The translations under genes and the position numbers were made by a program. A DNA stretch of 33,903 nt from Desulfovibrio sp. GTDB lineage: Bacteria > Bacillota > Dethiobacteria > DTU022. A model generated the notes under the pieces. The model worked only from the letters and a program-made list of their open reading frames with translations. It searched no databases and was not told the origin of the DNA. The stretch lies in assembly GCA_020060545.1 (NCBI GenBank), contig JAGUZX010000058.1, positions 1 to 33,903 on the forward strand. Direction: 5' to 3'. This document shows, piece by piece, positions 1 to 33,903 of this stretch (its first letter is position 1; each line of letters starts with the position of its first letter).

Positions 1-638
1 ATTTTCACGGCGGCGCGGTGCTCTACCTGCGGGAGGCGGTTCTCAAGGCGGGCAACTGGAACCCGGCGCTGCGCCATTATGAAGAGATCGAGCTTTACAG
101 CCGCATCATGGCGGCGGGGTGGCATCTCCGGGCCCTGGATCTGCCGATGGCCGACCATCATACCCCGGCGCTGACTTGGGGCCAAAAACTGCGTCTTTCC
201 CTGCTGCCCAAGCGGTGGGGAGGCGGGCAGTACGGTTTCGGACAGATTATCGCCGCGCGACTGAAACAGGGGAGCCTGGGATCTTTTATTCGCTATTTCC
301 CGTACCCGTTTGTGGTTATGCTGGCGCTGCTTCTTTCGATACCCGGGTGTTTGCTGTGGAAACCGGCGCCCCTTTTTTTGAACCTGGCGGCGCTGCTCTG
401 GATTACCTGTAAAAAAAAGTGGTATCTTTACCTCGTCTACCTGGGGATGTTGATCCAGGCCCCGGAAGGGATCGTTTCTTACCGGCCATTTATACCGTCG
501 TACCGCTTGGCCCGGCCGCCACACGTTGAAGCGCTCCCGGAAGGAACCGGGAACATTGATTATAGGAAAGAGGAGGGCAACCAAAATGGATTTAATGAAG
601 CTGGTCGAAATTTGGGAGGCGATAGCCGCCTCCCGTAG
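1..638 (+). CDS. Family 2 glycosyltransferase, C-terminal part (5' truncated by window edge)
   Basis: The reading frame is open from base 3 and runs to a TAG at 636-638, so the true start lies outside the window. The first residues read FHGGAVLYLREAV, then a conserved-looking GNWNPALRHYEEIELYSRI segment. This matches the end of the GT2 catalytic domain, where an acidic 'ED/EE' pair near the acceptor site is normal. It is followed by two hydrophobic segments (about bases 290-360 and 370-470), suggesting a membrane-anchored enzyme that adds a sugar to a lipid-linked oligosaccharide on the cytoplasmic face. The 3' end overlaps the next gene by 53 bases in another frame, so the two are probably co-transcribed. 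The donor sugar cannot be read from this fragment. GT2 membership is fairly secure; the exact role is inferred from context. Confidence 0.75.
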   Translation, partial: FHGGAVLYLREAVLKAGNWNPALRHYEEIELYSRIMAAGWHLRALDLPMADHHTPALTWGQKLRLSLLPKRWGGGQYGFGQIIAARLKQGSLGSFIRYFPYPFVVMLALLLSIPGCLLWKPAPLFLNLAALLWITCKKKWYLYLVYLGMLIQAPEGIVSYRPFIPSYRLARPPHVEALPEGTGNIDYRKEEGNQNGFNEAGRNLGGDSRLP

Positions 639-1440
639 GGCGGTTTTACTGATCACCCTGGCTACGGTCGCCGCCGTTATACCGCTGGCTTACTGCCTCA
701 TCCCCGAACGCTACCAGGTAAAAACCGAAATGGTGATCCCCTATACGAAATCGATCGATCTGACGCTGCTGAACCTGGCCATCAAAGGCGAGATCCTGGA
801 AAAGGTTTATCAGCAAACGGGGCTCCGGGAAACAGGTTTAAGCTTGTGGAAAGTAGAGCGGGATCTGGCGATCATGTACGACAGTGAAAAAAAACAGCAT
901 CACTTCTACTTTGTCGGAAATAACGCCGGGCGGGCGGTGGAATTTATCAACCGCCTTAACCTGGAAACCCTGGCCTATGCCAGGGATCTTTTGATCGCCA
1001 ACCTCGAGGAGCAGATCGAGGAATCAAGGCGGAGAATAGTGGAAATCGAAGCCATTATGGACGACGATTTTTTTGCCGCGCATTACGAAACCCTGTTCGC
1101 CAAATGGAGGGAGCTCCTGCAGCTTCAGGCCGGCTCCAACATTTATGTTTTGGTGGACTTTGACTCCGAGCTTAAAGAACTTTACCTGGAAAAAAAGAGC
1201 CTCCAGGGCACGGTTGATCAATTACTCAAAGCCATCGAGTCCTACCGGGCGCTTACGGACGAGGATTTCGCGGCTTATTTTAAACCGGCTTACCGGCCCG
1301 ATTACCGGATGCCCCCGCGACCCCTGTTTGTCTCCATCCTGGCCGTTCCTTTCGGCCTCCTGCTGGGTGTTTCGTGGGCGATCGCCAGGCGCTACGGCGC
1401 AGTTTACCTGATCGGGAGAGGAAAGGCAGCCGGGCGTTGA
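586..1440 (+). CDS. Wzz-like polysaccharide chain-length determinant / co-polymerase
   Basis: This 284-residue protein has the Wzz layout: a first membrane helix (residues about 19-39), a long polar region with helical coiled-coil stretches (about 135-225), a proline-rich PPRP motif at 243-246, and a second membrane helix (about 247-268). Wzz-type proteins control the length of exported polysaccharide. I chose ATG 586 because AGGAGGG lies 9 bases upstream; an in-frame start at 526 has no such site. No tyrosine-kinase domain is fused and no separate CpsD-like kinase follows, although these often accompany Wzz proteins in Firmicutes. The 181 bases to the next gene are GC-rich and I see no gene in them, only a short CGTTT/AAACG inverted repeat near 1468-1483. 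The family call rests on topology and the proline motif, not on strong sequence identity. Confidence 0.7.
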   Translation: MDLMKLVEIWEAIAASRRAVLLITLATVAAVIPLAYCLIPERYQVKTEMVIPYTKSIDLTLLNLAIKGEILEKVYQQTGLRETGLSLWKVERDLAIMYDSEKKQHHFYFVGNNAGRAVEFINRLNLETLAYARDLLIANLEEQIEESRRRIVEIEAIMDDDFFAAHYETLFAKWRELLQLQAGSNIYVLVDFDSELKELYLEKKSLQGTVDQLLKAIESYRALTDEDFAAYFKPAYRPDYRMPPRPLFVSILAVPFGLLLGVSWAIARRYGAVYLIGRGKAAGR

Positions 1441-1621
1441 AGAAGGTGTTGCGGGCGCAATGTAGAACGTTTTACCGTAAACGCCAAACGCCGGCGCAAC
1501 GCCGCAGTTGCCGCCGCGCCGCATTGGGAGGTGCCGGTAGAGCGCCCGGATGCCCGGCCGCTTCGCCCCGGCTGTGGGAATAAGGCATTGCCAGATATGC
1601 CAGCTAAGAAGGTGGGATAAA

Positions 1622-2920
1622 ATGCTGCTTTCCGGCAGAAAAAGGTTGATCGCCGCCGGTGCGGCGCTATTGCTGCTGGTTGGACTGGGAGCGGTAATCT
1701 TGGTTACATATTACCAGCTTAAGGATCCCGGTAAAATCCTTTTGGACGGGCGCCCCGCGTTCGGGATGAACGTAAATATCCGCGACGAATTCCCCAGGGA
1801 TATCGTCAATATTGCTTTTTTGGGTTTCGACCGCGACCAATTCCGGGAAGAATACGCCTATCTTTTCCTGAGTGACGTGATTATTCTACTTTCCATCGAT
1901 TTTGCCGAAGAAACGGTCAAGTTGGTCTATGTTCCCAGGGATGCGTATGTCCCGATCTACAACAGCAGGGCGAAGGACAAAGCCAGCCACGCTTATTACT
2001 ACGGCTACCATTACGGAGAGGGAGATCCGGACGAGGCCGGCCTTTTCTATGTGCTCGAGACGGTGAGCCACCTGCTGGGGGATATACCGATCCATTACTA
2101 CGTTTCGATCTGCATGGATGGAGTCGTCCAGCTGGTCGATGCCATGGGCGGGGTTCATTTTGAATTGGAAGAAAGGCTCTACGACCACGCGGGGAATGTT
2201 TTATTTTGGGAAGGGCCGCAGCAGCTTGACGGTATGGGTTTTCTGATGTACGTGCGTTACCGGGATCCGGCGACCGGGCAGGACCTGGGGCGGATCGAGA
2301 GACAGAAGGATCTGCTGATGGCCGCTTTCCAGTACTTTAAGAGCCATGACCGCTTCAGGGCCATACCCGACACCTACCGCTTTTACAAGGAACACGTGGA
2401 CACCAACCTGTCTTATAAGCAGATTGTAGCTCTGGCCCTTTACGCCAGGAACTTTGCCGCCAATGAGCAGACTGTGAAATTTTACACCTTGCCGGGGACC
2501 GCCCAGATGAGTGACGGGATTAGCTACCTCTCTCTGGACCAGTCTGAACGGGTCAGGCTGATTAAAGAGATCTTCGGCATTAATGCGACGCTCTGGCCGA
2601 CGGATATTCTCCGCGATACCCCGCCGGCGCAGCCCGTGCAGTTCCAATACGAACTGCAGGAAGGCGGAGGCGAAAGTCCGGCGGTACTGATTTACTGGGT
2701 GCCGGGAGACAATAAAAAGGTTTATTACCGGCTTTACCGCTGGTCTGATGAAGAGAAAGAGGAACGGCTGCTGACCGGGGAGCAGTTTACGGAAACCAGT
2801 TACCTCGATCTGGATCTCGATTTTGATCGGACTTACTACTATCGCCTGGAGATTACTCACTACAGCGCTTCCAGCCAGCCGGTAATCCTGATTGTGCACA
2901 TTCCTCTTCCGGAGGAATAA
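1622..2920 (+). CDS. LCP (LytR-CpsA-Psr) family wall-polymer ligase with C-terminal FN3-like domain
   Basis: This 432-residue protein has a short cytoplasmic tail, one membrane helix (about 9-30) and an extracellular LCP domain (about 55-320). Visible LCP motifs are LGFD, VPRD, KDKASHAYYYG, DAMGGVHFE and the GRIERQ signature. LCP proteins move lipid-linked glycopolymers onto peptidoglycan. The C-terminal 95 or so residues form a beta-rich segment with paired YYRL motifs, resembling a fibronectin type III module. ATG 1622 is preceded by AAGGTGG. An upstream in-frame start (1550) would add 24 residues without a ribosome site. The Arg expected in the LCP 'R-x-D' motif is replaced: the sequence reads LSDV. 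Its closest relative in the window is the LCP gene at 15218; the two align through the LCP domain and first FN3-like domain. Confidence 0.9.
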   Translation: MLLSGRKRLIAAGAALLLLVGLGAVILVTYYQLKDPGKILLDGRPAFGMNVNIRDEFPRDIVNIAFLGFDRDQFREEYAYLFLSDVIILLSIDFAEETVKLVYVPRDAYVPIYNSRAKDKASHAYYYGYHYGEGDPDEAGLFYVLETVSHLLGDIPIHYYVSICMDGVVQLVDAMGGVHFELEERLYDHAGNVLFWEGPQQLDGMGFLMYVRYRDPATGQDLGRIERQKDLLMAAFQYFKSHDRFRAIPDTYRFYKEHVDTNLSYKQIVALALYARNFAANEQTVKFYTLPGTAQMSDGISYLSLDQSERVRLIKEIFGINATLWPTDILRDTPPAQPVQFQYELQEGGGESPAVLIYWVPGDNKKVYYRLYRWSDEEKEERLLTGEQFTETSYLDLDLDFDRTYYYRLEITHYSASSQPVILIVHIPLPEE

Positions 2921-2950
2921 CAGGCGCCGGTCAAGGAAATAACAATTGAA

Positions 2951-2981
2951 CCGGGTATGGCGGCCGGCGCATCCATACCGG
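2951..2981 (+). other. Inverted repeat (hairpin) in the leader of the amidotransferase gene
   Basis: CCGG(G)TATGG at 2951-2960 is the reverse complement of CCATACCGG at 2973-2981, apart from one bulged G. This gives a 9-bp stem with a 12-base GC-rich loop. It ends 11 bases before the AAGGAG ribosome site of the next gene (2993-2998). No T run follows, so it is not a typical intrinsic terminator. It may be an RNA structure or an operator. Confidence 0.4.
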
Positions 2982-3007
2982 TAGCTCATCTGAAGGAGAC
3001 TAAGAAG

Positions 3008-4906
3008 ATGTGTGGTCTGGCGGGAGCCCTCGCTTTTAAAAACAGCAGCTTTGCCGTTACCGAGCCGTTTATCAATCTCATGCGTGACGCGATGTCACAC
3101 CGGGGGCCCGACGGGGCGGACACCTGGATCTCCGAAGACGGCCGGATCGGGTTGGGGCACCGGCGCCTGTCGATCATCGATCTTTCAGACGCGGCCACCC
3201 AGCCGATGAGCAATGAAGACGGAAGTTTGTGGGTCGTGTTTAACGGAGAGATCTACAATCATGCCGCCGTCCGGGCCGAGCTGGAAGCGATCGGCAAGCA
3301 TCGCTGGCAAACCAGCCATTCGGATACCGAAGTGATCCTGCATGCTTTTGAACAATGGGGGATCGGCTGCCTGGAAAAGTTCCGGGGCATGTTCGCCATC
3401 GCCCTGTGGGACACCCGCGCCCGGGAACTCTGGCTGATCCGCGATCGCATCGGGATAAAACCGCTGTATTATTCCCGGCGCGGCGACCGCTTGATCTTTG
3501 CCTCGGAAATAAAGGCGCTGCTCCGGGATCCGGACCAAAAGAGGGCTTTGAATGAAGAATCTTTTTATGATTATCTTTCGTTTCTGACCACGCCGGCGCC
3601 GGATACCCTCTTCCATGGTATCCGCAAGCTGCCCAACGCCACCTGGCTGCGCGTCAGTGAAGACGGGCGGGTCAAAGAGCAGCGCTACTGGGAGGTGTGG
3701 GATCACACCGCCCCTTTAAGCGGTCTTGACGAAGCGGAGATTGCCGGGCGGCTGATCGCCGGACTGCGCGAAGCGGTGAAGCTGCACAAGGTCAGCGACG
3801 TGCCGGTGGGGGTTTTCCTCTCCGGCGGGATAGACTCCAGCGCCAATGCCGCGTTATTTTCCGAAGATGAAGGCAACCCGGTCAAAACTTTCACCATCGG
3901 CTACGAGGGGAATTACCGCACCTACCGCAATGAGATGGAGTACGCCCGGTTGATCGCCGGCCGGATTAAGGCAGACCACTATGAACGGCTGCTCACTCTG
4001 GACGACCTGATCGGCTTTTTGCCACAGATGGTTTACCACCAGGACGAACCGATTGCTGACCCGGTTTGTGTGCCCAACTACTATGTTTCAAAGCTGGCCC
4101 GGGAAAACGGCGTTACCGTCTGCCAGGTGGGAGAAGGCGCGGACGAGCTGTTCTGGGGCTATCCCTCCTGGAAAACCCTGCTCAGGCTGCAAGCGCTCAA
4201 TGATCTGCCGGCACCCCGTTTCTTGAAACGCGCCGGCCTGGCGGGGCTCAGGCTGATCGGCAAGGAAAAGACCTGCTACTATGAGTGGCTGCGCCGCGGG
4301 AGCGAGGGGCTGCCGATCAGCTGGAGCGGGACCGAGTGCTTTACCGGGCCGCAAAAAAAGGCTTTGCTTTCTCCCCGCCTGCGGAGACAGTTTTCCGGCC
4401 GCACGGCGTGGGACGCGGTCAGGCCGATCCGGGAGCGCTTCACCGAGAAAGCATGGGAAAAATCCCCCCTGAACTGGATGACCTATGTTGATTTGAACTT
4501 AAGGCTCCCGGAACTGCTGCTGATGCGCATGGATAAAATGAGCATGGCCGTCGCCTTGGAAGGGCGGGTTCCCTTTCTGGATCACAAATTTGTGGAGCTG
4601 GCGATGAGCATTCCCCAGGCCGTGAAAACGAAGCACGGCACGCTGAAATATATCCTCAAAAACGCGGTCCGCGGCTTGATCCCCGACGAGCTGATTAATC
4701 GCAAAAAACAAGGGTTCGCCGTTCCGGTGTCGGAATGGCTTTTCGACCGGCTGGGTGATAAAATTATCCGGGAAGTGAGCGATTTGTGCCGTGAAACCGA
4801 TCTGCTGGATCGGGACGAAGCGGTGCGCCTGGTGCAAGAAGGCCGCGATCACAAGTCCTGGCAGCTGCTTAATTTCGCCCTGTGGTATAAAGAATATCTC
4901 CGCTAA
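3008..4906 (+). CDS. asnB: Asparagine synthase (glutamine-hydrolysing) family amidotransferase
   Basis: This 632-residue class II glutamine amidotransferase has the expected length. The start at ATG 3008 gives M-Cys2-GLAG, and Cys2 is the N-terminal nucleophile that hydrolyses glutamine; AAGGAG lies 9 bases upstream. The N-terminal glutaminase domain (about 2-210) contains SHRGPDG, FNGEIYN and [11 protein letters not shown]. The synthetase domain has the ATP-pyrophosphatase loop SGGIDSS at 272-278 and the downstream EGRVPFLDH motif. Known members make asparagine from aspartate. Homologues inside polysaccharide loci are often proposed to amidate a sugar carboxylate such as a uronic acid. Its position between an LCP gene and an acetyltransferase favours that second role here, but sequence alone does not separate the two. 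Confidence 0.9.
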
Positions 4907-4938
4907 GCGGAGCACAGAAGTTTAAGTTTGGGGGCATC

Positions 4939-5643
4939 ATGATCAGGAAAGCGGTAAATTTAGTGCAATATTTTATCCCCGTGGAACTGAAACAGAGGAT
5001 CAGGTACAGGCGGCACCTGAAGAACAATGTGTATATCAACCCTTACGTTGAAATCCAGGATGCCGTCCTTGAACCTTACGTCAGGCTGGCTTATTACGCG
5101 CAGGTGATCCGGTCGAAAATCGGGCGGTACACTTCAATCGGCCGCAATACAAAAGTGAACCACGCTCAAATTGGGCGGTATTGTTCCGTTTCCTGGAACG
5201 TGACCATCGGCGCAACCAATCACCCTTTTCATACGGTTTCAACCCATGCCTTTCCTTACTGCGCGGCGATCGGATTTGTCGGCGAAGACAGCCTGGAAAC
5301 GGCGCCGGCTGTGATCGGGCACGATGTCTGGATCGGGGCAAACTGCGTGATTTTACCCGGCGTAAATGTCGGCCACGGCGCGGTAATCGGGGCCGGGGCG
5401 GTAGTGACGAAAGACCTGCCCGCTTATGCCGTGGCTGCCGGCGCCCCGGCCCGGGTGATCAGGTACCGGTTCAGCGAAGCGTTAATCAAGAGGCTGTTGA
5501 GGCTGCAGTGGTGGGACCTTCCCGACCGGCTGGTCAAAGATCATGTGGCGCTGTTTCAGCGGGAGCTTACCGCCGGTGTTTTGGACAGGCTGGAAGAGCT
5601 AAAGCAGGCTTATCAAATGGACTGCGCGCGGGGCCAGGATTGA
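4939..5643 (+). CDS. Left-handed beta-helix (hexapeptide repeat) O-acyltransferase, XAT-like
   Basis: This 234-residue protein carries tandem hexapeptide repeats from about residue 40 to 170. They include [20 protein letters not shown] and the ending [26 protein letters not shown] (quoted here as its parts [12 protein letters not shown] and [10 protein letters not shown]). The segment [10 protein letters not shown] supplies the His typical of the xenobiotic/CatB-like acyltransferase branch. The C-terminal [13 protein letters not shown] is also family-typical. Such enzymes are soluble trimers that transfer acetyl from acetyl-CoA to a hydroxyl or amino group of a sugar. It lies 32 bases after the amidotransferase gene. 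The ribosome site (GGGGG just before ATG 4939) is weak, so translation may be coupled to the upstream gene. The acceptor is unknown. Confidence 0.85.
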
Positions 5644-5687
5644 AGTTCAGCCCGGTTCGCTTACAGTGAAAAAGGGAGGAAGACAAT

Positions 5688-6962
5688 GTGGAGTTGACGG
5701 TGCTCGGCGGCGGGATAGCCGGGATTTCAGCGGCTTACCATGCCCGTAAAATGGGGGTAAAAGCGACGGTATACGAGGCGCGGGAGCGCTGGGGAGGTTT
5801 GCTTGACCACTTTATGGTCGGGGACTTCCGCTTTGACTACGCGGTTCATTTTGCCTTTGCCGACGATCCCGAGCTGCTCCGGATCCTGAAGCAGACCGAA
5901 CATTTCGTGCACAGCCCCGAGGCATACAATTACGAGCGGGGCCGCTGGTTGAAGCATCCCGTGCAAAACAACCTTTACCCCCTGCCGGCAGGCGAAAAGG
6001 TGGCGGCGATTAAGAGTTTTATCGAGCGCCCGGAACAAAAAGAAGTATCCAATTACTGCGATTGGCTGATCCAGCAGTATGGCCAAGTGATCGCCGAGCG
6101 GTTCCCGATGACTTATACGCGGAAATACTGGACCGTGCCCGCGGAGCAGCTCAGCACCGATTGGATCGGCTGCCGCCTCTACCGGCCCAGCCTGGATGAA
6201 GTGCTCTTCGGGGCGATGACGGACGAAACCCCAAACACTTATTACATTAAGGAGATGCTGTATCCCCGCAAAGGCGGTTTTCGTACTTTTCTGGAACCCC
6301 TGGCCGGGGACCTCGATATCCGGACCGGAAAAGAGGCCGTGCGGATCAATCCAGAGAAAAAATTTGTCGAGTTTGCGGGCGGAGAAAGAGCCTATTACGA
6401 TCATCTGGCCAGCAGCCTGCCGCTGCCCGAGCTCATCCCCATGATTGACGGATCTCCCCCGCCGGTCAAGAACGCCGCTGCCATGCTTTGGGCCACTTCC
6501 GTCGGGCTGGTTTCCCTGGGCTTTAACCGCCCCGCTGTAACGCCCTACCTCTGGTTTTATGTTTATGATGAGGGCATGCTCCCGTCGCGGGTTTACTCTC
6601 CCAGCCTCAAGTCGCCGGACAACGCCCCCGGTAACTGCAGTTCAATTCAACTCGAAATCTACTTTTCCCGGAAGGCGCCGCTGCAAAAAAGCGAAGCCGA
6701 GATTATTGAACATGCCCTGTCACTGGTTGAACGTTGGGGGTTTGCTGCGCGGGATGAAGTTGTAGCGGCTGATTTCCGGGTGCTCCCTTATGGAAACGTG
6801 GTCTTTGACCTCGGCATGCTCGAACGCAGAAGGGTTGTCACCGGCTATCTCAAAAGTATCGGGATCTTGCCGATCGGGAGATTCGGGGAATGGGACTACC
6901 TGTGGAGCAACCAGTGCTTCGCCAGCGGGAAAAAAGTGGAAGTGCTTTTGGCCGGAACCTGA
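5688..6962 (+). CDS. FAD/NAD(P)-binding amine-oxidase-like protein, distantly UDP-galactopyranose-mutase-like
   Basis: This 424-residue protein begins ELTVLGGGIAGISAAYHA, a dinucleotide-binding GxGxxG fold. YEARERWGG follows, the acidic residue and GG loop that hold the FAD ribose in amine oxidase, protoporphyrinogen oxidase and Glf families. Later segments such as YERGRWLKHPVQNNLYPLP and RKYWTVPAEQLSTDWIG fit the Glf/amine-oxidase-like proteins of polysaccharide loci. The start is GTG 5688, with GGGAGGA 7 bases upstream; the nearby ATG at 5686 is out of frame and stops at once. There is no signal peptide. In context it may interconvert pyranose and furanose sugars or oxidise/isomerise a sugar nucleotide. 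Only FAD binding is well supported; mutase activity is a guess. Confidence 0.75.
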   Translation: MELTVLGGGIAGISAAYHARKMGVKATVYEARERWGGLLDHFMVGDFRFDYAVHFAFADDPELLRILKQTEHFVHSPEAYNYERGRWLKHPVQNNLYPLPAGEKVAAIKSFIERPEQKEVSNYCDWLIQQYGQVIAERFPMTYTRKYWTVPAEQLSTDWIGCRLYRPSLDEVLFGAMTDETPNTYYIKEMLYPRKGGFRTFLEPLAGDLDIRTGKEAVRINPEKKFVEFAGGERAYYDHLASSLPLPELIPMIDGSPPPVKNAAAMLWATSVGLVSLGFNRPAVTPYLWFYVYDEGMLPSRVYSPSLKSPDNAPGNCSSIQLEIYFSRKAPLQKSEAEIIEHALSLVERWGFAARDEVVAADFRVLPYGNVVFDLGMLERRRVVTGYLKSIGILPIGRFGEWDYLWSNQCFASGKKVEVLLAGT

Positions 6963-6990
6963 TGTTGAGCCGGGGCGGGAGGTGATTGCT

Positions 6991-9129
6991 TTGAAACAGG
7001 TGATTTTGCGCAAGGGTCAGGCGGTGATCGAGGATCTGCCGGCTCCGGCTGTCCGTCCGGGCTCCGTCCTGGTAAAGGTGTCCTACTCGGCTGTTTCCAC
7101 CGGAACGGAAAAGATGCTGGCCGCTGTTTCCGGCAAGCCGCTCTACCGCCGCGTCCTGGAAAAACCCGAGCTGGTGCGCCGGGCGCTGCAAATCGCCACC
7201 GCAGGGGGCGCCTCCCGCGCCGCCGGCCTGGTCAGGGATAAACTGACCCGGGGGATGGCGGTCGGTTACAGCGCCTCCGGCGAGGTTGTCGCTGTGGGCG
7301 CCGGAGTCACAGACCTGTGCGCGGGGGATCGCGTCGCCTGCGCCGGGGCGGGCTGGGCCAACCATGCCGAATTTATCTGTGTGCCCCGCAACCTGACGGT
7401 TAAAGTTCCCGGCGGAGCGGCGATGGAGGAAGCGTCTACTGTTACGCTGGGGGCGATCGCGCTGCAGGGAGTCCGGCGGGCGGCGCCCACTTTGGGGGAA
7501 TCTTTTCTGGTCATGGGGCTGGGGGTGATCGGGCAGCTGACGGCGCAGCTGTTGAAAGCCCACGGTGCAAGGGTGGCCGGTTTCGACCCCGAGCTGGATC
7601 GGGTGGAACTGGCGCTTTCCCTCGGAATGGACCTGGCGGTTGGGCCCGGCGATAACCCCGTTGAAACAGCCCGGCGATTTACCGGAGGGAGCGGTGTGGA
7701 CGGGGTGATTATCACCGCCTCAAGCCCTTCCCACGAGATTGTCTCCACCGCTTTCCGCTCTTGCCGTAAAAAAGCCCGGGTTGTCCTGGTCGGAAATGTG
7801 GGGCTGAACCTGAACCGGGGCGAGATGTACGAAAAGGAGCTTGATTTTCTGGTTTCAACCTCTTACGGTCCGGGACGCTACGATCCTGTTTACGAGGCGA
7901 AAGGGATCGATTACCCCCTCGGTTATGTGCGCTGGACCGAGAACCGCAACATGGCGGAATACATCCGTTTAATCGGTGAAGGAAAGGTCAAGACGGCTCC
8001 GTTGGTTACCGGAACGTTTCCCATTGATGAAGCGCCGGCGGCATTTGCCATGCTCGACGATCCTGGACAAAAAATACTGCTGTTGCTTTTAAGCTATGGA
8101 CAGACCGGTGCCGGCGCGCTGGCGCCTTATTTGACCCGGGCGGCGGTGCGGGCGCCGGCCGGTGCGCCGCAAACCCCGGGCATCGCCCTGGTCGGAGCGG
8201 GTAATTTCGCCCGCCTGGTGCACCTGCCCAACATCAGGCGGTTGGGGAGCCTGGCCGATTTGAAGGCCGTAGTATCGCCCAACGGGCAGCAGGCCCTGGA
8301 AACAGCGCGGTCTTTCGGTGCGGAGTATGCCACGACCACCCTGGAGACTGTTTGCGGGGACCCGTCGATCGACGCGATCCTGATTGCGACACGCCACCAC
8401 CTTCATACGCCGGCAGCACTGCAGGCGCTGGAGGCGGGAAAGCATGTGCTTGTCGAGAAGCCGCTGGCTCTAAACCGGGCAGAGTTGGCCAAGATCAAAA
8501 ATTTTTACCGGGCCGGTGAAGAGCCAAAGCCGATCCTGATGACCGGGTATAACCGCCGTTTCTCACCATACCTGCGGCGGATTAAAAAACTGCTCGAGCA
8601 GAGAGAGGGGCCGCTGCTGATCAATTACCGCGTCAACGCCGGATACATCCCTCCCGATCACTGGGTGCACGGGCCCGAAGGCGGCGGCAGAAATATCGGA
8701 GAGGCTTGCCACTTTTACGACCTTTTCGTATTTTTGGTTGACGCGAAGCCGGAAAAGGTGACGGCGCAATCGATTAACCCGCCTGCGGGCCGCCTTTACC
8801 GGAACGACAATTTTACCGCTGCCGTGCGGTTTGACTGCGGCTCCCTGGCGGTGCTTACCTATACCGCGCTGGGATCAGACAGCTTCCCCAAAGAACGCAT
8901 GGAGCTTTATTTTGACGGAAAGGTGCTGCTGCTTGACGACTACCGCAGCCTCCGGGCGTTTGGGTTCAAAGAAGCGGGCATGCGGACAAAGCGGCAGGAT
9001 AAGGGGCATCTCCAGGAGCTGGAGGCGTGGGTCCGGGGGATCGGGGAGGGGACCTGGCCAATTTCCCTGGAAGAACAGTGCCTGGCTGCGGAGATCAGCT
9101 TTCAGGTTGAAGAGCTGCTCGCCCGCTGA
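6991..9129 (+). CDS. Two-domain oxidoreductase: zinc-type MDR dehydrogenase fused to GFO/IDH/MocA dehydrogenase
   Basis: This 712-residue fusion has two Rossmann parts. Residues about 1-360 are a medium-chain dehydrogenase/reductase with a GroES-like start (VLVKVSYSAVSTGTEK), GDRVACAG and the NAD(P) loop GLGVIG. From about residue 395, GIALVGAGNF opens a GFO/IDH/MocA domain with the EKP motif near 489 and a substrate domain containing GGGRNIGEACHFYDLF. Proteins with this architecture recur in surface polysaccharide clusters, but the reaction is not established. TTG 6991 is the best start: GGAGGTG lies 6-7 bases upstream, whereas an in-frame GTG at 6982 lies inside that site. The 3' end overlaps the convergent gene by 28 bases. 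It probably acts with the preceding FAD protein on one unusual sugar. Confidence 0.85.
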   Translation: MKQVILRKGQAVIEDLPAPAVRPGSVLVKVSYSAVSTGTEKMLAAVSGKPLYRRVLEKPELVRRALQIATAGGASRAAGLVRDKLTRGMAVGYSASGEVVAVGAGVTDLCAGDRVACAGAGWANHAEFICVPRNLTVKVPGGAAMEEASTVTLGAIALQGVRRAAPTLGESFLVMGLGVIGQLTAQLLKAHGARVAGFDPELDRVELALSLGMDLAVGPGDNPVETARRFTGGSGVDGVIITASSPSHEIVSTAFRSCRKKARVVLVGNVGLNLNRGEMYEKELDFLVSTSYGPGRYDPVYEAKGIDYPLGYVRWTENRNMAEYIRLIGEGKVKTAPLVTGTFPIDEAPAAFAMLDDPGQKILLLLLSYGQTGAGALAPYLTRAAVRAPAGAPQTPGIALVGAGNFARLVHLPNIRRLGSLADLKAVVSPNGQQALETARSFGAEYATTTLETVCGDPSIDAILIATRHHLHTPAALQALEAGKHVLVEKPLALNRAELAKIKNFYRAGEEPKPILMTGYNRRFSPYLRRIKKLLEQREGPLLINYRVNAGYIPPDHWVHGPEGGGRNIGEACHFYDLFVFLVDAKPEKVTAQSINPPAGRLYRNDNFTAAVRFDCGSLAVLTYTALGSDSFPKERMELYFDGKVLLLDDYRSLRAFGFKEAGMRTKRQDKGHLQELEAWVRGIGEGTWPISLEEQCLAAEISFQVEELLAR

Positions 9130-10385
9130 ACCGGCCGCGCCGGGTTGGCGCGGTAAAGGACGAACAGGAAAAGGATTACCACGTGCGAAAGGTGCCGCGG
9201 GAGATACTGGATGAATATGCAGAGCAAGATCTGCAGCGCAATCAAAGCGGCGGAAAGATCAAACCGGGCTTTCCCGGAGGCGATCCGGAATACGGTATAG
9301 AGCAGGAGGAAGGCGAAAAAAAGCTTGGCGTAAATCCCGATCACGCCCCGGAACAGCAGCAGCAGGGCCTCCGGTTTACCTTTGACTGCGTCTTGAAACA
9401 GCCGCTTTAAATTGGCGCGGTAAAAAGCGCTCTCTTCCAGCCTTTCCTCGTACCGGCCACGGTAGGCGAAGGTTTCAACTTCGGTAATATAGAGGCCGCC
9501 CTTGACCACGGCAAAGGCGTTATAAGCGAGCTTTTTGGCGAATTCGAGCGGTTCACCGGTTACATCAGCCAGGAACTGCCCGGTCAACAGCTTATTCCCT
9601 TCGAGTCCCCACGGATCATTCACCCCGTGGGCCTGCGAGTATTCATAGGCCTCCCGGTCGTCATGCTCCCGGTTCCAGGCGTTGCCCGGGAGCTGGCCCA
9701 GGGAAATATAGAGCACCCCGCCCGAGTTTGACGAGGTGAGGATCACCTGCCGGTGGTGATAGTACTGGAAAGCGCCCCAGGGAAGCGCCAGTAACAATAA
9801 CAGGGACGCCGCCGCTATTTTTTTGCGCCCGATCACCAAGACGGCCAGGTAGAGCAGAAGGAAGAGCAGCGCTTCCGTACGGAAGTTGTAGCCCAGGACC
9901 AGTGCTAACCCGGCCTGGAAATATTTCTGCCGCCCGTACAGCACGGCAAATAACAGCAGGCAAAAAGTAAGGATGGCATCCGGCCACTTTACGGACAGCG
10001 CCATGGCGTAGAAAACGATTGCGGAAATAAAAATCAACCTGTGCCAGAAATTCCGGCAATCTACGTCAAAATAGCGGTAAACCAGGCCGATCGAAAGAAG
10101 CAGCAGGAGATACTGGAGCAAAAGGATTAAGTCATAACCGCCAAGCAATTTCATCAGGGCCGCCAGAAAAGGATATCCCCAAACCGGGTAGGCGGCGGCG
10201 CTTTCGCCTGCGGCATAGGCGTAACCGCCGCCGTTCAGCAGGTTCTCCGCCAGGCGGAGGTGTGTGTACAACCAGGGCCACTGTTCCGAGTGGTGATGGA
10301 TATTCAGCCAGAAAAAAAGCGTGGCCAGGAAGGCGGCAAGCAGAAAAGTAGCGTTTTTGGCACGGTAATTCGCTTGATTGAGCAT
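9102..10385 (-). CDS. GT-C-like polytopic membrane protein (putative polyprenyl-phosphate-sugar glycosyltransferase)
   Basis: This 427-residue protein has an N-terminal membrane helix (about 11-28) and roughly ten further hydrophobic segments. The first extracytoplasmic loop reads THLRLAENLLNGGGYAY, then AAYPVWGYPFLAALMKLLGG. This is the usual GT-C/GT39-like pattern of an A-x2-L-x2-G-x-G-Y stretch followed by a P-x-Y/G-P motif. Such enzymes use polyprenyl-phosphate sugars outside the cytoplasm. I could not place the catalytic acidic residue with certainty. ATG 10385 is chosen because AGGAGG lies just upstream; a longer frame to 10538 is low-complexity and overlaps the DUF362 gene. It is the last gene of a four-gene minus-strand operon and converges on the oxidoreductase gene with a 28-base overlap. 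Confidence 0.65.
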   Translation of the reverse strand: MLNQANYRAKNATFLLAAFLATLFFWLNIHHHSEQWPWLYTHLRLAENLLNGGGYAYAAGESAAAYPVWGYPFLAALMKLLGGYDLILLLQYLLLLLSIGLVYRYFDVDCRNFWHRLIFISAIVFYAMALSVKWPDAILTFCLLLFAVLYGRQKYFQAGLALVLGYNFRTEALLFLLLYLAVLVIGRKKIAAASLLLLLALPWGAFQYYHHRQVILTSSNSGGVLYISLGQLPGNAWNREHDDREAYEYSQAHGVNDPWGLEGNKLLTGQFLADVTGEPLEFAKKLAYNAFAVVKGGLYITEVETFAYRGRYEERLEESAFYRANLKRLFQDAVKGKPEALLLLFRGVIGIYAKLFFAFLLLYTVFRIASGKARFDLSAALIALQILLCIFIQYLPRHLSHVVILFLFVLYRANPARPVQRASSSST

Positions 10386-10422
10386 GGCAACCTCCTGGAT
10401 CGGAAATCCATTTTGATCTTTG

Positions 10423-11502
10423 CTAGTAAGAACGGAAAAGTTCCCCCCACGGCGATTCCCGGAGCCACTTCTGAAACACCTTCTCTCCCCTGAGCGGGTA
10501 CCAGAGCTTGTCGTGGTAGAGGGATGAGCCGAAGACAAACAGGTAGACCAGGGGGGTCTGGAAAAGAAGCCGCTGGAGGACTTTCAACGGGCTGAACCAC
10601 AACAGGTCCCCGATTTTGCTGGCTGTATTGTCCCCGACGGTAAAACCCAGATTGACGTTATCGATCGCTTCGCCGACGATTTCGATCTCTTCTATTTTGC
10701 CCGTGCCCAGCCCTTCTTCGTGGGCAATCCGGATATAGCCGATACTGAGCGGGTCAAACCCCATCATCTTTGCCGCAACGGCATCGATCGCCACGCAGTC
10801 CCCGCCGGCCAGGATATAATTGCTTTCCAAAGGGATCATCGTCCTGGGCCCGGGACCGTTCCCGGCGGTGGTCCCGTCCATAACCGTGAATATTCCGGCA
10901 TGGATTTCTTTCTGGATCCGCAGGAGATCTACCAGTGTTTCGTGGATCATGCTGTGGCAGTAATGGCGTTTCGTGTTAAGCAGACCTCCGAATGCATTCT
11001 TCATCGAACCCGTCGTCGTGGTATAGATATGGCACTTCATGGTCGGCTGGTGCAGCACATTTTTCCCGAAAAAGAAATCCGGCAGTTTAATCCCTTCCGG
11101 AAAGATTTTGTCCAGGGCCAGCAGCTTTCCCTGGGGCCGGTAGCGGATCCACTGCATATCCGTTTCCCGGAAATTGTATTTAACCGGCAGGCGGTATTTT
11201 TGAAAGACGGGGACGTATTTATTCAAACGCTCGCCTTTAAACGCGTTGGTGACGACCGTTTTGTTCTGGACACAGCATAAATCAGTGAAGCCAAACTTTT
11301 CCAAGCCGCGGATTGATCCTTCCAGCTGCCAGGGGGTGGTGTTCGCGCCCGGGTAGGGAAAATGCCAGGAGATATTGTTTTTTAAGATCGTGGGTGCCGT
11401 TTTATCCAGGTATTGTTCCACACCGGCCATTTCCAGCAAACGGCTGTAATCCTCGAGAACGGTTGCAGGTCCGGTTTTCAGAACGGCGATCCGGCTTTTC
11501 AT
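10423..11502 (-). CDS. DUF362 domain protein
   Basis: This 359-residue protein matches DUF362: KCHIYTTTTGSMKNAFGGLL, a central DGTTAGNGPGPR segment and AGGDCVAIDAVAAKMMGFDP followed by AHEEGLGTG. The function of the family is not established; many members carry ferredoxin-like clusters. This one has only scattered cysteines (LCCVQ, MKCHI, HYCHS, GDCVA) and no CxxCxxC motif, so a 4Fe-4S ferredoxin role is unlikely. The C-terminal part (about 295-330) is hydrophobic and may touch the membrane. The start at 11502 has AAGGAGAGG immediately upstream, and that site sits against the stop of the preceding flippase-like gene, indicating tight operon coupling. Its presence between a flippase-like and a GT-C gene suggests a role in surface glycan or polyprenyl metabolism, but this is inference. 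Confidence 0.85.
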   Translation of the reverse strand: MKSRIAVLKTGPATVLEDYSRLLEMAGVEQYLDKTAPTILKNNISWHFPYPGANTTPWQLEGSIRGLEKFGFTDLCCVQNKTVVTNAFKGERLNKYVPVFQKYRLPVKYNFRETDMQWIRYRPQGKLLALDKIFPEGIKLPDFFFGKNVLHQPTMKCHIYTTTTGSMKNAFGGLLNTKRHYCHSMIHETLVDLLRIQKEIHAGIFTVMDGTTAGNGPGPRTMIPLESNYILAGGDCVAIDAVAAKMMGFDPLSIGYIRIAHEEGLGTGKIEEIEIVGEAIDNVNLGFTVGDNTASKIGDLLWFSPLKVLQRLLFQTPLVYLFVFGSSLYHDKLWYPLRGEKVFQKWLRESPWGELFRSY

Positions 11503-11515
11503 TTTTTTCCTCTCC

Positions 11516-12460
11516 TTACTTGAGCAGCTCTTTTTGAGTCAGGTAAAGGGCTGCCAGGCCGACAGCCACGCCCAGCCAAAGCGTGGAAAACCTGGTCACA
11601 ATCGTAGTAGCCGCCGCCATCTCCTTTGGCAGCCCAATCAGGAATAACAGGGCCATGATCGAACCTTCCGCAACCAGGAGTCCGCCCGGCAGCAGTGACA
11701 GCGCCCCGGCGACGGCGGAAAAGGAAACGACGAAGATGGAAGCGAGAATGGAAATCTGCCCGCCGAAGGCCTGTACCGCCAAATAAATTACAAGCCCTTC
11801 AAAACCCCAGGAGACCACGCCGATGGCCGCAGCGGCGGCTAAAGCCGGCAAGGAAAACAGCTTCTTGGTATTCTGTTGAAACTCGAGCAGGAACGAAGCG
11901 CTTTTTTTGATCAAGCCGATCCTGCCGCTACGGCCCAGCAGATATTGAAACAGCGCATCGGTGCGAAAACAGGCGATCACCACCGCCACCGCGGCTGCGG
12001 CAAAGAGCAGGACAAAACGGCCATAGGGAAAGGCCAGGCTGCCGATGGCGGCGAGGATGACCATGGCGAGGCCGTCGGTAATCCTTTCCGACATGACAAT
12101 CGATGAAGTAGTGCTGACCGGGGCGCCCATATGTTCCTTGAGCAGGTAGCATTTCAACAGTTCACCCACCTTGGCCGGGGTAACGGTCATGCTGAGGCCG
12201 CTGGCGAAGATCAGCCTGTTCAGGCGCGGCTCCGGAGAGAGGCCGGCCAGCTTCAGGTAATAGCTCCACTTGATGTAACGGAGGATGTAGTTCAGCGGGG
12301 CCAGGGCCAGGATTGCCGGCAGGTATACCCAGTTCAGGCTTGAAAATACCGCCAGCACTCCCTTGATATCTGAGAACATGAGCAGTAAAACAATGACGGC
12401 AAAACCGGCCAGCAAGCCCCTGGCGATCGGTTTTTTATATGTGCTGAAAAAAGAGTGCAT
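11516..12460 (-). CDS. Flippase-like UPF0104 (LPG-synthase N-terminal/AglD-like) membrane protein
   Basis: This protein of about 314 residues has roughly eight membrane helices. It shows hallmarks of the UPF0104/AglD family: LNYILRYIKWSYYLKLAG, SMTVTPAKVGELLKCYLLK and the late SLLPGGLLVAEGSIMALL. The family includes the membrane half of lysyl-phosphatidylglycerol synthase and is often proposed to move or help use polyprenyl- or lipid-linked substrates. I prefer the ATG at 12460 (MHSFF) because AAAGGCGG lies a few bases upstream; an in-frame ATG at 12475 adds five residues but lacks a clear site. It sits between the UbiA and DUF362 genes of the same operon. A plausible job is translocating the polyprenyl-phosphate sugar made by the adjacent UbiA; this is not shown by the sequence. 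Confidence 0.85.
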   Translation of the reverse strand: MHSFFSTYKKPIARGLLAGFAVIVLLLMFSDIKGVLAVFSSLNWVYLPAILALAPLNYILRYIKWSYYLKLAGLSPEPRLNRLIFASGLSMTVTPAKVGELLKCYLLKEHMGAPVSTTSSIVMSERITDGLAMVILAAIGSLAFPYGRFVLLFAAAAVAVVIACFRTDALFQYLLGRSGRIGLIKKSASFLLEFQQNTKKLFSLPALAAAAAIGVVSWGFEGLVIYLAVQAFGGQISILASIFVVSFSAVAGALSLLPGGLLVAEGSIMALLFLIGLPKEMAAATTIVTRFSTLWLGVAVGLAALYLTQKELLK

Positions 12461-12517
12461 GATGCCGCCTTTCATTGGTTGACCGTTTATTGAAGCGCCG
12501 TTCCAGGAAAGCTTGGC

Positions 12518-13450
12518 CTATAACCTTCCCCGGTCAAAATACAGGATCAGGACACATACCGCCACCCAGAGAAAAATATTCAAGAGCATCGCTTTGTCTT
12601 TAAGCAATACTTCCTCGGGGCTTTCTCCCATATCCTGATGTTGAACCAGGTATAAATATCTGAAAATACCGTAAATGACAAAGGGAATCGAAAGCATCAG
12701 GCGCTCAACCTTGTTGAATGTGTATAATGAATAAGCCATGATTACGGCGGCGGTGACGATGGTAATTAACTGGTCCAGGTACCGGACGCTGTAATGCATC
12801 AGGACCTTCCGGTGGTTGCCCCTGTTTTCATCCAGGGCCAGGATTTCGGACCGCCGCTTGTTCAGGGCGAGGAAGAGCGACAGAAGGAGGGTGCAAATTA
12901 GCAGCCACGGCGAAATGGATACTTCAATCACCAATCCCCCGGCGACGGCCCGGAGGAGAAAACCGGCGGCGATGAAAAAAACATCCAGGATGACGATGTG
13001 CTTGAAGTAAACCGAGTAGCTCAAAACCAGGGAAAAATAAAGCAGGCTGATCAGCAGAAAAGAAGTTCCCAGGTTGAAGGCCAGGGATAAAGAAACCGCC
13101 GCCAGGGTGAGGGCCATGGCGAGCGCCTGCCAGATTTTGATCCGGCCTGAAGCCAGCGGCCGCAGGCTTTTCCGGGGGTGAACCCGGTCTTCTTCAAGAT
13201 CGCAGAGATCGTTAAAGATATAAACGGACCCTGAAAGCAAACAAAAAACGGTAAAAGCAAGCAGGGACCTCCACAGTAAAGGCAAGCAGAAAAGATTTTC
13301 GGAAAAGACCAGGCCGGCAAAAAGAAGCAGATTTTTGGTCCACTGCCTGGGCCGGAGCAAGTTTAAGGCGCTCAGAAAAAACGAAACGCCGGATGGTCTT
13401 GCCGCGGATGTACTCCCGGTGGGAGAGAAATGCGCATACGGATCGGGCAT
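12518..13450 (-). CDS. UbiA-family prenyltransferase, decaprenyl-phosphate phosphoribosyltransferase type
   Basis: This polytopic protein of about 310 residues opens with LNLLRPRQWTKNLLLFAGLV, a signature of the decaprenyl-phosphate phosphoribosyltransferase (Rv3806c-like) branch of UbiA. The Mg-binding aspartate motif is NDLCDLEEDR (N-x3-D-x3-D), followed by HPRKSLRPLASG. A second aspartate motif, YFKHIVILDVFF, and LFLALNKRRSEI are also branch-typical. The mycobacterial enzyme transfers phosphoribose from PRPP to decaprenyl phosphate at the inner membrane face. ATG 13450 has GGAGGAAAGG upstream; an in-frame ATG at 13471 gives seven more residues but has no ribosome site. It is the first gene of the minus-strand operon, and an intrinsic terminator sits in its leader. 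The substrate call follows the family and has not been tested. Confidence 0.85.
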   Translation of the reverse strand: MPDPYAHFSPTGSTSAARPSGVSFFLSALNLLRPRQWTKNLLLFAGLVFSENLFCLPLLWRSLLAFTVFCLLSGSVYIFNDLCDLEEDRVHPRKSLRPLASGRIKIWQALAMALTLAAVSLSLAFNLGTSFLLISLLYFSLVLSYSVYFKHIVILDVFFIAAGFLLRAVAGGLVIEVSISPWLLICTLLLSLFLALNKRRSEILALDENRGNHRKVLMHYSVRYLDQLITIVTAAVIMAYSLYTFNKVERLMLSIPFVIYGIFRYLYLVQHQDMGESPEEVLLKDKAMLLNIFLWVAVCVLILYFDRGRL

Positions 13451-13586
13451 CGGCTCAAACCTTTCCTCCATGGTCCAAAAACGACACCATTTTTACTGCA
13501 GTTACAATTCGCAAGGCGCGCCGGATTTTCCTGCTGAAATACCGCGCCGGGCCAATATTTAATCATCCCTCTTGACGGCCGGGTAG

Positions 13587-13617
13587 TAAAAAAGCCCGGC
13601 GCTAAACATGACCGGGC
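13587..13617 (-). terminator. Rho-independent terminator hairpin upstream of the minus-strand operon
   Basis: On the minus strand GCCCGG (13617-13612) pairs with CCGGGC (13599-13594) around a 12-base loop. Six T residues (13593-13588) follow. It points in the same direction as the UbiA gene and lies about 135 bases before its start, so it could be a leader attenuator or the end of a small RNA. The plus strand has no T run after the hairpin. Confidence 0.6.
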
Positions 13618-13709
13618 GTGTCATCAGATGGAAACACCAGTTGAATTAGTTCTTGCCATACCATTCGGGGCAGGGAAGGAATTAAAGAGATCGTGTAGAA
13701 TAATTTACA

Positions 13710-13737
13710 ATTATAATTTATGGCTAAACTTGGTGAA
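13710..13737 (-). promoter_or_regulatory. Candidate sigma-A-type promoter for the minus-strand operon
   Basis: On the minus strand TTCACC (13737-13732, 4 of 6 consensus) is followed after 16 bases by a perfect TATAAT (13715-13710). Transcription would begin near 13703, pass through the hairpin at 13617-13587 and reach the UbiA gene. The surrounding 13690-13740 bases are clearly AT-rich compared with their neighbours. The same AT block holds a plus-strand TATAAT (13712-13717) without a convincing -35, so direction is uncertain. Confidence 0.35.
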
Positions 13738-13744
13738 TACCGGT

Positions 13745-15181
13745 ATGGTTGAAAAAGAAATGCTTAAACGCGTGAACAGGAACTGGAAGGGCATTCCGCC
13801 CTGGATGGTAGCCGCCGTTGATCTGTCGCTGGTAAACCTGTCGTACTACCTCTCATTCACCCTGCGCTTCCTGGGACGCGTTCCCGAATTCAATCTCGAA
13901 CCTTTTGCGGCGATGGTGCCCTGGGTGTCAATAGCGACAGTTTTCCTCTTCAACTCCCTGGGATTGTATTCCCGCCAGCGAAACGGGCTTACCCCGATTT
14001 TGCGTTCGGTGATCACCGGCGTGGTCGGGGTTACCGTTTTCAGCGTGGTGATCGCATTTTGGATCAGGGGGTTTACCTTTCCCCGCAGCGTTTTTCTGGT
14101 CGTCCCCGTGATCCAGTTTACTTTTATGATTGCCTGGCGGATCCTTTTATGGCGGCTTGAGCTGTGGATACACGGGCAAAAAAAATTGCTGGTGGTTGGG
14201 AACCCGCAGGAGGTGCGGCAGGCCCTTGAAAAGCTGCTTCACCTGCCCCGGGGCTTGTTTGAAGTGGTAAAAGTAATCGAACCCGACAAACGCAGAGAAC
14301 TGCTGCAATGGTTGGATCGGGTTGATGCGGTTATGCTTACCGGGGCTTTGAAGATGGAGTACAAGAGTTTTGTGATCAGGGAAAGCTTTGACCGGGGGAA
14401 GGAAGCTTTTGTCGTACCGGATCTTTACGAGATTTTGCTGACACGGGCTTCGATCACCCAGGTGCACGATACGCCGGTAGTCGAAGTGCGGGATATGCGC
14501 CTCTCCTTCATGCAGGCGATAACCAAGCGCGCTGTTGATCTGACGCTCTCTTTTTTAATCCTGGTTCCTGTTCTGCCGCTGCTGGCGCTGCTATGGCTAG
14601 CGGTAAAACTGACTTCGCCGGGCCCGGTCATCTATATGCAGAAAAGAGTCGGTTACGGCGGCCGCGTCTTCAATTTATACAAGTTCAGGACGATGATCCA
14701 CAATGCAGAAGAAGAAAGCGGACCCGTCCTGGCCACGGAAAATGATACGCGGGTTACTCTTGCCGGCGGCTTTCTCCGGAAGACCCGTTTGGACGAACTG
14801 CCCCAACTGCTCAACGTCCTGAAGGGCGATCTGAGCCTCGTCGGTCCCCGTCCCGAGCGGCCGTATTTTGTGCAAATTTTTACCCGGGATATCCCCGAGT
14901 ACGCCCTGCGCCACCTGGTCAAGCCCGGCCTTACCGGGTTGGCTCAAGTTGCGGGTTACTATTCCACCGAAACCAGGGATAAGCTGCGTTACGATCTTTA
15001 TTACATCTCCGATTACTCCCTTCTCCTCGATTTTAAAATCCTTCTCTCGACGGTGCCAACCCTGTTTAATTTCGAGGCGGCGGCGGGAATTAAGCATAAC
15101 GGCGCCTGCGGGCTAGCGGAAAAAAGACGGTCCGGCGTTGTTGAAGGGGAAACTGTTTCGGCAAGCGGCAGAAAGACTTGA
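13745..15181 (+). CDS. Polyprenyl-phosphate sugar-phosphate transferase (initiating, WbaP/EpsL-like)
   Basis: This protein of about 478 residues has four N-terminal membrane helices (about 15-125), a middle nucleotide-binding-like region (about 135-230) and a C-terminal bacterial sugar transferase domain. That domain starts at KRAVDLTLSFLILVPVLPLL and contains KLTSPGPVIYMQKRVG, LYKFRTM, RKTRLDELPQLLNVLKGDLS, LVGPRPERPYF and KPGLTGLAQVAGYYS. These enzymes place the first sugar phosphate on undecaprenyl phosphate and so start repeat-unit synthesis. I chose ATG 13745, with GGTGA upstream, although the frame is open to an ATG at 13628. The extra 39 codons are AT-rich, contain promoter-like hexamers and look non-coding. 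An LCP gene follows after 36 bases, which is a common pairing. The first sugar is not predicted. Confidence 0.92.
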   Translation: MVEKEMLKRVNRNWKGIPPWMVAAVDLSLVNLSYYLSFTLRFLGRVPEFNLEPFAAMVPWVSIATVFLFNSLGLYSRQRNGLTPILRSVITGVVGVTVFSVVIAFWIRGFTFPRSVFLVVPVIQFTFMIAWRILLWRLELWIHGQKKLLVVGNPQEVRQALEKLLHLPRGLFEVVKVIEPDKRRELLQWLDRVDAVMLTGALKMEYKSFVIRESFDRGKEAFVVPDLYEILLTRASITQVHDTPVVEVRDMRLSFMQAITKRAVDLTLSFLILVPVLPLLALLWLAVKLTSPGPVIYMQKRVGYGGRVFNLYKFRTMIHNAEEESGPVLATENDTRVTLAGGFLRKTRLDELPQLLNVLKGDLSLVGPRPERPYFVQIFTRDIPEYALRHLVKPGLTGLAQVAGYYSTETRDKLRYDLYYISDYSLLLDFKILLSTVPTLFNFEAAAGIKHNGACGLAEKRRSGVVEGETVSASGRKT

Positions 15182-15217
15182 GTAAAAAATAACGGAATGA
15201 ATCGACGGGGTGTCTAA

Positions 15218-16975
15218 ATGAAATTGGATCGGGATTGGGGTTTGCATTTGAAGCGCGCCGCCGGCCGTTTGGCCGGGTGGTTTAAAAGCGCTCTTGCCGG
15301 GCTCAAAAGAGCGCTTGCCGCCTGGCCGGCAAAGCTGAAACAACAGTGCCTCCAAGCGTTTTTTCTGGCCGGGGGCCGGGTGTTAAACGGCTATGCCTGG
15401 CTGAAAAAAGTCTTGGCGGCAAAAAAACGGCTGGTTATCGGCATCCTGGCGGGGGCGTTATTTCTGGGCCTGGGATTTACCGCCGTCCTGACCTATCTTC
15501 AGATCCGCAACCCGGAATGGATCTTGATCGGCGGCGATCATCCCCGGTTCGGGCCCGATGTTAATGTGGGCGAGCAATTCCCCAGGCATGTGGTCAATAT
15601 CGCCTTGCTTGGTTTCGACCGGGACCAATTCCGGGCGGAATACGCCTACCTTTTTTTGAGTGACGTGATCCTGGTTGCTTCAATCGATTTTCAAAAGGAT
15701 ACGGTCAAGGTGGTGCGGGTGCCGCGGGATACCTATGTCCGTGTTTACGGCACCGGCGTGAAAGACAAGATCAATCACGCCTATTATCACGGCTACCACT
15801 ACGGGAAGGGTCCGGATCGCGACGCCGACGGGCTGCGCTTTGTCCTGGAAACGGTCAGCTATCTCCTGGGGGATATTCCCATTCATTATTACGTCTCCAT
15901 CGACATGGACGGGATGGTGCAATTTATTGACGCCATGGGGGGCGTTCACTTCGAGGTAAAAGAGAGGATCTATGATTACGACGGCAATATCCTCTTTTGG
16001 GAAGGCCCGCAGCAGATGGACGGCCTGGCCTTTTTGAAGTATGTTCGCCACCGTGACGGCAGCACGGGGCAGGATATGGGGCGGATCGAAAGGCAAAAGG
16101 ATCTGCTGGTGGCCACTTTCGAATATTACAAGTCCAGCAACCGATTCCAGGCGATTCCCGATACATATCGTTTCTATAAAAATTATGTGGAGACCAATCT
16201 ATCGTACAAGCAGATTGCCGCCCTGGCCCTCTATGCCGCGGAGTTTAACGCCACCGGTGACAATGTCCAGTTTTACACCCTGGACGGAACAAACCAGACC
16301 AAGGACGGCATCTGGTACTGGGTGTTGAACCAGGCGGAAAGGGTCCGGGTCATCAAGGCGGCATTCGGCCTCAATGTCGCGCCGTGGCCGGTCGAAGTGC
16401 TGCGGGACACCCCGCCGCCGCCGCTGAAAGAGTTCGCCTACACCCTGGAGACGCTGGAAGACGGCCGGCCGGCGGTGGAGCTGTCCTGGGAACCCGGCGA
16501 TGATAAGAAAGTAACGTACAGTCTTTACCGGCTGGCGGGGGATGATGACGCAGAAGAAGAGGTCTTGTTGACCGAAGAACCGCTGGCGGAACCCGGTTAC
16601 GTGGATACCGGCGTATCCTTTGGGAAGTCCTATCGCTACCGCCTGATCGTGCGCCATTACCGTGCAACAGGAGAGCCGGAGCTGCTCGCCGTAGAGATCC
16701 CGGTGCCGGCCCCTCGCGAGCTGACCGGTAAAGTGGTCAACCTGGGCGCTGTCGAGTTGAGATGGCAATCCTCCGGAAGCGCCTTTAAATACCAGATTTC
16801 CCGCATGGCCGACGGAGAAAACGCTTATACGATCCTGCAGCCGGAATGGGGCCAGACCTTATACCGGGACAGCGCCCTGCCGGAAACCGGAAAAACCTAT
16901 ACCTACCGGGTCATAGCGGTAAACGATGAAGGGGTTATGTCCGAGCCTGCATTCTGCAGTGTCGCGGTGCCGTAG
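15218..16975 (+). CDS. LCP family wall-polymer ligase with long basic N-terminus and two FN3-like domains
   Basis: This 585-residue protein begins with about 70 cytoplasmic residues rich in Lys/Arg and Ala/Leu, then one membrane helix (about 72-94). The extracellular LCP domain (about 115-385) shows LLGFDRDQF, VPRDTYVRV, KDKINHAYYHGYHYG, DAMGGVHFEV and QDMGRIERQKDLL. Two FN3-like modules follow (about 405-500 and 505-585), both ending in tyrosine-rich strands such as SYRYRLIV and TYTYRVIAVNDEG. As in the LCP at 1622, the Arg of R-x-D is missing (LSDV). The ribosome site before ATG 15218 is weak (GGGGTG). It follows the initiating sugar transferase closely, so it probably attaches the polymer primed there. 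The FN3 modules may hold the enzyme on wall glycan; this is a guess. Confidence 0.92.
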   Translation: MKLDRDWGLHLKRAAGRLAGWFKSALAGLKRALAAWPAKLKQQCLQAFFLAGGRVLNGYAWLKKVLAAKKRLVIGILAGALFLGLGFTAVLTYLQIRNPEWILIGGDHPRFGPDVNVGEQFPRHVVNIALLGFDRDQFRAEYAYLFLSDVILVASIDFQKDTVKVVRVPRDTYVRVYGTGVKDKINHAYYHGYHYGKGPDRDADGLRFVLETVSYLLGDIPIHYYVSIDMDGMVQFIDAMGGVHFEVKERIYDYDGNILFWEGPQQMDGLAFLKYVRHRDGSTGQDMGRIERQKDLLVATFEYYKSSNRFQAIPDTYRFYKNYVETNLSYKQIAALALYAAEFNATGDNVQFYTLDGTNQTKDGIWYWVLNQAERVRVIKAAFGLNVAPWPVEVLRDTPPPPLKEFAYTLETLEDGRPAVELSWEPGDDKKVTYSLYRLAGDDDAEEEVLLTEEPLAEPGYVDTGVSFGKSYRYRLIVRHYRATGEPELLAVEIPVPAPRELTGKVVNLGAVELRWQSSGSAFKYQISRMADGENAYTILQPEWGQTLYRDSALPETGKTYTYRVIAVNDEGVMSEPAFCSVAVP

Positions 16976-17035
16976 CAGAGCAAGGCCTGGCAGCGCACGA
17001 AAGAGAACCGTGTATCTTGCATGAGGAGGGTTACA

Positions 17036-18028
17036 GTGAAAAGAATCCTGGTGACCGGGGGAGCGGGCTTTATCGGTTCGCATCTTTGTGAAAGGCTTTT
17101 AAGCGAAGGCCATGATCTGCTTTGCGTGGATAATTTTTTTACGGGACAGAAAAGCAATATTGCTCACCTGGCGGGAAACCCGTATTTCGAATTTTTAAGG
17201 CATGATATCACTTTCCCCCTTTATGTCGAGGTAGACGAGATTTACAACCTGGCCTGCCCCGCCTCTCCGATCCATTACCAGTACAACCCGGTCCAAACGG
17301 TAAAAACCAGCGTGCACGGCTCCATCAATATGCTCGGGCTGGCCAAAAGGACCGGGGCGGGAATCCTGCAAGCTTCAACCAGTGAAGTATACGGAGACCC
17401 CGAAGTCCATCCCCAGGTTGAGGACTACTGGGGCAATGTCAACCCGATCGGCCCCCGGGCCTGCTACGACGAGGGGAAGCGCTGTGCGGAAACGCTGTTT
17501 ATAAGCTACTATTACCAGAGCCGGGTCAGGGTGAAGATCGTTCGTATTTTCAACACTTACGGGCCCAGAATGCACCCCGACGACGGAAGGGTTGTCTCGA
17601 ACTTTATTGTCCAGGCCCTTTTGAATAACGACCTGGCCATTCACGGTGACGGTTCGCAGACCAGGTCTTTTTGTTACGTTGACGACCTGGTGGAAGGCCT
17701 GATCAGGATGATGGACACCCCAAAAGATTTCCCGGGGCCGGTTAACCTGGGGAACCCGGTTGAGGTGACCATCCTGGAGATGGCCCGGAAAATTATTGAC
17801 CTGACCGGGTCATCGTCAAAACTTACCTTCAAGGCGCTGCCCCGGGACGATCCCCGCCGCAGAAAACCCGACATCAACCTGGCCGGGGAAAAGTTGAACT
17901 GGTCTCCCAAAATTACCCTGGAAGACGGTTTACGGAAGACCATCTCCTTTTTTGAGAAAAGCCTGCGGCTCCCGACGACAAGGTTGAACAAGAGATCCGG
18001 CAAGCCTGCATTCGGTAAAACGGGGTAG
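17036..18028 (+). CDS. UDP-glucuronate decarboxylase (UDP-xylose synthase)
   Basis: This 330-residue extended short-chain dehydrogenase has the NAD loop [10 protein letters not shown] (residues 7-16) and the catalytic Tyr144/Lys148 pair in CYDEGKR. That signature, with [17 protein letters not shown] and STSEVYGDP, separates UXS from dTDP-glucose dehydratase. It decarboxylates UDP-glucuronate to UDP-xylose through a 4-keto intermediate, supplying a pentose donor in the cytoplasm. The GTG at 17036 has AGGAGG 6 bases upstream; an in-frame ATG at 17021 lies upstream of that site. The length is normal for the soluble bacterial enzyme. It supports a xylose-containing, or xylose-derived, surface polymer. 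No UDP-glucose dehydrogenase is visible in the window, so UDP-glucuronate must come from elsewhere. Confidence 0.92.
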
Positions 18029-18060
18029 CTGCCGCACATTAATATAAACAGGTGAGCATG

Positions 18061-18759
18061 ATGAAACTGTCAGTGGTAGTGCCGGTTTATAACGAAAAAG
18101 ATACCGTCGAAGAGATCATTCAGCGCATTAAAAGTTCGCCGGTGGAAGAGCTCGAGATTATCGTCGTTGACGATGCCTCCACGGACGGGACCCGGGAAAT
18201 TTTGAAAGAAAAAATCGAACCCCTGGTTGACAAGGTCATCTACCATGACAGAAACCGGGGAAAAGGCGCCGCGCTAAAGTCCGGGTTCCGGGAAGCGACC
18301 GGTTGCTGTGTCATCGTGCAGGACGCCGACCTGGAGTATGATCCCGCGGAATATCCCCTGCTGCTGAAACCGGTCGCCGAAGGCAAGGCCGATGTTGTCT
18401 ACGGCTCCCGCTTCATGGGGGCGGGACCGCACCGGGTCCAGTTTTTCTGGCACTACCTGGGCAACCGTTTTTTAACCTTGCTTTCAAACATGTTTACCAA
18501 TCTAAACCTTACCGACATGGAAACGTGTTACAAACTGTTTAAACGGGAGATCATTCAATCCATCGCGATCGAGGAGATGAGGTTCGGGTTCGAACCGGAG
18601 ATTACGGCCAAGGTTGCCCGGAAACGATGCCGGGTTTTCGAAGTAGGGATCTCTTATTACGGCCGCGGTTACGAAGAAGGGAAAAAAATCGGCTGGAAAG
18701 ACGGCGTCAGGGCGATTTATGTGATTATCAAGTACGGCATCTTCAAACGGAAGCCCTGA
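18061..18759 (+). CDS. Family 2 glycosyltransferase, DPM1/GtrB-like (polyprenyl-phosphate sugar synthase)
   Basis: This protein of about 232 residues starts [19 protein letters not shown], then [14 protein letters not shown], the GT2 nucleotide-binding pattern. QDADLEYDP carries the metal-binding DxD. VYGSRFMG and the late [12 protein letters not shown] are typical of dolichol-phosphate mannose synthase-like enzymes. The enzyme probably moves a hexose from a nucleotide sugar to polyprenyl phosphate on the cytoplasmic face. It has no C-terminal membrane helices, which fits partnership with the separate GtrA protein directly downstream. AGGTGA precedes two adjacent ATG codons (18058 and 18061); the second has better spacing. 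Mannose, glucose or another sugar are all possible. Confidence 0.88.
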
Positions 18760-18778
18760 CAGGAGGCGGGCTGCGGCG

Positions 18779-19210
18779 ATGGCCAAATCGGCGGGAGTGG
18801 GGGCCCTAAGCAAAATCACCGTTTCGGCGACAACCAGGCCGGGAGCGCAGTTATTCCGCTATTTTATAGTCGGGGGAACCGCGGCAGCCGTAGACTGGTC
18901 ATTCTACTGGTTTTTCGTCAGCATCTGCGGCCTGCATTACCTGGCGGCGGCCTCGATTTCATTCACCGCGGCAACGCTGGTTAATTATGGCCTCTGCGTC
19001 AAGTGGGTCTTCCCCGCGGGCAGGTTTAAGAAATCGCTTGAATTTAGCCTGGTGTTTTTTGTCAGCCTGGTGGGCCTTTTGTTCAACGCGCTTTTCCTGT
19101 ATATTCTCCTGGAGTTCCTGCTGATGCACTTTATGCTGGCCAAAATTTTGACCACGGGCCTGGTGTTTTTCTGGAATTATTTTGCCCGGAAAAAGTTTAT
19201 CTTCCGGTAG
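18779..19210 (+). CDS. GtrA-family membrane protein
   Basis: This 143-residue protein has four membrane helices. The opening LFRYFIVGGTAAAVDWSFYW and the closing NYFARKKFIFR are typical of GtrA. The family is linked to flipping, or helping to use, polyprenyl-phosphate sugars; the mycobacterial member Rv3789 sits beside the decaprenyl-phosphate arabinose genes. It lies 19 bases after the DPM1-like gene, whose product it probably handles. AGGAGG (18761-18766) is 12 bases from ATG 18779, a somewhat long spacing. About 25 residues precede the first helix, which is slightly longer than usual. Confidence 0.9.
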   Translation: MAKSAGVGALSKITVSATTRPGAQLFRYFIVGGTAAAVDWSFYWFFVSICGLHYLAAASISFTAATLVNYGLCVKWVFPAGRFKKSLEFSLVFFVSLVGLLFNALFLYILLEFLLMHFMLAKILTTGLVFFWNYFARKKFIFR

Positions 19211-19252
19211 TTTTCAAAATGACCTGCTGCAAGCAAAACGATGAGGTGAAAG

Positions 19253-20269
19253 ATGAGAGGCATATCAAGGGAAACAAAGGTGTTCATCTCCCTCGGCATT
19301 GCGGGGGTGATTATTCTCATCTCGATCGCCGTCATTTTTGCCGGGGTTTACCGGGTGCTGTACAACCCGGCCTCTCTTTTTAAACATGATTTTCCCGCCC
19401 CCGGGCAGGTGGAAAAATATTTCAACCGGAAAATTGTCAACATAGTCCTGATCGGGATGGATCCAACAAAACACCAACCGTTCCAGGAGCAGGGAAACCG
19501 TGTCGATACGATTATCGTGGCTTCAATCAATTTTGATCATAACCGCGTTGCCTTAATCAGCATTCCCAGGGACACATACGTGGAGATCGCCCACCTGGGG
19601 TTACGTGACAAAATAAGCAAAGCCTATTACTACGGGTTCACCTACGGAAGCAAAGGCAGCCCGAAAGAAGGGCTTCGCTATACCGTTGATACGGCAAGCC
19701 TGGTCTTTGGCGGGGCAAGAATTCCTTACTACGTCGCCATGGACATGGACGGACTGGCCCAGCTGGTGGATGCCCTGGGCGGCGTTGAATTCGATGTTGA
19801 TATCATGATCAGCGGGGAAACGGCAGACGATGACCTTTATTTGGGTCCCCAACTTCTGTCGGGAAAGGGTTACCTGGCGTATTTGACCTACCGGGAACCG
19901 GATGTGGCCGACGACCTGGCGAGGATCGAGCGCCAGAAGCGTTTAATGATCGCGACATTCGATCATTTTAAACGAACGGGGCGCCTGAAGGGCATCCTGC
20001 ATACCTACCAGGCCTACAAGGATCATGTGATTACGAACCTGTCTTTGAATCAGGTGGCGGCCCTGCTGGTTTTTGCCGGCGAACGCATCGAGCTGGATTC
20101 AATATCGCTGCGCTCCCTGCAGGGCGAGTTGCTGGAACATGCCGGCGAGCCCTACCTGATTCCCGACGAGCGAGATTTGGCCGCGCTGGTGAAAGAGGTA
20201 TTCGGGCTGGAGCTGAAAGCGGACGCGCTGCCTTTCACGGTTCCCGTAGAACCGCAGTTTAAACCATGA
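19253..20269 (+). CDS. LCP family wall-polymer ligase, compact form
   Basis: This 338-residue LCP protein has one membrane helix (about 10-31) and an LCP domain from about 60 to 280, and ends without an FN3-like domain. Visible motifs are VLIGMD, NRVDTIIVASI (a normal R-x-D), SIPRDTYVEI, RDKISKAYYYG, DALGGVEFDV and LARIERQKRLM. The start is ATG 19253 with GAGGTGA upstream. It probably transfers lipid-linked glycan to peptidoglycan outside the membrane. It lies between GtrA and a GT-C gene, with only short gaps, so it is likely in the same transcript. It is clearly more distant from the LCP proteins at 1622 and 15218 than those are from each other. Confidence 0.92.
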   Translation: MRGISRETKVFISLGIAGVIILISIAVIFAGVYRVLYNPASLFKHDFPAPGQVEKYFNRKIVNIVLIGMDPTKHQPFQEQGNRVDTIIVASINFDHNRVALISIPRDTYVEIAHLGLRDKISKAYYYGFTYGSKGSPKEGLRYTVDTASLVFGGARIPYYVAMDMDGLAQLVDALGGVEFDVDIMISGETADDDLYLGPQLLSGKGYLAYLTYREPDVADDLARIERQKRLMIATFDHFKRTGRLKGILHTYQAYKDHVITNLSLNQVAALLVFAGERIELDSISLRSLQGELLEHAGEPYLIPDERDLAALVKEVFGLELKADALPFTVPVEPQFKP

Positions 20270-20301
20270 TTGCCCCGGCAAAAAGGCGGAGGAAATTTGA
20301 G

Positions 20302-21795
20302 ATGAAGAAGATCGGCGAAATAGTAAAAACATGCCGCCTGAACCGCAGTTTTGTCCCGCTGCTGTTGTTCCTCGGCCTGCTTTTCCGCCTGGCGCATTAC
20401 CTGGCAAACCGTTCGCTATGGCTTGATGAAGCCGCGCTTGCCTTGAATATTTTGGAGCGGGGTTATCCGGAGCTGCTGCAGCCTCTCAGTTATAACCAGG
20501 CCGCGCCGGTGTTGTTTTTGCTGGCGCTAAAGCTGCTCACTTCCTTATGCGGGGCCGGTGAATCTATTTTCCGCTTGCTTCCCTTCCTCGCCGGAGCCGG
20601 CGCCCTGCTTCTGTTTTATCCCCTGGCCCGCCGCGCCATCAGCCCCGGCGCGGCGCCCCTGGCCCTGGCTTTACTGGTTTTCTCGGATCGGGCGATCTAT
20701 TACTCCGGCGAGACCAAGCAGTACAGCCTGGACCTTTTTTTTACGGTTCTGCTCCTGCTGCTTGCTGATTGCGCCTACCGGGGAGGTTACCGGGTGAAAG
20801 ACCTTTTTTGGCTTGGAGCGGCGGGGATCCTGGCCGTATGGTGTTCCCACCCGGTGGTGTTTATCCTCGGCGGGGTGGGCGGGGCTTTATTTTTAACCGC
20901 ATGCCGGGAAAAGCAAACCGATCGCAAAACCCCGGTATCTCTGGCTGTTCTAGGCGCGGTCTGGGTCGCCAGCTTTATGGTCAACTATGCTTTCTTTTCC
21001 GGCCCGGCGACCCGCAACCAGGCCTTTTTCGATTTTTTCGCCGACGATTTTGCCTTTTTTATCCCGGGCTCGCTTGGCGAACTGGCTTGGTACCCCCGGA
21101 CATTTGTGGAAATCAGCTGCAATCCGATGGGATTCAGCATCCCTCATGCGGGGATGGTCCTGCTGGCGATGCTGGCCGGAGTTATTGTTTTTTGGAGTAA
21201 TAAAAAGAATTTCAGCCTGATCATCATCTGCCTGCCACTGGTGCTTCTGTTGGTCGCTTCCGCGGCCGGGGCATATCCCCTCGCGGATCGGCTGCTCCTG
21301 TTTACGCTGCCCCTCTTTTATCTGCTTATTGCCGAAGGCGCCTATTTTGTCTGGCAAGAGCTTTCCCGCCGGCATCTCTTCATCGGCGCCGCTTTTGTGG
21401 CGATCCTTTTGTCGATCATGGCCGGCCGGGCGTTTTATCATCTTTATCGCCCCCGGCTGATTAACCAGACCGGCCCGGTAATCGAGTACTGCCTGGCGCG
21501 GAGGGCCGAAGGGGAGCCGCTTTACGTCCTTGCCGGCAGCCGGATGGTTTTTAATTACTATACTTTCGGCAAGGAGATTCCCCATTACCTGGGAGAGGAC
21601 ACTCTGGGCAACCCGGAAGCATTTTTTGCGGACCTGGAAAATTTTCTTGGCGCAGGGAGAAGCTGGTTTCTATTTTCGCACGATTTTTATGATGAGGAAG
21701 CGCTCTTCCTGCGCTATATTGAAACCAGGGCTGAAAATATCGCTGTTTTTAAAGATTATCAAGCATCGATCTATCTTTACGAGCTGAGACCCTAG
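20302..21795 (+). CDS. GT39-like (ArnT/PMT-type) GT-C glycosyltransferase
   Basis: This polytopic protein of about 497 residues has around eleven hydrophobic segments. Just after the first helix it reads LANRSLWLDEAALALNI, which carries the acidic DE pair typical of the first external loop of GT39 and ArnT enzymes, where it is catalytic. YPELLQPLSYNQAAPVLFLL follows, then GETKQYSLDLF, also GT39-like. Such enzymes use polyprenyl-phosphate sugars as donors on the outer face of the membrane. ATG 20302 has GGAGG 9 bases upstream; the ATG at 20266 overlaps the previous stop and lacks a site. The last 100 residues are polar and probably external. It is a clear paralogue of the gene at 27427. The acceptor is unknown. 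Confidence 0.82.
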   Translation: MKKIGEIVKTCRLNRSFVPLLLFLGLLFRLAHYLANRSLWLDEAALALNILERGYPELLQPLSYNQAAPVLFLLALKLLTSLCGAGESIFRLLPFLAGAGALLLFYPLARRAISPGAAPLALALLVFSDRAIYYSGETKQYSLDLFFTVLLLLLADCAYRGGYRVKDLFWLGAAGILAVWCSHPVVFILGGVGGALFLTACREKQTDRKTPVSLAVLGAVWVASFMVNYAFFSGPATRNQAFFDFFADDFAFFIPGSLGELAWYPRTFVEISCNPMGFSIPHAGMVLLAMLAGVIVFWSNKKNFSLIIICLPLVLLLVASAAGAYPLADRLLLFTLPLFYLLIAEGAYFVWQELSRRHLFIGAAFVAILLSIMAGRAFYHLYRPRLINQTGPVIEYCLARRAEGEPLYVLAGSRMVFNYYTFGKEIPHYLGEDTLGNPEAFFADLENFLGAGRSWFLFSHDFYDEEALFLRYIETRAENIAVFKDYQASIYLYELRP

Positions 21796-21818
21796 GCCCA
21801 TCTGAAAGGAAGAATCCG

Positions 21819-22574
21819 GTGCAGTTAAGCGATCAGGTCAAAGCATTCTGGGAACAAGAACCCTGCGGCGCCGGCAGGGTAAAAGATCTGGCGGAGTTTA
21901 CCCCGGAGTGGTTTAAACGGCTTGAGGCGCAGCGCTACGCGCTCGAACCGTTCATACACGCCGCGGCCCAATTTACCCGCCACCATGGCAAGACGTTGCT
22001 CGAAATCGGTGTGGGGGCCGGCAGCGACCACCTGCAGTGGGCCCGCGCCGGGTTGCGCTGCCACGGGGTAGACCTGACGGAAGCGGCGATTGAAGCCACC
22101 AAAGCCCACCTGGCCGTGTACGGGTTTGCCTCCAACCTGCAGCGCGCCAACGCCGAAAATTTGCCTTTTGCGGATGAGTCCTTTGACCTGGTTTACTCGT
22201 GGGGCGTAATTCACCATGCCGCCCATCCCGAGGCCATCGTCCGGGAGATCCGGAGAGTCCTCAAGCCGGGCGGCGAATTTATCGGCATGTTTTACAAAAG
22301 GCGGTCTTTGGTCGCTTTTAAACTCTGGCTGAGGTATGCCTTGGGCCGGGGGAGGCCGTGGCGGAGTTACGCCGACTTAATCTGGAACCACATGGAAAGC
22401 CCGGGGACAAAGGCCTATACAATTTGTGAACTAAAACAGATGTTTGGGAACTTTACGCATTTCTCAGCCCGCCCCGTATTAACTCCATACGATACCGCAA
22501 GGTTCCCGGCCGGCATCAACCAGTTTTTCCCGGACCAATGGGGATGGTTCATCGTGATTAACGCCTGCAAATAA
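21819..22574 (+). CDS. Class I SAM-dependent methyltransferase
   Basis: This 251-residue soluble protein has a Methyltransf_11-type fold. Motif I is LLEIGVGAGSDHLQWA, followed by the acidic GVDLT after strand 2, NAENLPFADESFDLVYSWGV, and RVLKPGGEF. It would transfer a methyl group from S-adenosylmethionine. In this locus a sugar hydroxyl or a polyprenyl intermediate is the likely acceptor, for example to cap or decorate the glycan. The start is GTG 21819 with AAAGGAAG about 7 bases upstream. It lies between the GT-C and UbiA genes, with gaps of 23 and 35 bases, so it belongs to the same unit. A role in quinone methylation is possible because UbiA follows, but no other quinone gene is present. 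Confidence 0.85.
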   Translation: MQLSDQVKAFWEQEPCGAGRVKDLAEFTPEWFKRLEAQRYALEPFIHAAAQFTRHHGKTLLEIGVGAGSDHLQWARAGLRCHGVDLTEAAIEATKAHLAVYGFASNLQRANAENLPFADESFDLVYSWGVIHHAAHPEAIVREIRRVLKPGGEFIGMFYKRRSLVAFKLWLRYALGRGRPWRSYADLIWNHMESPGTKAYTICELKQMFGNFTHFSARPVLTPYDTARFPAGINQFFPDQWGWFIVINACK

Positions 22575-22609
22575 ATTGGGTTTATGAATCAAGCGGTTCT
22601 GGATGGTCG

Positions 22610-23545
22610 ATGAAGCTAAGCAATTACATTAAAATTGCCCGGCCGGATCACTGGTTTAAAAATATTTTTGTTTTCCCGGGAACCTTAATCGCGGCTCTTT
22701 TTACCGCCGCCCGCTGGGATAAACTCGTTTGGCCTTTTTTAATCGGCCTGGCCGCGGCATGCTTTGTCGCTTCGGCAAACTATGTCATCAACGAGTGGCT
22801 GGACGCCCGGTTTGACCGGTTTCACCCGGTTAAAAAACAAAGGGCTTCCGTGGCCGGCACGATGCGGGCGTCCTCAGTGTACGCGGAATATGTTTTGCTG
22901 GCTGTGATTGGACTGGGCCTGGCCGCCCTGGTTTCGCGGCATTTTTTCTTGATGGCCCTCAGCTTGCTGGGCATGGGTATCCTCTACAACGTGCAGCCTT
23001 TTCGCACCAAGGACCGGGTGCATCTTGATGTGCTCTCGGAGTCCGTAAACAACCCGATCAGGCTGTTGCTCGGTTGGTTTGTGGTGACAAGCGCAGTAAT
23101 GCCGCCGTCCAGCCTGATTCTCGGGTACTGGATGGGCGGCGCTTTTCTGATGGCGGTAAAACGCTTCGCCGAGCTTCGCTTCCTGTCGGGGAGCGGTTCA
23201 GCCGGGCTCTACCGCCGTTCTTTTCAATACTATACCGAGGAGACCCTGCTGATCGCTTCTTTCTTTTACGCCATGTGCTCGCTTTTTTTTCTCGGCATCT
23301 TCCTGATCAAGTACCGGATTGAGCTGATTTTAAGCGTGCCGCTGTTCGCGCTTCTCTTTGCCTGGTACCTGCGCATCGGAATGAAAGATAATTCGCCGGC
23401 CCAGCACCCCGAACGTTTATACCGGGAAAAAAAATTCATCGCCTATGTGGCTGTGCTGGCAGTTATTGTGGGGGCGCTCTTTGTCATCGACATTCCACCG
23501 TTAAGCTGGTTCTTAAACAGCGTCTTCAACCAGGAGATCCGGTAA
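22610..23545 (+). CDS. UbiA-family prenyltransferase, second phosphoribosyltransferase-type copy
   Basis: This 311-residue polytopic protein opens IKIARPDHWFKNIFVFPGTL, matching the RPxxWxKN start of decaprenyl-phosphate phosphoribosyltransferases. The first aspartate motif is NEWLDARFDR (N-x3-D-x3-D), then HPVKKQRASVAG. MGGAFLMAVKRFAELRFL corresponds to the conserved Lys-Arg-x-x-Glu region. It is not close to the UbiA at 12518; the two share motifs rather than long identity, so they may use different carriers or pentoses. The ribosome site before ATG 22610 is weak. The stop and the start of the HAD phosphatase overlap as TAATG at 23543-23547, so the two proteins are probably made together and act in sequence. 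Confidence 0.85.
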   Translation: MKLSNYIKIARPDHWFKNIFVFPGTLIAALFTAARWDKLVWPFLIGLAAACFVASANYVINEWLDARFDRFHPVKKQRASVAGTMRASSVYAEYVLLAVIGLGLAALVSRHFFLMALSLLGMGILYNVQPFRTKDRVHLDVLSESVNNPIRLLLGWFVVTSAVMPPSSLILGYWMGGAFLMAVKRFAELRFLSGSGSAGLYRRSFQYYTEETLLIASFFYAMCSLFFLGIFLIKYRIELILSVPLFALLFAWYLRIGMKDNSPAQHPERLYREKKFIAYVAVLAVIVGALFVIDIPPLSWFLNSVFNQEIR

Positions 23546-24264
23546 TGGCGAACATTCACCCCTTTCGGTCCTGGGCGGAGCTGCAAGCGGTCATTTTTGA
23601 TGTCGACGGGACGCTGTACGACCAGGCCAAATTGCGCCGCCGCATGGCGGCGGGATTCATTAAATCATATGCGTTTCGGCCCTGGCTGGCCCGTGAATTA
23701 ATCGTTATTAATCACTTTCGCAGAGAACGTGAAAGACATATTTTCGACGATGTGGCGGATCTGGAGAAGGCCCAGTACCGGTGGGCGGCCGAAGCTTCAG
23801 GCGAACCGGCGGAGAAAGTGCGCCGGCTGGTGCAAAAATGGATGTATGATTTCCCATTGCGCTACCTGGCATCGTGCCGCCACCCCGGCGTGGCGGATTT
23901 TTTCCGGATGCTTGGGGAGAAAGGAATTATCCGGGCGATCTTCTCCGATTATCCCGCCCGGGATAAATTGGCCGCCCTGGGGCTAAGCGCGGATTATATT
24001 TTCAGCGCCGCCGACAAAGAGATTAACCGCCTGAAGCCGGATCCGGCGGGGCTGCGTTACATCATGAAACGGCTGGGAGTGACGGCCGAGCATTGCCTGT
24101 TTATCGGGGACCGCGACGACCGGGACGGTGAATGCGCCAGGCGGGCGGGGATGCCGTTTCTGCTCCTGGATAGCCGCAATCCTGGAAAGCCCTGCACTTT
24201 TACCGGTTACGCAGCGCTTTTGAAAACGCTTGATCAAGGAACCACCGCCGGCCGTTTAACATAG
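23545..24264 (+). CDS. HAD-superfamily phosphatase
   Basis: This 239-residue protein carries the HAD motifs: FDVDGTLYD (nucleophile Asp19, acid Asp21), FSDYPARDKL as the Ser/Thr motif region, INRLKPDP with the Lys, and IGDRDDRDG with the final aspartates. Cap-type insertion after motif I is helical. Its start codon overlaps the stop of the UbiA gene (TAATG), and AGGAG lies just upstream. HAD domains are known next to or fused with UbiA phosphoribosyltransferases, where removal of the 5-phosphate from polyprenyl-phosphoribose-phosphate is the expected next step (done by Rv3807c, an unrelated phosphatase, in mycobacteria). That role is inferred from gene order. Phosphoglycolate or another small phosphate could also be the substrate. 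Confidence 0.85.
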   Translation: MANIHPFRSWAELQAVIFDVDGTLYDQAKLRRRMAAGFIKSYAFRPWLARELIVINHFRRERERHIFDDVADLEKAQYRWAAEASGEPAEKVRRLVQKWMYDFPLRYLASCRHPGVADFFRMLGEKGIIRAIFSDYPARDKLAALGLSADYIFSAADKEINRLKPDPAGLRYIMKRLGVTAEHCLFIGDRDDRDGECARRAGMPFLLLDSRNPGKPCTFTGYAALLKTLDQGTTAGRLT

Positions 24265-24299
24265 CTTAACCGGCTAATCAAGATGCAGTAAATAGGCGA

Positions 24300-24360
24300 C
24301 AGGGAAATAAACCCATTAATAATCACGCATACTCGCCTGATCTTGCAGGAAATTAAACCC
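24300..24360 (+). repeat. Imperfect 15-bp direct repeat pair in a leader region
   Basis: CAGGGAAATAAACCC (24300-24314) and CAGGAAATTAAACCC (24346-24360) match at 13 of 15 positions. AGGCGA (24294-24299) also pairs with TCGCCT (24333-24338), and CAGGG (24300-24304) with CCCTG (24358-24362), so alternative RNA folds are possible. The pair lies in the 188-base gap between the HAD gene and the lipoprotein gene, which otherwise holds no recognisable gene. Confidence 0.4.
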
Positions 24361-24452
24361 TGGAAGGAGAATATGCCCGCCAACGGCAGCAACAGGAGAG
24401 AAACGCGAAGCAGATCACTGCACGTGACTTGATACCCAGGAGGGCGGTTTTT

Positions 24453-25508
24453 ATGTTTTTGCGCACCGGATTTCCGGCAGCGTTTTTGCTCTTGTTATCG
24501 GTGGCCTTCGCCGGTTGCGGCGTTGCGCATGAGGTTGACGGCACGGCCGGCTGCACGCGCCGTAACGCGGCGGAGACGCCACGAATGGAAGCGGCGGCGA
24601 TCTGCGTTCCCGATGATTATCCCTCGATCCAGCAGGCCATCGACGCCGCCGCTGACGGCGGCGTCATCGTGGTCCGGCCCGGCCAGTATGACGAAAATCT
24701 GAATTTCAAGGGCAAAGAAATAACCCTGCGCAGCACAGACCCCGACGATCCGCAGATCGTCGCCTCAACGATCATTTACGGCAACGGCAAGGGGACGGTC
24801 GTTATATTCGCGGGAGGGGAAGGCTCTGGCACGGTGCTGGCGGGGTTTACCATCAGCGGCGGAAGCGGCAGCATGCTTCCGGGATACCACGGCTGCTTCG
24901 GCGGTGGTATTCTTGTCTGCAACGGAAGCGCCCCCTTGATTGAAAAAAATGTGATCAGGGATAATTCAACCGGCGCGGGAGCCATCTTGCGGCCGCCCGG
25001 TTTCGGCGGGGGCATCGCTGTTCTGCATGCCTCGCCGTGTATCGTTGGGAATCGGGTAATACACAACAGCGCCGAAATCGAAGGAGGGGGTATTTTCATC
25101 CTGGCTTCCGAACCGGTCATCGAAGGCAACACCATCGGCTACAACAGGGCCAGGATTGGCGGCGGCCTCGCGGCATGCAATCAATCCAGGCCGATGATCA
25201 TCGGCAACGTCATTTACCGGAATTCGGCCATTGAAGGAGGCGGTGTTAATCTGTCGGCTTCCCCGGCATATCTCCTGGACAACCAGATTACCGGCAACCG
25301 CGCCGAAGTTTACGGCGGTGGGGTTTCGGTGTGGAGATCCAACCCGGTGATTGAAGGCAATACTTTCGAGCAGAACAGCGCCCGGATCAAGGGCGGAGCC
25401 ATTTGCCTCTCCAGGGACTCGCTTGTCCGCCTGAAGACCCGCTGGAGCAATACTTTTCGCCGCAACCGCCCCGACCATCTCTTCTACCAGCCATCTGAAT
25501 TCTCCTAA
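24453..25508 (+). CDS. Lipoprotein with right-handed parallel beta-helix (PbH1-type repeats)
   Basis: This protein of about 351 residues has a signal sequence (about 1-22) ending FAGC, a plausible though not ideal lipobox, so it is probably anchored outside the membrane. IQQAIDAAADGGVIVVRPGQY is a typical opening of pectate-lyase/NosD-like helices. Repeats then begin with GGG or GGx near residues 150, 185, 211, 236, 262, 288 and 314. The spacing is 25-26 residues from the second repeat on, each with a P-x-I-x-x-N-x-I core and N-S/R-A turn. Such folds are found in polysaccharide lyases and epimerases and in binding proteins; no catalytic triad could be assigned. ATG 24453 has AGGAGGGCGG upstream. 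In context it could trim, epimerise or bind the exported polymer. Confidence 0.85.
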   Translation: MFLRTGFPAAFLLLLSVAFAGCGVAHEVDGTAGCTRRNAAETPRMEAAAICVPDDYPSIQQAIDAAADGGVIVVRPGQYDENLNFKGKEITLRSTDPDDPQIVASTIIYGNGKGTVVIFAGGEGSGTVLAGFTISGGSGSMLPGYHGCFGGGILVCNGSAPLIEKNVIRDNSTGAGAILRPPGFGGGIAVLHASPCIVGNRVIHNSAEIEGGGIFILASEPVIEGNTIGYNRARIGGGLAACNQSRPMIIGNVIYRNSAIEGGGVNLSASPAYLLDNQITGNRAEVYGGGVSVWRSNPVIEGNTFEQNSARIKGGAICLSRDSLVRLKTRWSNTFRRNRPDHLFYQPSEFS

Positions 25509-25590
25509 ATCTTTTCCCCGATAATCATCAAACCATTAATGCACCCGGTGCCCGGCGCGGGTGAGAAAACCCGGGCAGGAGGGATCCCAG

Positions 25591-27405
25591 ATGCAGGAAC
25601 CTGGAAAAGGGACAGTTAAAATGACTACACAGACACGGCTGGGTCAAATACTGCTTTACGCTGCCGGTGCCTTGCTGGCCGGCGGGCTTGCCTTGGCGGC
25701 TCTTTCTTGCGTCTCATTCGAACCGGTAAAGGCGGTAATCGACGCCATGGCCATAACCGGCACCGCCAAAATCTTTACCAGGGATCTTTACGCCCAAATC
25801 ATGGGCCGCTGCCGGATCTTCGGGGCCGCCTTGTCGGCCGCGGCGCTCCTCTTTTTCCTGGGCCGGGAGCAGATCCGCCGCTATATCCTGGAACTGGCCG
25901 CATCATTCGCCCCCTTTTGGAAAAAAACAGCCGCGCATTTCCGGGAGGCATTTTTGCAACAGGAACGGGCGCTGTCAATTGCCCTGCTTGTAATTGTTCT
26001 TTCAGCGGCCGCCGTGAGGGTTCTCTTCCTCTGCCAGCCGATGCGCTACGACGAATCGGCCACCTTTCTCTACAACGCCTCCCGCCCGCTTGTCGTGGCC
26101 GTATCTTATTATAACAGCCCCAATAACCATCTCTTTCATACTTTGCTGGTGCATCTCGCCCATTCAATTTTCGGCTCCGCACCCTGGGCGGTACGGTTGC
26201 CCGCCTTTTTTTTCGGGGTGCTGCTGGTTCCGGCAACTTTCCTGGTGGCGCGGCTCTATTTTAACCGCTACGCCGCTCTGCTGGCCGCCGCCCTGGCGGC
26301 TTCCTCCTCCGCGCTGGTGGAGTACTCGGCCCTGGCGCGCGGTTATACAATTTTATGTTTTTTCACACTCCTGTTGTTTGCCCTGGGAGCGTATCTTCGC
26401 CGGAATAGCGATGCATTTGCCTGGTTCATCTTTGCGCTGGCCGCCGCCCTGGGCTTCTATACAGTCCCGGTCATGCTCTACCCCTTCGGGATCATAGCGC
26501 TGCTGCTCTTTGCTTCCATAGTGATGCAAAACCGCGGCCGGTGCCGGGTGCTGCTGCTCAGGCAGATGTTTATCTCTTTCCTGGTGGCGGCAGCCTTCAC
26601 CGCCCTGTTCTACCTGCCTGTCTTTGTCGTATCCGGGCCCGGCGCGGTTACCGGAAACTGGGTCGTGGCACCCCAAACCTGGTCATACCTCTCCAACAAT
26701 CTGCCTGTTTTGCTTATTTCCACCTGGTTCCAGTGGAACCGTGACTATCCCAAGGCGCTGGATCTTTTTTTGGCGCTGGGTTTTCTGCTCTCCATTTTGT
26801 CTTATCGCCGGTTCCGTAAATTTCCGCTCTACCTGCTCTCCGCCACGTTCATCTGGTTGGTTCCCGTAATTGCGGCGCAAAGAGTGGTACCTGCGGTGCG
26901 GATCTGGCTGTTTCTCCTGCTTTTCTACCTGATCCTGGCTGCCGCGGGCTTTGGCTTGCTCCTGGAGAAAGCGGCCGCCAGATGGCCCCGCTCTAAAGCG
27001 ATGGTATTTTCCGTAACCGCCGCCGCCCTGTCGCTGTGCTTGTGCCTGAGAGTGATCAGCGCCGGGACGGTTTACTATTCCAATGAGACCGGCACGTTGA
27101 GGGACGGTGCGGCTATCGCCGCATACCTTCAGGAAAACTTGCAGCCGGGGGACAGGGTTTTGGCCAACGCGCCCTCAGACGCCATTCTGCAATACTATTT
27201 TTACCGGAACGGCTACCCCGACCGCTGCCTGTGGTTTCCTGTGGGCGAGGCAAAGCGCATCGTGGTCGTGGTCAACGAGTCATTTTCCCATACCCTCCAC
27301 GAGATGCTGGCCGGGGCCGGCCCGGCGAGCCTCCAAGGCTCTTTGCCAAGGGTGCTGGCCCAGTATGAATCCGCCACCCTTTACGAGATAAACTTGAAAG
27401 AATAA
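25591..27405 (+). CDS. GT39-like GT-C glycosyltransferase with extra N-terminal membrane region
   Basis: This polytopic protein of about 604 residues has a core with the external-loop motif QPMRYDESATFLYNAS (acidic DE pair) and SYYNSPNNHLFHTLLVHLAH, both GT39/PMT-like. LARGYTILCFF is the usual third segment. Before that core lie about 130 residues with two additional hydrophobic helices (about 20-42 and 75-95) not seen in the other GT-C proteins of the window. The enzyme should use a polyprenyl-phosphate sugar outside the membrane. ATG 25591 has AGGAGGG 7 bases upstream; an ATG at 25621 is a weaker option. The 82-base gap before it contains GC-rich inverted repeats (CCCGG/CCGGG). The next GT-C gene follows after 21 bases. 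Confidence 0.8.
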   Translation: MQEPGKGTVKMTTQTRLGQILLYAAGALLAGGLALAALSCVSFEPVKAVIDAMAITGTAKIFTRDLYAQIMGRCRIFGAALSAAALLFFLGREQIRRYILELAASFAPFWKKTAAHFREAFLQQERALSIALLVIVLSAAAVRVLFLCQPMRYDESATFLYNASRPLVVAVSYYNSPNNHLFHTLLVHLAHSIFGSAPWAVRLPAFFFGVLLVPATFLVARLYFNRYAALLAAALAASSSALVEYSALARGYTILCFFTLLLFALGAYLRRNSDAFAWFIFALAAALGFYTVPVMLYPFGIIALLLFASIVMQNRGRCRVLLLRQMFISFLVAAAFTALFYLPVFVVSGPGAVTGNWVVAPQTWSYLSNNLPVLLISTWFQWNRDYPKALDLFLALGFLLSILSYRRFRKFPLYLLSATFIWLVPVIAAQRVVPAVRIWLFLLLFYLILAAAGFGLLLEKAAARWPRSKAMVFSVTAAALSLCLCLRVISAGTVYYSNETGTLRDGAAIAAYLQENLQPGDRVLANAPSDAILQYYFYRNGYPDRCLWFPVGEAKRIVVVVNESFSHTLHEMLAGAGPASLQGSLPRVLAQYESATLYEINLKE

Positions 27406-27426
27406 GCGGAAGGAGGGAGCTAGACC

Positions 27427-28968
27427 TTGGAAACGGCAAGTTCGCCGGTCCGGTTGCAGAGCCGGGATGCTCTGGCAAAGAGAATATACCTTTCTCCCCG
27501 GTTTATCTATTTTCTGCTTGCTTTTGGAGCGCTGACCCGCCTTGCACAATACCTTGCCAACCGGCCTTTGTGGCTCGACGAGGCCATGATCACTTTGAAC
27601 ATCATCAATCGCAGTTATCCGGAACTTCTTCAGCCCCTGGATTATGTTCAAGCAGCTCCGGTCTTATTTTTATTGGCCGTAAAATATTGCTGCGAATTAT
27701 GGGGTGACAGCGAAATTGTTCTGAGGTTTGTCCCTTTTATTTTCGGATTGCTGGCACTGGCAGTGTTTTATCCGCTAGGCCGGAGAATGATCAGGCCTCA
27801 GGCTATGCCAATTGCATTAACCTTGTTTGCTTTTTCCCGTTACGCCATTCATTATGCTGTGGAAGTTAAGCCATATTCACTTGACCTGGCTTTTACAGTA
27901 ATTGTTTTACTGTTTTCTTTTTGCGTATTGACTGGAGGTTTCCGGTTTAAAAACTGCCTGGCTTTAGGTCTGGCGGGTGCTGCCGCCGTTTGGTGTTCGC
28001 ATGCTGTCATTTTTGTCATGGCCGGAGCAGGCGCGGCGCTGCTGATTGAAGCCTGGTTAAACAGAAAAAACTGGGGTTACCGGCCGGTAGTACAAACAAC
28101 CTGGGTATGCGTTTTGTGGGCCGCCAGCTTTTTGTGCAGTTATTATCTATTTGTCCTGCCTACTGTCCATCCGAATTTTTTCATCTTTTGGGAATACTGT
28201 TTTTTCCCGTTTCCTCCTCTTACTTTAAATGATCTTACCTGGTTGCCCAGCACCGTTTTAAGCTTAATTAACAACCCGCTGGGTCTGGTTACCCCCGGCC
28301 TTGTAATCATGGCCATGATCGCCGGCACAGTTTATTATTGGCGCTCAAGGAAGCGGTTTCATCTGTTGTTGTTCTTCCTTCCGCTGGTTGCTTTACTTTC
28401 CGCCTCGGCTTTGGGCCTTTACCCTATCTCGGATCGGCTGGTGCTTTTTATTTTACCGCTATGCTATCTGCTGATGGCCGAGGGGGCTTACCAAATCTTT
28501 GCCTGCTGCCACCGGGAACGTATTCTCGAGGCTGCTTTCTTAATGCTTCTGCTGATTTATCCGGTTGGAGGTGGCGCCAAGCGTCTGATCAGCCCCCATT
28601 CAGCCCAGGAAACCAGGCCCGTGATCTCGTATTTCCTGGAAAGCAGGCAGGAAGATGAGCCGATTTATATGAATTTTTCCGCTCAATATGCCTTTCAGTA
28701 TTACACCCGGGAGCGGCCGGTGGAATACCACATCTGGGAGGAACCAATCGGCGCTACCGTTTACCTTAACCTGCGCTTTTTCGAAATGGAAGAGCAATTT
28801 ATCGAGAGCGGGCGGGCCTGGTTTTATATTGCTTATTTTCCGGTTCAGGATATCCCTGCAGCAATTCTAAAATCCTTTTTAGATGCAAGGGGTACGCTCA
28901 TCGACAGCTATTCAGCCGCCGGAACAGCTCTCTACCTCTATGATTTCAGTGCAGCAGATCGGCGGTAG
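27427..28968 (+). CDS. GT39-like GT-C glycosyltransferase, paralogue of the gene at 20302
   Basis: This 513-residue polytopic protein contains LANRPLWLDEAMITLNI with the acidic DE pair, then YPELLQPLDYVQAAPVLFLL and VEVKPYSLDLAF. These align nearly residue for residue with the GT-C protein at 20302, so the two are paralogues. A polyprenyl-phosphate sugar donor is expected. The start is TTG 27427, with AGGAGGG 9 bases upstream and no ATG nearby in frame. Much of the gene, especially 27840-28960, is visibly richer in A and T than its paralogue and neighbours (many TTT, ATT and TTA codons). This hints at a different origin or older divergence. It is the last gene before a clear promoter. Confidence 0.82.
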   Translation: METASSPVRLQSRDALAKRIYLSPRFIYFLLAFGALTRLAQYLANRPLWLDEAMITLNIINRSYPELLQPLDYVQAAPVLFLLAVKYCCELWGDSEIVLRFVPFIFGLLALAVFYPLGRRMIRPQAMPIALTLFAFSRYAIHYAVEVKPYSLDLAFTVIVLLFSFCVLTGGFRFKNCLALGLAGAAAVWCSHAVIFVMAGAGAALLIEAWLNRKNWGYRPVVQTTWVCVLWAASFLCSYYLFVLPTVHPNFFIFWEYCFFPFPPLTLNDLTWLPSTVLSLINNPLGLVTPGLVIMAMIAGTVYYWRSRKRFHLLLFFLPLVALLSASALGLYPISDRLVLFILPLCYLLMAEGAYQIFACCHRERILEAAFLMLLLIYPVGGGAKRLISPHSAQETRPVISYFLESRQEDEPIYMNFSAQYAFQYYTRERPVEYHIWEEPIGATVYLNLRFFEMEEQFIESGRAWFYIAYFPVQDIPAAILKSFLDARGTLIDSYSAAGTALYLYDFSAADRR

Positions 28969-28979
28969 TCCGCAGTCGG

Positions 28980-29006
28980 TTAACGATTCTTAACGAGGAC
29001 TTAATT
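28980..29006 (+). promoter_or_regulatory. Three phased TTAA-type repeats resembling PhoP boxes
   Basis: TTAACG occurs at 28980-28985 and 28990-28995, and TTAATT at 29001-29006, with gaps of 4 and 5 bases. The 10-11 base phase places them on one DNA face. They end directly at the -35 of the promoter for the fourth LCP gene. The Bacillus subtilis PhoP box is a direct repeat of TTAACA-like hexamers with about 5-base gaps. The resemblance is clear for spacing but not exact in sequence. Confidence 0.4.
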
Positions 29007-29035
29007 TGACTTGACTGGAGGGTGGCCGCTATAAT
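29006..29035 (+). promoter_or_regulatory. Sigma-A-type promoter for the fourth LCP gene
   Basis: TTGACT (29006-29011, 5 of 6 consensus) is followed after 18 bases by a perfect TATAAT (29030-29035). A start site near 29042 would give a leader of about 37 bases before ATG 29079. This is the best promoter match in the window and implies that the LCP gene is expressed separately from the operon upstream. Confidence 0.75.
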
Positions 29036-29078
29036 TTGATCTGAAAGAGTAACGGGAAGCCGGTTGGGAAGTGAAGCG

Positions 29079-30224
29079 ATGCTAAAAATAAAAAAAATAC
29101 TGGTCGTTCTGAGCGCGATCCTGATGATGGCATCAGCCTTATTGGCTGTTTACCTGGGGGATCCCGCCCGGGTGTTCAAAACGGCGGGCAGTTGGGACGG
29201 CGCATTCACGATGGGCGATGCTTTTGACCGGGAAAGAGTCAACTTAGTTTTACTCGGGTTTGACCGCACGGAAGAAAGAGACGCCATTTACCGGATTTAC
29301 CGCCCGGATACGATCATGATTGCTTCAATCAGTTTTCGCACCGGGGAGATCGCACTGGTCAATATCCCCCGGGACAGCTATGTGCTGATTGCGGGAACGG
29401 ATAGTTACGACAAAATTAATCACGCCTATATGTATGGGTATAATCAGCCCGGTGCCGGCGACCCCCACCGGAGCGGCATCAATGCGACCATTGAAACGAT
29501 CGAACATTTCCTGGGAGGGGTGCCGGTTCATTTCTATGTTTCTCTGGACATGGACGGGCTTGTCGAAATAATCGACCGGGTGGGCGGGATTGATTATGAG
29601 GTGGAGCATCAGGTCCGGGCGGATTTCGGCAGGGGGGGGCTCCTGTTGGACCAGGGATACCAGCACCTTGACGGCAGCCGGTTTTTAACCTATATTCGCG
29701 ACCGCAGTGTCGGCGGGGATACGGGAAGGTCCCTGCGGCAGCAGCGGATCTTGATTGCCGCGCTGGAGCAGATCAAAAAGAAGTTGCGGCCCCCAGATAT
29801 CATTCCGCTTTACCGGTCCTGGCAAAAAAACACGGAAACAAATCTCTCCCCGCTCCAGCTTGGTTACCTGTCCCGGTTAGGCCTGAAAGTGGACCCGGGT
29901 TCGATTAAAACCGGCGTTTTTCCCGGTACAATCCAGTTCGCGCCTCGCAACGGTGTTGATATCTCTTATATTGTGATTGACGAACCGGCCAGGGTGAAAT
30001 TGATCGGGGCAATATTCGGGGTTTCCGTGGCCGCCCGGCCGCAAATCATCCTGCCCGGCCCACGCCTGGTGGCGCAGAAGCCGGCCGAACCTCCGGCAAC
30101 GCCCCCGGCTCACGCCGTCCCCAATCCCGACGAGCCGGAGCCGCCTCTCGCAGACGAAGCCGTGCCGCCTGGCGATCAGGTTTCGGAACCGGCGGAAAAC
30201 GGCACCGGTGATGACGGCAATTGA
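29079..30224 (+). CDS. LCP family wall-polymer ligase with proline-rich C-terminal tail
   Basis: This 381-residue protein has one membrane helix (about 6-24) and an LCP domain (about 45-260). Motifs are LLGFDRTEE, YRPDTIMIASI (normal R-x-D), NIPRDSYVLI, YDKINHAYMYGY, RVGGIDYEV and GRSLRQQRIL. The last 50 or so residues are rich in Pro, Ala, Glu and Asp and look disordered; they probably extend into the wall. ATG 29079 has GGAAGTG upstream; an in-frame TTG at 29064 adds five residues. It has its own promoter with possible regulatory repeats. It stands at the right edge of the polysaccharide locus, and the 164 bases after it hold no gene or clear terminator that I can see. Confidence 0.92.
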   Translation: MLKIKKILVVLSAILMMASALLAVYLGDPARVFKTAGSWDGAFTMGDAFDRERVNLVLLGFDRTEERDAIYRIYRPDTIMIASISFRTGEIALVNIPRDSYVLIAGTDSYDKINHAYMYGYNQPGAGDPHRSGINATIETIEHFLGGVPVHFYVSLDMDGLVEIIDRVGGIDYEVEHQVRADFGRGGLLLDQGYQHLDGSRFLTYIRDRSVGGDTGRSLRQQRILIAALEQIKKKLRPPDIIPLYRSWQKNTETNLSPLQLGYLSRLGLKVDPGSIKTGVFPGTIQFAPRNGVDISYIVIDEPARVKLIGAIFGVSVAARPQIILPGPRLVAQKPAEPPATPPAHAVPNPDEPEPPLADEAVPPGDQVSEPAENGTGDDGN

Positions 30225-30388
30225 ACTGCAGGCATTAACTTTTTGAACGGGCGGCGCCAATCTTTCCGTTCCGCCTGGCCGAAGCTCCTGCAAGCATGGG
30301 CGCGCCCCGATCGGCCGCATGCGCCGCCCGCAGCGGAAACAGCCGCAGGCGCCGTGGCGTGCGCCTCATGTGGAGAGAAGGCTGCCCC

Positions 30389-30814
30389 TTAGTGAAACTC
30401 GATCTCGATATTCCGGCGCCGGGTATCCGGTTCCGCCTTCGGCATGACGATCTGCAGGATCCCGTTGCGGTAGCTTGCCCTGGAGGCATCGGCGATGACC
30501 GGCCCGGGCAGGGTCACGGCGCGGTGGAAGCTGCCCTGGAAGCGCTCCCGCCGGTGGTAGTTTTCTTCCCGCACCTCTTTGGCCCGCTTCACCGCACCCC
30601 TGACTTCAAGGAGATTATCCCGGATGTCGATGTTGATGTCTTCTTTGCGCTCCACGCCCGGGATCTCGCAATGGGCGACAATCTCTTTTTCGGTTTCGTA
30701 GATATCGATGCGCGGCCCCTGGATATCACCGTACCAGGGAATCCCCCAAAAGCGATCCATCTCGCGCCGCACGTTTTCCAGGTGGCGGAAAGGTTCGTAG
30801 GGCGTTAAAGACAT
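30389..30814 (-). CDS. Small heat-shock protein, Hsp20/alpha-crystallin family
   Basis: This 141-residue protein has an alpha-crystallin domain (about 35-130): PRIDIYETEKEIVAHCEIPG, DINIDIRDNLLEVRG, RRERFQGSFHRAVTLP and the closing YRNGILQIVMPK. The short N-terminus (YEPFRHLENVRREMDRFW) is typical of bacterial members. It is a cytoplasmic holdase that binds unfolding proteins under stress. AGGAGGT lies upstream of the start at 30814. It is transcribed away from copA. No CIRCE operator was seen in its leader. It does not appear to be part of the polysaccharide system. Confidence 0.95.
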   Translation of the reverse strand: MSLTPYEPFRHLENVRREMDRFWGIPWYGDIQGPRIDIYETEKEIVAHCEIPGVERKEDINIDIRDNLLEVRGAVKRAKEVREENYHRRERFQGSFHRAVTLPGPVIADASRASYRNGILQIVMPKAEPDTRRRNIEIEFH

Positions 30815-30870
30815 TTCTAAACTACCTCCTGCCAGACTTATTTGTTATTATTTTTCTTCATGGATGTGAT

Positions 30871-30899
30871 AATATACCGTTAAACGTGGTTTCAATCAA
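30871..30899 (-). promoter_or_regulatory. Sigma-A-type promoter for the hsp20 gene
   Basis: On the minus strand TTGATT (30899-30894) is followed after 17 bases by TATATT (30876-30871). Transcription would start near 30863, about 50 bases before the hsp20 start codon. The intergenic region shared with copA is AT-rich. No convincing plus-strand promoter or CsoR-type operator for copA could be identified in it. Confidence 0.5.
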
Positions 30900-30950
30900 G
30901 CACGGAAAAATTAGGGCTTGCCACTTTTTCAAAACGGGAGGCGCGGCTGG

Positions 30951-33434
30951 ATGGGCACGGTGGAACATGATTTCAGGATCGAGGGAATGCACTGCGCCGC
31001 CTGCGCCAGGCGGGTGGAGCAGGAGCTGAGCCGGATCGGCGGGGTCGAGCAGGCCCGGGTCAACCTGGCCACGGAAAAAGCTTATGTCCGCTACGACCCG
31101 GACAAGGCTGCCCCGCGCGCGCTCTACGAAGCGGTGGAACGAGCGGGTTACCGCGCGGCTGCCGCCCGGGAACATGACACTTTCAAAGTCGTCAACCTGA
31201 CCTGCGCCAGCTGCGTCAACCGGGTGGAGCAGGCCTTAAGCCGGGTGCCCGGTGTCGGTGAAGCGCGGGTAAACCTGGCCTCCGGGCGTGCCTTTGTGAC
31301 CTATGATCCCGCCGCGGCGGATGCGGCGGCGCTGCGGCGGGCCGTAATTGAAGCCGGTTACGGCGTTGAAGAAGAAGCGCGCGGTCCGGAAGAGGAAGCA
31401 GATGCTCAGGCCTGGCTGTTTAACGCGGCGCGCCTGCGGATGATTGTCGCCTGGATCTTTACCTTGCCGGTTATCATCTGGATGATCCCGGAGATGTTTT
31501 TCCATTTCGCCCCTTTCGGGCACGGCTCGATGAACCTGGGGATGGTTGTCCTGGCCGCCCCGGTTCTTTTCTGGCCGGGCCGTGAAACCTTACTGGGAGC
31601 GGAAAGGGCGCTGCGCCACGGCACGGCCAACATGGATGTGCTGATCTCTATGGGCACAGTCGCCGCGTTTTTGACCGGCCCTTTTTCTTTTGTTTTTCCG
31701 ATCGCCAACTATGCCGGGATCGCGGCCATGATCATGGCTTTTCACCTTACCGGTCGCTACCTGGAGGCGAAGGCCAAGGGGAAAGCTTCGGAGGCGATCC
31801 GCAGGTTGCTGCAGCTCGAAGCCCGCACGGCTAACCTGATTGTCGGCGGTGACGAGCGGCAGGTGCCGATCGAAGAGGTGCAGGCCGGAGACCTGATGAT
31901 GGTACGTCCGGGCGAGAAGATCCCTACCGACGGGACGGTGGAGCAGGGTGAAAGCAGCGTGGACGAATCGATGGCCACGGGAGAGTCGCTGCCCGTCCCC
32001 AAAGGGCCCGGTGACCCGGTAATCGGGGCCACGGTGAACCAGGAAGGGGTGCTGCAGGTGAGAGCGACCCGGGTGGGGAAAGATACCTTCCTGGCCCAGG
32101 TGATCCGCCTGGTGGAAGAAGCCCAGGGGACGCGGGTGCCGATCCAGGAGTTTGCCGACCGGGTGACGGGATGGTTCGTGCCGGCGGTACTCGGCGTGGC
32201 GGTTTTGACCCTGGCTTTGTGGCTCCTGCTGCCGGGGCCGATGCGCGCCGTGGTTGAGGCGGCGGCGCCCTACCTGCCCTGGGTCGACCCGGCCCTGAAC
32301 CGGCTCAGCCTGGCCGTGGTGGCCGTGGTGGCGGTGCTGGTAATCGCCTGCCCCTGCGCTCTGGGCCTGGCTACCCCCACCGCCCTGATGGTGGGCAGCG
32401 GCCTCGGGGCGGCCAACGGGGTGCTGATCCGGCACGGCGCCGCGATCCAGGCGCTGCTGGAAGCGCGGACGATCATTTTTGACAAGACGGGCACCCTTAC
32501 CAAAGGTGAACCGGCGGTAACGGATATCCGGGCGGCAGGCGAATGGAGTGAAAAGGATTTGCTACGCCTGGCGGCGGGGTTGGAGCAAAATTCGGAGCAC
32601 CCCCTGGCCCGGGCTGTCGTCTCCAGGGCCAGGCAGGATGAAGGGCTGGTTATCCCCGCAGCCGGCTCTTTCAACGCCGTCCCGGGCAAGGGAGTACGGG
32701 CAGTGATCGACGGGCGGGCGGTTTTACTGGGGAACCGCAAGCTGATGGTGGAGAGCGGAATCGAACCGGCGCTGGACGAGGCGATTGAACAACTGGAGGG
32801 GCAAGGCAAAACGGTGATGCAGGTGGCGGTGGACGGCCGGCCGGCCGGAATTATCGCCGTTGCTGACGTGCTTAAAGAAGACGCCCCGGCGGCGCTGGCC
32901 GAGCTGCGGCGCCGCGGTTACGAGACGGTAATGCTGACCGGGGACAACCCCGTCACCGCGGCGGCGATTGCCCGGGCGGTCGGGATCGACCGGGTCCTGG
33001 CGGAGGTACTGCCCGGGGACAAGGCGGCGGAGGTAAAGCGGCTTCAGGAAGAGGGGCGGCGGGTGATTATGGTCGGCGACGGGATCAACGACGCCCCGGC
33101 GCTGGCCCAGGCTGATGTCGGCATCGCCCTGGGGACGGGGACCGATATCGCGATCGAATCGTCGGACATTACCCTGGTCCGGGGGGATCTCGCCGCGGTA
33201 ATCACCGCGCTAAACGTTTCGCGCGGTACTTTCCGCAAGATTAAAGAGAACCTTTTTTGGGCTTTTTTTTACAACCTGGTGGCCATCCCGGTGGCGGTGC
33301 TGGGCCTGCTGCACCCTGTGATCGCGGAAGCGGCCATGGCCTCCAGCTCCATCAGCGTAGTCACTAACGCCACCCGCCTGCGCCGGGCCCGCGTCCAACC
33401 CGATTTATCCCCGCCGGGCGCTCATGTTTCTTGA
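30951..33434 (+). CDS. copA: Copper-exporting P1B-type ATPase
   Basis: This 827-residue P-type ATPase has two N-terminal heavy-metal domains, with GMHCAAC (Cys15, Cys18) and LTCASC (Cys85, Cys88). Eight membrane helices follow. The actuator domain has the TGES-type loop (ATGESLPV). The metal-binding CPC motif in helix 6 is at residues 467-469, the phosphorylated Asp511 lies in DKTGT, and SEHPLA and [10 protein letters not shown] (about 709) lie in the nucleotide domain. FYN in helix 7 and MASSS in helix 8 complete the Cu(I) signature, so it should export cuprous ion. ATG 30951 has GGGAGG 9 bases upstream. No copZ or csoR is adjacent. The length is normal for a two-HMA CopA. Confidence 0.95.
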
Positions 33435-33460
33435 TTAACTTGCTAGAGGGAGTGGTATTT

Positions 33461-33903
33461 TTGGAGGCTCGCGAAAGGATTATCTGCGCCCTGGATGTTG
33501 ACAGCCCGGATCAGGCGCGCCAAATTGTGCAGGAGCTGGACGGGCTGGTCGATTTCTTCAAGGTCGGGATGCTGCTTTACCTGGCCGGCGGCAAAGAGAT
33601 CGTCGCGTGGCTGCTGGACAGGGGCAAAAAAGTTTTTCTCGACCTGAAGTTTTACGATGTTCCCGATACCGTCGGGCCGGCGGTAAAACAGGTGGCGGCG
33701 GCGGGGGTAACGTTCCTGACAGTGCACGGCAATCAAGAAATTTTGCAGCGGGCCGGTGAAGCGGCCGCCGGCAGCGCGCTTAAGGTACTGGGGGTGACTT
33801 TGCTGACCAGCCTGGATGAAAACGACTTAAAGCAGATGGGTTTCCCCTGTCCCGTGGAGGAGCTGGTCCTGCGCCGGGCCCGCTGGGCGCTGGATGGCGG
33901 CTG
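33461..33903 (+). CDS. pyrF: Orotidine 5'-phosphate decarboxylase, N-terminal part (3' truncated by window edge)
   Basis: About 147 codons are visible before the window ends. The protein starts EARERIICALDVDSPDQA, with the first beta strand of the barrel, then FFKVGMLLYLAGG and the catalytic D-x-K-x-x-D motif as FLDLKFYDVPDT (Asp61, Lys63, Asp66). TVHGNQEIL and VLGVTLLTSL follow, as expected for PyrF. It removes CO2 from OMP to form UMP in the last step of pyrimidine synthesis. The start is TTG 33461 with AGAGGGAG upstream; an in-frame GTG at 33452 overlaps that site. It follows copA after 26 bases, but the pairing has no obvious functional meaning. Confidence 0.93.
   Translation, partial: MEARERIICALDVDSPDQARQIVQELDGLVDFFKVGMLLYLAGGKEIVAWLLDRGKKVFLDLKFYDVPDTVGPAVKQVAAAGVTFLTVHGNQEILQRAGEAAAGSALKVLGVTLLTSLDENDLKQMGFPCPVEELVLRRARWALDGG

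What the first reader, a model, noticed from the sequence alone, without database searches (positions are those of the whole stretch)
28980..29078. Possible phosphate-responsive promoter for the fourth LCP gene
Three TTAA-type hexamers phased by 10-11 bases end at a strong TTGACT-N18-TATAAT promoter. PhoP boxes in Bacillus have this spacing and control teichoic and teichuronic acid genes during phosphate starvation. If real, the cell would switch the attached wall polymer when phosphate is scarce. The hexamers are TTAACG rather than TTAACA, so another regulator is possible.
Basis: partly seen in the sequence, partly recalled or inferred. Interest (0 to 1): 0.5.

Follow-up and report, generated by a model that had tools for sequence, protein, structure and literature searches.

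The report
Likely regulated promoter of LCP gene
The repeats in front of this cell-wall gene are real, but they look like the docking site of a cell-envelope two-component regulator rather than of the phosphate-starvation regulator, so the gene is probably tuned to wall condition and not to phosphate.

Summary
In detail: TTAACG, TTAACG and TTAATT start at 28980, 28990 and 29001 (steps 10 and 11) before TTGACT-N18-TATAAT and a LytR-CpsA-Psr (LCP) gene. The phosphate reading is testable, because the same genome has a phoP-phoR-pst-phoU operon. Before pstS, here and in relatives, lies a conserved Pho-box array of TTTAAC(A/C) units at strict 11-bp steps. The LCP site does not fit it: 8.6 bits against 29-38 for true sites, a score expected hundreds of times per genome. 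It does fit a second motif, TTAAC(A/G)AT at a 10-bp step, conserved in the promoter of a beta-propeller/Germane gene beside another OmpR-type pair ("TCS2"; strong kinase match in 56 of 60 genomes). A matrix trained on 10 relatives scores the LCP site 22.5 bits, inside the range of true sites and second only to TCS2's own promoter in 129 kb. TCS2 resembles MtrAB-LpqB and the WalRK of C. difficile. Best reading: a cell-envelope regulator, probably activating, controls the gene. Against it: the site is not conserved at LCP homologues, pattern hits beyond the TCS2 promoters do not exceed controls, two of the four own-genome hits face away from their gene, and binding is untested.

The parts
28979..28995 (+). 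Core box pair GTTAACGATTCTTAACG: two half-sites at a 10-bp step, proposed binding site of the TCS2 response regulator
   Evidence: 22.5 bits with a matrix trained on 10 relatives' TCS2 promoters; 2 of 258,470 own positions reach it, this one included; 0 of 20,000 shuffles of 28969-29078
29000..29006 (+). Third half-site CTTAATT, 11 bp after the second, touching the -35 hexamer
   Evidence: read directly; the stretch TTAATTTGAC is kept in the LCP promoters of G016 and G024
29006..29035 (+). Sigma-70-type promoter TTGACT-N18-TATAAT
   Evidence: 11 of 12 matches; TTGAC(T/C) with TATAAT, read by eye, also stands before the homologues in G016, G024, G018 and G011
29079..30224 (+). LCP (LytR-CpsA-Psr) gene, the fourth of the window; an upstream TTG start at 29064 is possible
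   Evidence: PF03816, 112.9 bits, cut-off 24.6; ORF
27427..28968 (+). Preceding gene (513 aa, perhaps a membrane glycosyltransferase), ends 11 bases before the boxes
   Evidence: PMT_2 at 23.7 bits, below its cut-off of 26.1
30389..30814 (-). Convergent Hsp20 gene; the LCP gene is therefore likely transcribed alone from this promoter (inferred)
   Evidence: PF00011, 63.5 bits

Best explanation
The array is an operator for an OmpR-family response regulator, most likely that of TCS2, a pair at contig C63 of the same genome. Shown: TCS2 lies next to a beta-propeller/Germane membrane-protein gene, and the promoter of that gene carries boxes of one kind (TTAAC(A/G)AT type, 10-bp step) in the 11 closest kinase loci; the LCP site matches those boxes in sequence and geometry and fails the genome's Pho-box motif. 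Inferred: phosphorylated TCS2 regulator binds head to tail on the two half-sites at 28979-28995 and probably the third at 29000-29006, just upstream of the -35 hexamer, and raises the output of an already strong basal promoter, so that more LCP ligase is made to attach glycopolymer when the sensor reports a change in the envelope. The signal is not known.
For: TCS2 locus: OmpR-type regulator; histidine kinase with a WalK-type Cache domain (PF23846, 33.6, cut-off 27) and no PAS match; then a 680-aa protein with propeller-type and Germane matches. The kinase has a match at E <= 4.2e-86 in 56 of 60 genomes, own included; in the other four (G008, G019, G034, G040) only weaker kinase matches. Boxes after the kinase in the 11 closest loci; a third unit at 20-22 in 10 of 11. 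Matrix from 10 relatives, own genome left out: own TCS2 promoter 27.7, LCP 22.5, leave-one-out range of true sites 18.2-27.6. Only 2 of 258,470 own positions reach the LCP score; among 24 TTAA pairs at a 10-bp step in 129 kb the LCP site ranks second after TCS2's own. The motifs separate: pst promoters of 15 relatives score -2.1 to 13.0 with the TCS2 matrix, TCS2 promoters of 10 relatives -0.4 to 18.1 with the PhoP model. The four own-genome matches to the TCS2 pattern lie before the propeller/Germane gene, the LCP gene, an M23+G5 peptidase gene and a DUF881 gene; a DUF881-like neighbour in G001 (by sequence likeness, not scanned) also has one. The half-site resembles the C. glutamicum MtrA consensus (A/G)TAACAAT, and there sites upstream of -35 activate (PMC3353115, passages).
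Against: The site is not conserved: in 22 LCP homologue loci (up to 250 nt before the match, 125 in one) the best TCS2 score is 15.5, and the closest homologues (G016, G024) have 7.8. Over 12 genomes, the 15 pattern rows that are not TCS2 promoters do not exceed the 16 rows of the reversed control, so counts alone do not prove a regulon. Of the four own places, those before the M23+G5 and DUF881 genes match on the strand opposite to the gene; read toward the gene they score 16.6 and 17.5. Chance is not negligible: 0 of 20 million random positions at 56% GC reach the LCP score, but at 40% GC the rate gives about 2.5 per genome. That the TCS2 regulator binds the boxes beside its own genes is inferred from position. 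From first box to -10 it is 50 bases here, 56-58 in 9 of 11 TCS2 promoters. No binding or expression data.
Confidence: 0.5

Rival explanations
1. A PhoP box, as first read: PhoP~P binds the array when phosphate is scarce and changes LCP expression.
For: The genome has PhoP-PhoR-Pst-PhoU in one operon with true Pho boxes before pstS that share the TTAAC core. The flexible PhoP score of the LCP leader is rarer than in shuffles (16 of 20,000 reach it).
Against: 8.6 bits against 29.0-37.8 for relatives' sites (leave-one-out) and 33.9 for own pstS; 25 of 258,690 own positions score as well, by extrapolation about 486 per genome. Pho boxes step by 11 and read TTTAACA/TTTAACC; the LCP site steps by 10 and reads TTAACGAT. 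No LCP homologue locus has a Pho-like site: best flexible score over 22 loci 8.0; at least eight of the genomes behind these loci have phoR next to pstS or phoP (G003, G004, G005, G009, G023, G027, G028, G034).
Confidence: 0.1
2. Another OmpR-type regulator of this genome (WalR at C21, or those at C38, C85, C135:12488) is the owner.
For: Six OmpR-type regulators, PhoP and TCS2 among them, score at least 95 bits for the DNA-binding domain in this genome; direct repeats are common binding sites of this family (PMC3353115, passage).
Against: The WalR consensus TGTWAH-N5-TGTWAH (PMC9210968, passage) needs TGT, and 28979-29078 holds none on either strand. The motifs of the other regulators were not examined.
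Confidence: 0.15
3. No dedicated operator: an AT-rich stretch upstream of a strong constitutive promoter that by chance holds three TTAA.
For: The promoter itself (TTGAC, TATAAT) is kept in several relatives while the boxes are not; TTAA as such is not enriched in the window (238 found, 237.8 expected); random DNA of 40% GC gives about 2.5 such matrix scores per genome.
Against: 0 of 200 shuffles give the triple, 0 of 20,000 shuffles of the leader give the TCS2 score, and the letters CGAT after TTAA fit the TCS2 motif beyond the TTAA core (second of 24 pairs).
Confidence: 0.2

Closest known systems
MtrA boxes of the MtrAB-LpqB system (Corynebacterium, Mycobacterium, Streptomyces)
   Same: Half-site TTAAC(A/G)AT against (A/G)TAACAAT; direct repeat; regulator and kinase genes followed by a third envelope-protein gene; a site upstream of -35 fits an activator (PMC3353115, passages)
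   Different: 10-bp step here, 11 in C. glutamicum; Bacillota; regulator and kinase are below the NCBIfam MtrA and MtrB cut-offs; the third protein shows no N-terminal lipobox by eye
WalRK (YycFG), in particular C. difficile WalA-WalR-WalK
   Same: Best NCBIfam matches of TCS2 are YycF and WalK, both below cut-off; Cache_WalK domain; kinase without PAS and with a propeller partner, as described for C. difficile (PMC9210968, passages)
   Different: The genome has a separate WalRK with YycH at C21; no TGTWAH repeats; in C. difficile walA is a lipoprotein gene placed first in the operon
PhoP boxes before pstS of the same lineage
   Same: TTAAC core, direct repeats, OmpR-family type of site
   Different: Strict 11-bp steps, A or C after TTAAC, and a last box that starts 16 bases before the -10 hexamer in the two relatives counted, with no separate -35 seen

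Membership tests
PhoP (Pho) box | PhoPR present in the genome | tested here: met
   C135:38740-45909; PstS, PstC, PstB and PhoU over NCBIfam cut-offs; PhoP and PhoR named by homology and position, below their cut-offs
PhoP (Pho) box | Units and spacing as in the lineage's pstS boxes (TTTAAC(A/C), 11-bp steps) | tested here: not met
   8.6 bits against 29.0-37.8 leave-one-out; step 10 between units 1 and 2
PhoP (Pho) box | Response of the gene to phosphate | not testable with these tools
   no expression data
TCS2 boxes | TTAAC(A/G)AT-type half-sites at a 10-bp step | tested here: met
   22.5 bits, inside the leave-one-out range 18.2-27.6
TCS2 boxes | Site conserved at LCP homologues | tested here: not met
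   best 15.5 among 22 homologue loci; 7.8 in G016 and G024
TCS2 boxes | Binding by the TCS2 regulator | not testable with these tools
   needs purified protein
MtrAB-LpqB (TCS2 as member) | Regulator, kinase and third envelope protein side by side | tested here: met
   L059:3361-7609: Germane and propeller-type matches; that LpqB itself has these two domains is recalled
MtrAB-LpqB (TCS2 as member) | Scores over the NCBIfam MtrA and MtrB cut-offs | tested here: not met
   MtrA 271.2 of 300, MtrB 205.3 of 450
WalRK (TCS2 as member) | Scores over the NCBIfam YycF and WalK cut-offs | tested here: not met
   YycF 296 of 340, WalK 331.6 of 725; the C21 pair scores higher (317.8 and 567) but also below
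WalR box | TGTWAH-N5-TGTWAH | tested here: not met
   no TGT on either strand of 28979-29078; consensus from PMC9210968

The most novel reading that the evidence does not exclude
This Bacillota lineage carries, besides a conventional WalRK, a second, MtrAB-LpqB-like three-component envelope system whose regulator uses MtrA-like boxes and controls an LCP ligase, an M23 peptidase, a DUF881 gene and its own propeller/Germane partner, so that polymer attachment is set by the same sensor as wall remodelling.
Probability: 0.25. Interest if true: 0.6.

Novelty: new member of a known kind. Interest (0 to 1): 0.37.

Why it matters
It turns a guess about phosphate into a testable assignment: the lineage's Pho box and the TCS2 box are now defined separately, and the LCP promoter falls on the TCS2 side. 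If right, attachment of cell-surface polymers would be wired to an envelope-type sensor found in most genomes of the order examined here, and its resemblance to actinobacterial MtrAB-LpqB could be studied outside Actinobacteria.

Tried and rejected
PhoP as owner: tested with rigid and flexible spacing and set aside. WalR as owner: its consensus is absent. An RNA element: no Rfam family in the window at gathering scores. Other TTAAY triples as one regulon: C39 (on the strand opposite to the neighbouring ytvI gene) scores 11.4 for TCS2 and 15.2 for the flexible PhoP model; C135:54671 5.6 and 2.4 on its two strands for TCS2 (11.8 is the best in that leader) and -1.4 for PhoP; C22 12.1 and 18.9; left open. 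Two-box hits (TTAAC-N5-6-TTAAC) are at chance: 6 found, 7 for the reversed control.

Rows left out before counting: for the TCS2 matrix I used 10 relatives from the 30 kinase loci; the own locus was kept out as a test, and the other 19, with weaker or different boxes (one, G012, with the argS-like gene directly next), were not used. For the PhoP matrix I used 15 of the 17 relatives printed (L111 and L112, more distant, left out; L111 shows no clear array). In the LCP comparison L015 was left out because it has almost no upstream DNA, L026-L031 because they are weaker, paralogue-level matches, and L032-L038 were not scanned (L032-L035 have the contig lengths of loci already used).

The opposite orientation of two own-genome pattern hits had been left out; with it the confidence went from 0.55 to 0.5 and the novel case from 0.3 to 0.25.

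Full report
What is there. At 28980, 28990 and 29001 stand TTAACG, TTAACG and TTAATT, followed by TTGACT (29006-29011), 18 bases and TATAAT (29030-29035). The ATG of a LytR-CpsA-Psr gene follows at 29079 (PF03816, 112.9 bits). The array begins 11 bases after the stop codon of the preceding gene, and the next gene downstream is convergent (Hsp20), so the promoter most likely serves the LCP gene alone. The promoter is the best of 14 promoter-like sites in 24000-33903. Three TTAA at steps of 10-11 occur at one place in the window and in 0 of 200 shuffles. In the whole genome (2.5 Mb, 135 contigs) TTAAY x3 at these steps is found at five distinct places, control 0; on one strand all five read 0/10/21.

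The phosphate test. The genome has one match to the PstS family TIGR02136. It lies in an operon phoP-phoR-pstS-pstC-pstA-pstB-phoU on contig C135; PstS, PstC, PstB and PhoU pass their NCBIfam cut-offs, pstA was named by position, and PhoP and PhoR are recognisable but below theirs. The phoR-pstS gap of this genome, and of 15 of the 17 relatives printed, holds a conserved array: typically TTTAACC, TTTAACA and TTTTACC units at 11-bp steps, then a TTCC-type unit, a last TTTAAC unit and a -10 element (L111 shows no clear array, L112 was not used). A pattern search over 23 genomes finds a match behind phoR, before pstS, in 13 of them (set against the coordinates); the own pstS site is found. So the lineage's Pho box is known. 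A rigid matrix from 15 relatives gives own pstS 33.6 bits and the LCP site -5.8. With 10- or 11-bp steps allowed, own pstS gets 33.9, the leave-one-out values are 29.0-37.8, and the LCP site gets 8.6, a value reached at 25 of 258,690 own positions. The LCP site is therefore not a typical Pho box of this lineage.

The second motif. Two TTAAC hits in other genomes (G026, G011) lay just behind a different histidine kinase, which led to a second two-component pair, TCS2, at C63 of the own genome. A search with its kinase gives some match in 60 of 60 genomes (own included) and a strong one (E <= 4.2e-86) in 56; G008, G019, G034 and G040 have only weaker kinase matches. Next to it in the own genome is a gene for a 680-aa membrane protein with propeller-type matches (DUF5711, PQQ_2) and a Germane domain, then argS. 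In the 11 closest kinase loci, own included, the region behind the kinase and before the next gene (likened to the own one by its start only) holds two half-sites at a 10-bp step, near TTAAC(A/G)AT(A/T)-TTAA(C/T), with a third TTAA at 20-22 in 10 of 11. The own site is TTAACGATAATTAATTTATTTTTAAAA; the LCP site is TTAACGATTCTTAACGAGGACTTAATT, both 0/10/21. In the more distant loci (19 of 30) the boxes are weaker or different.

Scoring. A matrix from 10 relatives (own genome left out) gives the own TCS2 promoter 27.7 and the LCP site 22.5; leave-one-out values of the training sites are 18.2-27.6. In 129 kb of own DNA, both strands, these two are the only positions at or above the LCP score. Random DNA of 56% GC gave no such score in 20 million positions; at 40% GC the rate is 5e-7 per position, about 2.5 per genome. 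Shuffling the leader 28969-29078 gave 0 of 20,000. Because the finding was chosen for its TTAA units, the fairer test is conditional on them: among 24 TTAA pairs at a 10-bp step in the own DNA held, the LCP site ranks second, after TCS2's own. The stretches held were themselves partly chosen for TTAA hits. The two motifs separate: pst promoters score -2.1 to 13.0 with the TCS2 matrix, TCS2 promoters -0.4 to 18.1 with the flexible PhoP model.

Regulon. TTAAHDATWNTTAAY was searched in 12 genomes. It hits the TCS2 promoter in 12 of 12, but 11 of these were in view when the pattern was written; only G029 was new. In the own genome there are four places: the TCS2 promoter, the LCP gene, the gap before an M23+G5 peptidase gene next to walRK, and the gap between dagK and a DUF881 gene. 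The last two match on the strand opposite to the gene; toward the gene they score 16.6 and 17.5. In G001 one hit also lies before a gene like the DUF881 one, in the direction of the gene. DUF881 has no known function. The 15 rows that are not TCS2 promoters are matched by 16 rows of the reversed control over the 12 genomes, so the count alone is not evidence for a regulon.

Identity of TCS2. By NCBIfam the regulator is closest to YycF (296, cut-off 340), then MtrA (271, cut-off 300) and PhoB (264, cut-off 296); the kinase is closest to WalK, far below its cut-off, and has a Cache_WalK domain over the Pfam cut-off and no PAS match. The nearest solved chains are RegX3 and MtrA; RegX3 is, as recalled, a phosphate-linked regulator, so homology of the protein alone does not exclude a phosphate input. 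The own genome has a separate WalRK with YycH at C21, so TCS2 is not its WalRK. A regulator-kinase pair beside a propeller protein recalls MtrAB-LpqB (lpqB lies directly downstream of mtrAB and LpqB acts on MtrB: PMC3353115, passages; PMC13189361, passages) and the C. difficile WalRK, whose kinase lacks PAS and whose operon has a propeller lipoprotein, and which its authors compare with MtrAB (PMC9210968, passages). The C. glutamicum MtrA consensus, (A/G)TAACAATttn(A/G)TAACAAT (PMC3353115), shares seven of eight half-site letters with TTAACAAT, at an 11-bp instead of a 10-bp step; other MtrA consensus forms in print (Streptomyces, Mycobacterium, Actinoplanes) are less alike. These are likenesses; TCS2 fails the curated score tests for both families and is not filed as a member.

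Mechanism. Shown: the boxes, the promoter, the match to the motif beside TCS2. Inferred: the TCS2 regulator binds there, and it activates, since the boxes lie upstream of -35, the position from which MtrA activates in C. glutamicum. The near-consensus -35 and -10 suggest a fair basal level. From the first box to the -10 it is 50 bases here and 56-58 in 9 of 11 TCS2 promoters, so the arrangement is not identical. The input signal is unknown; envelope condition is the guess from the family.

Limits. The LCP homologues in G016 and G024 (60 and 59% identity) keep TTAATTTGAC and a TTAAG 10 bases before it but not the first box (score 7.8), and in 22 homologue loci the best score is 15.5, so control by TCS2 would be recent or particular to this genus. 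No same-genus genome was among the relatives offered. Literature: searches for MtrA with LytR-CpsA-Psr (2 papers), for LytR-CpsA-Psr with two-component system, response regulator, promoter and direct repeat (5 papers) and for LytR-CpsA-Psr with PhoP, phosphate limitation and Bacillus (1 paper) showed none whose title or abstract start reports such control; of these I saw passages of one paper only (PMC12113857), where the LCP mention is a reference. For the other papers cited I saw passages, not whole texts.

Noticed in passing
own genome C135:41359-41426 (L054:5360-5427): A clean Pho-box array between phoR and pstS, shared with relatives: units at 11-bp steps, the last box close to the -10 with no separate -35.
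   Followed up: yes
own genome C22:2771-2796 (L057): A TTAA triple with steps 10/11 lies directly before a Germane-domain lipoprotein gene, its first box 49 bases before a TATACT; it fits neither motif well (TCS2 12.1, PhoP-flexible 18.9).
   Followed up: partly
own genome C135:54671-54696 (L054): A TTAA triple ends 33 bases before the likely ATG (54730) of a 5'-nucleotidase-like gene, a classical kind of Pho gene (recalled); it scores low with both motifs and its TTAAY form reads on the opposite strand.
   Followed up: partly
own genome C39:30268-30293 (L056): TTAACGCAATTTAATTTTAC is 18 of 20 identical to the stretch in the LCP promoters of G016 and G024, but lies on the strand opposite to the neighbouring ytvI gene.
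   Followed up: no
window 24256-24270: A two-unit TTAACATAGCTTAAC lies about 160 bases before the start of the ORF at 24429; two-unit hits are at chance level genome-wide.
   Followed up: no
own genome C21:20419-25883 (L061): A conventional walR-walK-yycH set with an M23+G5 peptidase gene just upstream, so the genome has two WalRK-like pairs.
   Followed up: partly
G016, G024, G018, G026, G011: Relatives with close LCP homologues show no PstS match and no close PhoR, while other relatives in the family have the whole operon: patchy loss or gain of phoPR-pst, as far as drafts tell.
   Followed up: partly
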